From the NCBI GenBank assembly GCA_022712895.1, contig JAFLJS010000008.1:1-64000 (forward strand): DNA of 64,000 nt, read 5' to 3'. This DNA is from Desulfocapsa sp. (GTDB lineage: Bacteria > Desulfobacterota > Desulfobulbia > Desulfobulbales > Desulfocapsaceae). Below, piece after piece: positions 1-64,000 of the stretch (its first letter is position 1; the number at the start of each line of letters is the position of its first letter). The translations under genes and the position numbers were made by a program. The notes under the pieces are model-generated. The model saw only the letters and a program-made list of their open reading frames with translations, was not told the DNA's origin and searched no databases.

Positions 1-16
1 ATTACTACTCATTTCT

Positions 17-170
17 GAGAAACTCGCAAAAACCCAGAGCTTAAATGGTTAAGTAAAAAACTTCATATCCGAGGCGCAAATATTTTCTATCATTTTGGCG
101 TACTAAGGTACGTCGTAATGATAGAAAATGTGCAGCAACGAAGGAGATGGAGAGTTTTTACGACACCATC
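17..170 (+). mobile_element. MITE-like element, copy a (full length)
   Basis: Non-autonomous repeat of about 154 bp that recurs at 5073-5228, 36184-36358 and (inverted) 50062-50234. The left end GAGAAACTCGCAAAAA and the reverse complement of the right end, GATGGTGTCGTAAAAA, are imperfect terminal inverted repeats. The centre folds into a long hairpin built on TTTCTATCATT and its complement AATGATAGAAA around GTAC/GTAC. It is flanked directly by ATTTCT (11-16) and ATTTTT (171-176), probably a worn target duplication. It contains no plausible transposase. Its right half carries an ATG (118) and an AAGGAG motif and reads without a stop into the next gene. Confidence 0.8.
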
Positions 171-198
171 ATTTTTAACTCCCATAACAGGACACTCT

Positions 199-1350
199 AT
201 GACACTTTCACCCTACGAAGCAAAAGAACTTTTCCAATGGTTTACCGACAAAGAAGACTTTCTGGTACTTGATGTACGAAACGAAAAAGATTTCAACCGT
301 TTCCAAGTTGAATCCCCTTATCCGTTTAATATGATGAATGTCTCCTATTACGATTTTATGGAAATTGAAGAGCAAAGTGTTGCCAAGGTCCCCAAAGGAA
401 AACCTGTCCGCATCGTCTGCGCAAAAGAAGGTTCTGCCAAATATGTTGGAGAAATCCTGGTCAAACACGGATTTGACGATGTGCGTTACCTTACAGGCGG
501 CATCAAGACATGGGGTAACCTCCTGGTGCCACGTATTGTGCATGACGAAGACAATTACAAGCTCTACCAGTTTATTCGTCCTGGTAAGGCGTCCTGTAGT
601 TATGGCATCTGTACCGATACAGAGATGATGCTTGTCGATCCCAGCCGTAATATCGACTTTTATATCAATTTTGCCAAAGAAAAGGGCTGCAAGATTATCA
701 AAACCTTCGAATCCCACCTCCAGGCTGACTATATTGCCGGCTCACGCCAGATCGCTGAAAAAACAGGGGCTGATTTCTTTGGGGGAATTGACTTTGACGG
801 TACCAAAACAGGCGCTAAAAGTGTAACTGACCAGGAGATTCATAATTTCAGTCCCGGTGGACCGGATGTGAAAATCCTTCTCACTCCCGGGCATACCCCC
901 GGTTCTCTGACCTTTATTATTGATGACACCTACATGCTTTCTGGAGACACCGTCTTTATTCAGTCCGTCGGCCGTCCAGACCTCGGTGGACAGGCTGAAT
1001 CGTGGTCAGTAATGCTCTACAATACCCTGCAAAAAGTCGCAAAACTGGACGATTCACTGCTGGTGCTTCCCGGTCACTATATGGACTGGAGTGAAGCGGA
1101 TGAAGATCTGATTTTCTGTCTCACCTTCCGTCAGGTGAAAGATCGTAATAAAGATGTATTTGCCATGGATGAAAAGGCTTTTGGCCAGTACATCAAGGAC
1201 AACATGCGTCCACAACCACCTGAATACGCCCTTGTTCGCCTTGCCAACGCTAATACAGAGCAGTATGACGATGAGAGACAGGAAGAACTGGATCTTGGCA
1301 AAAATGAATGTGCCGCAACAGCTTACGCCAAAGCCCAAAAGGATTCGTAA
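199..1350 (+). CDS. Rhodanese / metallo-beta-lactamase fusion, persulfide dioxygenase-like
   Basis: 383 residues: an N-terminal rhodanese domain (about 5-115, active-site loop CAKEGSA) followed by an MBL domain (about 125-340). The usual HxHxDH motif is HLQADY, but the three ligands used by the mononuclear iron of ETHE1-type persulfide dioxygenases are all present: the first His (SHLQAD), the His of PGHTPGS and the Asp of LSGDTVF. The residues lost belong to the second metal site, which ETHE1 does not use. A role in oxidising or handling persulfide/sulfane sulfur is inferred from the family. The ATG at 199 is chosen because AGGA lies 7 nt upstream; an in-frame ATG at 118 lies inside the upstream mobile element and would add 27 atypical residues. 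Confidence 0.8.
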   Translation: MTLSPYEAKELFQWFTDKEDFLVLDVRNEKDFNRFQVESPYPFNMMNVSYYDFMEIEEQSVAKVPKGKPVRIVCAKEGSAKYVGEILVKHGFDDVRYLTGGIKTWGNLLVPRIVHDEDNYKLYQFIRPGKASCSYGICTDTEMMLVDPSRNIDFYINFAKEKGCKIIKTFESHLQADYIAGSRQIAEKTGADFFGGIDFDGTKTGAKSVTDQEIHNFSPGGPDVKILLTPGHTPGSLTFIIDDTYMLSGDTVFIQSVGRPDLGGQAESWSVMLYNTLQKVAKLDDSLLVLPGHYMDWSEADEDLIFCLTFRQVKDRNKDVFAMDEKAFGQYIKDNMRPQPPEYALVRLANANTEQYDDERQEELDLGKNECAATAYAKAQKDS

Positions 1351-1476
1351 CACTTTCCCATGTTCTTTGTTTACTGAAAATTTGTATCCATCGTCACAGG
1401 CCTTAATGTGCCAGAATGGATACAGTTTTTCATTTTTCGACTATGAAATCTTTCACAGACCCATCACTAAACTTTT

Positions 1477-2643
1477 GTGGATAATCACACCTCCTTCCGC
1501 CTACAATATATTGTATTTGCACTAGTCTCTGCTTCGTTTACAAATGTCTATATTACTCAACCAGTATTGCCGATTTTGCAGACCGAGTTTGCGGCCGATA
1601 TGGTGTTGGTTTCTTTTAGTGTTTCAGCTGTTATCCTTGGTATAGCCATTTCCAATCTTCCCTTTGGGATCTTAGCCGATAAAATTCCTATTCAACCCAT
1701 TATTCTCTGTGGAGGTATTATGGTTGTCATTGGCGGCCTGGTTTGTTCCCTCACAGAGAATTTTTGGATCTTTCTGGGAGCTCGTTTTTTCCAGGGTCTT
1801 TTCATTCCATGCCTTACGACTTGCCTTGCTGCATATCTTGCCAAAACACTTCCCATTGAGCGGTTGAATATTGTAATGGGCTCGTATGTGTCTGCGACAG
1901 TACTCGGAGGATTGTTCGGTCGTCTGCTCGGAGGCTGGATTCATCCACCATTGCACTGGCGCTATGCTTTTCTGTCAGCAGCACTACTCACCATTGTCGC
2001 TACCGTTACTGCCGTGCGTGGATTACCAAAACCTACAGATAAGAGGAAACGGCAACATGACTCAACAGGTTATTCTGAGTTGTTAAAGCGTTGGGACTTA
2101 TTGCGAATGTATTTGTGTGCCATGGGAAGTTTTGCAATTTTCTCATCTGTTTTTAACTACCTGCCCTATCGATTAAGTGCGGAACCTTTTTCTTTTTCCA
2201 CTGAAAAAATAACCCTACTCTATCTTGTTTATATTGTAGGTATCTTCATCGGGCCGATCTCTGGCAGGATAAGTAACCGTTTTGGCAGTGGAAAAACCCT
2301 GCTTACCGGAAGTATCATGTTAGGTGGATCACTGCTATTGATTCTTTTGCCTTTTATACCGGCAATTATCACAGGACTCCTTGGTGTTTGTGCCGGTTTT
2401 TTCACCATTCATGCCGCTGCTGTTGGGGGCCTTAATCGTAAACTTTCGAGTGGTCAAGGGCGTGCAAATGCCCTCTACGTGATGTTTTATTACCTTGGGG
2501 GATGGTTTGGTATTACAGGCTCAGGATTTGCGTACCGACAAGGCGGCTGGAGTGCTCTAATAAGTATTTTACTGTTGCTTTTGATTATTCCCATTGGGGT
2601 CGCTGCTGGCGAACTTAGAAGGGAAAGACACGAGACAGAATAG
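1477..2643 (+). CDS. MFS transporter, drug-efflux/YnfM-like
   Basis: About 388 residues, strongly hydrophobic throughout, consistent with 12 membrane helices. The loop between helices 2 and 3 has the MFS signature region (GILADKIPIQPIILCGG), and the first helix ends in TNVYITQPVLPIL, typical of the arabinose-efflux/YnfM-like branch. The substrate cannot be read from the sequence. The first in-frame start is GTG at 1477 with no clear Shine-Dalgarno sequence, so the start is uncertain. A second MFS gene follows after 29 nt on the same strand, so the two are probably co-transcribed. Confidence 0.8.
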   Translation: MDNHTSFRLQYIVFALVSASFTNVYITQPVLPILQTEFAADMVLVSFSVSAVILGIAISNLPFGILADKIPIQPIILCGGIMVVIGGLVCSLTENFWIFLGARFFQGLFIPCLTTCLAAYLAKTLPIERLNIVMGSYVSATVLGGLFGRLLGGWIHPPLHWRYAFLSAALLTIVATVTAVRGLPKPTDKRKRQHDSTGYSELLKRWDLLRMYLCAMGSFAIFSSVFNYLPYRLSAEPFSFSTEKITLLYLVYIVGIFIGPISGRISNRFGSGKTLLTGSIMLGGSLLLILLPFIPAIITGLLGVCAGFFTIHAAAVGGLNRKLSSGQGRANALYVMFYYLGGWFGITGSGFAYRQGGWSALISILLLLLIIPIGVAAGELRRERHETE

Positions 2644-2672
2644 CGACAAAGAAAACTCTACGGATTGGCAAG

Positions 2673-3827
2673 ATGACAGATTTTAAAAACAACCCGATGT
2701 TCAAGTACTTATTAGTCTTAACCGTCAGCTCGACCATCGGCCTCCACGTATGGCGTACCCTGTTTGACAATTTTGCTATTAATGTCATTGACCTTAACGG
2801 TAGCCACATCGGCCTTCTTCAGTCAGTCAGAGAAATTCCCGGTTTTCTTGCTCTGCTTGTGGTCTATGTCCTTCTGCTGGTCAAAGAACATAGACTTTCT
2901 TCCATTTCTGTTCTTATTCTTGGTGTCGGCGTGGCCGTCACCGGCTTATTACCTTCATATTATGGACTTATCTGCACCACGCTCCTCATGAGTTTTGGGT
3001 TTCACTATTTTGAAACCACCAATCAATCCTTGACCCTGCAGTACTTTGATAAAATGACTGCACCAATAGTTTTTGGGAAACTGCGCAGTCTGGCATCTGC
3101 CGGGAACATTGTAGCCGGGGCAATGATATTTACTCTGGCACCTTTTCTCAACTATACACAAATGTATCTGCTTTTTGGTGGTCTGGTAATTGTTGCGGCT
3201 CTTTGGGGGCTGAAACAGAATCCAACACGACAGGAGACTATCCCCCAGCGAAAGACTATGGTGCTGAAGAAAAAGTATTGGCTCTACTATGTACTTACTT
3301 TTATCGCTGGAGCAAGACGCCAGATATTTATTGCCTTTGCTGTTTTTCTTCTGGTGAAAAAATTTGAGTATAGCATACAGGGAGTTGCCCTGCTTTTTCT
3401 GGTCAATAATGTTGTGAATTATTTTCTCAGCCCTCTCATCGGCAAGGCTATTGTTAAATTTGGTGAGCGGAAAGTTCTTTCTCTGGAGTACACGGGCCTG
3501 ATTATAATCTTTATCGCTTATGGCCTCGTTGAATCAAAGATCATAGTCGCTCTTCTTTATATCGTTGATCACATCCTCTTTAACTTCGCCATAGCTATCC
3601 GAACTTTTTTTCAAAAGATTGCTGACCCGGAAGACATTGCACCCTCAATGGCCGTCGGCTTTACCATCAATCACATCGCTGCCGTTGTCCTACCTGTTCT
3701 AGGTGGGCTTATGTGGATGATTGATTACCGAATAGTCTTTTTTACCGGGGCATTGTTAAGTTTTATCTCTCTGCTCTTTGTTCAGCAGATTACAGTTCAA
3801 CTCCAAATTAATGCTAAAGAGAATTGA
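2673..3827 (+). CDS. MFS transporter, substrate unknown
   Basis: 384 residues with about 12 hydrophobic segments. The central cytoplasmic loop (about 180-195) is short and basic (RKTMVLKKKYW), as in MFS proteins. It is divergent in sequence from the MFS protein immediately upstream, so it is not a simple tandem duplicate. It begins 29 nt after the upstream stop. It converges with prephenate dehydratase on the opposite strand; only 27 nt separate the two stop codons and no hairpin terminator is visible there. Confidence 0.75.
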   Translation: MTDFKNNPMFKYLLVLTVSSTIGLHVWRTLFDNFAINVIDLNGSHIGLLQSVREIPGFLALLVVYVLLLVKEHRLSSISVLILGVGVAVTGLLPSYYGLICTTLLMSFGFHYFETTNQSLTLQYFDKMTAPIVFGKLRSLASAGNIVAGAMIFTLAPFLNYTQMYLLFGGLVIVAALWGLKQNPTRQETIPQRKTMVLKKKYWLYYVLTFIAGARRQIFIAFAVFLLVKKFEYSIQGVALLFLVNNVVNYFLSPLIGKAIVKFGERKVLSLEYTGLIIIFIAYGLVESKIIVALLYIVDHILFNFAIAIRTFFQKIADPEDIAPSMAVGFTINHIAAVVLPVLGGLMWMIDYRIVFFTGALLSFISLLFVQQITVQLQINAKEN

Positions 3828-3854
3828 TTCTTTCTTAAAGATATAATAGAATTT

Positions 3855-4724
3855 TCAGATTGAAGATTGCACCCTGTTTCGGTATTCATGAGCCGGATAC
3901 GTACCAAGCATCAGCACACGCTTTGCAAAAAAACTGAGTTCTTGGAATGCCAGTTGCAACGACGGTTCATCAATGTGCCCTTCAACATCTGCATAAAACC
4001 TGGCAACCTTGAAGTGCTTATCAACATAACTCTCAAGCTTTACCATCTGCACACCATTGGTCGCAAAACCACCCAACACTTTATAAAGAGCTGCCGGAAT
4101 ATTGCGTACTTCAAACGAACAACTGGTAAGATACTCTCGGTTTTTTTCCATGGGGGAAATAATTGCCTCCGGAGCGAATACCAAAAATCTTGTGGTATTA
4201 TGATCCGCGTCCTGAATATCCTTTTGTAAAATATCAAGCCCGTAGATCTCTGCTGCGAATTCAGAACTGATTGCCGCCTGACTTGTATCGTTCCACTTTT
4301 TGACATCAGAAGCAGATTTCGCCGTATCAGCCACAACGTGTCTATTAAAACCATGCCTATCTATAAACCGTTTACACTGGGGAATTGCATGGACATGACT
4401 GTGTACGTCCGTCACATGCTCTAATTTTGCACCCGGAACTCCGAGCAGGCAATGTCGGATCAACTGGAAGTGTTCACCGATGATATACAGTTCCCCATTC
4501 GGAATAAGAGTATGCACGTCGGCCACACGACCTGCTAGGGAATTGTCCACTGGAATTATAGCAAGGTCCGCTTCACAGTCCCGAACAGCGCGAAAAGCTG
4601 CCTCAAAAGAGACACATGGCACTGTTTTTAATTCCGGATAGGCATTTTGACAGGCCAGCTCGGAATAGGCTCCGGGCATTCCCTGGAATGCAATTGTCTT
4701 ATACTGTTTTTCCAATCCACACAC
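3855..4724 (-). CDS. pheA: Prephenate dehydratase
   Basis: 289 residues. Converts prephenate to phenylpyruvate in phenylalanine synthesis (cytosol). The catalytic domain covers about 8-185: IAFQGMPGAYSELA at the N-terminus, PVDNSLAGRV, and the catalytic Thr in NTTRFLVF. It is followed by a C-terminal ACT domain (about 200-280; NIPAALYKVL and KLESY). The Phe-binding ESRP motif of enteric enzymes is replaced by ESYV, as in the KLESY-type monofunctional dehydratases. There is no chorismate mutase domain. The likely start is GTG at 4724. The gene lies 40 nt downstream of a DUF3144 gene on the same strand, so the pair may share a transcript. Confidence 0.92.
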   Translation of the reverse strand: MCGLEKQYKTIAFQGMPGAYSELACQNAYPELKTVPCVSFEAAFRAVRDCEADLAIIPVDNSLAGRVADVHTLIPNGELYIIGEHFQLIRHCLLGVPGAKLEHVTDVHSHVHAIPQCKRFIDRHGFNRHVVADTAKSASDVKKWNDTSQAAISSEFAAEIYGLDILQKDIQDADHNTTRFLVFAPEAIISPMEKNREYLTSCSFEVRNIPAALYKVLGGFATNGVQMVKLESYVDKHFKVARFYADVEGHIDEPSLQLAFQELSFFAKRVLMLGTYPAHEYRNRVQSSI

Positions 4725-4731
4725 CTAGGTA

Positions 4732-4743
4732 CTAACTAGTTAG
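4732..4743. promoter_or_regulatory. 12-bp palindrome before pheA
   Basis: A perfect palindrome, CTAACTAGTTAG, sits 8-19 nt upstream of the pheA GTG start, over the ribosome-binding region. The ACTAGT core recalls TrpR-type operators of aromatic biosynthesis genes, but the half-site arrangement is not the TrpR one. It could instead act on translation. Low confidence. Confidence 0.3.
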
Positions 4744-4764
4744 CTTGCCGAGTTTGCGAGACAC

Positions 4765-5055
4765 CTATCTCAGGTATTTGTCAAAATTTTCCGTATAATC
4801 GGCAAAATGTTCATCCAGCATTTTCTGATACTCGGCCATTAAATATTTGCATGCCTCTTCCTTTCTTGAGGCCAATTCCGCAGCAGAGTCCGAGTTGGAG
4901 GCAACAAGGAAGGTGTTGAACCTGGCGGCACTGTAAAGTATCGTGGCACTGACCTTACCAGAGTTAATGCCTTTTTCCTGTGCCTGCTCATTGGCCACGG
5001 CAATATGGGCATCTGCCATTTTGTAAAATTCTTTGTCTTTTTCAGTATCATTCAT
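4765..5055 (-). CDS. DUF3144 family protein
   Basis: 96 residues, acidic and helical, with no signal peptide or membrane segment. The patterns ADAHIAVANEQAQ and VSATILYSAARFNTF match the DUF3144 family, small proteins of unknown function found in many Proteobacteria. It starts with ATG at 5055, just inside a mobile element copy (5073-5228) that separates it from whatever once lay upstream, so the element may influence its promoter. pheA follows after 40 nt. Confidence 0.75.
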   Translation of the reverse strand: MNDTEKDKEFYKMADAHIAVANEQAQEKGINSGKVSATILYSAARFNTFLVASNSDSAAELASRKEEACKYLMAEYQKMLDEHFADYTENFDKYLR

Positions 5056-5072
5056 TTGATTTTCTCACATAT

Positions 5073-5228
5073 GATGGACTCGTAAAAAGTCCGGAAACAG
5101 GATGGGGTTGTAAAAAGCTTCACATGCGTGGCACGAAATATTTCTATCATTTCGGCGTACTAAGGCACATCGTAATGATACGAAATATTTCAGTAACAAA
5201 GCAGATGAAGAGTTTTTACTACTCCATC
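5073..5228 (+). mobile_element. MITE-like element, copy b (full length)
   Basis: 156 bp. The left end GATGGACTCGTAAAAA and the reverse complement of the right end GATGGAGTAGTAAAAA match at 14 of 16 positions. It is flanked immediately by the perfect direct repeat ACATAT (5067-5072 and 5229-5234; 8 bp identical if the shared TC is counted), as expected of a target duplication. It has the internal hairpin (TTTCTATCATT, then AATGATACGAAA). It belongs to a subfamily slightly different from copies a and e and shares the motif GGAAACAGGATGGGGTTG with fragment d. Confidence 0.85.
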
Positions 5229-5436
5229 ACATATTAGTTATTAAAAGACCGCTTCCCGTGTGACCAACCACTGCTACAGCAGTCACTTCCAAAAGATCAA
5301 CAGGTGCAAGCATCATCTTATCACACAGGGTGTATTATACCAAGAGACCAGAGTTAAGGATAGGAATGACCAGGAAAAAGCAGCTCAAGGAGACAAGGTA
5401 TCTCCTTAACGTTGGCGCATCACTTTTCCGCAACGG

Positions 5437-5494
5437 CTACTTTTGTAACCATTTCCTGTCCACAAAAGTAGACAAAGATCACTTTTGTGGACAG
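5437..5494. promoter_or_regulatory. Overlapping alternative inverted repeats upstream of a sensory operon
   Basis: Three copies of one half-site alternate in orientation: CTACTTTTGT (5437-5446), ACAAAAGTAG (5462-5471) and ACTTTTGTGG (5481-5490). The first two form a perfect 10-bp inverted repeat. The second and third sit within a perfect 14-bp inverted repeat (CTGTCCACAAAAGT at 5456-5469 with its complement at 5481-5494, 11-nt loop). The middle segment can pair with either neighbour but not both. This could be an operator array or a leader RNA with mutually exclusive hairpins, about 150 nt before the binding-protein gene. The rest of 5229-5647 holds only a short palindrome (ACTGCTACAGCAGT, 5268-5281) and no convincing gene. 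Confidence 0.55.
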
Positions 5495-5647
5495 ATCTTT
5501 CAGAAGCATCCCCACCTCATTAAAATGATATCTGAACAATATAGCATTACAGAGCAATTCAGAGTTATTTGCTTCTGATGGCATGTTCTTTGCTGTATGA
5601 TAAACCAGCGATACATCATTATTTTCCACACGCCCCTTCGGATAAAC

Positions 5648-6451
5648 ATGAAAAACACGAACCCATTGCTCAAATATATATTAAAAAGATTCAATATCCT
5701 CATAATACTGTGTGTTGTGATTGGAATGTTACCCTACAAGATTTCTGCAACCTCAGATGTCCCCACCCCCCCAAAAGAGTTTCCTATCTACACCTATCAT
5801 ACGCACCCTCCTTTTATAATAACAACTGGCCAGGGCCTGAGTTATGACCTTGCTGCATACCTGTCCAACAAGTCCCATGGACGCTTTCAATTTACCGTAA
5901 AACCGATGTCACGACCGAGGGTCAATAAAATGCTTGCCGAGTCAAAAAAAGGACTCGTTCCCTGGGTGAATCCTGCCTGGTTTAAAGACAAGCAGCAGAA
6001 TAAATATCTGTGGTCGAAAGCTGTACTTATGAAGGATGGTAACAGCCTTATTTCAAATCAAAAGAACAGAGTTCTTTATGACGGCCCCTCTTCACTGGAC
6101 GGCATGATCCTTGGAGGAGTGAGGGGCCATGTATTTGCAGATATTGATACCTATAGAAAAACAGCCGGCAACATACGTCGTGTGGATGCCGAAAGACACA
6201 TTGATAATTTCAGGAAACTCGCCAAACAACGTATTGATGTAACCATCACCCCCCAATCTGGTGCAGAATATTTGATCAAAAAAAAGGGCTTTCAGGATCA
6301 ACTCTTTATCTCTCCCATGATACACAGTCAATACACAAGACGGGTAATAATCATAAGTGAGCAGATCGATACTGGGATTTATATTGATACGCTTCTAGAG
6401 AAGATGATGACCGACCCCCAATGGCTTAAAATTATGCACAACTATCGATAG
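5648..6451 (+). CDS. Periplasmic solute-binding protein (SBP_bac_3-like)
   Basis: 267 residues from ATG 5648, chosen because it opens a signal peptide (basic start, then FNILIILCVVIGMLPY); an in-frame ATG at 5597 would add 17 residues. The mature part begins near PIYTYHTHPPFI and has the amino-acid-type binding-protein layout, with GLSYDLAAYLSNK early and PQSGAEYLIKK later. No transporter permease or ATPase is adjacent. A hybrid histidine kinase starts 19 nt downstream, so this protein more likely presents a ligand to the kinase than feeds an ABC transporter (inference). The ligand is unknown. Confidence 0.75.
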   Translation: MKNTNPLLKYILKRFNILIILCVVIGMLPYKISATSDVPTPPKEFPIYTYHTHPPFIITTGQGLSYDLAAYLSNKSHGRFQFTVKPMSRPRVNKMLAESKKGLVPWVNPAWFKDKQQNKYLWSKAVLMKDGNSLISNQKNRVLYDGPSSLDGMILGGVRGHVFADIDTYRKTAGNIRRVDAERHIDNFRKLAKQRIDVTITPQSGAEYLIKKKGFQDQLFISPMIHSQYTRRVIIISEQIDTGIYIDTLLEKMMTDPQWLKIMHNYR

Positions 6452-6470
6452 CACCAAGAGGCACACCTAA

Positions 6471-9140
6471 ATGAAATTAAATGTCTTCCGATTCCGCAGC
6501 ACCAGGACCGCTTTTATCCTTCTTATGGCACCTGTACTCATCGGTCTGACCCTGCTGCTTATTTTTATGGATACCTCTCACGACCATAAAGAATTCCAAC
6601 AACAGCTTCAATCAACGGCAAACCTTCTCACAAAAAGTTATCGTAACCTACTGGCAGACCCTCTCTGGAATGTGGACACTGAGCGTGCCCAGCAACTACT
6701 TGATACCATAGCAAATAACTGTCACGTAGCAGGGACGATTGTCTTTGATGACACTTTCTCTCATTTTGGCAGTAATGGAATTCTATCCGGACTTACACAC
6801 CAGGAAGTGCTGGTACTCACAGAGCTTATTGAAAAACAGCAATATACTTTAAAAGATCTTTTGCTAATACACACTAAAGACACCAACTCACTGACACTGC
6901 CCCATGGAAGTATATTTAGGACTACAGATATCTTTTTCACCACAGACGCTGGGGGGGGGGAAAAAGTAGGCTCCATGTTTATTGTCATGACAGCAAAAGA
7001 AAACATATCGAAATTCAATTCTAGATTGAAACATGATGTGTTTAATATTCTCATAATCACAGCTGGTCTCATCCTTACACTTTTGTTTGTCTACTCACGA
7101 ACGACATCTCTTCCTTTAAAACGATTACACGATGTTATTCTGGCCATTCAGAATGGGGATGAACACGTTGTTGTCAGGTGGGAGAGCAATGATGAGATTG
7201 GTCAAGCGATCAGGGCATTTAATGAGCTACAGACGCAACAATTAAAATTCAAAAGAGAACTAATCAAGAGCAAGGAGGAGTGGGAAAACACCTTTAACTC
7301 CATCACCGACATCGTTTCTCTACAAAACACCGACATGCAATTTGTCAAGGTCAACCAGGCTGGATGTATAAGCCTAGAGCTCCCCGCCGACGAGATCTTG
7401 GGAAAACATTGTTATGAAATTTTTCATGGCTCGGATAAGCCATGTACCGGCTGCCCAGTTCTTGTAACAAAAGAAACCTTTCAGCCATATAGTGCTGAAA
7501 TATACCACGAGAAACTGGATAAAACATTTCTTGTCTCAGCAGCTCCAGTAATCGACCAAGATGGTCAATTAACCCATATCACCCATGTGGGCAAAGATAT
7601 CTCCGACTACAAAGAATTAGAAAAAGAAAGGCTCCGACTGGCATCTGCGATTGACCAGGCATTTGAAACTGTAATGATTACCGACGTTGAAGGCTTCATC
7701 CAGTATGTCAATCCAGCCTTTGAGAAAACAACTGGTTACAGCTCCAAGGAAGCTATTGGTCTACACGCCCATTTCCTTAATAGTGGTGCTCAATCACCAT
7801 CTTTTTATGAAAAAATGTGGCATACAATCCGCATGGGAAATACATGGAGAGGACATTTTACCAACAAACACAAAGATGGTTCCCTACTTGAAGAAGAAGC
7901 CACTGTTTCTCCAGTGAAAGACAGTAATGGTAAAATCACAAACTTTATTGCTGTAAAACGTGATGTCAGCAGAGAGATCTCACTTGAGAAACAACTGCGC
8001 CAGGCGACTAAGATGGAGGCAATTGGCACCTTAGCCGGTGGTATTGCCCATGACTTCAACAACATCCTGGCTGCCATTCTTGGATATAGTGAGATGGCAC
8101 GAGCACAATTACCTGCTGATGACCCGATCGGCAAAGACCTGGATCAGGTCATCAAAGCGGGACACAGAGCAACAGATCTGGTAAAACAGATCCTTACTTT
8201 CAGTCGTCAAGGGGAAGAAGATCTAAAACCTCTAAAAGTTCAGATCATTCAAAAAGAGGTCCTCAAACTGCTGAGGTCATCATTACCAGCAACTATTCAG
8301 CTGAAAGAGTCCATTGACACAGGATGCGGTTCAATATTGGCTGATGCCACCCAGTTACATCAGGTATTGATGAACCTCTGCACCAATGCAAAACATGCTA
8401 TTGGCTCAGAACTGGGTACCATAGGTCTCTCATTATCCGAAGTAGAGATTTCAGCAACTAACACCATTGCTGGCTGTCCACAGTTAGTCCACGGTTTCTA
8501 CCTTGACCTTGAAATCAGCGATACAGGTTGCGGTATGGACAGCTTAACACAGTCTAAAATATTCGATCCGTTTTTCACCACCAAAGCAAAAGGACAGGGA
8601 ACCGGGCTGGGACTGTCCGTCGTTCATGGGATAATCAAACAGCACAAAGGGGAGATGACTGTCAGCAGTGAGCTTAACCAGGGAACTGTTTTTCATATAT
8701 ACCTGCCGGTAATTGATCACCAGGAGGTGCAAGCCGAGCAAGTTTTACCTGAAGCAATACCTGGGGGGAATGAGCAGCTACTTCTCGTTGACGATGAGCC
8801 AGTTATTGCCCATATGCTAGAGAGGACACTGCACTCACTGGGATACACTATAACCGTTTTCTCAAACCCTATTGTAGCGTTAAACAGCTATACATTAAAT
8901 CCTGACGCCTACGACCTGGTAATCACTGATATGACCATGCCGGAAATGACAGGAACAACACTTTCCCAAAGGTTACTGGCTCTCAGCCCCGATCTCCCCA
9001 TTATCCTGTGTACAGGGTTTAGTGAGGCTCTTGATGAGGCAAAGGCCAAGTCACTTGGTATTCGTGAATATGTTACGAAACCGGTTGATAAGCGTACTCT
9101 GGCAAAGGCAATCAGAAGGGCTTTGAGAGTAAGCAGTTAA
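6471..9140 (+). CDS. Hybrid sensor histidine kinase (HAMP-PAS-PAS-HisKA-HATPase-REC)
   Basis: 889 residues. One N-terminal membrane helix (about 13-33), a periplasmic region (about 35-190), a second helix (191-212), HAMP, and two PAS domains. The first PAS contains the cysteine cluster KHCYEIFHGSDKPCTGCP, seen in many deltaproteobacterial PAS domains. Then come HisKA with the phospho-acceptor His in GGIAHDFNN (about residue 526), an ATPase domain with DTGCGMD and GTGLGLS, and a C-terminal receiver (Asp in VITDMTMPEM, about 820). It probably senses through the binding protein encoded just upstream and relays to an unlinked regulator or Hpt protein. A G10 tract lies in the periplasmic coding region (see 6951-6960). 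Confidence 0.9.
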   Translation: MKLNVFRFRSTRTAFILLMAPVLIGLTLLLIFMDTSHDHKEFQQQLQSTANLLTKSYRNLLADPLWNVDTERAQQLLDTIANNCHVAGTIVFDDTFSHFGSNGILSGLTHQEVLVLTELIEKQQYTLKDLLLIHTKDTNSLTLPHGSIFRTTDIFFTTDAGGGEKVGSMFIVMTAKENISKFNSRLKHDVFNILIITAGLILTLLFVYSRTTSLPLKRLHDVILAIQNGDEHVVVRWESNDEIGQAIRAFNELQTQQLKFKRELIKSKEEWENTFNSITDIVSLQNTDMQFVKVNQAGCISLELPADEILGKHCYEIFHGSDKPCTGCPVLVTKETFQPYSAEIYHEKLDKTFLVSAAPVIDQDGQLTHITHVGKDISDYKELEKERLRLASAIDQAFETVMITDVEGFIQYVNPAFEKTTGYSSKEAIGLHAHFLNSGAQSPSFYEKMWHTIRMGNTWRGHFTNKHKDGSLLEEEATVSPVKDSNGKITNFIAVKRDVSREISLEKQLRQATKMEAIGTLAGGIAHDFNNILAAILGYSEMARAQLPADDPIGKDLDQVIKAGHRATDLVKQILTFSRQGEEDLKPLKVQIIQKEVLKLLRSSLPATIQLKESIDTGCGSILADATQLHQVLMNLCTNAKHAIGSELGTIGLSLSEVEISATNTIAGCPQLVHGFYLDLEISDTGCGMDSLTQSKIFDPFFTTKAKGQGTGLGLSVVHGIIKQHKGEMTVSSELNQGTVFHIYLPVIDHQEVQAEQVLPEAIPGGNEQLLLVDDEPVIAHMLERTLHSLGYTITVFSNPIVALNSYTLNPDAYDLVITDMTMPEMTGTTLSQRLLALSPDLPIILCTGFSEALDEAKAKSLGIREYVTKPVDKRTLAKAIRRALRVSS
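6951..6960 (+). repeat. G10 homopolymer inside the histidine kinase gene
   Basis: Ten consecutive G bases encode part of Ala-Gly-Gly-Gly-Glu (about residues 160-164) in the periplasmic sensor region. Gain or loss of a single G would shift the frame and truncate the kinase before its second membrane helix. Tracts of this length are the classic substrate for slipped-strand mispairing. A sequencing error in the tract is the main alternative, although the frame as given is intact. Confidence 0.9.
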
Positions 9141-9169
9141 AAACAGTTGTGTGATTACAATTGGCCTCT

Positions 9170-11905
9170 TTAAGCTCTGACTACTCTGTGCTTTTGGATG
9201 AAATCCTTGAACTCATCAACCGGCAAAGGCCTGGCAAGGTAATAACCTTGTACTTCATGACACCCTTGCTTTATAAGAAAATTCAGTTGTTCTTCTGTTT
9301 CAACTCCTTCGGCGACCACTTTCATTTTCAAATGGCGGGAGAGGGATATAATGGCCTCAACAACAGCCCTGTCGTTGGCATCTGTCGTGATGTCCATGAC
9401 AAACGTTCGGTCAATTTTTAGAATATCCAGGGGGAAACGTTTGAGATAATTCAATGATGAATAGCCAGTGCCGAAATCATCAATGGACAGCAAAATCCCA
9501 AGGTTTCGTAATTGCCACAGGGTTTCAATTGTTCTCTCAATATCTTGCATAATCGTGGTTTCAGTTATCTCTAATTCAAGCATTCCTGCATCAATACCCG
9601 TCTCCTGTATGGCATTTTTCACCATCTCAACCAGATTCTCGTCCTGAAACTGTCGTGCGGAGAGGTTCACAGAGACACGCAGGGAGTTGAGTCCCTCCTG
9701 TTGCCATTGTTTTGTCTGCTGGCATGCCTGATAAAGTACCCACTCTCCGAGAGGAATAATAATCCCGGTTTCCTCAGCCAGTGGAATAAAATCAGCAGGA
9801 TTGACCATGCCGTCATCGGGATGCTGCCAGCGCACCAGGGCCTCCATACCGCTTATTCTCCCCGTGGCAAGATCCATCTTGGGTTGATAGTAAAGCAAAA
9901 ACTCCTCTCTATCCAAGGCGTAACGTAACAGTGAGGTTAACTGCAAACGCTTAACAATGTGTTCCTGCATGGAAGCAGTAAAAAATTGAAAATCGTTTTT
10001 CCCGTTACCCTTGACGTGATACATGGCTGTGTCTGCATTTTTTAACAGAGTATCTGCATTGTCACCATCATCAGGAAACATGGTGATACCGATACTTGCT
10101 GAAACAAAAATTTCATCTCCCTGTATATCAAAGGGGGTTGCAAGTTCTTTCAAAATCTTGTTGGTAATAGTGGTTACATTATCTACAGTTTTACAATCTG
10201 GCAGGAGCACAACAAATTCGTCTCCCCCTAGACGAGACACTGTATCAGTCTCCCGCACACAATACAGAAGTCTCTCCGCCACCTGTATCAGGAGGATATC
10301 ACCACTCTTATGGCCAAGGCTATCATTTACTGCCTTAAAACCATCCAGATCGAGCAGGAGGAGTCCTAATGGCTGGTTGTTTCTCACAGCCCTGCTCAAC
10401 GCCTGTTTCAGCCTGTCATTCAGGAGACGACGATTGGGAAGATCCGTCAGCTGGTCGTACTGGGCGAGGTATTGCAGCTTTTCATGAGACTCTTTGGCCA
10501 CAGTAATATCCGAGAAAACAGAGACATAATTAGTGAGTTGACCATGCTCATTTTTAAGTCCGGTAATGGTCATCTGGGAAGGGTAAACATCACCATTTTT
10601 TCGACGATTCCAGATTTCACCATACCAATGCAATGTCCCGGTAAGTGACTTCCACATAGCCTGATAAAAGGCATCATCATGATGCTGTGATTTCCACATA
10701 CGCGGCTTCTGCCCAAGAATTTCTTTTTCGCTATAGCCAGTTATTTCACAAACTGATTTATTAACAGCGATAATGCGACTGTCGATATCAGTAACAACAA
10801 CACCTTCGGCAATATTTTCTAAGACATTGGCAGCCAGTTGCAGCTGCTTTAGATTCGTATACTCAAGTATTTTCCTTTTGCTGGCCTGCACAAAAGTGAT
10901 GGTCAAAAACATGATCAACACCAATAGGCTCAAGGAGTAAATAATCCTAAGCCCCTGTTGTTCATGCTTGAAAAATACCGATTTGCTTCTGACCGTTAGA
11001 AAAGCAACCATCTCATGGGTTACAGGGTGAAAAATTGGAATAGTAGTGAAAACCATATCGATGGTCTGATCATAAACCGACATGGCCATACCACTACGAG
11101 CATTAACAAGGATTGCGTCGGTTGTCTCTTGTTGCGGCTTGAGCTCTTTAATCTCTTTATGAGATACTTTTTTAAGGGCTGCTAGAACATTTTGATCATA
11201 AAGATACCCTTTATGGTGTGACCGTTTGTAGAGATTACTCTGGCCTCCTATGAGAGTTTGTTTATTGATATAGAAATTACTCAAGACAACATATTGCTTC
11301 ATCAGAGCAGAAGTCAGGATTTCCGGACCAAAGGAAATCTCCATGCTACCAAGGTGGGTTTGGTCGGCAGCAGTAATGGGGAAAACAAATCGGTAGCTGT
11401 GGTACGTTGTCCCCCCTTCAAAACCGGAGATTGCCCGATGCTCTCTATTCACATACTCAACTGTTTTCCGAATCCCTGTTAAATTGTCGCCAAACGTATC
11501 AGGTCGGTGAAGACGCAAGAATGATTCATTAGTCTGCTGATGGAAATGAAACTGTCTTAACTTGCCTTCCTGTTGTAATTTGTCAAAGCGTGGCTTTATT
11601 TTGGAAAATAATTCTTTCCTTAATTGTTTTTTTTGTTCTTCATCGGCAGTGAGTAACTTGCTGAATACATCACTGATATTAAACCGTTCAACCATTCCAG
11701 ACTGAATGTTCTGGGCGAACTGTGCGTATTGGTCGTAAATAGTATTGTAGGCGAGCTGGTATCTTTTGCTGATAAGTTGCAGATGTTGCTGTTGATTATA
11801 ATTTTTTCTACTGTCTAATAGAAAGAAAAAGATACTGACCAGAACGACAAAAGTAAGTACCAAGACGATTTGCAGGTTTGTGCTTTTTATTTTTATTACT
11901 TTCAT
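9170..11905 (-). CDS. Membrane GGDEF-EAL protein with Cache-like sensor and PAS domain
   Basis: 911 residues. TM helix at about 12-30; periplasmic Cache-like region at about 45-320, similar to that of the kinase at 43301-45871 in the pattern HRPDTFGDNL...R...NREHRAISGFE; second TM at about 325-345; PAS; GGDEF domain (motif RLGGDEF, intact); EAL domain. The EAL catalytic set looks complete: EALVRW, NLSARQF, ELEITET, IDDFGTGYSSL, LKIDRTF and AEGVE. Both cyclic-di-GMP synthesis and hydrolysis are therefore possible. It converges with the kinase gene at 6471-9140, with only 29 nt between the stops. Confidence 0.92.
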   Translation of the reverse strand: MKVIKIKSTNLQIVLVLTFVVLVSIFFFLLDSRKNYNQQQHLQLISKRYQLAYNTIYDQYAQFAQNIQSGMVERFNISDVFSKLLTADEEQKKQLRKELFSKIKPRFDKLQQEGKLRQFHFHQQTNESFLRLHRPDTFGDNLTGIRKTVEYVNREHRAISGFEGGTTYHSYRFVFPITAADQTHLGSMEISFGPEILTSALMKQYVVLSNFYINKQTLIGGQSNLYKRSHHKGYLYDQNVLAALKKVSHKEIKELKPQQETTDAILVNARSGMAMSVYDQTIDMVFTTIPIFHPVTHEMVAFLTVRSKSVFFKHEQQGLRIIYSLSLLVLIMFLTITFVQASKRKILEYTNLKQLQLAANVLENIAEGVVVTDIDSRIIAVNKSVCEITGYSEKEILGQKPRMWKSQHHDDAFYQAMWKSLTGTLHWYGEIWNRRKNGDVYPSQMTITGLKNEHGQLTNYVSVFSDITVAKESHEKLQYLAQYDQLTDLPNRRLLNDRLKQALSRAVRNNQPLGLLLLDLDGFKAVNDSLGHKSGDILLIQVAERLLYCVRETDTVSRLGGDEFVVLLPDCKTVDNVTTITNKILKELATPFDIQGDEIFVSASIGITMFPDDGDNADTLLKNADTAMYHVKGNGKNDFQFFTASMQEHIVKRLQLTSLLRYALDREEFLLYYQPKMDLATGRISGMEALVRWQHPDDGMVNPADFIPLAEETGIIIPLGEWVLYQACQQTKQWQQEGLNSLRVSVNLSARQFQDENLVEMVKNAIQETGIDAGMLELEITETTIMQDIERTIETLWQLRNLGILLSIDDFGTGYSSLNYLKRFPLDILKIDRTFVMDITTDANDRAVVEAIISLSRHLKMKVVAEGVETEEQLNFLIKQGCHEVQGYYLARPLPVDEFKDFIQKHRVVRA

Positions 11906-12157
11906 AACAGTTCTATTGGCTGTTTCTTGTACCCAGCAAACAGCAGACTATCTCTTCAATTATAGCCGCTAAGAGAGCACATTAGACTCATTATATGCTA
12001 CCGTGTGGCAAATAATCAAATAAGAGTTACCTGCCGAAAAGCTAACCTTCGATAACCAACCAAAAGTTAAGGATTATTCCTTGTTTTTTTTATCCTTTTG
12101 AAGCCGCTGTCTTTGGAAAGTGTCACTTAGTCTGTGATTGAATATCTTTCTAAGAAA

Positions 12158-12205
12158 GATACACTCGTAAAAACCCAGAATTTAGATGGTTAAGTAAAAA
12201 ACTTC
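12158..12205 (+). mobile_element. MITE-like element, fragment c (left end only)
   Basis: 48 bp closely matching the left end of copies a and e, from GATACACTCGTAAAAACCC to GTTAAGTAAAAAACTTC. The hairpin and right end are missing, so it is a truncated relic lying just beyond the 3' end of the AEC transporter gene. The remainder of the 11906-12239 interval has no convincing gene or signal. Confidence 0.8.
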
Positions 12206-12239
12206 GGTTAAGCTTTTCCCTGAATCTTTTCATAACAAG

Positions 12240-13172
12240 TTACATAGGACAAAAAAATCGTAAAAAGAACAAAAGCAACGTGTAACTGAACGCAGACAAA
12301 CCGGTGGCCAAAACGACAATTGTTCCTGCAAGTTCGCCATCTGCCCCCATTTTACTAGCCATAATATAGGTAGCGACAGCCGTTGGGGCACCTGCCATGA
12401 GCAGACCAATGGCAAAATCAAGACCTGTTACACCAAAAGCCACCATAAACCCGACGGTTAGCAGTGGCAGGAACAGCAGTTTCATTACTATTGCAAGCCC
12501 AGCCTTTCCCAAATCACCTTTTACATTCTTCAATGAAAAACTGTTCCCGATGGAGAGCAGTGCAAGAGGCAAGGTCATACCTGCTGCAATATTCAGCGTG
12601 CGATCCATTATAGTTGGCATTGGCAGTTGAAAAAAGCTCCAGAGCAACCCTGCCAGAGAGGCGAGGATCAGTGGATTTAATACTATTTGCTTTGCGATCT
12701 CTCTAAAATCAGTACGCTGTTGCTGCTGGGGGAGAACCAGTGCCAGAATAGCAAACAGATTCAGCACAGGTACCAGAAATCCCAACAAAATACCGGCCCT
12801 GGTCAATCCCTCATCGCCATAAGCATTATAGACAATGGCAAGACCAATATATGCCAGGTTGCCCCTGAATGCTCCCTGGCAAAAAGAACCATGCACAGGT
12901 GCTGGATACCTTCGCCAGCAACCATACAAATACGCCACCAGAAAACAGCTGGCCACTCCTGCACTGGTTGCCAGTACCAGCTTGAAATTAAAACTTGTGC
13001 TGAAATCTGCAGTCCCAATGCTATAAAAAAGCAGAATTGGCAAGCAAATATAAAAGATAAGCCCGTTGGTTTGCTGAAAAAAATGGTCATCAACCAGACC
13101 CGTACGGCGTATGGTATAGCCCAGCGCAATTATTAGAAAGACTGGCAGAACAATTTCAATTATACTCCACAT
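12240..13172 (-). CDS. AEC-family (auxin efflux carrier-like) permease
   Basis: 310 residues with about ten hydrophobic helices in two repeats: the N-terminal half begins IIEIVLPVFLIIALGYTIRR and the C-terminal half includes LNIAAGMTLPLALLSIGNSF and GAPTAVATYIMA, all typical of the AEC/membrane transport protein family. Bacterial members export or take up small organic anions such as malonate; the substrate here is unknown. It is divergent from the acyl-CoA synthetase fusion gene starting at 13260, leaving an 87-nt shared upstream region. Confidence 0.85.
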   Translation of the reverse strand: MWSIIEIVLPVFLIIALGYTIRRTGLVDDHFFQQTNGLIFYICLPILLFYSIGTADFSTSFNFKLVLATSAGVASCFLVAYLYGCWRRYPAPVHGSFCQGAFRGNLAYIGLAIVYNAYGDEGLTRAGILLGFLVPVLNLFAILALVLPQQQQRTDFREIAKQIVLNPLILASLAGLLWSFFQLPMPTIMDRTLNIAAGMTLPLALLSIGNSFSLKNVKGDLGKAGLAIVMKLLFLPLLTVGFMVAFGVTGLDFAIGLLMAGAPTAVATYIMASKMGADGELAGTIVVLATGLSAFSYTLLLFFLRFFCPM

Positions 13173-13259
13173 GAAATTGTATGTAACACGATCGTTTTAA
13201 AATACACGTGAAAAGTACCGGTTTTAATTGGTACAGAACGACTTAAGCAGAGAGCAACC

Positions 13260-15725
13260 ATGTTTTTACATAATTCAGACAAAACAGCCCTTAAACTGAA
13301 AGAGCAGGAAATCAGCTATCCAGAGCTGCACAGAAAAGTTAATTATTATGCTGGCCTGTTTTCAAAAGAGTGCCAACGGGTTCTTATCTTCTCCGAAAAC
13401 AGACTGGAATGGGTTTATGCTTGTTATGCCGGCTGGCATAACAACTGTACCGTTGTCCCTGTCGATTACCTATCAACAATTGAGGAACTCAGCCACATTG
13501 TAACAGACTCAGTTCCTGAGGTTTTTTTCTGTTCCAGAGAACGTGAACCGCTCCTGAGGAAAATGGTTGAAAGCCTTGACTACACACCTCAGATTCTTGT
13601 GTTTGAGGACATTGAAGAATCGGGCACTGCGCACGATGTCTCTTCTCAGCAGGACACCACTCACACCCCGGACATAAACAGTACATGTCTGATTATTTAC
13701 ACATCAGGAACCACCGGCACGCCCAAAGGGGTCATGCTCTCCTATGAAAATATTTTGGCTAATATTGACGCAGTCTCCCACGGAGTCGAAATCTATTCAC
13801 AAGACGAACGGGTCATGCTTCTCCTTCCCCTGCATCATATTTTCCCCTTGCTTGGTTCTATGATGGCCCCTCTGTACGTGGGTGCAACCGTGGTCATCTG
13901 CCCATCCCTGCAATCAGAAGATATTATCAATACTCTTCAGGAAAACAAGATCACTATTCTTATCGGTGTGCCGCGATTATACAAACTAATCAGCAAAGGC
14001 ATCATGGAAAAAATCAACCAGAAAGCCGTGGCCCGACTACTCTACAAATTTGCAGAAAAAGTGGGATCGCTAACACTTTCTCGAAAAATATTTGGCTCTG
14101 TCCATAAAAAATTCGGCGGTGAACTCAAATTTCTGGTGGCGGGTGGTGCTGCCCTGGACCCCGAAGTAGCGCAGATATTCACCACCTTGGGTTTTGATGT
14201 GCTGGAAGGTTTTGGTATGACTGAAGCGGCTCCCATGATCGCCTTTACTCGCCCGGGACAGGTGACCATTGGTTCTGCCGGTACCGCCATGAGTTGCACA
14301 ACCATCGAAATCCGGGACGGTGAGATTGTGGCATTCGGTAAAAACATCATGCAGGGCTATCTGAACAGGCCCGAAGAAACAGCAGAAGTGTTACGAGACG
14401 GCTGGCTCTACACCGGGGACCTTGGGCACCTCGATAAAAAAGGTAGAATCTTCATTACCGGCCGTAAAAAAGAAATAATCGTTCTGGCAAGTGGCAAAAA
14501 CATCAATCCAGTGCTAATTGAGCAGAAGCTTGAAAAGCTCAGTGAGTGTATCAATGAAGTGGGTGTCTTTGTCAAAGATGACGTGCTTCAGGCGGTTATC
14601 CGGCCAGATTTTGCCAGACTCCGAAGTCAGGGAATTCAAGACATTAACGACTTTTTTCGCTGGAAGATCATAGATGTCTACAATAAAACAGTCTCTTCAC
14701 CTAAGCGCCTGCGCACCTTTACACTGATTGCTGAAGAGCTGCCCAAAACCAGACTTTCCAAACTGCGCCGCTTTCAGCTACCTGAGCTGGTTGGTGCCAG
14801 AAAAAAACGAAAAAGTGACGCCAAGCAACCTGAGTTTGAAGAATATTTGATTATCAAAGGGTTTATTGAAAAGCAAACAGACCAGGACATCCTGCCTGAC
14901 GATCATCTCGAAATTGACATCGCCCTCGACTCACTAGACCAGATCAGCCTACTCTCTTTTCTCAAATCAACCTTTGGGGTGGAAATTAGCGAAGAAAAAC
15001 TAATGAACCACCAGACAGTTCGCCTGCTCAGTGAGTTTGTCCATAAGAAAAAAGAAAAAATTAGTATTGAACTGATCAACTGGAAAGAGATTTTACAGGA
15101 AAAGGTCGACCTCCGTTTACCCAAGACATGGATTACGGTCAATTTATTCAACAAAGCCAGTAAACTCTTCTTCCAACTCTACTTCCGTTTCAAGGGAGAC
15201 GGCCAGGCAAACCTGCCCGACACGTCCTGCATCATCGTCCCCAACCACCAGAGTTTTTATGATGGATTACTGGTGAGTTCTCTACTCAAAGGTAAGCTTG
15301 CCAAAAACACATACTTTTATGCCAAAGAAAAACATGTGGCCAATCCACTTCTTCGTTTCCTGGCAAACAGGAACAATATTATTGTAGTAAACATAAATTC
15401 AGGCTTACGGGAGTCTATACAAAAACTTGCGGAAGTATTGAAAAAAGGAAAGAATATTATGATCTTTCCGGAAGGTACGAGAAGTAAAGACGGAAGTGTC
15501 GGAGATTTCAAAAAACTCTTTGCCATTCTCAGTACAGAGCTTGGGGTTCCGGTGGTTCCGGTAACCATCAATGGTGCATATCAGGCACTGCCCACGGGAT
15601 CTTTTATTCCCAGACCTTTTTGCCCGATATCAGTCAGCTTCCAGCAACCGATATTTCCGGAAGGACACAGTTACGAATCCCTCACCAAACTGGTACACAA
15701 TCAGGTACAGGAGCAACTACGCTAG
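13260..15725 (+). CDS. Acyl-CoA/ACP synthetase - acyl carrier - acyltransferase fusion
   Basis: 821 residues. An AMP-binding domain (about 5-500) has the nucleotide motif TSGTTGTPKGV and GFGMTEAAP. An acyl-carrier-like domain (about 525-600) has the phosphopantetheine Ser in ALDSLDQ. A PlsC-type acyltransferase domain (about 620-820) has the HX4D box NHQSFYD and FPEGTRS. The fusion resembles Aas-type enzymes that activate free fatty acids and transfer them to lysophospholipid, but the order is reversed relative to E. coli Aas and a carrier domain is built in. A role in membrane lipid recycling is inferred. There is no LplT-like transporter domain. Confidence 0.88.
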   Translation: MFLHNSDKTALKLKEQEISYPELHRKVNYYAGLFSKECQRVLIFSENRLEWVYACYAGWHNNCTVVPVDYLSTIEELSHIVTDSVPEVFFCSREREPLLRKMVESLDYTPQILVFEDIEESGTAHDVSSQQDTTHTPDINSTCLIIYTSGTTGTPKGVMLSYENILANIDAVSHGVEIYSQDERVMLLLPLHHIFPLLGSMMAPLYVGATVVICPSLQSEDIINTLQENKITILIGVPRLYKLISKGIMEKINQKAVARLLYKFAEKVGSLTLSRKIFGSVHKKFGGELKFLVAGGAALDPEVAQIFTTLGFDVLEGFGMTEAAPMIAFTRPGQVTIGSAGTAMSCTTIEIRDGEIVAFGKNIMQGYLNRPEETAEVLRDGWLYTGDLGHLDKKGRIFITGRKKEIIVLASGKNINPVLIEQKLEKLSECINEVGVFVKDDVLQAVIRPDFARLRSQGIQDINDFFRWKIIDVYNKTVSSPKRLRTFTLIAEELPKTRLSKLRRFQLPELVGARKKRKSDAKQPEFEEYLIIKGFIEKQTDQDILPDDHLEIDIALDSLDQISLLSFLKSTFGVEISEEKLMNHQTVRLLSEFVHKKKEKISIELINWKEILQEKVDLRLPKTWITVNLFNKASKLFFQLYFRFKGDGQANLPDTSCIIVPNHQSFYDGLLVSSLLKGKLAKNTYFYAKEKHVANPLLRFLANRNNIIVVNINSGLRESIQKLAEVLKKGKNIMIFPEGTRSKDGSVGDFKKLFAILSTELGVPVVPVTINGAYQALPTGSFIPRPFCPISVSFQQPIFPEGHSYESLTKLVHNQVQEQLR

Positions 15726-15764
15726 CTAGTATGGAGGAATACAAAGAAATTGACGCCTGGATAC

Positions 15765-18044
15765 TTACTCAGCCATTACACGCTCAATGGCATACCTCAA
15801 ATCTTCAAGTAAAAATGGTTTTGTCACCGCTGCCTTAAAACCATATTTTTTATGGTCCGCCATGACCGGATCATTTGAGTAGCCACTGGAGACAATTGCC
15901 CGTGCATCCGGGTCAAGTACAAGAATTTCCTGCATGGCTTCTTTTCCTCCCATGGCCCCTGGAACAGTCAGATCCATAAGAATAATATCAATGGGTTTTC
16001 CAATCATTTTCCGCCTGCGATACGTTTCAACAAGTTTCTCACCATCTTCAGCCTCCAGGGTTTCGTGGCCAAGTCTCTTTAGCATAAGCCGGGCAACCTG
16101 ACGGACTGGTTGCTCATCATCCATGATGATGACCGTTGCAGCGTTACTTGTTGAGGAAAAAACGTTCGGACTCTGGCCATGAACAAGTTCTTTACCCGAA
16201 ACAGGCAAATAAATGATAAAAGTGGTACCGACCCCTGTCTGGGACTCAACATTTATATAACCGTGGTGATTCATTATTATAGAATGGGTAATAGCAAGCC
16301 CCAACCCGCTTCCCTCTTTTTTCGTTGTGAAATAGGGGTCGAATATTTTTTCAAGATCCTTTTCTGCAATACCACTGCCATCATCTTCTACACAAATTTT
16401 GATATAAGCATCCTTATCCAGCCACGTGGGCCTGCCAGGACTGTCCGCTGGTATATTTTCACCACTGATTCTGATCCGTCCGCCATCTGGCATAACTGCT
16501 TTGGCATTAATCACCAGATTCTGGACGACCTGGGCGATTTGTCCCGGATCGATATCAACCAACCACAGATCTTTCGGCAGTGTAAATTCACAGGACACGA
16601 CACTGCCATGGAGAATAAAATTTGTTGCTTCCTGAATGGTATTGCCAATTGAAGTGGTCTGTTTTATAGGATTTCCACCCTTGGAAAAGGTGAGCAGCTG
16701 CTGGGTGAGATTTTTTGCCCGCAGAGATGCTTTTTTTGCCATGGCAAGCAATGGAGAGACATCAGCATCGGGCGCAACTAACATACCGGCCATCTCAATA
16801 TTCCCAAGGATTGCTGCCAGAATATTGTTAAAATCATGGGCAATACCACCAGCAAGAATCCCAACAGCTTCCAACTTTTCCACTTTAAACAGCTCTTCCT
16901 TTGCCCTTCTTTTTTCTGTTACATCTCTAAAAACAAGGACTACTCCAACAATAATTCCACGCCTGTTAAAGATAGGTGAACCACTGTTTTCCACGCTGTA
17001 ATGATTGTTGTCTTTGGCGACAAGTCCGGTGTTGGTTGTCTGCTCGACAGCTAAGCCGGAAGCCAGCACCTCCGTCACAGGGCTTTTACAAGGTTCACCG
17101 CTCTCCTCATTAATAATTTTAAAAATCCGTTCCACTGGCTGGCCGATAGCTTCCTGTTGACTCCACCCGGTAAGTTGTTCGGTCACACGATTGATTAAGA
17201 CAACTTTTCCCTCGAGATCTGTTGTAATAACCCCATCGCCAATACTACGCAAAGTCACAGCAAGTTGTTCTCTTTCCTCATCCAATGCTCTTTCTGCCAG
17301 CTTTCTCTTTGAAATATCCTGAAAACTTTCCACGACTCCTAATAACTTACCCGATGAATCCAGAAATGGTCTGGCTGTGATAATAAAGACTTTTCGCTTT
17401 CCATCTATCTCTTTTTCCACTTCGTGTATAACTTCATCAGCGCCTGCAATAATCTGCTCTAATGGACAATCATCAGTGTTACAAAAAGAACAGGGACGTG
17501 AGTCGTAACACCTCGTGTTATCCTCATCAACGCCTGGCCAGATATCCCAGTAGCCACTGTTTGCCATGGTGACAATATGCTCAATATTTGTAATACAAAG
17601 GGGATTTGAAGCATTCAGAACATTTTCAAGGGTGCTATTTGCCTCCTTCAGTTCTCCGGTACGAAGAGAAACCATATCCTCAAGGCTGTGTTTATACCGT
17701 TCAATTTGAAGATGCACTTTTTGGAATCGTTGAAAATAAAGGCCAAAGGCAAAAATAACGACAAAAGCTATGGAGTTACTGGCACCGCAATAGGGAGACA
17801 TAGCTCTCCATACGTTCTCCATACCATTCATCAGCAGAATCTGTTTGGCCAGATGCCCAAAAGAGCGTGATATTGCAAAAAAAACAATGGCTATAGTTAA
17901 AAGAAAAATATAGTTTAGAAATGTATCATCAGGTTTTTGCCGAATTCTTTTTCCAGCAAGAACTACACACCAGATAGCAAGAATCAGAACCCAGGCAGAG
18001 CCAAAAATATCGATAAGTATGACAGGAGACCAGGAAAGTGTCAT
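15765..18044 (-). CDS. Hybrid sensor histidine kinase with three N-terminal TM helices
   Basis: 759 residues from the ATG at 18044. That start forms an ATGA overlap with the stop of the upstream gene and is preceded by GGAGGAGAGAG; the longer in-frame start at 18059 is less likely. Three TM helices fall in about 1-100, followed by a coiled segment, PAS1 with a cysteine cluster (CYDSRPCSFCNTDDC), PAS2, HisKA with GGIAHDFNN, an ATPase domain (EDDGSGIAEKD, GSGLGLA) and a C-terminal receiver (DIILMDLTVPG). Tight coupling to the small membrane protein upstream suggests the two form one sensory unit. The signal is unknown; the cysteines could bind metal or respond to redox state. Confidence 0.9.
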   Translation of the reverse strand: MTLSWSPVILIDIFGSAWVLILAIWCVVLAGKRIRQKPDDTFLNYIFLLTIAIVFFAISRSFGHLAKQILLMNGMENVWRAMSPYCGASNSIAFVVIFAFGLYFQRFQKVHLQIERYKHSLEDMVSLRTGELKEANSTLENVLNASNPLCITNIEHIVTMANSGYWDIWPGVDEDNTRCYDSRPCSFCNTDDCPLEQIIAGADEVIHEVEKEIDGKRKVFIITARPFLDSSGKLLGVVESFQDISKRKLAERALDEEREQLAVTLRSIGDGVITTDLEGKVVLINRVTEQLTGWSQQEAIGQPVERIFKIINEESGEPCKSPVTEVLASGLAVEQTTNTGLVAKDNNHYSVENSGSPIFNRRGIIVGVVLVFRDVTEKRRAKEELFKVEKLEAVGILAGGIAHDFNNILAAILGNIEMAGMLVAPDADVSPLLAMAKKASLRAKNLTQQLLTFSKGGNPIKQTTSIGNTIQEATNFILHGSVVSCEFTLPKDLWLVDIDPGQIAQVVQNLVINAKAVMPDGGRIRISGENIPADSPGRPTWLDKDAYIKICVEDDGSGIAEKDLEKIFDPYFTTKKEGSGLGLAITHSIIMNHHGYINVESQTGVGTTFIIYLPVSGKELVHGQSPNVFSSTSNAATVIIMDDEQPVRQVARLMLKRLGHETLEAEDGEKLVETYRRRKMIGKPIDIILMDLTVPGAMGGKEAMQEILVLDPDARAIVSSGYSNDPVMADHKKYGFKAAVTKPFLLEDLRYAIERVMAE

Positions 18045-18514
18045 CTCTCTCCTCCCCATTTACGAAGAGCAAGGAGCAGAAAGACAAAAGATGGGACAAG
18101 AAGCAGGTGATCAAGTTGACTCAAGTAAAACCAGGCATCTGCAAAATCATTAATCGTGAAGGCAACAAGCTCCCCATTAAGAAAAACAAACTTTGTTTTA
18201 TCTACTGATTCAGCCAATGCATGTGCAGAAAAGGTCAGTACATTCCACGCAATAATGAGCCATAAAAACATCTTAAACTCAAACCAAGCATATTTTTTTA
18301 GCTGTATACGCTGTAGCCTGAAGAGCAGATAAATCATACCACCAGCAAAGAGCAGATGGCCGATCTGATGCACAACCAGACCTTCAGCGCCTGCATGGGA
18401 CTGCACAGCCCATGCAGGAGTCACTGCACAAGTCAGAATCACCATAACACTCAGAAATACAGACAAGACTCGACTCACCCTATAACCTTTTTTCATTTTG
18501 GGGGTAAAACGCAA
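18041..18514 (-). CDS. Small membrane protein coupled to the sensor kinase
   Basis: About 157 residues with an N-terminal signal-like segment (VLSVFLSVMVILTCAVTPAWA), then about three hydrophobic helices and an intervening extracytoplasmic loop with His and Asp residues (DFADAWFYLSQLDH). No family recognised. The first start is TTG at 18514 with AGGA about 10 nt upstream; an ATG at 18496 has no visible Shine-Dalgarno sequence, so the start is uncertain. Its stop overlaps the start of the kinase gene (ATGA), predicting translational coupling and co-function in sensing. The 283-nt divergent region upstream (18515-18797) shows no clear gene. Confidence 0.7.
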   Translation of the reverse strand: MRFTPKMKKGYRVSRVLSVFLSVMVILTCAVTPAWAVQSHAGAEGLVVHQIGHLLFAGGMIYLLFRLQRIQLKKYAWFEFKMFLWLIIAWNVLTFSAHALAESVDKTKFVFLNGELVAFTINDFADAWFYLSQLDHLLLVPSFVFLLLALRKWGGER

Positions 18515-18797
18515 GACGTTGGTTTCCTACAAAACCACTTATATGTTTATATGTTGACAAAATAAATGATTTGCAATTCACCTCTTTTATAGAGGCTATC
18601 ACATCAAGGAACTGAAATTCAAGGGAGAGGGGGAAAAAAACGTTTATAACACTGAGTGACACAGGCACACGGTACAAAAAGTCTTCGTTTGAGAAAAAGT
18701 GTGGCCAAATCAAAAAAAATATCTTAGTTATTTAGAATAATCTGAAAATTAACAAATTGTTTAATCAACTTTCACCTTCACATTAATCAGTCAAGCC

Positions 18798-19295
18798 ATG
18801 AACAAATTAACGTTTCTCCTCCTCCCCAGTTTATTCCTTTTCCTGACGGCATGTAGTTCTTCAGAAGTTGTCTACAAGGGTATCAAACACCCGCAGACCA
18901 GCGCTACAGAAACAACTTTCGAGGAACATACTATCCCCGATGGCTGTTCTGCCTTTGCCCACCTGCTGATGAACACTAAAGCAAATTCACTGGGCAAGGA
19001 TCTTGGTGAAGCAATGCGGACTGAAGCTATGGATAAAGGAGCGAATCTCGTTCTGATTGGACTTGCCCGGGAAGATGAGGATGCAGGACTTGATACAAAC
19101 AGATTTGATTATTATGGCCCTGAATACAGTTACAATTTTAACAGAACCTGGCTGGGCTGGAAGTTTGGTTTTAATGAATGGAACGATGGCGGTGCACTAA
19201 TCGGATTCGGTGCAAATGCCTCGGAGAGCAGAGAAACCATATTTCCACACACTATGATGATTCAGGCTGTTTTTTTACGTTGCGAAGCAAACTGA
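18798..19295 (+). CDS. Small lipoprotein
   Basis: 165 residues. The N-terminal signal sequence ends in a lipobox (FLTACSS), predicting lipid attachment at Cys about 19. The body has a DUF4156-like pattern: a Cys-containing N-terminal region (PDGCSAFAHLL), then AMRTEAMDKGANLVLI, where these proteins have an A...KGAN motif. The C-terminal half is rich in Trp, Tyr, Phe and Gly. A periplasm-facing outer-membrane lipoprotein is likely; function unknown. It faces the Hpt gene with 43 nt between the stops. Confidence 0.7.
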   Translation: MNKLTFLLLPSLFLFLTACSSSEVVYKGIKHPQTSATETTFEEHTIPDGCSAFAHLLMNTKANSLGKDLGEAMRTEAMDKGANLVLIGLAREDEDAGLDTNRFDYYGPEYSYNFNRTWLGWKFGFNEWNDGGALIGFGANASESRETIFPHTMMIQAVFLRCEAN

Positions 19296-19338
19296 CCAAC
19301 CACCGTAAAAGCCCTTTCGCAGCACGATAGCTGTAGAA

Positions 19339-19710
19339 CTAACAGTTGTGGAGAACCCAGTTTTCCATTTCCACAAAAGCCTGTCGTATCTCATCCATGC
19401 GGCTGGCAATGGTGGCAATATCTCCATCTCGGGCAAGATACTCAAACTCAAGGGCCAGATTGGACAGCCGCCAGGCAAAAATAGTAACACAGGCGCCTTT
19501 CATACCGTGGCATGTTTCACGGAGCCCTTCGCTGTCTGCATTCTTAATTCCTCTCTCAAGGGCCTGAACCCATTTGGGCCCACTGATCTTACAAAGATGT
19601 TCCAGTAACTCGACAACGATCTCACTATTACCATTGCAGTTATCAGTCAGCCGTGCAAAATCCAGCACAATGTCTGGGCGATCAGTCATATCAGGTCTTT
19701 GAGGAGGCAT
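19339..19710 (-). CDS. Orphan histidine phosphotransfer (Hpt) protein
   Basis: 123 residues, mostly helical, with the Hpt signature CHGMKGAC; the His of HGMKG is the expected phosphoryl-accepting residue. Stand-alone Hpt proteins relay phosphoryl groups from hybrid kinase receivers to response regulators. No response regulator with an output domain is adjacent, but three hybrid kinases with C-terminal receivers (6471, 15765, 43301) are encoded in this window, so it is a plausible shared intermediate (inference). ATG at 19710 has AGGA upstream. Confidence 0.85.
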   Translation of the reverse strand: MPPQRPDMTDRPDIVLDFARLTDNCNGNSEIVVELLEHLCKISGPKWVQALERGIKNADSEGLRETCHGMKGACVTIFAWRLSNLALEFEYLARDGDIATIASRMDEIRQAFVEMENWVLHNC

Positions 19711-19802
19711 CTAAAAAAATCCTGTTTTTTCAAAAGGTTCGATGGTACTCTTTCCCTACAAGGCTAACAGATCTGCCCATCAATGCATAGCAAAAAAGAT
19801 AC

Positions 19803-22064
19803 CTACCACACTGCGCGTAATCCATCCTGTTTGCGTAACAGATCAATCCGTCTTTCCAGATCAATTCGCCATTCGGCATGGATTCGTGCAGCCGATGGCG
19901 CAATTAACTCTGGCAAACCATATACCAATCTATCAGATGCCCGACTGGCTTCAATAACTGCTTCAATGGATCTTGCACCAAACTTATAACGACTGAGCAA
20001 CAGGCGAAGTAAAAGTCCGGAAGTCTTACGTGCCGCCGTCTTCCAGTGTGTATCCATCTGATGGGCAATGATAAATGCACGTTTGAGCAAGATACGACGC
20101 AACTCATCAATATCGTCAGCAGTAGCCGAATCACGGAGCAAGATATCCGGTATTTCGATGCCGTCAATATCAAGAACCACCCGTAACCGACTCATAAAGT
20201 CTGGTATTTTCAGGGTCTTCATCAGAGCCAGTGCCTCAGGATCGGTGGGGTCAAGCAATTTCTCCATACCGGACCAGCTGGCCTTCACACCACCGGCAAA
20301 AACGAAAATAGCACGTCCGATAAAGTGTGGAATACCATTTACATAAGTAACGCCATCCTGCATGGCGGGCAGAAAATAACGTAAATAACCAAATTCATGT
20401 CCATCATAACGGCAATCAAACTCGTCCCAAAACACAATTGGCACTTTTCCTCTGGCCACAGAGGCTCGAACCGGTTCAATGGCTGAGTTAACCTCATTAG
20501 GTGAAGCAAACTGGGTCAGATTAAATTCAAAGAAATCGAAGGGGTCACCATCGTAGCCATCAGAAATAACACGAGCGACTTCTTTAACAGCAAAGGATTT
20601 CCCAGACCCAGGCGGGCCAAAAACACCAAGACAAAGAGGACGTAGAACACTCTCTTTGGAGACATAGGAATCCATAACGTTCCGCAGAGTAATCACCGGA
20701 TCAATCTCTGCCGGGTCAGTGGTGCGCAAATGCCCGACTTGAAAAATCGGCAGATTACCAAAACCATTTTTACGATTCACTTCCTCTTTCAAATCGTGAA
20801 GAACAGAGACAATTTCGTCCATATACCCATGGGATCCACCCCGAGCGGACACATCAAGAGCGGTAGATGCTTTGCGGAAGTAGAAAAAACTGCGTAACGC
20901 TCTTTTCTTCTCCTCAGACCATGTCTGAGAAGCAACAAGGTCAATAATTACTTCAAAATCTGACGAGAGGGGTGGTAATTCAAAAAAGGACGGATCCGGA
21001 CCATACTGCATAAAAGAGCAGGCATATCCTCCCGGAAAGCTCTTGGCAAAATCAAGATTTGGAAATTCCAGAGTCTCTTTAAAATAATAGCCATGTTCAT
21101 AGAGCTGGCCCCAGTTTTTCAAGACTCTTTTGGAAAAATCATAAAAACAATTTCTGCTAAAATCAAATTTTCCAAAACGCATGGCATCCATAACCAGCAT
21201 GGCAGGCAGCAAGGTGTCATAACAGGGAACTGAACCGCGTTGACGAGGAGAACTTTTCTCAGGCAGGCACCCCTTTCGATGTCTGAAATAAACCGCATTC
21301 GGACCTATGTACAACAATCCGTGAGGAAACATTTCAACAACGATATGGCAACGAAATTTCCCAATACGCTCGTCCCACAGTCCGACCTCCTCAGTGCGTA
21401 AAGCACGGAGACACATGGCAACAATGGTTTCCCAGTTTACAGAACAATCCATCTCCATACGGGTGGTTTCCAGATCTGAGAGCCGGCAAAACAGAACAAA
21501 CTTATCATGCAACTGTTTCGCCCATTCCCCCCAATGGGCAACACTGATGCCCATGGCTATGGCCCACATACCAGGGTTACGGTCAAGATCATCCTGAGTC
21601 AGCTCCGGCGGGTGGCCGGAATCATCAACCACCACCAAGCCATCATTGTTTGTAAAAAGATCCCTGTTGGAATCATCCACAACAAAATCTTCAGCAGAAC
21701 TTGAACGCCCGCCTGGTGGCAGATACTGATTCACCATAAACCAGCCGTGATCTTCACGCTCAACACTTATATTCTTATGCTTCCTGAAAATCTGAAAAAC
21801 ATCCTTCTGCTCACCATAGGTAAGCGAGTGGATTCTAGGGTTCATATCCGATTCTGAGACATAGGCCGACAACCAGGTCAACAACTGTTCCAAACGGCCA
21901 TATTCAACGGAGACATCACCTGCCATAAGCTCAATATGATCACCGGGATTATACCCATATGCAGGTAAATTCCCCTCTTCCAGCAGACTCACCTGCTTAA
22001 TGGGAAGATTCCGAATCTTCACATTAGATCCCAGAAGGGTTATTTTCTGATCATATTCAGCCAT
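19803..22064 (-). CDS. AAA+ ATPase with long uncharacterised N-terminal region
   Basis: 753 residues from ATG 22064, which has GGAG 9 nt upstream; a longer start at 22103 would begin inside the terminator region of the cyd operon. The AAA+ module lies in about 470-700: Walker A GPPGSGKS (about 480) and Walker B IVFWDEFD (about 546). The first 450 residues match nothing I can name with confidence. Segments such as GLVVVDDSG, VNWETIVAMCLRALR and CHIVVEMFPHGLLYIG recall the ribokinase-like N-terminal regions fused to AAA ATPases in some large bacterial proteins. No signal peptide or TM helix. Possible roles range from a chaperone-like remodeller to a conflict-system ATPase; undecided. Confidence 0.75.
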   Translation of the reverse strand: MAEYDQKITLLGSNVKIRNLPIKQVSLLEEGNLPAYGYNPGDHIELMAGDVSVEYGRLEQLLTWLSAYVSESDMNPRIHSLTYGEQKDVFQIFRKHKNISVEREDHGWFMVNQYLPPGGRSSSAEDFVVDDSNRDLFTNNDGLVVVDDSGHPPELTQDDLDRNPGMWAIAMGISVAHWGEWAKQLHDKFVLFCRLSDLETTRMEMDCSVNWETIVAMCLRALRTEEVGLWDERIGKFRCHIVVEMFPHGLLYIGPNAVYFRHRKGCLPEKSSPRQRGSVPCYDTLLPAMLVMDAMRFGKFDFSRNCFYDFSKRVLKNWGQLYEHGYYFKETLEFPNLDFAKSFPGGYACSFMQYGPDPSFFELPPLSSDFEVIIDLVASQTWSEEKKRALRSFFYFRKASTALDVSARGGSHGYMDEIVSVLHDLKEEVNRKNGFGNLPIFQVGHLRTTDPAEIDPVITLRNVMDSYVSKESVLRPLCLGVFGPPGSGKSFAVKEVARVISDGYDGDPFDFFEFNLTQFASPNEVNSAIEPVRASVARGKVPIVFWDEFDCRYDGHEFGYLRYFLPAMQDGVTYVNGIPHFIGRAIFVFAGGVKASWSGMEKLLDPTDPEALALMKTLKIPDFMSRLRVVLDIDGIEIPDILLRDSATADDIDELRRILLKRAFIIAHQMDTHWKTAARKTSGLLLRLLLSRYKFGARSIEAVIEASRASDRLVYGLPELIAPSAARIHAEWRIDLERRIDLLRKQDGLRAVW

Positions 22065-22089
22065 GACATTGACTCCGTAAATAAAATAC

Positions 22090-22111
22090 AAAAAGGGAGG
22101 CAAAGCCTCCC
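22090..22111 (-). terminator. Rho-independent terminator of the cyd operon
   Basis: On the minus strand a perfect 7-bp stem, GGGAGGC and GCCTCCC with a TTT loop (22095-22111), is followed by TTTTT (22090-22094). It lies 23 nt after the stop of the small ORF at 22134-22226 and before the AAA+ gene, so it closes the Rrf2-DUF4492-cydAB transcript and shows that the small ORF is inside that transcript. Confidence 0.85.
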
Positions 22112-22133
22112 TCGTGTGATGTACGATCTGTTC

Positions 22134-22226
22134 CTACAACAGACCCGATTTATCAAGGGCAAAGACAGCCCCTTTATAGGATATAACAATTACCGCCACA
22201 TATCCAAGCAACATTAGCGTAGTCAT
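22134..22226 (-). CDS. 30-residue membrane peptide, CydX-like candidate
   Basis: A very short ORF that is easily missed: ATG at 22226 with AAGGAG 6 nt upstream, stop TAG at 22134. It begins MTTLMLLGYVAVIVISYKG and ends ALDKSGLL, a single hydrophobic helix with a basic turn. It lies 115 nt after cydB and just before the operon terminator, where small third subunits of cytochrome bd oxidases (CydX/CbdX and others) are encoded in other bacteria. Sequence resemblance to E. coli CydX is not evident, so the assignment rests on position, size, a strong ribosome-binding site and hydrophobicity. Confidence 0.7.
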   Translation of the reverse strand: MTTLMLLGYVAVIVISYKGAVFALDKSGLL

Positions 22227-22341
22227 TTTTTCTCCTTATTGTCTAGTATATTCAAGGCACAGGCTGCATGAAAAAAACGAAACCTTAAACAGCCCGCAAC
22301 CCTCCGCATTGTATTAACATCTGTAATGAACAAGGTACTCA

Positions 22342-23490
22342 CTAATATGCTTCCTCATCCAAAGCTTCTTCAACGGTTAGCTTTTTCGCATCCATCAATT
22401 TCCAGAGGTAGGCGATATAACCCACGACAAATGGAATTGCCAGCGCAACGTAGGTCATAATGGACAGTGTGTACTGACTGGAAGAGGCATTGTATATGGT
22501 AAGACTTGACTGTAGATCAAAAGTTGAAGGATAAAAAGCGGTTCCGTTAAATGCGGGCAGACAGAGTACCGTCAAGCCAACGAGTACAGTTCCGAACCCT
22601 GCAAACCAGATCCCCTTATCACTGTTTTTAAATGCGCCAGCAAGTACTCCCCAGATCACCAGCCCTATTCCACCAAGAAGCATAAGCAGGAGGTGAGGCA
22701 AAGCTATAAGATTAAAGAAATACTTAAAGGATACCATGGACACCACACCATCTGCGTCCACCCCAAACCCCTTGCGCAGAAGGATTGAGACAACAACAAA
22801 AAGGAGAAATGGCAGGGCACACAAGAAGTTTGTCCAGACAGCTTTTCGCAGACGTACTTCTAGTTCAGATACCGTACTGAAATCTATATTATTCAAAAGA
22901 TAGAGCGCCCCTAAGACCCTTGCATTGAAAACCAGAAACAGTCCGAGGGAAAGATTAAAGAGTGAAAAGGCAGCCTCAAGGCCTCGAAGGTTTACACCCC
23001 CAATAGTGTATTGCCAGGTCACTTGATTCATATCGTTCAAAGAGAAACTGGAACCAGTATAAAACGTTCCAACAGCTGCACCAATAAGCAACACACCGAC
23101 AGAACCATTTATAAACATAAACAATTCGTAGGTCTTGCCCCCCCAGACATTGGATGGCTTACTACGATACTCGTAACTTACTGCCTGGATAATAAAAGTG
23201 AAAAGAATCAATACCCATACCCAGTAAGCGCCACCAAAACTTGTAGCATAAAACTTAGGGAACGAGGCAAACAATGCGCCACCAAACAGAACCAGAGTGG
23301 TAAAAGTAAGCTCCCATTTCCGCCCCAGTGAGTTAACAATAAGTGCACTCTCCGTATCTGTTTTAGCCATCTGCCACAGCAAAGTCTGTCCACCCTGAAC
23401 AAAATTCAGGAAAAGGAACAGTGCACCAATCAGCGCACAGATAACCCACCAGAGTTGTTGCAGTGTTGCATAATCTAAATTTGATATCAT
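22342..23490 (-). CDS. cydB: Cytochrome bd ubiquinol/menaquinol oxidase subunit II
   Basis: 382 residues from ATG 23490 (GGAGG 9 nt upstream; the in-frame start at 23511 lies within cydA). Eight to nine TM helices with CydB features: WWVICALIGALFLFLNFVQGGQ near the N-terminus, TFTTLVLFGGALFASFPKFYA, and a C-terminal TYVALAIPFVVGYIAYLW. It partners CydA to reduce oxygen to water at the cytoplasmic membrane. In a sulfate reducer this is an oxygen-protection or microaerobic respiration enzyme. It starts one nucleotide after the cydA stop codon. Confidence 0.95.
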   Translation of the reverse strand: MISNLDYATLQQLWWVICALIGALFLFLNFVQGGQTLLWQMAKTDTESALIVNSLGRKWELTFTTLVLFGGALFASFPKFYATSFGGAYWVWVLILFTFIIQAVSYEYRSKPSNVWGGKTYELFMFINGSVGVLLIGAAVGTFYTGSSFSLNDMNQVTWQYTIGGVNLRGLEAAFSLFNLSLGLFLVFNARVLGALYLLNNIDFSTVSELEVRLRKAVWTNFLCALPFLLFVVVSILLRKGFGVDADGVVSMVSFKYFFNLIALPHLLLMLLGGIGLVIWGVLAGAFKNSDKGIWFAGFGTVLVGLTVLCLPAFNGTAFYPSTFDLQSSLTIYNASSSQYTLSIMTYVALAIPFVVGYIAYLWKLMDAKKLTVEEALDEEAY

Positions 23491-23491
23491 C

Positions 23492-25024
23492 TTAATGTCC
23501 CTCCGGTCCAATGGAAATCTGTTTCAGCATAATGGAAATCTCTGCGAACAACAGCATTGCAAAAACCACTGCAAACATTGCAAACGTAATTTGAACAGAT
23601 GTGGTGGAGAGATTTGTCGTAGCTATCTTTACAGGCATTAGCCCCTGGATTGCCCAGGGCTGGCGACCGACTTCTGCCGTTACCCAGCCCGCCTGTTGCG
23701 CCAGCAGCGCAAGAAGTGCGGTGAAGAGTCCAACGGGGAGTAACCAGCGTTTTTCTGTAATATTTCCTTTTACGGTAAAGAACAGAAAAGCACCAAAGAT
23801 AACAGGAAAAAGAGAACCTAAAATAGCCATTATATGAAAAGAATTAAAGACAATCGCCACAGGTGGAACGGCCTCTTCCGGTGTATCCAAATAGCCGTAA
23901 CCCATATATTTCTGATTCACGTTAAAACGTTCCAAGGCTGCGGCGGCGGCATCTTCCTGGCCAGCTCTTTTAGCCTCTTTAAATGCGGCGAGATCAGAAA
24001 GTGCATGACGCCCTTTTTCCATCATGGTGTTGACTCCCATGATATTCTCTTTTTCATTTCCCCAGACCAGATCGTCGATTCCAGGAACAAATGAACCAAA
24101 TTCACGATTGGCAAGCAGTGATAACATACCCGGAATTTTTACTTCGTAGAGAAATGCATCCTGAACATCACCAGGTGCTTTTGCATCATTAATAATTCCC
24201 ATACCAACAAGCCCTGCACCTCGCTCGCCTATGTATAGACCTTCCATGGCAGCAAGTTTCATGGGCTGCTTCTGAGCAACTTCATATGCTGCTTCATCAC
24301 CAGTGAATCCAACAAACATTGAGGCTACAAGGCCAAAAACAGAAGCCACAACTATTGATCTTTTGGCCATTTCCACATGTCGTCGCTTAATAAGGTACCA
24401 GCAGGAAATAGTCAAAACAAAGGCAGAGGCCATAACAAAACCGGATGAAGACGTGTGCGTCATCTTCGAAATGGCAACCGGATTAAAAACAACCTCGGCA
24501 AAACTCTCCATTTCAAACCTGGCCTGCTCAGGATTAAAAGCCATACCAACCGGATTTTGCATCCAGCCATTAGCAACAAGAATCCAGACAGCCGAAAGGT
24601 TGGAACCTATGGCCACCATCCACGTTGAGAAACAGTGAAATCTTTTGGAGACCTTGTCCCAGCCAAAAAACATCACTGCAAAGAAACTGGCTTCCATAAA
24701 AAAGGCAAAAAGTCCCTCAATGGCCAAAGGTGCTCCAAAAATATCACCCACCATCCAGGAGTAATTAGACCAGTTAGTACCAAACTCAAACTCAAGAATA
24801 ATGCCTGTAGCCACGCCAATGGCAAAGTTAATACCAAAGAGCGTCATCCAGAAACGGGTAATCGTTTTCCACTGTTCATCACCTGTTTTGAGATAAATGG
24901 TCTCAAAAAAGGCACAAAGAAATGACAGGCCAAGGGTTAAAGGTACAAATATCCAGTGATACATTGCCGTAAATGCAAACATTGCCCTCGACCAGTTCAC
25001 CAGACTGGGATCAACATCAATCAT
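23492..25024 (-). CDS. cydA: Cytochrome bd oxidase subunit I
   Basis: 510 residues. The heme-ligand regions are visible: MYHWIFVPLTLGLS near residue 23 (His, heme b595), SKMTHTSSSGF (His, heme b558) and FHIMAILGS (Met, heme b558). The quinol-site segment GWVTAEVGRQPW and the conserved GIILEFEFGTNW are present. The loop between helices 6 and 7 carries the quinol-oxidising Q-loop; its length is typical for a 500-residue CydA. The start has a strong AGGAGGAG site. It lies in the operon Rrf2-DUF4492-cydA-cydB-small peptide. Confidence 0.97.
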   Translation of the reverse strand: MIDVDPSLVNWSRAMFAFTAMYHWIFVPLTLGLSFLCAFFETIYLKTGDEQWKTITRFWMTLFGINFAIGVATGIILEFEFGTNWSNYSWMVGDIFGAPLAIEGLFAFFMEASFFAVMFFGWDKVSKRFHCFSTWMVAIGSNLSAVWILVANGWMQNPVGMAFNPEQARFEMESFAEVVFNPVAISKMTHTSSSGFVMASAFVLTISCWYLIKRRHVEMAKRSIVVASVFGLVASMFVGFTGDEAAYEVAQKQPMKLAAMEGLYIGERGAGLVGMGIINDAKAPGDVQDAFLYEVKIPGMLSLLANREFGSFVPGIDDLVWGNEKENIMGVNTMMEKGRHALSDLAAFKEAKRAGQEDAAAAALERFNVNQKYMGYGYLDTPEEAVPPVAIVFNSFHIMAILGSLFPVIFGAFLFFTVKGNITEKRWLLPVGLFTALLALLAQQAGWVTAEVGRQPWAIQGLMPVKIATTNLSTTSVQITFAMFAVVFAMLLFAEISIMLKQISIGPEGH

Positions 25025-25041
25025 TTTACTCCTCCTCTATA

Positions 25042-25269
25042 CTAATTATTGTCAGCCACCTGCCTTGTAATCTGCTCAAGGACATGGTTGGCACGCTGTT
25101 CGTCAGTTTCAAAATTATGTTTCAGATAGTTTGGGAAAAAGAAAAGTTTCAAGACTGCAAACATCACCAGCAGCTTGATAAATATAATCTTCCACAAGGT
25201 CTTGCCCACAGTCATGCTCGAAAAACCGTCCTTGTAAAAATCGAATACTTTCTTGGGTGATATACGCAC
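25042..25269 (-). CDS. DUF4492 protein, cyd-operon accessory
   Basis: 75 residues. The pattern KKVFDFYKDGFSSMTVGKTLW followed by one hydrophobic helix (IIFIKLLVMFAVLKLFFF) matches DUF4492, a family repeatedly found just before cydA in Bacteroidota and Campylobacterota. A role as a small accessory or assembly subunit of cytochrome bd is inferred from that linkage. The GTG start at 25269 uses CAGGAG embedded in the last codons of the Rrf2 gene, so translation of the two is coupled. cydA follows after 17 nt. Confidence 0.85.
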   Translation of the reverse strand: MRISPKKVFDFYKDGFSSMTVGKTLWKIIFIKLLVMFAVLKLFFFPNYLKHNFETDEQRANHVLEQITRQVADNN

Positions 25270-25272
25270 TGT

Positions 25273-25725
25273 TTACTCCTGGGAAGAACTGCTTATTGAC
25301 GCAGGAAACACGGGGATACACGACTCCTTTTCAGCAAGCTCAGCAAGACTTACTGCGCCCAGAGTCTCACGTAGCTGATTTCGTGCCTTATCCCAAACCC
25401 GATGCACACTACAACTCTTACTGAGAGTGCAACTTTGTGGGCGATCAATACAATCATTAAGAAATATTTCACCAATCATCACCTCCACAACCTGCAGCAA
25501 AGAGACATCTTCCGGTTGGGGAAGTAAATAATAGCCACCTTTTGGGCCCTGCCGGATAATGATAAGCTGTGCCTTTGCCAGTTCCTGGGCAATTTTTGCC
25601 AAGAAGTGACTTGGGATATCAGCACGTTCACAAATCTCCTGTTTGGAAATAAGAACACCCTGTCCTTTATGTGCCAGATAAACCATGCATCTGACTGCAT
25701 ATTCACCTGCCCTTGTCAGCCTCAT
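25273..25725 (-). CDS. Rrf2/IscR-family iron-sulfur regulator
   Basis: 150 residues. An N-terminal winged helix (RLTRAGEYAVRCMVYLA, IPSHFLAKIAQEL, GPKGGYYL) is followed by three cysteines, C92, C99 and C105, close to the C92/C98/C104 cluster ligands of IscR. This predicts a [2Fe-2S] or similar cluster. As first gene of the cytochrome bd operon it probably senses oxygen, nitric oxide or Fe-S status and controls the operon, including itself, through the palindrome at 25744-25770. DUF4492 begins 3 nt downstream of its stop. Confidence 0.9.
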   Translation of the reverse strand: MRLTRAGEYAVRCMVYLAHKGQGVLISKQEICERADIPSHFLAKIAQELAKAQLIIIRQGPKGGYYLLPQPEDVSLLQVVEVMIGEIFLNDCIDRPQSCTLSKSCSVHRVWDKARNQLRETLGAVSLAELAEKESCIPVFPASISSSSQE

Positions 25726-25743
25726 AGAGTTTGCCCTTTTCGG

Positions 25744-25792
25744 TAAATAAGATAATTAATGTCTTATTTATCACATTTGCAAAAAGTTGCAA
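25744..25792 (-). promoter_or_regulatory. Promoter and palindromic operator of the cyd operon
   Basis: On the minus strand a -35-like TTGCAA (25787-25792), a 16-bp spacer and a -10-like TAAATA (25765-25770) lie about 40-67 nt before the Rrf2 start. Overlapping the -10 is a perfect 9-bp inverted repeat, TAAATAAGA and TCTTATTTA (25744-25752 and 25762-25770) with a 9-bp spacer. Its placement over the -10 and predicted start point suits autorepression by the Rrf2 protein (inference). Confidence 0.6.
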
Positions 25793-25944
25793 AGTTTTTT
25801 TCCATTTTTTTCAGTACTGTTTGGCAGAAATGGTGCCGCCAGGAAGTGAAATAGGGGAAAGGAATGCAACAACAGACGCGAGGAGCCTGAAGCCAAAAGG
25901 ACTAATTTTTCAGAATGTACAACCGACAACAGTATGCTCTTCCA

Positions 25945-26856
25945 TCACATCTGTAACATCTCCAGCAAATCAGCCTTCTCCGTAAGATATTTTCTATAGG
26001 CATATTCCATCTGCACAAGGCTTCCTGTGGAACTAATAATGCCGGACGCGTCTCCAGCACGAAGAAGTATGCCACGAAGGGCAATAACACCAGCCTCCTT
26101 TCCCTCTCCTTTTTCCAGCAGATCCTGCGCCACCACCCACCTGCATAAGAGGTTTGCCAGAATTAGAATCTGTTCCACGCGGCTACAAGAGGCGATACCA
26201 TTGTAGTCATGATGCACCCTGACCATTTGCTCCAACTCTTCTGGAAACATCCAACGATGCAATAACATAGCTCCCAGCTCATCATGCCCACAGCCAATCA
26301 GATTAAGCTCCACCACCAGCCCATCTTCTTCATCAAGTGTTTCATAATGTTCAAAACCATCGATTTCCTCAAGAAACTTCTCAATGACGATCAGTTTTCC
26401 AACATCGTGCAGCATTCCACCAAGAAAGAAGATCGAATCTCCTTCCCCTAGCTGCCGGGAGATAGTTTCTGCAGCCAGACCACATTCAAGAGAATGCTTC
26501 CATACTCCCACCATCATTGTTTTTTGTACGCCTTTCGGATTTTTAAATGCCTGAAACATCACCCTAGACAAAACCAGACTTTGCACTTCGCTCTTCCCCA
26601 GAAGCAGCAGAGCATGCCGTAAAGAATCGACCTGCCTTCTCACCCCGTAGAATGCGGAATTTGCCAGTTTTAAAACAGAGGTCACAAGCGAAACATCACT
26701 CCGCAATACTTCCTCAAGATCTCCGGCAGTAGTCTCCGAATCCGCAACCATATCCAAAACCCGCATGGCCACACTTGGTAATGGCGCAAAAGCATCTATG
26801 CTGGAGACAATCCTTGCCCGTAACACGCATCCACTCGAATTATCCTTTCGCAGCAT
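25945..26856 (-). CDS. HDOD-domain signalling protein
   Basis: 303 residues from ATG 26856 (AGGAG about 7 nt upstream); a GTG at 26886 would extend it further into the preceding gene. The HDOD domain spans about 20-215: LPSVAMRVLDMVADSETTAGDLEEVL, SDVSLVTSVLKLANSAFYG and the degenerate HD site GGMLHDVGKLI. HDOD proteins act in signal transduction, motility and c-di-GMP networks without known catalysis. It overlaps the end of the REC-GGDEF gene by 17 nt, so the two are co-translated and probably cooperate. Confidence 0.88.
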   Translation of the reverse strand: MLRKDNSSGCVLRARIVSSIDAFAPLPSVAMRVLDMVADSETTAGDLEEVLRSDVSLVTSVLKLANSAFYGVRRQVDSLRHALLLLGKSEVQSLVLSRVMFQAFKNPKGVQKTMMVGVWKHSLECGLAAETISRQLGEGDSIFFLGGMLHDVGKLIVIEKFLEEIDGFEHYETLDEEDGLVVELNLIGCGHDELGAMLLHRWMFPEELEQMVRVHHDYNGIASCSRVEQILILANLLCRWVVAQDLLEKGEGKEAGVIALRGILLRAGDASGIISSTGSLVQMEYAYRKYLTEKADLLEMLQM

Positions 26857-28507
26857 CCTTCGTCTCCTCTCCTTGCCGCTTAGCACTGCCCGACGCTGTC
26901 ATTTGGAATTCTTCCAAAGTTTTCAACAAAATATCAACCAGAAATGGATCAAACTGGCTTCCTGAGAATTCAGTCAATTCAGCCCTGGCCTCATCAAGAG
27001 TTTTTTTATCCTCTTCCGAGACAGGTGAAATCATGGCAACAAATGCGTCCACCAGCGAAAAAATCCTGGCCGCCATGGGAATCTCATTTCCTTTCAAACC
27101 GTCAGGATAACCTTTACCATCAAAATGCTCATGGTGGGCATACAAAATCACCCGTTCCGAGGCAAAAAAGTCAAACATTGTGGTCAGCTCCCGAAGCATT
27201 AGGGGCTGATCAAACAACATCTCTTCCTGCTCATGATTAAGCGGGCCAGATTTTGCCAACGAAGAATCGTGAATGTAGCAGCGAAAAAGATCATGCAGTT
27301 TAATAGCTCTCCGGAAAGAATGCATTAACTGCTCAGGTAGATTGAGCTGACCGCCGAACTGATTGAGCACCTTGCCAAACAGTGCATTACGCTCCACCAG
27401 AAGGTCGTACTCCCTGGTCTGGGAATGCACCATGGCCTCAAAGGAGGCGAGGGTCATGGCTCGTGCTTTTTCGATGGTTGCATTAAGACGACTCTGCTGG
27501 GACACATCTATCATGTCGCTCAAATGATCATCACTGCCCTCAAGACCGCCACCACTGGGAATATGATAATGAACCACTCGGTTTCGCCCTTCTGCCTTGG
27601 CTTGATACAGAGCGTTATCCACATAGTCAACAACCACTCGTGCTGAATCAGTTTTCTCGCCAAACCCGGAATAGACACCAATGGAAACAGTTACATAACG
27701 TTTATGACGTTTCAGACTAAAAGGAGTTGAGGCAATGACTTCCCGTATATTTTCAGCAACCACATCCGCCATGTCCTTATCAGTGTTCGGCAGAATGATC
27801 AAAAACTCCTCCCCGCCATATCGTCCGAAAATATCAGAATCCCGTAGACGTTGCTGGACACGATCAGAAAATTCATTGAGGACATAATCACCGAATGGAT
27901 GACCACAGGTATCATTGACATCTTTAAAAAAGTCGAGATCGAGGAGGAAGACAGAAAGGGAACTGTCATAACGCCTTGCTCGTGAAACTTCTCGAGCAAG
28001 CTGCTCCAACAGATAGTTGTGATTATAAAGTCCCGTCAGACTATCACGAATAGCCCGCTCTTCCAGCTTCAGGTTCTGTTCCTGAATTTTAGCAGTGGCA
28101 AACGCCAGCTGTCGCTGCCTGTCATCAAGCTCAAGAAAGACCTTCACCTTGGCCAGGAAAACCGCCGGGTTGATCGGTTTACTTAAAAAGTCTACACCAC
28201 CTGCGGCATAGGCCTGTTCGAGCAATGCCCCACTGTCCATCTCGGTTGCCTGAAATATAACAGGTATAAAACGTGTTTTTTCAATTTTATTTAATTGACT
28301 GGAGACCTCAAAAGACTCGAGGTTGTCAGGAGCAATGGCAAACAAGATAAGGGCAAAATCATACTGGTCCGCAAGATCAATGACAGAGTTTGCAGAATCA
28401 CTGACTACAATCTCTACATCTAAATCACGTAGCACATCTTGAATACTCTGCTGGTTTAGTGCATCTGTATCAACAAGCAGTATGGATTGTTTTTCTTTTT
28501 CAATCAT
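26840..28507 (-). CDS. Pseudo-receiver - GGDEF - HD-GYP-like protein
   Basis: 555 residues. The receiver-like domain (about 8-125) lacks the phospho-accepting Asp: the site reads YDFALILFAIAP. The diguanylate cyclase domain (about 150-315) has an intact GGEEF in RYGGEEFLIIL. The C-terminal HD-GYP-like domain (about 380-540) has KLHDLFRCYIHD where HDIGK is usual and retains HHEHFDGKGYPDGLKG. Cyclase activity is therefore likely, phosphodiesterase activity doubtful, and control by phosphorylation unlikely. Cytoplasmic, no TM. It forms an overlapping pair with the HDOD gene. Confidence 0.88.
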   Translation of the reverse strand: MIEKEKQSILLVDTDALNQQSIQDVLRDLDVEIVVSDSANSVIDLADQYDFALILFAIAPDNLESFEVSSQLNKIEKTRFIPVIFQATEMDSGALLEQAYAAGGVDFLSKPINPAVFLAKVKVFLELDDRQRQLAFATAKIQEQNLKLEERAIRDSLTGLYNHNYLLEQLAREVSRARRYDSSLSVFLLDLDFFKDVNDTCGHPFGDYVLNEFSDRVQQRLRDSDIFGRYGGEEFLIILPNTDKDMADVVAENIREVIASTPFSLKRHKRYVTVSIGVYSGFGEKTDSARVVVDYVDNALYQAKAEGRNRVVHYHIPSGGGLEGSDDHLSDMIDVSQQSRLNATIEKARAMTLASFEAMVHSQTREYDLLVERNALFGKVLNQFGGQLNLPEQLMHSFRRAIKLHDLFRCYIHDSSLAKSGPLNHEQEEMLFDQPLMLRELTTMFDFFASERVILYAHHEHFDGKGYPDGLKGNEIPMAARIFSLVDAFVAMISPVSEEDKKTLDEARAELTEFSGSQFDPFLVDILLKTLEEFQMTASGSAKRQGEETKDAAKG

Positions 28508-28842
28508 AACAACTATGAGTAGCTACGGTACTCCGAAGAAAATTAATTAACGCCACCAAGTGAGAATCAGTACTTTACACGTCCTTTTCGACTTTTTTTT
28601 GAAAAGAATTAAGCGAAAACACACCGCACCACCCATACATATGCTTCTCAAGGAGAGAGCTTCACATGGAGCAGCAATTTAGCGCTCATTACCGATACGA
28701 GTAATATACAATACATTGGAAACCTGCGCTTACCAATATACCTTATTTAAGCCTATCACAAAAAGATATAATCACAAAAAAATAACGTATCCTGGTAAGT
28801 TTTTTTCTCCCCTCGTACCACACTCCGCTCGCTACATTTCAC

Positions 28843-28870
28843 TTGACTTTAATGTAGAGCACACTATAAA
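28843..28870 (+). promoter_or_regulatory. Sigma-70-type promoter of the TetR gene
   Basis: TTGACT (28843-28848), 16-bp spacer, TATAAA (28865-28870), 88 nt before the ATG at 28959. The promoter supports the shorter start for the TetR gene, because the longer ORF would begin upstream of it. The rest of 28508-28842 shows no convincing gene. Confidence 0.65.
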
Positions 28871-28958
28871 CACTGGTGTAATCTTGTTACTCGCAAAACA
28901 AGAAAACACCACGAGCGCACATTTTCAGCAGCAATACAAGTCGATACAAGATGTAACC

Positions 28959-29609
28959 ATGGTAGACGAAACTCGAAAGAATGCCCCAAAGTCTGATTTT
29001 CGGGAACGGCTGGGGAGTACCATCCTGGAGGTCTTCTCGGAAGCTGACTTCCACGCCGTGGGTATCAGGGATATTGCCCAAAAGGCCGGGGTCAGCTTTG
29101 CCACTATCTACAAATACTATGGCAGTAAGGAACAACTGGTATTTTCTTTTGTGGATCAGTGGATGGGTGTACTCACCGACCGAATTATCGACCACCTCCA
29201 CGGCATGGCCGACCTCAAAGAAAAACTCCGAAAAATATTCTGGCTGCAACTGGACTATTATGAACGCCACGAAGAATTTGCCAAAATAATCTTCCTCACC
29301 CTGCCCATGAAAACATGGATGAGTGATGAGAGTTTTGAGCAACACCGAATGTTTGATCTTCTTATGGATGTCCTGCGACAGGGACAGGAAGAGGGAATTT
29401 TAAATGACCAGATCGACACCCGTATTCTCTTGGACTTTATGATGGGTTTCGTGCAACGCAGTTTTATGATGTGGATACAGAGAGGAAAAAAAGAACCACT
29501 CTCCAGCCAGACAGATATCATGTTTGATATGATCTGGCAGGGTATTCAACCTCCGCATTCCACAGATAAACAACAGGCAGATAGCAGAGCCATAGAACAA
29601 TTAAGCTGA
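28959..29609 (+). CDS. TetR/AcrR-family transcriptional regulator
   Basis: 216 residues from ATG 28959. The DNA-binding helix-turn-helix is at about 15-60: ILEVFSEADFHAVGIRDIA, AGVSFATIYKYYGSKEQL. The ligand-binding half is helical with FAKIIFLTLPMKTW. It is the first gene before the propionate/methylmalonyl-CoA block, on the same strand, 58 nt ahead of prpE. A role in regulating that block in response to an acyl-CoA or acid is plausible but inferred. The open frame extends upstream to 28716, but that part looks non-coding and contains the promoter. Confidence 0.88.
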   Translation: MVDETRKNAPKSDFRERLGSTILEVFSEADFHAVGIRDIAQKAGVSFATIYKYYGSKEQLVFSFVDQWMGVLTDRIIDHLHGMADLKEKLRKIFWLQLDYYERHEEFAKIIFLTLPMKTWMSDESFEQHRMFDLLMDVLRQGQEEGILNDQIDTRILLDFMMGFVQRSFMMWIQRGKKEPLSSQTDIMFDMIWQGIQPPHSTDKQQADSRAIEQLS

Positions 29610-29667
29610 CACCGGTAACTGACAAAAATAACCGACAACCCATAAAACCACAGCACTCGAGGGAAAC

Positions 29668-31563
29668 ATGGTACAATTTAATTCGTTATTTCAGCAGTCA
29701 ATTGAAAAACCTGAGGAATTCTGGGCAGAAGCTGCAGAAGGTATAGACTGGATACAAAAGTGGGATACTGTCCTGGACAGTTCGCGGCCTCCTTTTTACC
29801 GCTGGTTTTCCGGTGCCACAATGAACACCTGTTACAATGCCCTGGATCGTCATGTCTTGGCTGGCCGTGGTGAACAGACTGCCATCATTTATGATTCCCC
29901 GGTAACAGATACCATTCGGAAAATATCATACAAAGAGTTACAGGATGAAGTTGCTCTCTTTGCCGGCGGCCTAAAATCGCAAGGAGTTGAGAAGGGTGAC
30001 ACCGTTATTATCTATATGCCCATGATCCCCGAAGCAGCCGTTGCCATGCTCGCCTGTGCGCGTCTTGGCGCCATACATTCTGTCGTCTTTGGAGGTTTTG
30101 CCGCAAGCGAGCTTGCCATTCGCATTGATCATGCCCGACCCAAAGTGATCGTCACAGCCTCAGGCGCTGTTGAAGGGAAAAAAATCATTGCCTACAAACC
30201 TCTGGTGGACAAAGCCATTGCACAATCTGACCATCAGGTTGAAAAATGTATCCTCTTTCAACGGGATGTTATTTCTGCAGAGATGCTAGAAGGCAGAGAC
30301 ATTGACTGGCTGGAGCTTGTCAAAACGAGTGAGCCCGCAGAGTGCGTGGAAGTGGCTGCCACCGATCCACTTTACATCCTCTACACATCCGGCACTACCG
30401 GAATGCCTAAAGGCGTCATGCGAGATAATGGCGGGCACGCCGTGGCGGTTCACTGGTCCATGAAAAACATATATGACATTGATGCTGGTGATGTTTTCTG
30501 GTCCGCATCTGATGTTGGCTGGGTGGTTGGACATTCCTACATTATTTACGGCCCCTTACTCAAAGGTGCAACCACCATCATTTATGAAGGAAAACCCATC
30601 GGCACTCCCGACGCCGGAGCCTTCTGGCGTGTAATTTCAGAGCACAAAGTAAAGACCCTGTTCACAGCACCCACTGCCTTTCGAGCCATCAAAAAGATGG
30701 ATCCTGAGGGCAATCTTCTTGAGCAGTATGACATGTCCTCCTTTGAAGCGCTGTATCTTGCCGGTGAACGACTGGACACAGACACTTACTACTGGGCCGA
30801 CAAGCTGCTCAGCGTTCCAATTATCGATCACTGGTGGCAGACGGAAACCGGTTGGGCCATTGTCGCAAACTGCCGTGGCATCGAAGCGCTTGAAGTGAAA
30901 GCAGGTTCTCCGTCACTGCCCGTTCCCGGTTATGATGTCCGGGTGGTGAATAATGAGGGTAAGGAACTACCGGCAGGAGAAGAGGGTAACATTGTTATCA
31001 AGCTTCCTCTTCCTCCCGGCACCCTTGCTACCTTATGGCACAACGAAGACCGCTTCCTATCTTCGTATATGGCCACCTTCCCTGGCTATTACGAGACAAG
31101 TGATGGTGGCTATATTGATAAAGATGGTTACGTATTTGTCATGGGACGCATGGATGATGTCATCAATATTGCCGGACACCGCCTGTCAACTGGTGCCATG
31201 GAAGAAGTCATTTCAACACACCCCGACGTTGCGGAGTGTGCTGTTATCGGCACCAATGACCAACTTAAAGGACAGCTTCCCCTTGGACTTTTTGTCTTAA
31301 AAGAGGGCGTTGAACGTGATCCCGAGGATATCAAGGCGGATCTTGTAAAGATGGTTCGGGAAGAGATTGGCCCTATTGCCTGTCTGCGTGAGACATCGGG
31401 TGTAAGCCGTTTGCCTAAAACACGTTCCGGTAAAATTTTACGGGGCACCATGCGCTCAATTGCCAACGGCAAAGAATACCGAATGCCTTCCACCATTGAC
31501 GATCCAAACAGCCTTGAAGAAATAACAGACACTCTAAAGAATATGGGATACCCCAAACAATGA
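29668..31563 (+). CDS. prpE: Propionyl-CoA synthetase (PrpE-type acyl-CoA ligase)
   Basis: 631 residues, the usual length for PrpE. Activates propionate to propionyl-CoA with ATP (cytosol). The N-terminus PEEFWAEAAEGIDW, the nucleotide loop TSGTTGMPKGV, the substrate-pocket region WWQTETGWAI and the C-terminal KTRSGKILRG with the acetylatable catalytic Lys all fit the acetyl/propionyl-CoA synthetase family. The propionate assignment rests on PrpE-like features (FYRWFSGATMNTCYNALDRH) and on the methylmalonyl-CoA genes that follow. GAGGG lies before the ATG. Its stop overlaps the sucC start (ATGA). Confidence 0.9.
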   Translation: MVQFNSLFQQSIEKPEEFWAEAAEGIDWIQKWDTVLDSSRPPFYRWFSGATMNTCYNALDRHVLAGRGEQTAIIYDSPVTDTIRKISYKELQDEVALFAGGLKSQGVEKGDTVIIYMPMIPEAAVAMLACARLGAIHSVVFGGFAASELAIRIDHARPKVIVTASGAVEGKKIIAYKPLVDKAIAQSDHQVEKCILFQRDVISAEMLEGRDIDWLELVKTSEPAECVEVAATDPLYILYTSGTTGMPKGVMRDNGGHAVAVHWSMKNIYDIDAGDVFWSASDVGWVVGHSYIIYGPLLKGATTIIYEGKPIGTPDAGAFWRVISEHKVKTLFTAPTAFRAIKKMDPEGNLLEQYDMSSFEALYLAGERLDTDTYYWADKLLSVPIIDHWWQTETGWAIVANCRGIEALEVKAGSPSLPVPGYDVRVVNNEGKELPAGEEGNIVIKLPLPPGTLATLWHNEDRFLSSYMATFPGYYETSDGGYIDKDGYVFVMGRMDDVINIAGHRLSTGAMEEVISTHPDVAECAVIGTNDQLKGQLPLGLFVLKEGVERDPEDIKADLVKMVREEIGPIACLRETSGVSRLPKTRSGKILRGTMRSIANGKEYRMPSTIDDPNSLEEITDTLKNMGYPKQ

Positions 31564-32711
31564 AAATCCACGAGTACCAGGCCAAAGAGCTCTTCCGTCG
31601 TGCCGGAATCTCCGTCCCCGACGGCAAAACCTGTTCAGAGCAGTCAGAAATCCCTGCCATCATTACCGGGATGAAAATGCCGGTGGCTGTTAAGGCACAA
31701 ATTCTGGCAGGAGGACGAGGCAAGGGTGGAGGTGTGCTTCTTGCTAAATCTGAAGAAGAGGCGGTTGCTGCGGCACAAAAGATCCTTGGCATGCAACTAG
31801 TCACCAAACAGACCGGGGAAAGTGGTACTGAAGTGAAAACCATTCTCCTTGAGCAGGGAGTCAATATTGCAAGGGAGTTATACCTTTCCCTCCTGATTGA
31901 CAGAGATCGTGGCGGGATCGTAATCATTGCCAGTCAGGACGGAGGCATGGATATTGAAACCGTTGCCGCAGAGACTCCTGAACGTATTATTAAGGTGCAT
32001 ATCAACCCGCTCCTTGGCCTGCAAGGTTATCAGATTCGGGAATTGATCTTTGGACTTGCGCTCACAGGAGCTGTGGCCAAAGATTTTGCAGCTACTCTAA
32101 AAAAACTCTACACCCTCTTTGTCAGCTACGATGGCTCGTTGGTCGAAATCAACCCACTGGTCATCACCAGAGAAGAGACTGTCATGGCGCTGGATGCCAA
32201 AATGGATATTGATTCCAACAGCCTCTTTCGTCATCCTGATATTCTGGAAATGCACGATAACAGAGAAGAAGACCCGTTAGAAGTTGCCGCTGCGGCCCAT
32301 GGACTCAACTATATTCGCTTGAACGGCACCATTGGCAGTATGGTGAACGGGGCGGGACTCGCCATGGCTACCATGGATCTTATCAAACAGGCGGGTGTGG
32401 AGCCAGCCAACTTCCTCGATGTCGGAGGTGGAGCCAATGCCGAAATGGTGGAAAACGGATTTCGTATTATCCTGGATGACCCCAATGTACGTGGCATTTT
32501 CATCAATATTTTTGGAGGAATCTTGCGTTGCGATATTCTGGCCGAAGGAGTGGTTGCCGCAGCAAAAAAAGTACGTCTTACCCTGCCCGTTATAGTGCGC
32601 ATGGAAGGCACCAATGTTGATGAGGGCCGCAAGATCCTGGCTGAATCGGATATCACCCTGACCAGCGCACGGGATTTAAAGCATGCAGCAGAACTTCTTG
32701 CTGCAATCTAA
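31560..32711 (+). CDS. sucC: Succinyl-CoA ligase beta subunit
   Basis: 383 residues. An N-terminal ATP-grasp region (MKIHEYQAKELFRRAGISVP, KAQILAGGRGKGGG) and a C-terminal CoA-ligase domain (NFLDVGGGA, NIFGGILRCDILAEGV). With SucD it interconverts succinyl-CoA and succinate coupled to ADP/ATP. In propionate oxidation via methylmalonyl-CoA this is the substrate-level phosphorylation step. It overlaps prpE by 4 nt. Unusually, it is separated from sucD by a complete gene for a secreted GlpQ-like protein. Confidence 0.96.
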   Translation: MKIHEYQAKELFRRAGISVPDGKTCSEQSEIPAIITGMKMPVAVKAQILAGGRGKGGGVLLAKSEEEAVAAAQKILGMQLVTKQTGESGTEVKTILLEQGVNIARELYLSLLIDRDRGGIVIIASQDGGMDIETVAAETPERIIKVHINPLLGLQGYQIRELIFGLALTGAVAKDFAATLKKLYTLFVSYDGSLVEINPLVITREETVMALDAKMDIDSNSLFRHPDILEMHDNREEDPLEVAAAAHGLNYIRLNGTIGSMVNGAGLAMATMDLIKQAGVEPANFLDVGGGANAEMVENGFRIILDDPNVRGIFINIFGGILRCDILAEGVVAAAKKVRLTLPVIVRMEGTNVDEGRKILAESDITLTSARDLKHAAELLAAI

Positions 32712-32726
32712 GCGATCACAAATATC

Positions 32727-33839
32727 ATGCGAAATTTTATCTCATCTTTACTCTTTGGCCTTTTGATCATTTCCCCCTGGCACTGTTCAGCAAAACTGGT
32801 CATTGCCGACGGAGGAGCTTCCGGATATCTAATAAAAAACAATCTGGCCGCCACCAGTCTGGCTGTGAGCATGGGGGCCGACATTATCAAGCTGGACGTT
32901 ACACTCAACAAGGACAATGAAGTGGTGGTCTTCTCTTCACCTTATCTGGAATATGCATCCAATGTGGCTGAAGTCTTTCCCAAACGCATTCGAGAGGATC
33001 AACACTACTACCTATTCGATTTCACCATGGAGGAACTGAGACAGCTTAACCTCCTAGACCCTGCAAATCGATTGCCAGCTTCTCCACGATTTACTATCAG
33101 TACCCTTGAGGAACAACTCTCCCTTATCCAGAGCCTTGAAACAAGTCTCAACCGTTCAGTCCGCATTGCAATAACACTTGTAAAACCATGGATACACAAA
33201 AAAGAACAACGTGACCTCACCGGCCCTGTTCTCTCCACCCTTCTGCAATATGGCCACACTGGTCAAGCTGACAAGATACTGCTCCTCAGTTATGATGTGG
33301 AAGAACTACAGCGTATTGCCAAACAGTTGTTACCTGCCTTTCAAATGCAGATCAAACTGGTACAGCTCATTGACCAGCCAGACGGTCAGGAATATATGGT
33401 GGAAGAGTGGGGAGAGTACAAGAGTTACAATTATGACCTGCTTTTCAGCAACAGCGGCCTACGAGCACTTGCAGGATCTGTTGCAGCCATAGCGCTTCCC
33501 AAAGATATGCTGGTGGATTCAGAGGGGCAGCTTAAACATACAAACTTTGTAAACAATGCCCAAAAGCTGGAAACTTTGATCTTCACCTTCCCCGTCCAAA
33601 AAGACACTGAAACACGATTGACATTTGGTGGAAGTTTTGAGGAAGAGTTAGAATTTCTTTACTTTACTGTAGGTGTTGATGGCATTTTCACCGATTATTG
33701 TGATGATGTCAGTCGTTTTCTAAGCAACAGAGTACAGACACAACAAAGCGACGACGATAATGCAACTCTCTTTCCACCCACGACACCGGCAGTAACTGCC
33801 CCAGAGAACCTCACAAGTCCACTAGACATGGAGAATTAA
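32727..33839 (+). CDS. Secreted GlpQ-like protein lacking catalytic residues
   Basis: 370 residues with a signal peptide (FISSLLFGLLIISPWHCSA). The fold of periplasmic glycerophosphodiester phosphodiesterases is recognisable: VIADGGASGYL, SMGADIIKLDVTLNKDNEVVVFSSPYLEYASNV abridged here in order, ISTLEEQLSLI and GVDGIFTDY near the end. The catalytic His-Arg (AHRGASG in active enzymes) is Asp-Gly, the first Glu of the ExD pair is Leu, and the second catalytic His (LHDPYL) is replaced in FSSPYL. It is therefore probably a pseudoenzyme or binding protein. It sits between sucC and sucD; the sucD ribosome-binding site GGAG lies in its last codons. Confidence 0.8.
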   Translation: MRNFISSLLFGLLIISPWHCSAKLVIADGGASGYLIKNNLAATSLAVSMGADIIKLDVTLNKDNEVVVFSSPYLEYASNVAEVFPKRIREDQHYYLFDFTMEELRQLNLLDPANRLPASPRFTISTLEEQLSLIQSLETSLNRSVRIAITLVKPWIHKKEQRDLTGPVLSTLLQYGHTGQADKILLLSYDVEELQRIAKQLLPAFQMQIKLVQLIDQPDGQEYMVEEWGEYKSYNYDLLFSNSGLRALAGSVAAIALPKDMLVDSEGQLKHTNFVNNAQKLETLIFTFPVQKDTETRLTFGGSFEEELEFLYFTVGVDGIFTDYCDDVSRFLSNRVQTQQSDDDNATLFPPTTPAVTAPENLTSPLDMEN

Positions 33840-33842
33840 CAG

Positions 33843-34715
33843 ATGTCCATATTTATAGATAAGAACACAAAGGTCCTGGTACAGGGGATTACAGGTAAAG
33901 AAGGCCGCTTTCACACACAGCAGTGCAAAGCGTACGGAACGAACATAGTTGGCGGCGTAACTCCCGGAAAAGGCGGCCAGGATGTTGACACTATCCCTGT
34001 TTTTAACAGCGTGGCCGATGCCTGTCGTAAAACAGGTGCCGATGCCACCATGATCGTCGTCCCTCCGCCCTTTGCTGCCGAGGCGATACTTGAAGCAGTT
34101 GATGCTGGGATTGCTCTTATCATCTGCATCACAGAAGGCATTCCGGTTATGGATATGCTCCGCGTAAAAAATGGAATGGCTGGCAAAAAAAGCCGGCTGA
34201 TCGGCCCTAACTGCCCGGGAATCATCACTCCCGGAGAGTGTAAAATCGGCATTATGCCAGGCCCCATCCACACCGCTGGCGGCCCAGTGGGTGTAGTTTC
34301 AAGATCAGGCACACTCACCTATGAAGTCGTGCATCAGTTGACAGAACAGGGCCTTGGCCAAACTACCTGTTTAGGTATTGGCGGAGACCCTATAAATGGC
34401 ACAAACTTTATCGACTGCCTTGAGGCCTTTGCAAACGACCCTGAAACAGAGGCTGTGGTCATGGTCGGTGAAATTGGTGGCAGTGCAGAAGAAGAAGCAG
34501 CTGCCTGGATAGCTGCCAATATGAAAAAGCCGGTGGTTGGATTTATTGCTGGGCTCACCGCTCCTCCTGGCAGAACCATGGGACATGCTGGTGCTATTGT
34601 GAGTAATGGACAGGGAACTGCTGAAGCAAAACTTGCTGCCATGCGTGAGAATGGAATTGTTGTTTGTGAGTCCCTTGGTGAATTGGGAGAGATCTGTAAA
34701 TCTACTTTTTGCTAA
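33843..34715 (+). CDS. sucD: Succinyl-CoA ligase alpha subunit
   Basis: 290 residues. CoA-binding N-terminus ([15 protein letters not shown]), [11 protein letters not shown], and the catalytic phospho-His loop [11 protein letters not shown] (about residue 246). It completes the ligase with SucC. Translation probably depends on that of the upstream GlpQ-like gene, because GGAG is embedded in the last codons of that gene, 9 nt before the ATG. A truncated mobile element (34720-34775) begins 5 nt after the stop. Confidence 0.96.
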
Positions 34716-34719
34716 CCAT

Positions 34720-34775
34720 GATGGACTCGTAAAAAGGCCGGAAACAGGATGGGGTTGTAAAAACTCTTCATCTGC
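34720..34775 (+). mobile_element. MITE-like element, fragment d (truncated)
   Basis: 56 bp matching the left third of copy b: GATGGACTCGTAAAAA, then GGAAACAGGATGGGGTTG. The central hairpin and right end are gone. It begins 5 nt after the sucD stop and ends 35 nt before the B12-binding subunit gene. Confidence 0.8.
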
Positions 34776-34810
34776 CATTAAAAATAATAGATTCATCTTT
34801 TAAAATAACT

Positions 34811-35209
34811 ATGAGCATCCCATACAGAGTATTAATTGGAAAACCCGGCCTCGACGGCCACGATCGCGGTGCAAAATTTATCGCCCGCGCCCTACGTGAC
34901 GAAGGCTTTGAAGTGATCTACACAGGTATTCGTCGAACTGCTGCTGAGATTGCAGCCACTGCCATTCAGGAAGATGTCGATGTAGTAGGATTATCTTCCT
35001 TGTCTGGAGCGCATCTTCGACTTTTCCCGGAAGTTATCAAGGAGCTGAAAGACAGAGGTGGAGCAGATATTCCAGTGCTTGGCGGTGGCGTTATTCCAGA
35101 CGAAGATAAAGAGCAACTCCTTGCTGCCGGACTGCGTGCCATCTTTACCCCCGGTACCCCTGCGGCAACAATAATTCAATCTTTCAGTGATGCCTGTAAA
35201 CAACAGTAA
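34811..35209 (+). CDS. mcmA2: Methylmalonyl-CoA mutase cobalamin-binding subunit
   Basis: 132 residues forming a stand-alone B12-binding Rossmann domain. The base-off/His-on motif DxHxxG is present as GLDGHDRG, followed by GLSSLSGAH and VLGGGVIPDED. It pairs with the large catalytic subunit encoded at 36433-38076 to give a split adenosylcobalamin-dependent methylmalonyl-CoA mutase. Its 3' end overlaps the meaB start by 20 nt. Confidence 0.94.
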   Translation: MSIPYRVLIGKPGLDGHDRGAKFIARALRDEGFEVIYTGIRRTAAEIAATAIQEDVDVVGLSSLSGAHLRLFPEVIKELKDRGGADIPVLGGGVIPDEDKEQLLAAGLRAIFTPGTPAATIIQSFSDACKQQ

Positions 35210-36134
35210 CTCATTACTGAAAGGTCTGGCAGCTAGAGACCCCCGTGCCATCGGCAAGGCTATCTCCATTGTGGAGAATAATGGTCAAGGTGTCACAGAA
35301 ATCCTTGCCGGTCTTGACCGTAAATGTATTGAGGAAGTTCTGGTACTGGGCATCACCGGACCTCCCGGAGCTGGCAAATCAACGCTTACCTCCAGCATGA
35401 TCAGTCAGCTTCGATCCGATGGCAAACGAGTTGGAATAATTGCTATTGACCCGTCATCCCCCATCAGCGGCGGAGCCATATTGGGAGATCGAGTGCGCAT
35501 GATGGAACACGCACTGGATACAGATGTGGTTGTCCGCTCCATGGCGACCCGAGGCAGACTTGGCGGACTCTGCGCCTCAGCAGGAGCCACCGTTCGTATT
35601 ATGGCGGCCTCAGGATGTGAAGTAATTATCATCGAAACCGTGGGTGTGGGACAATCGGAAATGGACATTGTACGCCTGGCTGATATTACCCTTATGGTTC
35701 TGGCACCCGGATTTGGCGACGATATCCAGGCAATGAAAGCAGGGCTTCTTGAAGTGGCTGATTTTCTCGTGGTCAACAAATCGGACCTGGGAGGCGCTGA
35801 AGCCCTTGTCATGGATATGAAACAGATCTTTGCGACAAAAGAAAAAGAGAGTGACATTGCCCGCGTCCTGCAAAGCATCGCTTCTGAAAATACCGGGATC
35901 AAAGAACTTCTGGACGCAGTGCAACGCTTCACAACATATCTTACGATAAACAATTTAAAAAAACAGCGCCGTAAAAAGGCCATGGAAGGTGAAACACTGG
36001 ACTGGGTCTTTGAGATGCTGCGCCCCACATTGACCCGAAAGCTGGTAGAACAAACCGGACAGGAACAAATAGATCCTCGAGTTCGGGCAAAAGAGCTCAT
36101 TCAACAAATGCTACCCATTAACTATCACCGGTGA
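35190..36134 (+). CDS. meaB: MeaB/ArgK-type GTPase chaperone of methylmalonyl-CoA mutase
   Basis: 314 residues from ATG 35190 (a GTG lies one codon earlier). G-protein features: P-loop GPPGAGKST (about 55), switch regions IDPSSPISGGAILGDR and ETVGVGQSE, and the base-specificity loop VNKSDL. MeaB loads and protects the B12 cofactor of methylmalonyl-CoA mutase. It lies between the genes for the two mutase subunits, which fits that role. Downstream is the duplicated intergenic module at 36116-36432. Confidence 0.95.
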   Translation: MPVNNSNSLLKGLAARDPRAIGKAISIVENNGQGVTEILAGLDRKCIEEVLVLGITGPPGAGKSTLTSSMISQLRSDGKRVGIIAIDPSSPISGGAILGDRVRMMEHALDTDVVVRSMATRGRLGGLCASAGATVRIMAASGCEVIIIETVGVGQSEMDIVRLADITLMVLAPGFGDDIQAMKAGLLEVADFLVVNKSDLGGAEALVMDMKQIFATKEKESDIARVLQSIASENTGIKELLDAVQRFTTYLTINNLKKQRRKKAMEGETLDWVFEMLRPTLTRKLVEQTGQEQIDPRVRAKELIQQMLPINYHR

Positions 36135-36432
36135 TGAATGGTAAGCCGGTATAAGTATACCTTGTGGGTGGATGTAACGTATTGATAAACTCGTAAAAAC
36201 CCAGAATTTAGATGGTTAAGTAAAAGACTTCATATCCGAGGCGCAAATATTTTCTACCATTTCGGCGTACTAAGGTACGTCGTAATGATAGAAAATGTGC
36301 AGCAACGAAGGAGATGGAGAGTTTTCACCCTAACTACGGGCATAAATACGACACCATCACGTATTGACATATAATCTTATCTATATTTATTTGTTTTTTA
36401 TTGCAGCCTTCATGGAGTAAGGCACTAATACT
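36116..36432 (+). promoter_or_regulatory. Duplicated leader module A, upstream of the mutase large subunit
   Basis: With the mobile element at 36184-36358 (and one copy of its 7-bp duplication) removed, this intergenic region aligns almost without gaps to 40907-41046. It starts at CATTAACTA inside the meaB end. It contains the stem ACCGG (36127-36131) with CCGGT (36146-36150), then GTATAAGT and CCTTG. It ends in a 38-bp block (36391-36428) that is 34/38 identical to the other copy and contains CATGGAGTAAGGCACTAA. A -35-like TTGACA (36364-36369) lies in it. Likely a shared cis-regulatory leader of the pathway genes. Confidence 0.65.
36184..36358 (+). mobile_element. MITE-like element, copy e (full length, clean target duplication)
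   Basis: 175 bp bounded by the perfect direct repeat ACGTATT (36177-36183 and 36359-36365; identical for 9 bp if the element's first two bases are counted). The left end GATAAACTCGTAAAAA and the reverse complement of the right end GATGGTGTCGTATTTA are terminal inverted repeats. The central hairpin at 36249-36296 pairs 19 of 22 bases per arm around a TAAG loop. It is inserted into leader module A; module B (40907-41046) is the uninterrupted counterpart. Confidence 0.9.
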
Positions 36433-38076
36433 ATGAATAATAACAGCAAATTCAACGATTGGCAGGAAAACGAACTGGCTGCGAGCCTGAACCGTTTCCC
36501 CGAGCGTAAAGAAGAGTTCAAGCTCCACGGTGATGCAGAAGTACAGCGTCTGGCAATGCCCAAAGTAATCGACGAGCAATACGAAAAAAGTCTTGGTTTC
36601 CCCGGCAAATACCCCTTCACCCGTGGTGTCCAGCCCACAATGTATCGTGGCAGATTCTGGACCATGCGCCAGTACGCCGGTTTTTCCAGCGCTGCGGAAT
36701 CAAACAAACGTTACCGTTATCTTCTCGAACAGGGAACCACTGGTTTGTCAGTGGCCTTTGACCTGCCAACCCAAATTGGCTACGATTCTGATGATGCCAT
36801 GTCCCTTGGTGAGGTTGGCAAAGTTGGTGTAGCCATTGATACTTTAGCGGATATGGAAGCTCTCTTTGCTGACATTCCACTGGCCGATATCTCCACCTCC
36901 ATGACCATCAATTCCCCGGCCATTGTACTGCTCGCCATGTATATCGTGGTGGCAGAAAAACAGGGAGTACCTGCTGAAAAACTCCGCGGCACGATCCAGA
37001 ACGATGTTTTGAAAGAGTATGTGGCAAGGGGAACGTATATTTTCCCTCCACGTCCGTCCCTTGGGATCATCACCGATATTTTTCAGTGGTGCAGTTCCAA
37101 CATGCCTCTTTTCAACACCATTTCCATCTCCGGCTATCATATTCGTGAGGCTGGATCGACTGCTGCTCAAGAAGTAGCCTTTACACTGGCAAACGGTATT
37201 ACTTACGTGCAGACTGCCCTGGATGCAGGGTTGGAAATTGATCATTTTGCCAAACGCCTGGCCTTCTTTTTCAATGCATCCTCAAATCTCCTGGAAGAAG
37301 TAGCCAAATTCAGAGCTGCCAGAAGGCTCTGGGCACGGATTATGAAAAACAGATTTGAAGCACAGCATCCGGCTTCCATGATGATGCGTTTTCATACCCA
37401 GACTGCGGGCAACACCCTGGCTGCGCAACAGATTGATAACAACATTGTCCGTGTCACCCTCCAGGCACTGGCGGCTGTCCTTGGCGGCACCCAAAGCCTG
37501 CATACCAACTCCCGTGATGAAGCATTGTCCCTGCCAACAGAAGCCTCGGTACGCACAGCACTGAGAACGCAGCAGATCATTGCCCATGAATCCGGGGTGG
37601 CTGAAACAGTTGACCCTTTTGCCGGTTCCTATTACATGGAACAGCTCACGGATGACATTGAACTTGCAGCAGAAGAGCTGATTGCAAAAATTGATGATTC
37701 CGGTGGAGTTGTTTCCTGTATTGAGAACGGTTTTATAAAGAGCCAGATTGAGCAGGCCGCTTACGATTACCAAAAAGACATCGAATCGGGTGAACGGGTC
37801 ATTGTTGGTGTGAATGCCTTTCAAATAGAGGGAGAGGAAAAACCTGAACTGCTGCGAGTGAACCCCGAAGTTGAAGAGGCACAGGTTGCACACCTTCAGA
37901 GTGTGCGAGCACAAAGAGATCAAGAAGAAGTTAATCGTAGCCTTAGCGCTCTCAAGCAGGCTGCGGAATCGGGAGACAACCTTATGAATCCGATCATGGA
38001 TGCGGTTCGTGCCTACGGGAGTCTTGGAGAAATATGCACTGTTCTTCGCTCTGTTTTTGGCGAGTATCGAGATTAG
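36433..38076 (+). CDS. mcmA1: Methylmalonyl-CoA mutase large (catalytic) subunit
   Basis: 547 residues, the usual length for the catalytic subunit of a split mutase. The TIM-barrel substrate domain shows [20 protein letters not shown] near the N-terminus, then [17 protein letters not shown] and [19 protein letters not shown]. There is no B12 domain; that part is the separate 132-residue protein at 34811. Together they isomerise (R)-methylmalonyl-CoA and succinyl-CoA. Translation probably uses the GGAG/AAGG of the duplicated leader just upstream. Confidence 0.96.
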
Positions 38077-38151
38077 CAAGCCAATTGTGGAGAAATTTCC
38101 CGTTCAAAAACTAACAAGAACACTACTATTAAATAAATCACTTTCATACTC

Positions 38152-38556
38152 ATGCTGAAAAAAATAGACCATTTAGGAATCGCAGTACATTCCATAGAAA
38201 AAGCACGTAAATTCTATGAAAACGTGCTGGGACTCAACTGTGAAAAGGAAGAGGAAGTCACCTCACAAAAAGTTCGCACCGCATTTTTTGTACTTGGCGA
38301 AACCCATATAGAACTTCTCGAACCGACATCCGACGACAGCCCCATAGCCATTTTCCTTGCAAAACGCGGCGAAGGATTGCATCATGTTGCTTATCGTACA
38401 ACTGATATCGAAAAGCAATTGCAGGCAGCCAAGGATCAAGGTTGTACTCTTATCCATGAAACACCTATCACTGGAGCCGGCAACAAGCAGGTGGCCTTTC
38501 TTCATCCAAAATCCAGTCATGGGCTACTCACCGAATTTTGTAGCGAGGCACAATAA
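38152..38556 (+). CDS. mce: Methylmalonyl-CoA epimerase
   Basis: 134 residues, vicinal-oxygen-chelate fold. It interconverts (R)- and (S)-methylmalonyl-CoA, linking mutase and carboxyltransferase. Expected metal-ligand contexts are visible: [13 protein letters not shown] at the start, ETHIELLEP and [10 protein letters not shown] in the middle, and the late Glu in LTEFCSE. It overlaps the carboxyltransferase start by one base (TAATG), so the two are co-translated. Confidence 0.95.
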
Positions 38557-40100
38557 TGAGTGATGCACTGAAACGACTCTTTCAACTCCGTTCCGAGGCA
38601 CGACTTGGCGGCGGTGAAGCACGCATTGAGAAACTCCATGCTCAGGGGCGGATGACAGCAAGGGAACGTATTGACTCCCTCCTTGATCCAGGTTCCTTTG
38701 AAGAATTTGATATGTTCAAGACCCATCGCTGCCATGATTTTGGTATGGAAAAGAAAATCTTCCCTGGAGATGGCGTGGTGACGGGCTATGGAACCATCGA
38801 CGGCCGACTTGTGTATGTCTATGCACAAGATCCCACTGTCCTTGGCGGTTCTCTTTCTGAAACCATTGCCGAAAAAATCTGCAAGGTGATGGATCTGGCC
38901 GTGAAAAACGGAGCACCGATTATCGGCCTCAACGATTCGGGGGGGGCTCGTATTCAGGAAGGTATTGAATCTCTTGCCGGATATTCTGATATCTTCCTGC
39001 GTAACGTCATGGCTTCCGGTGTTATCCCCCAGATTTCAGCAATATTTGGTCCCTGTGCTGGTGGCGCTGTGTATTCTCCCGCTCTTACTGACTTTGTGGC
39101 CATGGTCAAAAACAATTCATACATGTTCCTTACCGGACCCAAAGTAGTCAAATCAGTCACCCACGAAGATGTTACAGTTGAAGAACTGGGTGGAGCTGTT
39201 ATGCATTCATCCCGTAGTGGTGTCTGTGATTACGCGGCCGATTCCGGAGCGGATTGTGTAAGATATGTGAAAAAACTGCTCTCCTTTCTGCCACAAAACA
39301 ATGTGGAAACCCCACCACGAATTGCCACTCAAGATACCCCGGACAGACGTGCCGAGGAACTCAACGACATCATTCCCGAAAATGCTGCTGAACCATATGA
39401 TATGAAGGATGTTCTTCTGGCAAGCATTGACGACCGGGATTTCTTCGAGATAAAACAGAACTTTGCCCCCAACCTTATTGTCGGTTTTGCACGTTATGAT
39501 GGCCGTTCAGTTGGAATCGTTGCCAATCAACCCATGCATCTTTCCGGTGTACTGGATATTGACTCATCGATAAAAGGAGCTCGTTTTGTCCGTTTCTGTG
39601 ATTGTTTTAACATTCCAGTTGTAACCTTTGTTGATGTTCCCGGATTTCTGCCAGGTACCGCCCAGGAATATGGTGGGGTTATCCGCAACGGTGCCAAAAT
39701 GCTTTACGCATACGCCGAGGCGACTGTTCCCAAAATCACCGTCATTACCCGTAAAGCCTATGGTGGTGCCTACTGCGTTATGTCTTCCAAACACCTGCGA
39801 GGGGATATCAACTACGCCTGGCCAGAAGCAGAAATTGCTGTAATGGGTGCCAAGGGAGCCGTTGGCGTATTATACGGTCGGGAAGCGCTAACCCAGGAAG
39901 ATCCTGCTGCCTTTCTTGCTGAAAAAGAAATCGCCTATCAGGAGAAGGTTGCCAATCCTTATGTTGCTGCTCAACGTGGCTATGTTGATGACATTATCGA
40001 GCCTGCCAGAACCCGTTTTCGCATTGTAAAAGCTCTCGGTATGTTGCAGAACAAAAATGATAGCAATCCAATGAAGAAACACGGCAATATCCCCCTATAA
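38556..40100 (+). CDS. mmdA: Methylmalonyl-CoA carboxyltransferase / decarboxylase alpha subunit
   Basis: 514 residues with two crotonase-like carboxyltransferase halves. The N-terminal half has [11 protein letters not shown] and [15 protein letters not shown]; the C-terminal half has [18 protein letters not shown] and [15 protein letters not shown]. This family serves propionyl-CoA carboxylase beta, methylmalonyl-CoA decarboxylase alpha and transcarboxylase 12S. The adjacent OadG-like, biotin-carrier and OadB-like genes favour the Na+-linked decarboxylase or a transcarboxylase hybrid. No biotin carboxylase gene is in the window. Confidence 0.94.
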
Positions 40101-40110
40101 CGAGCGACCC

Positions 40111-40491
40111 ATGTCTTTTACAAATATTGGTATCCATAATCTGCTACGGCCTGAATTCAATGCCTTCCAATTTTCCCTGATGGGAATGGGGCTGGTTTTT
40201 GGCGGGCTATTGATCATTGCCCTCTATATCGTTTTGCTTCCTAAACTGCTTGCCCTTGCCGAAAGAAAGCCAAAAATGCAGGATGCTATATGCACTGATG
40301 AAAAGTGTAAACAGGAAGAAGAGGAAATCCTCCTGGCCATTGCCACCGCCCTGCATCTGCACAGCAACTTCCCTGAAGGTGAAGATCGCATCACCTGGAA
40401 GAGTCATGGCGATATGGAATCTCCATGGCTGGTCTCCGGCCGCATGCGATCACTTAAAAGCCGACAACAAGTTAATCCCTGGAACACCTAA
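40111..40491 (+). CDS. OadG-type gamma/delta subunit of a Na+-pumping decarboxylase
   Basis: 126 residues. One N-terminal TM helix (FSLMGMGLVFGGLLIIALYIVL) followed by a charged cytoplasmic part, and a C-terminal segment SPWLVSGRMRSLKSRQQVNPW like the tail of OadG/MmdD proteins that holds the complex together. The tail is unusually long for a pure assembly subunit and contains two cysteines (AICTDEKCKQ). Its TAA stop overlaps the ATG of the biotin carrier gene. Confidence 0.85.
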   Translation: MSFTNIGIHNLLRPEFNAFQFSLMGMGLVFGGLLIIALYIVLLPKLLALAERKPKMQDAICTDEKCKQEEEEILLAIATALHLHSNFPEGEDRITWKSHGDMESPWLVSGRMRSLKSRQQVNPWNT

Positions 40492-40916
40492 TGAAAGAAT
40501 ATAAACTGACAATAAACAGTAATAAATACAATGTTATCATCAAGGATGTCACTGATGATGCGGTACTGGCTGAAGTCAACGGAAAACAATATGTTGTTGA
40601 CCGGGAAACCGTGGTAAACAATGCACCGCCAGCAAGAACTCAACCCGAGGCCCTGCTTCCAGCAACATCTGCGCCACAACCTGCAAACCCTGTAAAAGCA
40701 GGAGCTGGAACCATCCCCACCCCCATTCCCGGACAGATCATCAGTATCAATGTGACAGTCGGTGAAAAGGTGCGTTCTGGACAAAAGCTCCTTGTTCTTG
40801 AGGCCATGAAACTCGAAAACAGCATCACGGCCACCATCGATGGAACAGTCGAAGAGATTCTGGTGACAGAAGGTGACGTGGTTGCCCAGGGTCAGACCCT
40901 GGTTATCATTAACTAG
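40491..40916 (+). CDS. mmdC: Biotin carboxyl carrier protein
   Basis: 141 residues. A short N-terminal domain (about 1-42), an Ala/Pro-rich hinge (about 44-75, containing NNAPPARTQPEALLPATSAP), and a biotinyl domain with the target Lys in EAMKLEN (about residue 106). The usual EAMKM is EAMKL. It carries the carboxyl group between the carboxyltransferase and the membrane beta subunit or a partner carboxylase. Its last codons coincide with the start of duplicated leader B. Confidence 0.93.
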   Translation: MKEYKLTINSNKYNVIIKDVTDDAVLAEVNGKQYVVDRETVVNNAPPARTQPEALLPATSAPQPANPVKAGAGTIPTPIPGQIISINVTVGEKVRSGQKLLVLEAMKLENSITATIDGTVEEILVTEGDVVAQGQTLVIIN

Positions 40917-41046
40917 CACTGGTTTGCAGTAAATAAGGCCAGTATAAGTGCCTTGCTTCTGCCTGTAACCAGTTAATATTATTTAACTCTCATAAATTCT
41001 TGTTTTTTGTTGCAAGTTTCATGGAGTAAGGCACTAAGGAGATAGT
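40907..41046 (+). promoter_or_regulatory. Duplicated leader module B, upstream of the beta subunit
   Basis: Uninterrupted counterpart of 36116-36432. It starts at CATTAACTA in the end of the biotin carrier gene. The stem ACTGG (40918-40922) with CCAGT (40939-40943) corresponds to ACCGG/CCGGT in copy A: a C-G pair there is a T-A pair here, a compensatory change. Then GTATAAGT, CCTTG and GTAAC occur in the same order. The final 38-bp block (41000-41037) is 34/38 identical and includes CATGGAGTAAGGCACTAA. An added AAGGAG (41036-41041) serves the GTG start at 41047. Confidence 0.65.
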
Positions 41047-42174
41047 GTGAATCTGCTCAGTTTTTATAATAACTCCGGTTTTGCCCATCTGGAATGGACA
41101 AACCTATTCATGATCACAGTGGGTATAGTCTTTATCTATCTTGCCATCACCAAAGATTACGAACCCCTGCTGCTGGTACCAATTGGTTTTGGTGTTATTG
41201 TCGGCAACATCCCACCCATCGAGGGCATGCCGCTTTCTGTCTATGCGGAAAATTCTGTTTTCTACTATCTCTATCTAGGCGTTATGAAAGGCATCTATCC
41301 GCCCCTGATTTTCTTAGGTATTGGAGCCATGACTGATTTTTCCACCATGCTCTCCAACCCGAAGCTGATTCTTCTTGGTGCTGCCGCCCAGATTGGTGTC
41401 TTTTTGACGTTTATTGGATCGCTGTATCTGGGATTCTCACCGGAACAAGCTGGAGCAATTGGCATTATTGGTGGCGCAGATGGCCCCACAGCCATATTCC
41501 TGTCCTCAATGCTGGCCCCTGAGCTGCTTGGCCCCATAGCCATTGCTGCCTATTCGTATATGGCGCTGGTGCCCGTCATTCAGCCACCTATTATGTATCT
41601 CTTTACCACCAAAAAAGAGCGCCGGATTCACATGAAACCGCCACGAATTGTTTCTAAAAAAGAGAAAATTATATTCCCAATCGTGGCCTTTTTAATCTGT
41701 GCACTGATTGCACCCGGTTCCATGACCCTGCTGGGCATGCTCTTTTTTGGCAACCTGTTAAAGGAATCCATGGTTACAGAACGACTTGCCAATACCGCCA
41801 GAAATGGACTTATTGATATTGTTACCATCCTCCTTGGCTTTTCAGTGGGTGCATCCACTCAGGCCCAGACCTTTTTAACAACACAATCCATCCTGATCTT
41901 TGTGTTGGGCGCAGCTTCTTTTGTTGTGGCTACCAGTGGTGGCGTTCTTTTTGCCAAGTTTATGAACCTCTTCTTAAAAGATAAAATCAATCCGCTTCTT
42001 GGTGCTGCCGGGGTTTCTGCTGTTCCTGATTCTGCCCGTGTTGTCCATCAAATTGGTTTGAAAGAAGATCCGACCAATTTCCTGCTGATGCATGCCATGG
42101 CTCCCAATGTGGCTGGTGTTATCGGTTCTGCCATTGCTGCTGGTGTACTCTGGTCAGCGCTAGGCAAATTTTAA
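41047..42174 (+). CDS. mmdB: Na+-transporting decarboxylase beta subunit (OadB/MmdB-like)
   Basis: 375 residues, about nine or more TM helices. Family hallmarks: LIFLGIGAMTDFS, GGADGPTAIFLSS and GAAGVSAVPDSARV, the segments that bind carboxybiotin and Na+ in oxaloacetate/methylmalonyl-CoA decarboxylases. It decarboxylates carboxybiotin and exports Na+, or runs in reverse to carboxylate using the Na+ gradient. The GTG start has AAGGAG 5 nt upstream. It follows leader module B instead of being fused directly to the biotin carrier gene. Confidence 0.94.
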   Translation: MNLLSFYNNSGFAHLEWTNLFMITVGIVFIYLAITKDYEPLLLVPIGFGVIVGNIPPIEGMPLSVYAENSVFYYLYLGVMKGIYPPLIFLGIGAMTDFSTMLSNPKLILLGAAAQIGVFLTFIGSLYLGFSPEQAGAIGIIGGADGPTAIFLSSMLAPELLGPIAIAAYSYMALVPVIQPPIMYLFTTKKERRIHMKPPRIVSKKEKIIFPIVAFLICALIAPGSMTLLGMLFFGNLLKESMVTERLANTARNGLIDIVTILLGFSVGASTQAQTFLTTQSILIFVLGAASFVVATSGGVLFAKFMNLFLKDKINPLLGAAGVSAVPDSARVVHQIGLKEDPTNFLLMHAMAPNVAGVIGSAIAAGVLWSALGKF

Positions 42175-42231
42175 GAGTACCTGTTCAGAGACGACGCACT
42201 ACTTTTACTAACTTATTCCTGGCACTTAAAA

Positions 42232-43092
42232 ATGACTATTCCTTCACTTAAACTTGGCGAATTTCACATCTACTGGCTCAACGGCGGTCACTTTCGTCTC
42301 GATGGCGGAACCATGTTTGGCGCTGTTCCCAAGGTACTCTGGGAAAAAAAGTGTATAGCCGACAAAAAGAACACCATCCCCATGTGTAATGATGTGCTTC
42401 TTGTCAAAACACCTGACCACAACATCCTCATTGATACCGGTATTGGCAATAAGCTAAGTGACAAACTGCTCTCCATCTTTCAGGTAACAAAAGAATGGTC
42501 ACTGATCACTGAGCTTGCTGAAGTAGGGCTAACCCGCGCAGATATCGATCTGGTACTGCTGACCCATTGTGACTTTGATCATGCGGGTGGAATTGTTATG
42601 CAGAGCCAGAACAAAGAGGAGTTAAGCTTCCCCAATGCTGTGCATTACATACAGCAGAAAGAGTGGGAAGATGTGGAACGGCCTAACAGACGTGCACAAT
42701 CCACTTACTGGCCTGAGAATTTTTCCCTGCTAAAAAAGAAAGGAAAACTACAGATTATTTCAGGAGACAGGGAGGTCATAAGCGGCATAAAACTCATCCA
42801 TACCGGAGGACACACCCGTGGACACCAGATGGTGGAACTGTGTTCCAATGGAGAGACAGCCGTTCACTTAGGGGACCTTTACCCCACCCATGCCCATACA
42901 AATCCACTCTGGATCATGGCCTATGATAATTTCCCTCTGGAAGTTATTGATCGCAAGGAAGAATATTTTAACTATTACCAAAAGCTGGATAGCTGGTTCA
43001 CGTTTTATCATGATCATACTGTGAAGGCATGTAAGTTGGATGAACAGGGACTGGTTAATTTTAGCAACAATGATTCCCTCATAGCACCGTAA
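42232..43092 (+). CDS. MBL-fold metallo-hydrolase, lactonase-like
   Basis: 286 residues. The metal motif is THCDFDHAGG (HxDxDH, seen in part of the MBL superfamily), with HTGGHTRGHQ, HLGDLYPTHAH and the late FYHDHTV supplying other ligands. Overall pattern (DNILIDTGIGNK, LTHCDFDHAGG) is of small-molecule hydrolases such as lactonases. It lies 57 nt after the beta-subunit gene on the same strand, possibly the last gene of the propionate block, but no pathway role can be assigned. Its last 18 codons resemble a plus-strand stretch near 46376-46435. Confidence 0.82.
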   Translation: MTIPSLKLGEFHIYWLNGGHFRLDGGTMFGAVPKVLWEKKCIADKKNTIPMCNDVLLVKTPDHNILIDTGIGNKLSDKLLSIFQVTKEWSLITELAEVGLTRADIDLVLLTHCDFDHAGGIVMQSQNKEELSFPNAVHYIQQKEWEDVERPNRRAQSTYWPENFSLLKKKGKLQIISGDREVISGIKLIHTGGHTRGHQMVELCSNGETAVHLGDLYPTHAHTNPLWIMAYDNFPLEVIDRKEEYFNYYQKLDSWFTFYHDHTVKACKLDEQGLVNFSNNDSLIAP

Positions 43093-43141
43093 GGCAATAT
43101 ATTTACAGAGAAGTGATACGAATTCGATTTCCATCGGGAAA

Positions 43142-43215
43142 GAAGTCAATTGTTCCGCTATTACGTAACTTCTTTGTCAACCTTGATTGACTTCCATTTT
43201 TCTATCATATAAAAT
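43142..43215 (+). promoter_or_regulatory. Promoter with overlapping inverted repeat, sensor kinase gene
   Basis: TTGACT (43187-43192), 17-bp spacer, TAAAAT (43210-43215), about 86 nt before the kinase ATG. The -35 hexamer is inside the right arm of a perfect 9-bp inverted repeat, GAAGTCAAT (43142-43150) and ATTGACTTC (43186-43194), with a TTACGTAA palindrome between the arms. A repressor or activator site is plausible. Confidence 0.5.
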
Positions 43216-43300
43216 CAGGGAATAAGCAGTTTGGAAATATGATGGATGCCTCACCACTCCATGAAGAGTCGCTTTACAAAGAACATTTAAGACGCCTACT

Positions 43301-45871
43301 ATGAAGACAAAATGGAAAATCATCACCTCAGTTATGTTGATATTTCTGTTTTTCTGTACATGTTTCACCATCGTTTTTGTCCTGCATAGTCAGGATGAGC
43401 TAGACACTTACATTACTCTTCGTGTTCAAAATATTCGTAGCGTTACAAGCATACTGCACGAACAGAACAGCAACTCCTATCGCAAAAGAATCAAAAGTTT
43501 TTTGAATTCTCATTTATCTCTGGATAGAAATGATATTCTAAAGGCTTTCGCCGATCAGGATAGGGACACACTACTCCAGCTAACGACTCCTTTCCTTACT
43601 CTTTTCAAAAAAGAAAACCCTTATTTCACAACGTTTAGTTGGGTTCTACCTGATAACAAGGCATTTCTGCTGGTACATAACCCAAAGAGATTTGGTGCTG
43701 ATGTCAGTAAAATGAGACCAGATGTTGCCAAAGCCAATAAAGAGCATCAGCAGTATTCCGGCTTTAATGCCAGCCCCGTTGGTTTACAGTACAGCGTTGT
43801 TAATCCTGTAAGTTATAAAGGAAAACATATCGGAGTGATGCAGTTTGGACTACAGGATAATGTGCTTATTGATGCTATTTATAAGAAATTGCATATTCCT
43901 GTTGGCCTGGTTATCCCAAAAAAGAACTTCCAGTATATAACGCGCTCAAAAATACCCACAATTACAAACGATTCCTTTGCTATCCAGTCATATCAGATAG
44001 ATCTTTTTACAAAAGACTTTGACACCATTAACTGGACTCTCAATAAGCAGCGAGTAGTCATACAGGGAAAGGAGTATGTCATTGTCAAAACGGTTGAATT
44101 GAGTAATTATGCGGATAAACTTCAGGGACATATCTTCGCAGCGTTGGACATATCAGAAAAGGTCGCAGCAACACAGACAGACATTGCATTGATTGTCATT
44201 GTCAGCTGTATTCTCATGTTGCTCTCTTTTTTGATTTTATATTTTGGCTACGGTTCCATGGCTCAGAAGATAATAGATCTTCAGGTAGTAGAGAAGATAA
44301 ATAGAGAGCTTGAAGGCAGAGTTATTGATCGAACCAAAGAACTAGAAGAAAGCAAAAAACACCTCAAATCGTCAGAAAAGAAACTTCGTCAAATAGTCGA
44401 GAATATAACAGATGCCTATTATGAAATGGGCCTTGATGGAACGATTTATTATTGCAGCCCATCGAGTCTCACTGTTTCAGGGTATTCCCACGACGAACTT
44501 ATCGGACATAATTCCAGCATGTTATACGCAAACCCTGACGACAGAAAGCTACTACTTGCAGCTCTTAAAAATGAAGGCAAAGCCCAGGATTTAGAATTGC
44601 TCTTCAAAAAGAAAAATGGTGATTTGTATGATGTCTCCTTCAATGCAGACTTCTCTTTTGATGAAAAAGGTAAACCGATACGCTTGAATAGCACCATTCG
44701 TGACATAACCACGATCAAAAAAGTAAAAAAACAGATCCAACGCTCTAAAAAGATGGAAGCCATCGGCTTAATGGCAGGTGGAGTTGCCCATGATCTGAAC
44801 AATATACTCTCCGGGATCGTTGGGTATCCTGAGTTGCTGTTACGGACCTTACCCAAGGAAAGTGATTTAAGGCAACCCCTCGAGGCTATCCAGGAATCCG
44901 GTCAACGAGCAGCAACGGTAGTTGCAGATTTACTCACTGTTGCCAGAGGTGTGGCCAGCTCCAGAGAATCCCATGACATTAACACTTTGATTCGAGAATA
45001 CCTGCATTCACCGGAATGCTTAAAACTCAAATCACACTTTCCACGGGTGGCTTGGCAGGATCAGCTTACTGCCGTTCAAACAACCATATCCTGCTCACCT
45101 GTTCATGTGAAAAAATGTCTCATGAACCTGGTAATAAATGCGACTGAAGCAGTAAACGAGAAGGGAAACGTTACAATATCCACCTGTAACCTGAATGTCG
45201 ATGGTACTACAGCCCCTGACTTGACTGAAGGTGCATATGTTATTGTCAGTGTCCAGGACACAGGCCCAGGTATCGCTGAAGAAGATCTGGATCATATTTT
45301 CGAACCGTTTTACACAAAAAAGGTCATGGGCCAAAGTGGTACCGGCCTGGGATTGTCTGTGGTCTGGAATACCATGGAAGATCATGATGGAAAAGTCACA
45401 GTGGAGAGCGATGGAAATGGAACATGCTTTCAGCTCTATTTCCCGGTAGAGAGAGTGTGTGATACTGCACCAGCATCCATTAATACTGTAGATATAAGAA
45501 GTCACAACGGAGAGCATATCCTAGTTGTGGATGATGAACCGCAGCTGCGCGATATGGCCAGCCAGATGCTGCAATCTCTTGGTTACAGGATTGACACGGT
45601 CTCTTCCGGTGATGAAGCCATTACATTTGTCAAAAACACCGCAACCGACCTGATTGTTCTCGATATGCTGATGGAACCAGGTCTGAATGGTCGACAAACG
45701 TATGAGGCGATACGTCAGCTGTGTCCAAATCAAAAAGCAATTGTTGCCAGTGGATTTTCTGAAAGTAACGAGGTAAAGGCTACTATGCAACTTGGTGCCA
45801 GTGGGTTTATAAAAAAACCGTACACCATAGACACGTTGGGTCGGGCAATTAAGAAGGCATTGGTCAGTTAA
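43301..45871 (+). CDS. Hybrid sensor histidine kinase with Cache-like sensor
   Basis: 856 residues. TM1 (about 7-29), extracytoplasmic Cache-like domain (about 35-285; VHNPKRFGADVSKMRPD, KEHQQYSGFN), TM2 (about 290-312), coiled linker, PAS (about 365-470), HisKA with GGVAHDLNNILS, an ATPase domain (DTGPGIAEED, GTGLGLS) and a receiver with Asp in LIVLDMLMEPG. The sensor region resembles that of the GGDEF-EAL protein at 9170-11905, suggesting related ligands. No response regulator is adjacent. A 10-bp stem lies just downstream. Confidence 0.9.
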   Translation: MKTKWKIITSVMLIFLFFCTCFTIVFVLHSQDELDTYITLRVQNIRSVTSILHEQNSNSYRKRIKSFLNSHLSLDRNDILKAFADQDRDTLLQLTTPFLTLFKKENPYFTTFSWVLPDNKAFLLVHNPKRFGADVSKMRPDVAKANKEHQQYSGFNASPVGLQYSVVNPVSYKGKHIGVMQFGLQDNVLIDAIYKKLHIPVGLVIPKKNFQYITRSKIPTITNDSFAIQSYQIDLFTKDFDTINWTLNKQRVVIQGKEYVIVKTVELSNYADKLQGHIFAALDISEKVAATQTDIALIVIVSCILMLLSFLILYFGYGSMAQKIIDLQVVEKINRELEGRVIDRTKELEESKKHLKSSEKKLRQIVENITDAYYEMGLDGTIYYCSPSSLTVSGYSHDELIGHNSSMLYANPDDRKLLLAALKNEGKAQDLELLFKKKNGDLYDVSFNADFSFDEKGKPIRLNSTIRDITTIKKVKKQIQRSKKMEAIGLMAGGVAHDLNNILSGIVGYPELLLRTLPKESDLRQPLEAIQESGQRAATVVADLLTVARGVASSRESHDINTLIREYLHSPECLKLKSHFPRVAWQDQLTAVQTTISCSPVHVKKCLMNLVINATEAVNEKGNVTISTCNLNVDGTTAPDLTEGAYVIVSVQDTGPGIAEEDLDHIFEPFYTKKVMGQSGTGLGLSVVWNTMEDHDGKVTVESDGNGTCFQLYFPVERVCDTAPASINTVDIRSHNGEHILVVDDEPQLRDMASQMLQSLGYRIDTVSSGDEAITFVKNTATDLIVLDMLMEPGLNGRQTYEAIRQLCPNQKAIVASGFSESNEVKATMQLGASGFIKKPYTIDTLGRAIKKALVS

Positions 45872-45890
45872 CAGAACCGTACTGGTGATA

Positions 45891-45929
45891 GAAGAGCAAA
45901 GCTACCTGAGAAGAGAAATTTTGCTCTTC
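45891..45929. terminator. Hairpin after the sensor kinase gene
   Basis: Perfect 10-bp inverted repeat GAAGAGCAAA (45891-45900) and TTTGCTCTTC (45920-45929), 20 nt after the kinase stop. There is no T-run on either side, so it is only a possible terminator or RNA-stabilising stem. Confidence 0.35.
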
Positions 45930-46044
45930 ACCCAAGCTAATTAGTGAAGCAAGAAAAAGATAGCCCGCCTAAGTGCAGATAATTGATTTGTCCCAGTTAC
46001 GAGAATATCCCGCAGTACATTTAATTTGCGTTCCTACTGTCCAA

Positions 46045-46430
46045 TTACAACCATCTCCTAAAAACGATGCGACCTGGATAGCCTGGGACAATGCTTACAG
46101 GGCTGGCATAGACACTACATATCCAGAAGGAAGATAAGTGACCTGACATTAAAATATCAATTTTCCTGATTCCAGTTCGTAACGAAACAATTATCGAGCG
46201 AGCAACTGTCTTGCAACATCTGTTCGGCCAAGGCCTTAGTTGCGAGAATTGGTAATGTTTCAAATCAAAACACATTTCCTGACCACTCACCTGGTAACTT
46301 GAATAGCGGTATTCACCCGGATGCTCGACCATTCCGCACGTACAGGGTTACACGAGAAAAGATACTCCTGCTGCTGGACGAGCAAGAACGGTTTAATCTT
46401 GATAAAAAATCTTCCCTCATGATATCGTAA
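46045..46430 (-). pseudogene. Decayed REP-associated tyrosine transposase (RAYT/Y1 family)
   Basis: Two minus-strand frames together spell the C-terminal signature of these transposases. One frame has HEGRF (where the family has WEGRF) and EYLFSCNPVRA; the next frame continues MVEHPGEYRYSSYQ. Restoring one G (GCGGAATGG to GCGGGAATGG near 46331) would join them as the canonical NPVRAGMVEHPGEYR. The residues between EYL and NPVRA (usually xRYIEL) are partly deleted, and the N-terminal catalytic part is absent. It is a non-functional remnant in an otherwise gene-free 627-nt gap (45872-46498). Confidence 0.8.
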
Positions 46431-46498
46431 GACTATATGCTTTATAGAAGTCCCAAACAGATTAGACGTCCCACTATTCTTAACGAACAATATCCCGT

Positions 46499-47983
46499 AT
46501 GACCTTTGAAACCTGCAACTCCAGAGAAGGATTGCTCGACTCTGACTATAAAATAAATCTACTCACTGCTCTTGCAACGTCAGCTGAAAAATTAACCGGC
46601 GGCCAAGGGTGGCCCGATGGTGTCCACCATCTCCTGAAAAACCTGGGTCAAATAACAGGAGTCAGCAGAGTCTGGATCTTCCAGGTTATGAAGCTCACCA
46701 GTAAACAAATTACCCAGGATTACACCTTTGAATGGGCCACAAAACCGGAATACGTGCAAATTGGGATGTCCAGATTCTCCATGTCCACGAATACACTGGA
46801 AGACATTGAATATAAAAATCTGATCGAAAGTCGAAAAAGAGGGGAATGGCAGAAAGTTATAGTAAAAAACCTCGATCCTGGATTGCTCAAAACAGATCTG
46901 GAATCCCAGGGGATCAAATCGATGCTCACCATTCCAATTTTCCTGCAAAACAGATGGTGGGGAATATTGGGTTTTGATGATTGCGAACGGGGATATGACT
47001 GGTCACCAGCAGAGGTTGCACTCCTGAGAATTGGGAGCTCTCTTATTGCTAATGCCGTGCTCAATACAAGGTTGGACGCCTCCAGAAAACAGTTTTCTCT
47101 CCTGCAAAATATCACTGACAGCAGTCTCTGGTCATTAGACTTTCAAACGCAGCATATCCATCTGAGTAACAATCTGTCTGACATTAATGTCGGCCTCTCG
47201 GTCGACAACGAACTTCCCCTGCGAAGCATTCTAAAAATATTGCACCCGGATGACAGAAAACGATTGCTGCAGTTTATGAGGAGCTATAATTTAACGAAAG
47301 ACAAAAGCATCAGAATTGAACTCAGAATCCAAAGTAAAAACAGATTCTACAAATGGATTGAGCTTGTTGCAAGTATTAGCTTTGACACACTCAACCGACC
47401 AGTGCAATGTGCAGGTATTGCCATTGATATTAGCCAAAGAAAACATGAGGAAGCGAAGTTACGGCAGGAAGCGGCCACTGATCCGCTCACTGGAATTATC
47501 AATCGAAGAATATTTCATGAATCATTCAGACAATTACTGAGAACATCCGAGCAAACCCGAAGACCGCTCTCGCTGTTCGTGCTCGACATTGACTTTTTCA
47601 AATATGTAAACGATACCTGGGGACATGATTGTGGAGACAATGTCCTGATTCATATGGTGAACATTATCAGTCGTATGCTCAGAGAAAATGATGTTTTTGC
47701 TCGTATTGGCGGAGAAGAGTTTGCAATTTTACTTCCAGGAATAAATAACCAACAGGCAGAAAAGATAGGTAACCGTATACGAAAAGCTATTGCGGAGTCA
47801 CCTTACCTATACAATAAAGAGACTATTTCAATCACTGTCAGCATAGGCTGCACTACGCATCACTCTGACAGCAAGCAAGAAATAGACGACATTCTCATTG
47901 CTACAGATCGGGCACTCTATAAAGCAAAGGGAAGTGGACGCAACAAACTCTGTCAGTCAAATAGTCGGCCATCATCTTTATAA
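46499..47983 (+). CDS. Diguanylate cyclase with GAF and PAS domains
   Basis: 494 residues, no TM helix. GAF domain (about 30-195; SMLTIPIFLQNRWWGILGFDDCE), PAS/PAC (about 205-315; RIELRIQSKNRFYKWIEL, GIAIDISQRKH) and a GGDEF domain (about 325-490) with an intact active site, RIGGEEFAILLPG. A cytoplasmic sensor that makes cyclic-di-GMP. The ribosome-binding site is weak. The 3' end overlaps the convergent gene at 47953-48411 by 31 nt. Confidence 0.9.
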   Translation: MTFETCNSREGLLDSDYKINLLTALATSAEKLTGGQGWPDGVHHLLKNLGQITGVSRVWIFQVMKLTSKQITQDYTFEWATKPEYVQIGMSRFSMSTNTLEDIEYKNLIESRKRGEWQKVIVKNLDPGLLKTDLESQGIKSMLTIPIFLQNRWWGILGFDDCERGYDWSPAEVALLRIGSSLIANAVLNTRLDASRKQFSLLQNITDSSLWSLDFQTQHIHLSNNLSDINVGLSVDNELPLRSILKILHPDDRKRLLQFMRSYNLTKDKSIRIELRIQSKNRFYKWIELVASISFDTLNRPVQCAGIAIDISQRKHEEAKLRQEAATDPLTGIINRRIFHESFRQLLRTSEQTRRPLSLFVLDIDFFKYVNDTWGHDCGDNVLIHMVNIISRMLRENDVFARIGGEEFAILLPGINNQQAEKIGNRIRKAIAESPYLYNKETISITVSIGCTTHHSDSKQEIDDILIATDRALYKAKGSGRNKLCQSNSRPSSL

Positions 47984-48411
47984 AACATCCCTAATCGCTG
48001 TCGTCTTCGTTCCAGTATATCTCCACCGTTTTTCCACAGAGCAAGGAGTTCTTCCAATTTATGCTGTTTTGTCACTTCATTCCAGGGCAGAGGTGTCGGG
48101 TGCGGTCCCGGGGTAGAGTCTATGTTTACTTCTGGAAGGCGTAACAGATAGGTATCAGCTCTCACATCGAGTAAAATCTGGGCAATACCCAGATCACCAA
48201 TGGCCCGAGCTGTTGCCTCATCCGAACGAAAGAGAATGGAGAAACCACCCCGATAGGGATTTGGACAGTTTACAGCCCGAAGCACCTGGCAGCCCCATCT
48301 TTCGAGATACTCAATAAATGGCTGCATTGTTTGCGGATCTTCTACCTGTATCCCAGGGAACGTATTTGCTCTCTTTGTCATCCTGTACAGACACCATGTT
48401 GGATTTTCCAT
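47953..48411 (-). CDS. Hypothetical protein
   Basis: Up to 152 residues, soluble. No family recognised. The composition is protein-like (FIEYLERWGCQVLRAVNCPN, GGFSILFRSDEATARAIGD, LLDVRADTYLLRLPEV), and the C-terminal part is charged and helical (ELLALWKNGGDILERRRQRL). The start is uncertain: ATG 48411 or ATG 48381, neither with a good ribosome-binding site. Overlap of 31 nt with the convergent cyclase gene is acceptable for opposite strands. Confidence 0.55.
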   Translation of the reverse strand: MENPTWCLYRMTKRANTFPGIQVEDPQTMQPFIEYLERWGCQVLRAVNCPNPYRGGFSILFRSDEATARAIGDLGIAQILLDVRADTYLLRLPEVNIDSTPGPHPTPLPWNEVTKQHKLEELLALWKNGGDILERRRQRLGMFYKDDGRLFD

Positions 48412-48740
48412 AAAAGTACTGGAGTCAAGGTTAACAGAAAGTAGGCAATCATTCCAGAGATTACCACCCAGCCACTTCGTCGCATCTTTTGCTCTGCCCA
48501 GTCTGCTAATTCTGGTTGCGATAAAACAATGCCTGGAGCAGCAAGCAGTTCAAGGAATCACAGAAAAGTCACCATTACGCCAGAAAAGATGCCTGTAACA
48601 TGAGAGATTTACTCTCAACTATTGCCGATCACGCCTTGTATAGTATATAGTTCAGAAACAAGTTGTTAAGCAGGTTGAGTAAAAAACCCTAGTCTCTTAT
48701 GTTTTAAATTTCAAAAACTAATCTTCCACCCAGTGATTTT
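48412..48740. other. Intergenic region without recognised feature
   Basis: 329 nt between the divergent hypothetical gene and the outer-membrane barrel gene. No convincing ORF, RNA gene, repeat or terminator was seen. It presumably holds the promoters of both genes. Confidence 0.5.
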
Positions 48741-50063
48741 ATGAAAAACACAACAGTTTTGAAAACCGTTTCCCTTTTGGCTCTCTCCAGCCTACTTCTT
48801 GCGCCAATGCTCTATGCACGCCCCAGTACTTCAGTAAAAAGCACACTGAGCAGAGCTGAAAACAGAGATGGAAGTACAAAAAACAAACTGATTATGCCCT
48901 ACGCCTTTTCCACCGAGAGTATGGGATTCACTGCTGGTGTCGGTGGTGGGACAAAAGGATACGGGCAGGACCAACTGCTTTTAGGTGCTACCGCTTTTTA
49001 CAGCGTTGATGAAGCAGTGGGCTTGTTCCTCGGAATGTGGGATTATCAGCCATCATTTGCCAATCGTTTTTTCCTCAGTGCACAGGGCATGGTTTCCCAC
49101 TTTCCAACACAACGGGCATACACAAAAATTGCCTTTGATCCCAATGTCATTCGTCCGGGAAGTAACGATTCCGACATGGACGCATACGGTGAGGACAGCG
49201 GGTATAGCAACTGGACTGATATCAAGCTTGAATATGTCCTCCCCATCGGATCGGCTAAAAATGACCCCATGCTGCACAATGAATTAAAAGGCGGCCTGCT
49301 GCAATCCGCTCCCATGGGGGGAGAAACATGGAACCCTCTGGAGACTGGGGTAACCATATTGTTATTAAAACAATACAACAGATTTCGAAGTTTTGAGCTG
49401 GAGCAAAAAGATATTGACGCAACCGTACATCCTATACAGGCCGGCATTGCCTATTATAACACAGATTTCCCCGGAAACCCCTCTACAGGCTCAAGCCAGT
49501 ACTTTGCAGTAACTCATGATTTTGGCTGGCTCGAATCTCCTGACGACTGGACTTTTATTGAATTTGAAGCAAGCAAGTACTTCTCTTTAGGTGAATCCGA
49601 CTGGGCAAAACAGCGCGTTATCGCTCTCAACATGTGGACTGGTGACAATACCAGCTGGACAGAGGAGACAAACGCTGACGGCACCATTTCTGTGAACCAT
49701 CGTGCACCCTTTTATGAAGGTTCAAACCTGGGTGGCTTCTATCGTATGCGCGCTTACCCAACAGATCGATTCAACGATAAGGCCGTTATTTACACCACCG
49801 CTGAATATCGCTACACGCTGGACTGGAATCCCATTGGCAATATTTCCTGGCTTAAATTCCTAAGAAGCGACTGGTTACAGCTTGTTGCTTTTGCGGAAGG
49901 CGGACGTGTTGCCAATGATTACAACGCAGACCTTCTTAAAGACTGGAAATTTGATGGCGGAATCAGTATTCGTTCCATGTTTTCCGGTGCTGTGGTTCGT
50001 TTTGATATTGCCACCTCAGATGAAACGACTTCGGCATGGGTTATGTTTGGCCATCCATTCTGA
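48741..50063 (+). CDS. Outer-membrane beta-barrel, Omp85/BamA-like without POTRA
   Basis: 440 residues with a signal peptide (TVSLLALSSLLLAPMLYA). The mature part alternates aromatic and polar residues as in a barrel and ends in Phe (MFGHPF), the outer-membrane insertion signal. The segment LGGFYRMRAYPTDRFNDKA followed by EYRYTLDW resembles the conserved strand/loop 6 region of Omp85 surface-antigen domains. There is no room for POTRA domains, so it would be a barrel-only member. Function unknown. The mobile element copy at 50062-50234 abuts and overlaps its stop codon. Confidence 0.78.
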   Translation: MKNTTVLKTVSLLALSSLLLAPMLYARPSTSVKSTLSRAENRDGSTKNKLIMPYAFSTESMGFTAGVGGGTKGYGQDQLLLGATAFYSVDEAVGLFLGMWDYQPSFANRFFLSAQGMVSHFPTQRAYTKIAFDPNVIRPGSNDSDMDAYGEDSGYSNWTDIKLEYVLPIGSAKNDPMLHNELKGGLLQSAPMGGETWNPLETGVTILLLKQYNRFRSFELEQKDIDATVHPIQAGIAYYNTDFPGNPSTGSSQYFAVTHDFGWLESPDDWTFIEFEASKYFSLGESDWAKQRVIALNMWTGDNTSWTEETNADGTISVNHRAPFYEGSNLGGFYRMRAYPTDRFNDKAVIYTTAEYRYTLDWNPIGNISWLKFLRSDWLQLVAFAEGGRVANDYNADLLKDWKFDGGISIRSMFSGAVVRFDIATSDETTSAWVMFGHPF

Positions 50064-50234
50064 TGGCGTCGCGTTTATACCCTTTTTTCGGGTGAAAACT
50101 CTTCATCTTCTTCGTCACCACAAATTTGCTGTCACTACGACGTACTATAGTACGCCTCGTTCCATCAAATCTGCGTTCCTCGAATATGAAGCTTTTCACT
50201 TAGCCATTTAAAATTTAACTTTTTCGAGTTTATA
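50062..50234 (-). mobile_element. MITE-like element, copy f (full length, inverted)
   Basis: 173 bp, the reverse complement of copies a and e. It starts GATGGCGTCG and ends CGAGTTTATA, with GTGAAAACTCTTCATC, ACGACGTAC/GTACGCC and GAATATGAAGC aligning to copy e. It is the most diverged copy; its flanks share only ATTCT (50057-50061 and 50238-50242), so the target duplication is decayed or absent. Its first bases are the last two of the TGA stop of the barrel gene, and its other end is 12 nt before dtd, so it fills the whole intergenic space. Confidence 0.8.
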
Positions 50235-50246
50235 CAAATTCTCTCT

Positions 50247-50696
50247 ATGCGTGCAGTTATTCAACGGGTTAGCAGTGCCTCTGTAACAGTCGGTTCTAAG
50301 AATACAGGTGCAATAGCTTCAGGGCTCCTTGTGTTCCTGGGAATCCATCGTGATGACGGGACTCAAGAGATCAAATGGATGTCCGACAAAATACGAAACT
50401 TACGTATATTCGAAGATAACGAAGGAAAGATGAATCGTTCCCTCATCGACACAGGAGGAGCCATGCTCGTGATCTCCCAGTTCACCCTTTATGGTGACTG
50501 CCGCAAAGGACGACGGCCCGGGTATTCTGCTGCAGCCCCACCCGAACAGGCCAATGCGTTATATGAACAATTCATCACCCACGTAACAGCAAGTGGCATT
50601 GAAACTGCCAGTGGAAAATTTCAGGCACATATGGAAGTGAGTCTCGTGAATGACGGTCCTGTCACCCTTCTTCTCGATTCTAACAAAATATTCTAA
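50247..50696 (+). CDS. dtd: D-aminoacyl-tRNA deacylase
   Basis: 149 residues, full length. Hydrolyses D-amino acids (and glycine from tRNA-Ala) from mischarged tRNA. Begins MRAVIQRVSSASV and contains the active-site motifs SQFTLYGDCRKGRRP and NDGPVT (the NxGPxT box). Upstream is the inverted mobile element; the PreP-like protease gene follows after 32 nt on the same strand. Confidence 0.96.
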   Translation: MRAVIQRVSSASVTVGSKNTGAIASGLLVFLGIHRDDGTQEIKWMSDKIRNLRIFEDNEGKMNRSLIDTGGAMLVISQFTLYGDCRKGRRPGYSAAAPPEQANALYEQFITHVTASGIETASGKFQAHMEVSLVNDGPVTLLLDSNKIF

Positions 50697-50728
50697 CTAC
50701 AAACAACACCTCAACCATTTAAAATATT

Positions 50729-53647
50729 ATGACCTATACTACAGGCACGAGCTACAACGGATTTACCTTGAAGAAACACCAGTATGTCAACGAAGTACAG
50801 GCCGACGTATATCTCTTTGAACATGATGTTTTAGGCTGCCCACTGCTCGCCATCAAAAACAGCGATACCAACAAAACCTTTTCAGCAGCGTTTAATACCA
50901 TTCCCACTGATTCTACCGGTGTTGCCCATATCCTCGAGCATTCGGTACTGATGGGATCAAAGAAATATCCGGTGAAAGATGTTTTCGGAGAGATTAACAA
51001 GGGAGGACTCACCACATTCCTCAACGCCATGACCGGAGCAGATATTACCTACTATCCTTTTGCCACCCGGAATATGAAAGAATATTTCAATATTATGGAT
51101 GTGTATATGGATGTGGTTTTAAACCCCGAACTTGCAAAAAGTACCTTCGAACAGGAAGGCTGGCATTATCATCAGGAAGAAGCCGATGGGCCGTTGCAGT
51201 TTCAGGGCGTGGTCTACAACGAAATGAAAGGCGCTTTCTCAGACCCTATTCGTCTAATATTCCATCATATATTTGGTGGACTGATGCCAAACTCCACATA
51301 TGCCCATGAATCAGGAGGAGACCCTAAAAATATTCCAGATCTGAGTTTTGAAGAGTTTTGCGATTTCCATAAGACTCATTATCATCCGTCCAATGCTACC
51401 TTTTTTATCTATGGTGATGCAGATCTTGAAGAAGAACTGGCCTATTTACAAAATAATTTTCTCAAGGCCTTTCCTGATAAAGGAACACGTGCGGAAGTTG
51501 ACCCCGGCAACAGTATCAGTCAACGCACTTATATTGAAGACAGCTACGCCATAGACTCCAACGAGACGGCAGGAAAGACTTTTCTGGCTGTGGCCAGCTC
51601 AGTGTCAACGGTTCAAAACCGAGAGGAAAATGCGGCTTTTCAAATCATTGCCAATATCCTTTTTAACTCGGATGCCTCTCCCCTCAAGAACACTATTATC
51701 AGTAATGGTGTCTGTAAAGACTTTGGGGGCTTCTATCTTTCCACATCCAGTTACAAAACCATGATGGTCACTTACCTTGTGGGCAGTGATCCTGAAAAAC
51801 GTGACACGTTTCTTGAACTCTACAATAAAACACTGACCACCATGGCCAGTGAAGGTCTCGGCTACGACCTGATCCTGTCTGAACTGAACAAATATGAATT
51901 TGGTGTACGGGAAGAGGGTTGCAAGGCACAACGGGGGCTTAACCTGGTGGGCAAGGCGCTACCCGCATTCAAATATGGCACCGACCCCTATGACGCCCTA
52001 CAGATTGATGAGCTTCTGGCGACCATCCGCAAGAAAGCACTGGAAGACAACTACTTTGAAGAACTGATCAAAAAATACCTGCTCAATAATCCAGCAACTG
52101 TTGTGGTCACCCTGCGACCTGATCCTGAGAAACAGGCCAGAGATCAGCAAAAAGAAGCTGCACGACTAGAGGAATACGGCAAGAACCTTGACACAGATGG
52201 CCGGGTGCAACTGATTGCCAGAACTCTGGAACTCATGGAGAATCAGCTGCAACCAAACGATGTGAAAACGCTGGCTCTTTTGCCGCAGTTACAACTATCA
52301 GACCTTGAACAAGATCTCGACTTTCATGAAGCCGAGATAAGAGAACTTGCAGGACGTGAATACATTGTCAGCGAACTTGCCACCGAACATATCTCTTATA
52401 TTGATATCGGTTTCGAAATATCCTGTCTGCCATCAAAATTCCTGCCCTGGCTTGATCTTTTTGCCACCATCGTCACCGAGATCGGCACAAAAAAAATGGA
52501 CTACATGCATTTCGCCAGGGAAATTGGTACCATTACCGGTGGTTTCTCCCACGCTTTCCAATGCCATGTGAAAAAAGGAGATAATGGCAATTTTCGTCCC
52601 ATCCTCTGGTTTCAGATGAAATGTCTACCCGAATATCAAGAACGTGCCATGCAGCTCTTGAGCAATGTCTTTAGCGGCCTCTCTTTGCAGGATAAGAATC
52701 GTATCAAAGAGATTGTGACCAGAGAGCACGCCTGGGCGGAACATGAAGCCCAGAGTGAAGGATACGGCCTCGCCGCATCCCTTGCCTTTGCTCAGTTGAG
52801 TCCTGCTGGCGCATGCAATGAGATGGTGAGTGGCGTGACAAACTATCGTACAACACGGGATCTTGCCAACAATTACCCTGAACAGGAAGAGAAGTTTCTG
52901 GCGGGCCTTGAAGAGATGGGCGGTTATATTTTTAATCGAAACAATCTGATTCTTGGTATCACTGCAGACGAAACGGAAGTTGCCTCTTTTCAAAATCTTG
53001 CCTCGGGACTGATTACTTCCCTCCCGGATACAGTTCACCCAAAACAGGAACTGATTCTACCAAAGCTCCCCAGGCATGAAGCTCTTATCACTTCAGCTGA
53101 GGTCGTTTTTGCTGTACAGAGTGGCAATTTACTTCCTCAAGGAGCTGGTTATAATGGACACTTTGAAGTGTTAAAAACCTACCTGTCTCGAGATTATCTC
53201 TGGAACAGTGTACGGCAGATGGGTGGGGCTTATGGCTGTTTTATTCAGTTCAGCCATATCAGCGGAAATTTTGCGCTCATCAGTTACCGAGATCCACAGG
53301 TGAAAAAGACTTACGACAGTTATGCTGCAATTGCTGATGTTGTCACAAAACTTGACCTACCTGCTGAAGTATTGCAGCAGCTGATCATTGGTACCTATGG
53401 CAATTTCACACCACTGCAGGCCTCTGCCGGAAAAGGAGCACAGGCCCGAAGTGAGTATCTCAACGGCGTGACAACCGAATCTAAACGACAGCGTATCCAT
53501 GAGATTATTTCTACTTCTAACAAGGATATGCGAATATATGCTGAGGCCTTTGCCACCATGCAGCAAAACAGCTATAGAATGATTATTGGCAACAGGAAAA
53601 AGATAGAGGCGGATGCCGCTCTATTTGACACTCTTGGGGAATTATGA
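50729..53647 (+). CDS. M16C metallopeptidase, presequence-protease (PreP)-like
   Basis: 972 residues, the expected length of M16C enzymes. The inverted zinc motif HxxEH is present as HILEHSVLMG (about residue 71), with the later Glu ligand region VYNEMKGAFSDP. Four M16 domains and the M16C hinge fill the rest. It degrades peptides, probably in the cytoplasm since no signal peptide is visible. Its stop overlaps the methyltransferase start (ATGA), so the two are co-translated. Confidence 0.92.
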   Translation: MTYTTGTSYNGFTLKKHQYVNEVQADVYLFEHDVLGCPLLAIKNSDTNKTFSAAFNTIPTDSTGVAHILEHSVLMGSKKYPVKDVFGEINKGGLTTFLNAMTGADITYYPFATRNMKEYFNIMDVYMDVVLNPELAKSTFEQEGWHYHQEEADGPLQFQGVVYNEMKGAFSDPIRLIFHHIFGGLMPNSTYAHESGGDPKNIPDLSFEEFCDFHKTHYHPSNATFFIYGDADLEEELAYLQNNFLKAFPDKGTRAEVDPGNSISQRTYIEDSYAIDSNETAGKTFLAVASSVSTVQNREENAAFQIIANILFNSDASPLKNTIISNGVCKDFGGFYLSTSSYKTMMVTYLVGSDPEKRDTFLELYNKTLTTMASEGLGYDLILSELNKYEFGVREEGCKAQRGLNLVGKALPAFKYGTDPYDALQIDELLATIRKKALEDNYFEELIKKYLLNNPATVVVTLRPDPEKQARDQQKEAARLEEYGKNLDTDGRVQLIARTLELMENQLQPNDVKTLALLPQLQLSDLEQDLDFHEAEIRELAGREYIVSELATEHISYIDIGFEISCLPSKFLPWLDLFATIVTEIGTKKMDYMHFAREIGTITGGFSHAFQCHVKKGDNGNFRPILWFQMKCLPEYQERAMQLLSNVFSGLSLQDKNRIKEIVTREHAWAEHEAQSEGYGLAASLAFAQLSPAGACNEMVSGVTNYRTTRDLANNYPEQEEKFLAGLEEMGGYIFNRNNLILGITADETEVASFQNLASGLITSLPDTVHPKQELILPKLPRHEALITSAEVVFAVQSGNLLPQGAGYNGHFEVLKTYLSRDYLWNSVRQMGGAYGCFIQFSHISGNFALISYRDPQVKKTYDSYAAIADVVTKLDLPAEVLQQLIIGTYGNFTPLQASAGKGAQARSEYLNGVTTESKRQRIHEIISTSNKDMRIYAEAFATMQQNSYRMIIGNRKKIEADAALFDTLGEL

Positions 53648-54258
53648 CAAATAAACATTTTGATAAAGCAGCTGCAACCTGGGACAACAAACCACGCCGG
53701 GTACAACTGGCAGAAAAAATAAGTGCAGCCATTGCCAAACTACCACTCAACACCACCATGAGCGGCATGGAATTTGGCTGCGGCACAGGTCTGGTGAGTC
53801 TGGCCCTGGCGCCAAAGCTGAAAAAGCTGACAGCCCTTGATACTTCACAGGGCATGCTGGATGTACTACAGGAAAAAATTGATGAACAGCAACTGGACAA
53901 TATGCATTGTCTCAACGCGGATATCTTTCAGGATGCATACAGGGAACGATATGATTTGATTATCTGTTCCATGACCTTGCATCACCTTGAAGACGCGGCT
54001 GGTCTACTCAAGCGTTTTTCTGAGCTACTCAATCCTGGAGGATATCTGGCGGTGGCAGATCTTGTTACTGAGGATGGATCATTTCATGATCCGGCAGTAA
54101 AGGGTATTCATCATGACGGATTTTCGACTGAAGCACTGGAGAAGACTCTGACGGCACAGGGTATTATCAATATCCACAGCGATATAGTGCATACCATCAA
54201 AAAAGAGACCACGCAGAAGGAGTATCAGATTTTTTTGCTTACAGGTCAAAAGAAGTGA
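53644..54258 (+). CDS. Class I SAM-dependent methyltransferase
   Basis: 204 residues. SAM-binding motif I GMEFGCGTGLVSL, motif II region ALDTSQGMLDVL, and IICSMTLHHLEDAAGLLKRF typical of the UbiE/small-molecule methyltransferase group. Substrate unknown. Translationally coupled to the M16C protease upstream by a 4-nt overlap. A 12-bp stem-loop lies 44 nt after the stop. Confidence 0.88.
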   Translation: MTNKHFDKAAATWDNKPRRVQLAEKISAAIAKLPLNTTMSGMEFGCGTGLVSLALAPKLKKLTALDTSQGMLDVLQEKIDEQQLDNMHCLNADIFQDAYRERYDLIICSMTLHHLEDAAGLLKRFSELLNPGGYLAVADLVTEDGSFHDPAVKGIHHDGFSTEALEKTLTAQGIINIHSDIVHTIKKETTQKEYQIFLLTGQKK

Positions 54259-54302
54259 CCACTTCCCTCTACAGAGGGTACTTAGTATAATAAGCCAGAA
54301 AC

Positions 54303-54345
54303 AAGAAAGGCTCCCATAGCAGAACCTGTCAAAGGAGCCTTTCTT
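54303..54345. terminator. Strong stem-loop, probable bidirectional terminator
   Basis: Perfect 12-bp inverted repeat AAGAAAGGCTCC (54303-54314) and GGAGCCTTTCTT (54334-54345) with a 19-nt loop, followed on the plus strand by a short T-rich stretch. It lies between the methyltransferase gene (plus) and the PEP-CTERM remnant and ABC-F gene (minus). Confidence 0.6.
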
Positions 54346-54370
54346 TAAGCTATTTATATATCACGAGTTA

Positions 54371-54472
54371 TTAACATTCCTTCCGACGTAACCTGCCACC
54401 AGCAAGACCAACAAGAGCTGCACCAAAGAGTAACATTGTCGCCAGCTCTGCTCCCGCTACGTCATTGGCACA
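54371..54472 (-). pseudogene. Orphan PEP-CTERM tail (gene remnant)
   Basis: A minus-strand frame of 33 codons ending in TAA (54371-54373) and interrupted upstream by TGA (54473-54475) reads ELATMLLFGAALVGLAG and then GRLRRKEC. This is the membrane helix and basic tail of a PEP-CTERM sorting signal; compare EPATMLLFGTGLVGLIG in the intact gene at 57589-58221. The PEP motif itself is degraded to AEL and no coding body is left. Probably the end of a deleted exosortase-substrate gene. Confidence 0.75.
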
Positions 54473-54497
54473 TCAGGGAGCATACGCCACAATTACA

Positions 54498-56111
54498 TTA
54501 ACTCAACTTTTCTCTCAAAGCCTGGACAGCCTCATCTTCCAAATATTCGCCAAAAGGCATCATTCTATCAATGGTTCCATTAGGACAAATCTCAATAATT
54601 CGATTGGCAATAGTTTCTACAAACTGATGGTCATGGGAGGTGAAGAGAATAACCTCAGGATACTCAATAAGCCCATTATTCAAGGCTGTAATAGATTCAA
54701 GATCGAGATGGTTTGTCGGTTCATCAAGGATGAGTGCATTGGCATCAGAAAGCATCATTTTCGACAACATACAACGAACCTTCTCGCCACCAGACAGGAC
54801 GCTGGTTTTTTTCAGGGCTTCTTCGCCTGAAAAAAGCATTTTCCCAAGAAAACCTCTGGCAAAAGTTTCCCCTTCTGTTGGCGGCGTATAGTAACCAAGC
54901 CATTCAACAAGTGTGATATCCTTCTCAAAAAATGCACTGTTCTCTTTGGCGAAATAAGAATGACTCATGGTCACTCCCCAGCGAAAACTTCCGCTGTCCG
55001 CTTCAAGCTCTCCTGCTAAGATCTGAAAGAGAGTGGTTTTCGCCAGATTATTTCGTCCGGCAAAAGCAATTTTCTCACCTTTATTGACAATAAGATCTAA
55101 ATCTTTAAAAATGACCTCACCCTCAATTGATTTGCTCAACCCTTTGATTTCGAGGATAATATCCCCACAGGGACGTCCTGCTTTGAAGTGAATAAAAGGA
55201 TACTTCCTGGATGATGTTGGCATCTCTTCCAGCGTAAGTTTCTCAAGCAGTTTCTTCCTGGATGTTGCCTGTTTTGCTTTGGAAGCATTGGAGGAGAAAC
55301 GCCTGATAAACTCTTTTAACTCCTCAGCTTTCGCCGTTGCTTTTTTGTTGGCATTCTGTTTCTGTTGCAAAACCATCTGGCTTGCCTGGTACCAGAAATC
55401 GTAATTTCCCACATAGATCCTGATCTTGCCAAAATCAATGTCCGCCACGTGTGTGCATACCTGATTAAGAAAATGACGATCATGGGAAACAATTATGACA
55501 GTATTTTGAAATCTGCCAAGAAAACTTTCCAGCCACACAATGGAATCTATATCCAGATTGTTTGTGGGTTCATCAAGAAGCAAAATATCCGGGTTACCAA
55601 AAAGTGCCTGGGCAAGTAATACCCGCACCTTCTCACCACCCTCCAATTCGCTCATCTGTTTGTGGACAAGATCATCCTTTATACCAAGCCCGGAGAGCAA
55701 TACTGCGGCTTCTGATTCCGCCTCATACCCATCCAGTTCTTCAACCTGGGACTCAAGTTCACCACTCCGAATACCATCCTCTTCCGTAAAGTCGGCTTTG
55801 GCATATAAGGCCTCGCGTTCAATGAGCAACTTATGCAGACGCTCATGACCCATGATCACAGCATCTAGAACTTTGATTTCATCAAAGGCAAAATGATCTT
55901 GCTTGAGGACAGCAATACGCTGTTTGCTACCAATGGAAACCGTGCCGTGATCCGGGTCGAAATCACCTGCCAGAATCTTTAAAAATGTTGTTTTTCCTGC
56001 ACCATTGGCTCCAATAAGGCCGTAGCAATTTCCCGGCGTAAATTTTATGTTCACGTCCTGAAAGATCACTCGTTTTCCGTAGGAGAGTGCAACGTCTATT
56101 GCTGTAATCAT
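54498..56111 (-). CDS. ABC-F family ATPase (YkpA/YbiT-like)
   Basis: 537 residues, two fused ATP-binding domains and no TM helix. The N-terminal domain has Walker A GANGAGKTT, signature LEGGEKVRVLL and Walker B ILLLDEPTNNLD; the linker (about 240-300) is basic. The C-terminal domain has a weakened Walker A, GRNNLAKTT, but normal LSGGEKVRCML and DEPTNHLD. A degenerate second Walker A is characteristic of the YkpA-like branch. ABC-F proteins act on ribosomes as translation factors or antibiotic protection proteins, not transporters. Confidence 0.92.
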   Translation of the reverse strand: MITAIDVALSYGKRVIFQDVNIKFTPGNCYGLIGANGAGKTTFLKILAGDFDPDHGTVSIGSKQRIAVLKQDHFAFDEIKVLDAVIMGHERLHKLLIEREALYAKADFTEEDGIRSGELESQVEELDGYEAESEAAVLLSGLGIKDDLVHKQMSELEGGEKVRVLLAQALFGNPDILLLDEPTNNLDIDSIVWLESFLGRFQNTVIIVSHDRHFLNQVCTHVADIDFGKIRIYVGNYDFWYQASQMVLQQKQNANKKATAKAEELKEFIRRFSSNASKAKQATSRKKLLEKLTLEEMPTSSRKYPFIHFKAGRPCGDIILEIKGLSKSIEGEVIFKDLDLIVNKGEKIAFAGRNNLAKTTLFQILAGELEADSGSFRWGVTMSHSYFAKENSAFFEKDITLVEWLGYYTPPTEGETFARGFLGKMLFSGEEALKKTSVLSGGEKVRCMLSKMMLSDANALILDEPTNHLDLESITALNNGLIEYPEVILFTSHDHQFVETIANRIIEICPNGTIDRMMPFGEYLEDEAVQALREKLS

Positions 56112-56206
56112 GTTTTTCCTTATATAGTGATGATAGTTATGCTATTATTCCCATCCGTACACACACAGTGCAACCCTCAATCTTTAAATAATATCGAGAA
56201 TTCACC

Positions 56207-56623
56207 ATGAATGACAAAATAGAGCAGGAACTAAACACGTTTATCGAAGAATGGAAAGCAACACCTGATAAAAAGAGCAATAAGTCTACTTTTTTGCGCT
56301 TTAAAGACTATTTAGCTGCAAAAGATGGCGTCACGCTGGACTTTATTGCCCGGCCGGGAGTCACCTACTCCCTGCGGGCCGTCCATAAAGCACAAACAAA
56401 CAAAGACCTGTTTGTGATGGTCGATGTAATTGAAGACGTGGAACGCTGGTTATCCGTTTGTTTTTATGGCGATATGATCACGGATCCGGACCAAAAGGGG
56501 GACATGGTTCCTGGCGGACTTCTTGGGGAAGATGCCACCTGCTTTGACCTGGAAGAGCTGGATGAAAGCCTGATCAGCTACATCGAGAAACGTCTGGACG
56601 AAGCTTGTGAAAATTGCCAGTAA
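56207..56623 (+). CDS. Hypothetical protein
   Basis: 138 residues, soluble and acidic, no signal peptide. No family recognised with confidence. Distinct segments are ARPGVTYSLRAVHKAQ, VDVIEDVERWLSVCFYGDMI and KGDMVPGGLLGEDATCFDL, suggesting a compact globular domain. It overlaps the CAP-domain gene by 17 nt, so both are translated from one message, although one product is cytosolic and the other exported. Confidence 0.7.
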   Translation: MNDKIEQELNTFIEEWKATPDKKSNKSTFLRFKDYLAAKDGVTLDFIARPGVTYSLRAVHKAQTNKDLFVMVDVIEDVERWLSVCFYGDMITDPDQKGDMVPGGLLGEDATCFDLEELDESLISYIEKRLDEACENCQ

Positions 56624-57146
56624 GTGCAAAATCTGCACGATAGCCTCTCTACTATATGGCTTGCTGCCCGCAGCAGGTTTTGCAATAAGCCCTACTGAAA
56701 TACGTGAGTGGTTAGCCGCCCACAATACCTATCGCCTTAGCCATGGGGTGGCACCACTCAGCTGGTCCACAACACTTGCAGAAAGTGCCCGGCAATTTGC
56801 AGACACCTGTCCATCCGACCACTCTCAATCCGGATATGGAGAAAACATTGCTTGGGCTACAAACATCAGGAGTCCACAATCCATTGTCAAAATGTGGTAT
56901 GATGAGCAGAAAGATTATAACTACGACAAACCGGGATATATATCAGGCACTGGCCACTTCACGCAAATTGTCTGGAAAAGCAGCATAAAAGTCGGCTGCG
57001 CTTACGCAACAAACTGTTCAACCAACTGGCCAAACATGAAAAATACCTGGGTTTGTCAATACAATCCGCCCGGAAATTTTGCCAATCAATTTGCAGAGAA
57101 TGTACCCAGGAAAAATTTACAACCCTACAACAGAGTGCCCAAATAA
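56607..57146 (+). CDS. Secreted CAP (SCP/PR-1) domain protein
   Basis: 179 residues from GTG 56607. A signal peptide (ASLLYGLLPAAGFA) is followed by a CAP domain of the eukaryotic-like PR-1 type: WLAAHNTYRLSHGVAPLSWS, GYGENIAWA, GTGHFTQIVWKSSIKVGCA and WVCQYNPPGNF. The canonical cavity residues (His in AHN, Glu in GEN, His in GHFTQ) and three to four cysteines are present. Extracellular or periplasmic; ligand unknown. Its close resemblance to the PR-1 signature could indicate old inter-domain transfer. Confidence 0.9.
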   Translation: MKIASKCKICTIASLLYGLLPAAGFAISPTEIREWLAAHNTYRLSHGVAPLSWSTTLAESARQFADTCPSDHSQSGYGENIAWATNIRSPQSIVKMWYDEQKDYNYDKPGYISGTGHFTQIVWKSSIKVGCAYATNCSTNWPNMKNTWVCQYNPPGNFANQFAENVPRKNLQPYNRVPK

Positions 57147-57588
57147 GGTGTAGTTGCTAACTTGACCTGGATAGTACAGATAGACTCTGCCTGACACTCA
57201 CAGTGGCAGTGTTTACCTTTGGGCAAGCGTGGAAAAGGTGAACATGCTATTAGTCTGTTCATATTTCTTTCCAAAAAATCCTGTTCGAAATATTTCAGCT
57301 ATGATTGTAAAAAATTAGAAAACATTTTTTTATTACGTATATTCGGGAAGCATCTCAACATCCCTCTATCCAGTAGTGCGAATTATTGCCCCTGCACACC
57401 TCTACTTTGCTCTTTTCCTATTTCCAGTAAGGTGTGCATCAGAAAGATACAGTAGACATGTAACGTTTAAGGATTGCATGAAACTGTAGAACTTATCACT
57501 GGCCATTAACAGCAGAAGGTGGAAACAGAAAAAGCAGAATCAAATGAATGATCCTGCCTTAGGGAGAAGAAGTTTTTTCAGGAAAAAA
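57147..57588. other. Intergenic region without recognised gene
   Basis: 442 nt between the convergent CAP-domain and PEP-CTERM genes. It contains a weak stem (ACACT at 57195-57199 with AGTGT at 57208-57212) followed by TTACC, perhaps a poor terminator for the CAP gene. Otherwise AT-rich with no convincing ORF. Confidence 0.5.
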
Positions 57589-58221
57589 TCACTTTTTCTT
57601 CTTACGAAGCCTTGAGCCTATAAGACCAACTAAGCCTGTTCCGAAAAGGAGCATTGTTGCTGGTTCTGGGACAGGATCTATTAATGTCATTGTACTACTT
57701 ATTGTATTTACTCGTATTGTGTCTGATACATCTTGCCCACCAATCACATCTCTGCCCGTAATTAAGCCGCTAAAAATTTGATCAAATGCAAACATAAAAC
57801 TATAGTTTTCGTAATTTGAAGAGAGTTGTGTCCACGTATCAAAACTTGTACTAAACCCAGTTACGACGTTCCAGTATTCACGGCCCTCAGAACCTTCCAT
57901 CTGGTTAATAAATGTAGTTAAATTGTTATCTAGTGTAAATACAGCATCACCTATAAAAGTTTCGGCACCCTCAAGCCCTGTCTCTGTAAAAGATATCGAC
58001 CCATCACTAGTCCAATAAAAATGCCGCTCAGTACCCGCATCATCATAAGTGGCAGAGATATTGATTGTATCACCTATGTTCCATATGCTATTTGAAGCCA
58101 CTCCACCTAACTCTGTAATTCCTAACTCTAGAGAAGCTGTTACTATCGTGGCATTTGTGTTCATAACACCACCAAACATCAACGCAGCAATTCCTAATCC
58201 GATCAGCAGTTTCTTCTTCAT
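57589..58221 (-). CDS. PEP-CTERM sorting-domain protein
   Basis: 210 residues. Signal peptide (LLIGLGIAALMFGGVMNTNA), a beta-rich body without a named domain, and a C-terminal PEP-CTERM signal: VPEPATMLLFGTGLVGLIG then RLRKKKK. Such proteins are recognised and cleaved by exosortase (EpsH/XrtA) and exported in exopolysaccharide-producing bacteria. No exosortase is in the window. GAGG lies 9 nt before the ATG; a 19-bp palindrome lies upstream. Confidence 0.9.
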   Translation of the reverse strand: MKKKLLIGLGIAALMFGGVMNTNATIVTASLELGITELGGVASNSIWNIGDTINISATYDDAGTERHFYWTSDGSISFTETGLEGAETFIGDAVFTLDNNLTTFINQMEGSEGREYWNVVTGFSTSFDTWTQLSSNYENYSFMFAFDQIFSGLITGRDVIGGQDVSDTIRVNTISSTMTLIDPVPEPATMLLFGTGLVGLIGSRLRKKKK

Positions 58222-58244
58222 TTCTCACGCCCTCACGTAAAATT

Positions 58245-58263
58245 TATAAGATTAATTCTTATA
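58245..58263. promoter_or_regulatory. Palindrome upstream of the PEP-CTERM gene
   Basis: TATAAGATTAATTCTTATA, perfect 7-bp arms around a 5-bp centre, 24-42 nt before the start codon. A candidate operator; the half-site ATAAGA/TCTTAT also occurs in the cyd operator at 25744-25770 but with a different spacing. Confidence 0.4.
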
Positions 58264-58783
58264 GCATAAGAAAAGACCTTTCCACATCGGTATAAATACC
58301 TATTTTTTGATATAAAATCCAACTGCTACGGTGTAGCACTTGGGCTGACGTCTTAATATGTCCAAATTTTTAAAAGGAGGCAGTGGCAAGGTCAAGAGAA
58401 GGGGATGTAAGTTAGGGTAATATGTTTCCTGATATGCGTAACGGCCAGACAATAAGTGAAATAGTGCAGAGCAGATAAGAATGGCCAGTGGAAATATTTG
58501 CAATTTCACATAATGATTAAACCTTACCCTCAGCCTATACAGCTCCAGTTTGAAGATCAATTTTTGAGAGTTAAAACATCTCTTCCCAATATTGATTCAA
58601 GCAGTATCCCAACAAGAGAACATGCCAATGGCAAGCTCTGGAATTTAAAAAAACTCGCAAGTAAAGACTGCTGATGACTGTATCCTGTACTTCTTTCCTA
58701 CCATGGGCTCAGCCTTCCCCCTAAGACCGTTTTTTTTGCAGATACAAGAACCTTATCACCCGTTACACACGTCCAAAACTGGA
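58264..58783. other. Intergenic region without recognised gene
   Basis: 520 nt upstream of the PEP-CTERM gene and beyond the 3' end of the malY-type gene. An 86-codon open frame on the minus strand (58300-58560) has one hydrophobic stretch but no family match or good start signal, and was not accepted as a gene. Confidence 0.5.
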
Positions 58784-60034
58784 CTACCCGCAACAGCGCC
58801 TATCAATAATAGTATCAAGGCTTACTTTAGACGGCTCCCGATCTTTGCCAACAGCCAAAGCCCGTATAAGAGCATCAACAGCATCCTGCAAAACTGTACG
58901 GGAACAGGCCAGATTAAAACGAAAAAAATACTCACCATTCTCCCCAAATGACAGACCGTCGAAGACCATCAGCTTTGCGTCATGTCTGATAACATAGGCT
59001 AACTCTTCATGACTCAAACCTGACGCCTGTAAATCCACCCAGGATACAAAACTGCCCTCAGCCTTACTCACTCTGGCCCATGGGACCCTGGTGGCCAATT
59101 GCTCCCTGAATATCTGATGATTCCTTTCAATATAGGTAAGTACTGCACCAAACCATTCTGTTCCATATGCATAGGCTGCCTCTACCGCAGTGCTCGCCAT
59201 GATATTTGCCCTGGACAGGCCCATCACTCTGATCTTCTCTTGCAGGGTTTTCCTCTGCTCAACATCTGGAACCAGTACAAAGGCAAAACCAAGCCCCGTC
59301 ATATTAAAAGTCTTATCCGGAGAGATTAATTGTACAAAACCCGGCCCTCCATGCCTTACTGCATTGGCAAGAGGAGTATAGATATGCCCACTGAAGATAA
59401 AATCGGAATGAATATCGTCTGAAATCAGGACAACACCGTGATGGTGACACAGTTCAGCAAGTTGTTGCAGTTCATCCATCCTCCATACCCGTCCAACAGG
59501 GTTATGAGGGTTACAAAGGAGCATCAGCTTTGGACTATCATTCACAAACAACGTTTCAAGGCCCGTTAAATCCATGCGCCATGTCAACAACTTCTGATCA
59601 TACAGAAGTGGATTCAACAGTAGTTGTCGGGCATTGTTTTCCACCACTTCAAAAAAGGGTGGGAAAACAGGTGGCTGAATCACCACTCCATCCCCTGGTT
59701 TACTGAAGGCAAGAATTGATAAAGCAATACCATTCACAACGCCCGGCAGATGAAGAATGCTCTCTGTGTCCACCGTAAAACCGTGTTGTTGTAACTGCCA
59801 TGCAGCAAAAACATCGTTCAGACTGTCAGCTGTAAACTCATAGCCAAATATTGGATGCTCGATCCGCCTGCGCATTGCCTGCAGGATGTGTTCATCCATG
59901 GCAAAATCCATATCTGCAACAGAGAGAGAGGTCAACCCTTCACGGGCAATTGTACGAGATCCCCATTTGATACTGTTTGTCTTCGTTCGATCAATGGGAG
60001 TGTCGAAATCAAATTTTGGGTTTTCTAGGGTCAT
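58784..60034 (-). CDS. MalY/PatB-type PLP-dependent C-S lyase
   Basis: 416 residues, fold-type I aminotransferase. The N-terminus KFDFDTPIDRTKTNSIKW and SVADMDFAMDEHI, PLP-contact CNPHNPVGRVW, ISDDIHSDF and the Schiff-base Lys in SPDKTFNMTGLG identify the cystathionine beta-lyase/MalY group. It probably cleaves cystathionine or cysteine conjugates to pyruvate, ammonia and a thiol or sulfide. The C-terminal 20 residues (KDREPSKVSLDTIIDRRCCG) extend past the usual end. GAGGG precedes the ATG. Confidence 0.92.
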   Translation of the reverse strand: MTLENPKFDFDTPIDRTKTNSIKWGSRTIAREGLTSLSVADMDFAMDEHILQAMRRRIEHPIFGYEFTADSLNDVFAAWQLQQHGFTVDTESILHLPGVVNGIALSILAFSKPGDGVVIQPPVFPPFFEVVENNARQLLLNPLLYDQKLLTWRMDLTGLETLFVNDSPKLMLLCNPHNPVGRVWRMDELQQLAELCHHHGVVLISDDIHSDFIFSGHIYTPLANAVRHGGPGFVQLISPDKTFNMTGLGFAFVLVPDVEQRKTLQEKIRVMGLSRANIMASTAVEAAYAYGTEWFGAVLTYIERNHQIFREQLATRVPWARVSKAEGSFVSWVDLQASGLSHEELAYVIRHDAKLMVFDGLSFGENGEYFFRFNLACSRTVLQDAVDALIRALAVGKDREPSKVSLDTIIDRRCCG

Positions 60035-60151
60035 TTTTGCCCTCTATTGTCATTTCTGCTTGCGTTCTGAAGGGTAAGCAGGGGAAAGAGAAGAGTTACG
60101 AGCAGGCCGAAACCTTTTGTTTCTGAATTTCTTCACTGGCGTTCCTCTATT

Positions 60152-60697
60152 TCACTTTTTGGCAGCTAAATAAAAAACTATTTTCTTTTCTGGTTGAATA
60201 AATATCAACTTAACTACCGTGGGCCGTGTTCCATGGTAATAGATACTCCAGGGATACACAAAAAACTCTGCTGAACGCAATTCCGGCTCCTTTGGAAACC
60301 AGGGGATTTCTGTAGAAGGCAACACTTCTCCAACAAAACCCATTGCATCCGTCAGCACGCCGCTAAGTGTATCACCCCGGAACCATCCGCCCCCATGCTC
60401 TTTCTGTTTTAATTCTTCTTTGTCAACGTGGCTGATGCGTATGGCATGTGCCTCAAGGGAATCGCCAGAAAAAGAGCTGGCAGCAATATAGCTATGCAGA
60501 ACCTCTTCCGTCCTTTCTTCACCCAGTTCACACCAGTTCAACACGTGACGAATATCATGGTTCGATGCCGTTTTGGTGCTGACCTTTCCGGGGCCAAATT
60601 GATAGGCAATGGCGATGGCAACCACAACAAGGCAGCCCGCACAGAAGATTCCCCAACCGAGCAGGAGACGATTGAGAATACGTTGGAATCGAGTCAT
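60152..60697 (-). CDS. Hypothetical single-pass membrane protein
   Basis: 181 residues from ATG 60697 (an upstream TTG at 60736 would add 13). One N-terminal TM helix (LLLGWGIFCAGCLVVVAIAIAYQF) anchors a periplasmic domain with HVLNWCELGEERTEEVLHS and a C-terminal KLIFIQPEKKIVFYLAAKK. No family recognised. It lies 117 nt upstream of the malY-type gene on the same strand. Confidence 0.6.
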   Translation of the reverse strand: MTRFQRILNRLLLGWGIFCAGCLVVVAIAIAYQFGPGKVSTKTASNHDIRHVLNWCELGEERTEEVLHSYIAASSFSGDSLEAHAIRISHVDKEELKQKEHGGGWFRGDTLSGVLTDAMGFVGEVLPSTEIPWFPKEPELRSAEFFVYPWSIYYHGTRPTVVKLIFIQPEKKIVFYLAAKK

Positions 60698-61081
60698 AAT
60701 GATATGGGTACGTTTTACAAGGTTTTGGCACCACAACAGGAACCCTATTATGGTTTATTTCGGAAGTTGTGAGCAGACAATTGCATTGTGATCGGGCTCG
60801 TACAGTCGCTAAAATTCGCGGGCAAACACCATACTCAGCGATTTCCAGCACTAGAAATACCATATGTCATGTTGCAGTGGAAGCATTTCCACGGAAAACA
60901 TCTTATTTAAAAGGCTTCTCCTGTCCCTGGCCAACCGCTGTAAATCTTGATTGTTGACCAGTTGCTGAGAACCTTTTATGGTCACCTCTCCATACGGATG
61001 TCATAACCGGGTCAAAACCAAAAAACAGTTATTGTCACCCAGGTTGTTCAAAAGAATTAGAATAAAACTCAGGAGAGTTTC
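60698..61081. other. Intergenic region between divergent genes
   Basis: 384 nt between the minus-strand membrane protein gene and the plus-strand threonine aldolase gene. Only short overlapping frames without protein-like features; no repeat or RNA gene seen. Confidence 0.5.
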
Positions 61082-62140
61082 ATGCAATTTGGCAGTGATA
61101 ATCAGGCAGGCGCCTCAAAACAGGTACTGGAAACACTGGAACGTGCCAACACTGGTTTTACCCACGGATACGGTGATGACCAATGGTGTGCCAAGGCAAA
61201 AGAGGCATTAACACAGGTTTTCGGCTGTGAATTGGAAGTATTTTTTGTCGCCACCGGAACAGCGGCAAATTCACTGGCCCTTTCCTGCCTGGTAAAACCC
61301 TGGGAAACGTTTATCTGTCATCACCAGGCCCATGTTCTGCTGGATGAGTCAACTGCTCCTGAGTTTTTCTCAGGAGGTGCCCGTCCCGTGCCAATATCCC
61401 ATAGGGCAGGAAAACTTGAACCCAGACATCTTGAGCAGTTTTTCCAGGCGGTATCCCCTGAAGTGCCACACAATCCAGGCGCTGCCGCATTAAGCATCAC
61501 CCAGGCCAATGAAGCCGGGCTAATTTACACAGCAGCAGAAATCAAAGCTCTCTGTACTTTGGCCCATGCCAATAAGCTGCATATACATATGGATGGGGCA
61601 CGTTTTGCCAATGCTGTTGCAGCCCTTGGCTGCGCACCTGCAGACATAACCTGGAAGGCCGGTGTTGACGTACTTAGCCTTGGTGCGACCAAATGCGGAG
61701 CACTGGCAGCAGAAGCGGTCATCTTTTTTAATCGTGGGCTTGCTGCAGACTTTATCCACCGCAGAAAACGATCAGGCCATCTTATTTCTAAAGGACGCCT
61801 TTTCGGTGCCCAATTTGTGGGCTGGCTGGAGGATAATCATTGGTTGAAACTTGCGAAACATGCCAACAGACAGGCGCAACAGCTGGCAGAGACTCTTGCT
61901 GCGTATTCTTCCATTCAACAGGTTTGGCCATGTCAGGCCAATGAAATATTCCTGATTATGCCCGCACAACTGGCAGAAAAGTTGTCTGCTGCTGGTGCTG
62001 AATTCTACCAGTGGCCCGTCAATGCTCTTCCAGCCGGAACAGCCCTCAGCAACTCTAATGTTTTTGTCCGCCTGGTGACATCTTTTGCAAGTAGCGATGA
62101 ACACATCTCTGAGTTCTGCGAGATCATCCGCACCTATTAG
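61082..62140 (+). CDS. ltaE: Low-specificity threonine aldolase
   Basis: 352 residues, PLP fold-type I. Cleaves L-threonine or allo-threonine to glycine and acetaldehyde. GSDNQAGASKQVLETL at the start, ATGTAANSLAL, HHQAHVLLDE, HIHMDGARFANA, and the Schiff-base Lys in LGATKCGAL (usual SKGLGAP replaced by TKCGAL, as in the GLY1-like bacterial branch). AGGAG lies 7 nt before the ATG. It stands alone between opposite-strand neighbours. Confidence 0.92.
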   Translation: MQFGSDNQAGASKQVLETLERANTGFTHGYGDDQWCAKAKEALTQVFGCELEVFFVATGTAANSLALSCLVKPWETFICHHQAHVLLDESTAPEFFSGGARPVPISHRAGKLEPRHLEQFFQAVSPEVPHNPGAAALSITQANEAGLIYTAAEIKALCTLAHANKLHIHMDGARFANAVAALGCAPADITWKAGVDVLSLGATKCGALAAEAVIFFNRGLAADFIHRRKRSGHLISKGRLFGAQFVGWLEDNHWLKLAKHANRQAQQLAETLAAYSSIQQVWPCQANEIFLIMPAQLAEKLSAAGAEFYQWPVNALPAGTALSNSNVFVRLVTSFASSDEHISEFCEIIRTY

Positions 62141-62185
62141 CAAGGCATACGGGCTATCGTTCAATATCTTTTTGCCGATCAGGAA

Positions 62186-62803
62186 TTACTCTGGCGCGTA
62201 GATCTCCACATCAATTGACGTCCATTTAAAATTATTGCATGTACCCGCGGAGCATGATGTAACGGCAACGATCATATCCATTTCTGCCCTGAGCTCGACA
62301 TAAGCACCAGCTTTTGATCTTGCCGGTTGTATTGTAATTGTTCCCTGCTCTGAAATATCGATACTCATAAAGAGATTCAAAGGGATGCTAACCAGGGATT
62401 CTTCTATTGTAAAATCCTTTAGACTGGTGAGCAAGTTCTCCAGACAATTTGGATGCGCCTCTGTCACCCCATAGCTTTTCTCAAACATTTTCTGACTGCA
62501 AGGTGGGTACAACATAATGTGGCCACCCACTTGGTCAGCAATAATCGTAAACATAGGATTACTGCTGTTCGAGTAAAGGATATCCCCTTTCGACAAGAAT
62601 AATTTTCCATTGTAATCCGTCGTTTGCCCAGAAGACAAACATTCTTGCCTTTTCTTTTCCGCAAAACAGAACAAATCTGAGACTTGCCCACCTTCCACAT
62701 CAATAACCCGGATTACCTGCCCATGTTTTATGGTGAAGGCAGTACCCGATTGAGGTGTAATATGATACTGCCGTATCGGAAGAGGGGGAGGGTTCGTTTT
62801 CAT
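62186..62803 (-). CDS. DUF1989 / urea carboxylase-associated family protein
   Basis: 205 residues, soluble. The pattern YHITPQSGTAFTIKHGQVIRV at the N-terminus (shown in part: GQVIRVIDVEGGQVSDL), SKGDILYSNSSNPMFTI, and the cysteine motif TSCSAGTCNNF are typical of DUF1989, members of which are linked to urea carboxylase or amidohydrolase pathways. No such genes are nearby. Instead it starts 43 nt after dsrP on the same strand, so it may be the last gene of the Dsr operon transcript. Confidence 0.85.
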   Translation of the reverse strand: MKTNPPPLPIRQYHITPQSGTAFTIKHGQVIRVIDVEGGQVSDLFCFAEKKRQECLSSGQTTDYNGKLFLSKGDILYSNSSNPMFTIIADQVGGHIMLYPPCSQKMFEKSYGVTEAHPNCLENLLTSLKDFTIEESLVSIPLNLFMSIDISEQGTITIQPARSKAGAYVELRAEMDMIVAVTSCSAGTCNNFKWTSIDVEIYAPE

Positions 62804-62846
62804 TTATAGGACATCCAAATCTCTGTCACATATCAGGGACCAGCAA

Positions 62847-64000
62847 TTACGTTGTCGCCTCTCTAAATCTTTGCAAGATCACAAGAGCCGGTTTTATAAC
62901 CAGCGTCACTACTAATATCCCTGTCGCAAGCACTCCCACAGTAATTAGTATTTCGTTTAGAGTTGGGGCATAATCAACCACTTCACCCATGGGTGATGGC
63001 ACAAACCCCGGAATGATAAGACCAAAACCTTTTTCAATCCAGATACCGGTGAACAGACTTATGGCTGCCGGCATTAAATATTTTGGATTACATTTTGTCG
63101 GATCAAAGGCAAAAAGCAGGGTTCCGATAATATTGAGACTAATGGCGGTCCAAATCCATGGCACCAGGGCATCATGGCCATCAAGTCCGAAAAACAGGTA
63201 CTGAGCGGAAAGACTGTGATGGGTTGCATTGTAGAATTCTTTGAAAATTTCGGAAAAAAGCATCAAGAGATTGATAATAGCCGAAACCACAATTATCCTT
63301 TTCAATTTAAAAAAGACCCTATTATCAATAAAATAACTAGTTTTTTGTTGAATAGTAATAAGTACCATCATAATTACTGCTGGCCCCGCAGCAAAGGCAG
63401 AGGCCAGAAACCTTGGCCCCAGCAACGGATTATTCCAAAAAGGTCTTGCAGGCAAGCCCTGGTAAAGGAATGCCGTAGTCATATGGATGGAAACAGCCCA
63501 GAAGATAGACAGAAAAACAAAAGGCTTATACTTCCAGCCCGTCGGTTTTTTATTATTGTAATTACAGTACAGGATATACAACGGAACCAGTACGTTCAAA
63601 GCCAGATAGCCATTCAGTACCAGCACATCCCAGGCCAAGATGGATGAAGGCCAGTTAAACAAGCCAATTCCTGGTATCATATGCCATACTTTCAGTGGCC
63701 CGCCCATATCAACGGTGATAAAGATCAGGCACATCACCAGTGCACCAACTGCCACGCCCTCGCCTATGATTACAACTTCATGCAAATCCTTATCCTTTAA
63801 AATATAGGCAGGAATTATCAGCATAACGGCTGCTGCTGCGACACCCACAAAAAAAGTAAAGTTAGAGATATACAATCCCCAGCTCACAATATTACTCATT
63901 CCGGTGGTGATTAATCCATTCTGGTACTGATTGGCATATGCGTATGCACCTGTGCCCATAACAGCCAGCAGAATGACAATATAGATCTTGAATCCTATTC
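62847..64000 (-). CDS. dsrP: DsrP/NrfD-like membrane subunit of the sulfite-reduction complex (partial)
   Basis: At least 384 residues, about ten TM helices; the frame stays open to the window edge, so the true start lies beyond 64000. Conserved segments: VSWGLYISNFTFFVGVAAAA, MGGPLKVWHMIPGIG, SSILAWDVLVLNGYLALN, ARPFWNNPLLGPRFLASAFA and FGLIIPGFVPSPMGEVVDY. These fit DsrP of the DsrMKJOP complex, which links the menaquinone pool to sulfite reduction. dsrMKJO are predicted immediately to the right, outside the window. Confidence 0.9.
   Translation of the reverse strand, partial: IGFKIYIVILLAVMGTGAYAYANQYQNGLITTGMSNIVSWGLYISNFTFFVGVAAAAVMLIIPAYILKDKDLHEVVIIGEGVAVGALVMCLIFITVDMGGPLKVWHMIPGIGLFNWPSSILAWDVLVLNGYLALNVLVPLYILYCNYNNKKPTGWKYKPFVFLSIFWAVSIHMTTAFLYQGLPARPFWNNPLLGPRFLASAFAAGPAVIMMVLITIQQKTSYFIDNRVFFKLKRIIVVSAIINLLMLFSEIFKEFYNATHHSLSAQYLFFGLDGHDALVPWIWTAISLNIIGTLLFAFDPTKCNPKYLMPAAISLFTGIWIEKGFGLIIPGFVPSPMGEVVDYAPTLNEILITVGVLATGILVVTLVIKPALVILQRFREATT

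Follow-up and report, generated by a model that had tools for sequence, protein, structure and literature searches.

A gene lying between the genes for two subunits of one enzyme is usually taken to be functionally linked to that enzyme. Does this hold for the ORF that separates sucC from sucD in a Desulfocapsa sp. genome (GenBank assembly GCA_022712895.1, contig JAFLJS010000008.1)? The window, i.e. the whole stretch of DNA analysed, comprises the first 64,000 nucleotides of this contig. The ORF (32727..33839, forward strand) runs through 370 codons without an internal stop. Its product, hereafter X, is a pseudoenzyme by its residues, probably exported, and has a GlpQ fold as indicated by a Pfam GDPD match, phmmer, an AF2 model and a VIA comparison. 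Genera and families are designated by g and f codes, genomes by G, and loci or the sequence rows taken from them by L; g1 is the genus of the window and f1 its family, Desulfocapsaceae.

The ORF between sucC and sucD

The flanking genes, both on the forward strand, were identified as sucC (succinyl-CoA ligase beta subunit, 31560..32711; NCBIfam NF001913, 531.3 bits, cut-off 370) and sucD (alpha subunit, 33843..34715; NF004230, 463.3 bits, cut-off 336), each exceeding its equivalog cut-off. The first-pass annotation had described a GlpQ-fold ORF between these two genes, with the sucD ribosome-binding site inside its final codons, and both statements hold. The start codon of X (ATG) follows the sucC stop at a distance of 15 nt, and the sucD ATG follows the X stop at 3 nt; GGAG at 33830..33833 (+), within the last codons of X, is the likely ribosome-binding site of sucD. 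No good ribosome-binding site of X's own is apparent to inspection. A promoter-like match (10-of-12) inside X, at 33268-33296, is a candidate that could serve sucD; the promoter scan returned 17 matches against 10.9 expected, and the terminator scan 7 against 9.1. A sequencing or frame artefact as the source of X is ruled out, the ORF being intact in relatives.

The first gene of the operon encodes a prpE/acs-like acyl-CoA ligase (29668..31563, +) and is preceded by a TetR-type regulator gene (about 28953-29609). The top NCBIfam match of the ligase is propionate--CoA ligase, with 777 bits, below the cut-off of 955; it clears the cut-off of an acetate--CoA ligase subfamily (679.7 against 657). 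Downstream of sucD and on the same strand, Pfam matches reveal a B12-binding mutase subunit (34811-35209), meaB (35187-36134) and the methylmalonyl-CoA mutase large subunit (36433-38076). Pfam and the ORF list add a glyoxalase-fold, epimerase-like gene (38152-38556), a carboxyltransferase (38556-40100), a biotin carrier (40491-40916), an OadB-type Na+ pump beta subunit (41047-42174) and, as the last gene of the operon, an MBL-fold gene (42232-43092). We take this gene set to be that of the methylmalonyl-CoA propionate pathway. Elsewhere in the window (22342-25024 and 25273-25725), judging from the sequence, an apparent cytochrome bd oxidase pair lies beside an Rrf2-type regulator gene.

Fold, active site and C-terminal tail of X

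X matches the Pfam GDPD family (PF03009) with 70.7 bits (E-value = 2.6e-19), above the gathering cut-off of 23.6, and its nearest solved structures in a phmmer search are those of Escherichia coli GlpQ (1t8q, E-value = 5e-51; 1ydy, 5.9e-51). The AF2 model (pLDDT 88.1, pTM 0.84) is predicted to be a GDPD-type TIM barrel, superposing on 1t8q with a VIA Z score of 42.4 and an rmsd of 1.6 over 311 residues; phmmer, AF2 and VIA assign the barrel to residues 23-334 (32793..33728, +). Structure prediction thus bears out the GlpQ fold proposed from the sequence alone. A distant g11 member, 28% identical, is also modelled with the GlpQ fold (pLDDT 86.8, Z 34.9, rmsd 2.7 over 311 residues). The export of X had been proposed as well, and is likely, as judged by eye: residues 1-22 (32727..32792, +), ending HCSA before K23, look like a signal peptide, and the printed relatives have hydrophobic N-termini. 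Inspection by eye revealed no lipobox at a conserved place.

In Bacillus subtilis GlpQ, the active site comprises His43, Arg44, Glu70, Asp72, His85, Glu152 and Gln188 (PMC7086022). The equivalent positions of X hold D28, G29, K55, D57, S70, T150 and L187. Of this active set, made up of the His-Arg pair, the two acids of ExD, a second His, the Glu that is the third metal ligand, and the Gln, six residues are replaced and D57 alone is kept. The earlier claim that the catalytic residues are gone thus stands for six of seven positions, while its statement that the paired acid residue is Leu was wrong: L56 fills the spacer position within ExD, the Glu has become K55 and the Asp is D57. By its residues, X fits a pseudoenzyme, an enzyme fold without the catalytic set. 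It scores 237 bits against the GlpQ equivalog PRK11143, below the cut-off of 254. L061, which appears equally inactive by its residues, clears the same model with 282.7 bits.

An active site re-invented on the same barrel, by which X would still be an enzyme, is quite improbable. D57 is kept, many relatives, though not the window's X, still have the Glu and Lys of PEIK, and acidic residues have become fixed in g1, among them E306/E307 and E227. However, no replacement set of His, Cys, Lys or Asp was seen fixed across the inactive relatives (the pseudo clade, below), and the sites once occupied by the His, the Arg and the metal ligands differ even between members of one genus. Nor was a new set fixed in g1 seen elsewhere in the fold, a case that the first-pass annotation had raised.

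The barrel is followed by a low-complexity linker and a C-terminal peptide (residues 335-370; 33729..33836, +), delimited from the sequence and its relatives. From residue 343 on, the pLDDT of the model is mostly below 50. While the linker is variable, the short peptide is conserved within lineages and differs between them: the window's X carries ENLTSP and several congeners DPLQLTSP, the g1 form (LxLxxP); g14 and g15 have LPxFFxxLxLxRP, g11, g3 and g8 an IERLIE-like peptide (IExLIE), and g2 a DPExLLERLRRxQ-like one. The pattern L.[LI]..P, chosen after viewing the tails and counted over related rows, occurs in 13 of 18 g1 tails (shuffle expectation 1.20), 7 of 8 g14 tails (0.71; the match in L058 is not the main peptide) and 1 of 14 g5 tails (1.12), with 1/6 in g15, 0/3 in g13 and 0/4 in g11; it is absent from the window's own X. 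LP.FF was found in 12 of the 14 g14/g15 tails. When a profile of nine of these g14/g15 tails was searched against 11 g14/g15 genomes, the best place was X each time (E-value of 0.002 or better), all others having E-values >0.02. Within these 11 genomes, nine of which gave profile rows, a general C-terminal sorting signal is rejected, X being the sole place with E <0.02. The dN/dS of the tail exceeds that of the whole protein, at 0.21-0.86 in eight pseudo-clade pairs, the ninth being undefined. In L020 (G019) a stop codon precedes the C-terminal peptide, whose codons are readable downstream before sucD, through either a real truncation or an assembly error.

Distribution, phylogeny and selection

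A profile built from seven congeners was searched in 257 genomes of the order. Strong full-length matches were confined to f1 and one genome of family f12 (G132), the others outside f1 being short and weak. When 395 genomes spread over the phylum were searched with an active-type g5 protein, five had a match at 1e-30, of which four belong to f1 and the fifth is distant. A contig scan with the X protein alone yielded 21 stretches, none of them confirmed, and a plasmid search 37 records, all below 60% identity; among the ten listed, six were annotated glpQ and four were unannotated. The places of X, sucC and sucD were paired by eye, with a threshold of 1e-70 for the latter two. The counts leave out the G012 fragment L030, other GDPD-type matches (L002, L003, L031, L032), repeats (L086, which repeats G009; L021, L022, L026-L028, L033-L045, L097-L100) and fragments in G168 and G179; L092 and L101, ordinary GlpQ-type rows, served as outgroup only, and L073 is partial.

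The order sucC-X-sucD lies on one contig in 27 of the 93 f1 genomes, sucC or sucD being cut by the contig end in a few: 17 of 20 in g1, two in g9, four in g11 and one each in g6, g3, g8 and g12. Three more genomes (G012, G017, G178) fit it across contig ends, so that it is found in seven genera on single contigs and in an eighth across contig ends, which exceeds chance recurrence. An insertion unique to this genome, named by the first-pass annotation as a possible refutation, is ruled out. Methylmalonyl-CoA genes follow in the g1 and g9 loci.

In 22 genomes (g15, g13, g2, g14, g7) X adjoins mfd instead, with a HAD gene between them in 21 of the 22. The four of these genomes that were examined (G172, G164, G020, G031; g14, g2, g13) have an intact, X-free prpE-sucC-sucD-mmdA elsewhere. 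At L061 (6305-15001) and like loci the order is bamA-mfd-HAD (GMP/IMP nucleotidase-like)-X, a DNA-repair helicase gene amid envelope genes, and a glycine-zipper lipoprotein gene follows X in 12 of 14 g14/g15 loci. In six loci of g14, g35, g4 and g2 (L125-L128, L130, L132) the mutase genes in the vicinity of sucCD are oriented against prpE-sucC-sucD-mmdA; they are only about 50% identical to those of the window, so that two or more arrangements of the propionate cluster exist within the family. In g5, X is present in 15 genomes, of which G023 alone has both sucC and sucD at 1e-70. An MBL-fold gene lies directly downstream of X in 14 of these 15, and in the fifteenth both are near contig ends.

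X can be dispensed with. In g1 itself, G015 has sucC-sucD with a gap of 244 nt and no X, and the seven-congener profile found no full-length match in g35, g4, g10 or g36; sucCD is kept in X-free relatives such as G015, G140, G141 and G022. When the three forward frames of the gap between sucC and sucD were inspected by eye in G015, G024, G140 and G034, no trace of X was seen.

In a tree of X (70 rows, rooted on two solved GlpQs), the 51 rows that lack the catalytic set group together in a single clade (UFB 98/SH-aLRT 97), the pseudo clade, whose sister is g5 plus L065. Long branches (L029, L068, L073 and others) are placed unsurely, and fast-evolving inactive copies could attract each other. 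The full seven-residue set is present in none of the 51 rows; of the residues H, R, E, D and H, 14 rows retain none, 31 one, five two and one three. In the sister group 14 of 15 rows keep all seven residues checked (H, R, E, D, H, E, K), and in g5 alone the active site is intact in 13 of 14. The g5 copy L090 (4061-5437) has three of seven residues changed (SREEREK) and four kept; it appears to be decaying, a natural intermediate from enzyme to pseudoenzyme. L065 (G132, f12), an active GlpQ of the g5 type accompanied by an MBL fragment, represents a transfer or a misbinned contig.

X is under constraint, as a rule less than sucC and sucD. Nine pseudo-clade pairs gave dN/dS values of 0.103-0.314, with a highest upper 95% bound of 0.416, three of the pairs having dS >1, near saturation; three g5 pairs gave 0.113-0.182. 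Over the BLAST-aligned parts of eight g1 pairs, several of them saturated in dS, the values were 0.076-0.296 for X, 0.042-0.170 for sucC and 0.027-0.101 for sucD. With dN/dS well below 1, neutral decay is ruled out, and the suggestion that the frame is maintained is confirmed by purifying selection between relatives.

Several X-free genomes show what looks like an empty site: mfd-HAD-prpE-sucC-sucD-mmdA in g35 (G140, G141), with an MBL gene at the far end, and mfd-HAD-prpE-sucC-sucD in G024. The order is mfd-HAD-prpE-sucC-X-sucD-mmdA in g11 and mfd-HAD-X-mmdA in two of three g13 loci, and in G009 (Desulfocapsa sulfexigens-like) HAD-mfd lies about 19 kb upstream of sucC-X-sucD on the same strand. 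The MBL gene is found 7-12 kb downstream of sucCD, on the same strand, in 9 of 12 non-f1 genomes (f4, f12) in which the two could be paired on one contig, and 10-15 kb downstream in eight f1 genomes without sucC-X-sucD. This link is not universal: G111 and G112 extend more than 30 kb past sucD without an MBL gene, and some genomes with sucCD have no MBL gene at 1e-50. Given the linkage of the MBL gene with sucCD in other genomes, the X-MBL pair of g5 looks like a scar of lost propionate genes. From these gene orders we infer that the mfd-HAD-prpE-sucC-sucD-mmdA region acquired a GlpQ gene early in Desulfocapsaceae. This gene would have come in at the sucC-sucD junction or directly behind HAD, and would later have swapped or shifted from one of these neighbouring sites to the other. 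In the g5 lineage the propionate genes would have disappeared and the enzyme next to the MBL gene stayed active; in the other lineages catalysis would have been lost.

A first insertion between sucC and sucD, with a later position beside HAD in some lineages, fits the data: by our own parsimony count it needs two changes on the X tree against three for the reverse, and g1 and g9, both with X between sucC and sucD, are the earliest branches within the pseudo clade. The branches ordering the two sites have moderate support (89/74, 92/80). The reverse course fits them too, and has a lesser but real chance of being correct. X would then have stood first after mfd-HAD, upstream of prpE-sucC-sucD, and moved between sucC and sucD later, at least once. 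The rows with X between sucC and sucD are indeed split rather than one clade; starting from mfd-HAD-X-prpE-...-oadB-MBL, a single contiguous deletion would account for X-mmdA (g13) as well as for X-MBL (g5), and the X-free prpE-sucC-sucD-mmdA of G172, G164, G020 and G031 would simply have moved away. We dropped the sucC-sucD junction as the certain first site when X-free prpE-sucC-sucD operons were found elsewhere in g14, g2 and g13. Under either course X has been kept without adjacent sucCD.

Possible roles and known relatives

The first-pass annotation had suggested a possible tie to propionate or succinate metabolism, which the data do not support. That X serves this metabolism, perhaps sensing or handling dicarboxylates in the periplasm as a protein that needs to be made together with SucCD, is unlikely. 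The 27 genomes with sucC-X-sucD and the three fitting it across contig ends, the methylmalonyl-CoA genes that follow in g1 and g9, and the adjacency of the mfd site itself to an ancestral-looking prpE-sucC-sucD site speak for it. However, X lies beside mfd in 22 genomes, the four examined among them having prpE-sucC-sucD elsewhere, both sucC and sucD occur in one of the 15 g5 genomes bearing X, and X-free genomes keep sucCD. That X persists in genomes with sucC and sucD at another place, or without them, speaks against a function bound to succinyl-CoA metabolism, and suggests that X probably has its own job. We also consider it improbable that X is the leftover of a dead enzyme, kept in frame for the sucD ribosome-binding site and translational coupling. 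X does evolve faster than sucC and sucD, the junctions are tight and several lineages lack X, but dN/dS is 0.10-0.31 across the protein, the predicted fold is intact at 28% identity, and X is retained at the mfd site with no sucD after it.

The likeliest reading, to which we give an even chance, is that X is a GlpQ-derived pseudoenzyme acting as a non-catalytic binding or docking protein outside the cytoplasm. X would be exported and fold on its own, the C-terminal peptide might hold it to an envelope partner, and the rebuilt mouth of the barrel might bind, but not cleave, a ligand or protein. Lying between sucC and sucD would give X co-expression, with re-initiation after sucC likely; the position would otherwise be a historical accident rather than a hint that X acts on SucCD. 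More tentatively, a periplasmic GlpQ may have turned into an envelope docking protein, with catalysis lost once and lineage-specific peptides fixing a co-evolving partner, giving a new non-catalytic family beside or inside the operon of a two-subunit cytoplasmic enzyme unrelated to it in work.

These observations imply that passenger and partner are separable, relatives keeping X where the sucCD operon is elsewhere or gone. An active sister genus (g5), a decaying copy (L090) and some 50 inactive copies form a natural series from enzyme to non-enzyme, along which the change can be followed and tested. A database cut-off that names some apparently inactive members GlpQ, as with L061, makes for misleading annotations. 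Among the papers listed by our literature search none was seen on X, and none was returned on GlpQ pseudoenzymes, on inactive periplasmic glycerophosphodiester phosphodiesterases, or on sucC/sucD in Desulfobulbaceae.

Judged by its residues, X is a GDPD-fold pseudoenzyme. The barrel of B. subtilis GlpQ with glycerol-3-phosphate (5t9b, 5t9c) resembles the X model (Z 29.3 and 30.1, respectively), but X has neither of the two His residues, nor the Arg or the Gln, and only one of the three Ca2+ ligands of the active site defined for it (PMC7086022). Periplasmic E. coli GlpQ (1t8q/1ydy; PRK11143) shares with X the predicted fold (rmsd 1.6 over 311 residues), a similar length and, as judged by eye for X, likely export; X differs in the six replaced active-site residues, the additional C-terminal linker and peptide, and the lack of a glp locus. 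NTHi Protein D (8cwp), a surface lipoprotein of GlpQ type, is also close to the model (Z 41.4, rmsd 1.6 over 307 residues), but retains the HREDHEK set. The active-type GlpQs of g5 (e.g. L062), 38-43% identical to X, sister to the pseudo clade and likely exported, differ from it in their active site (13 of 14 rows), in their position before an MBL-fold gene, and in a long, Pro-rich tail (120 aa in L021) from which the peptide is absent.
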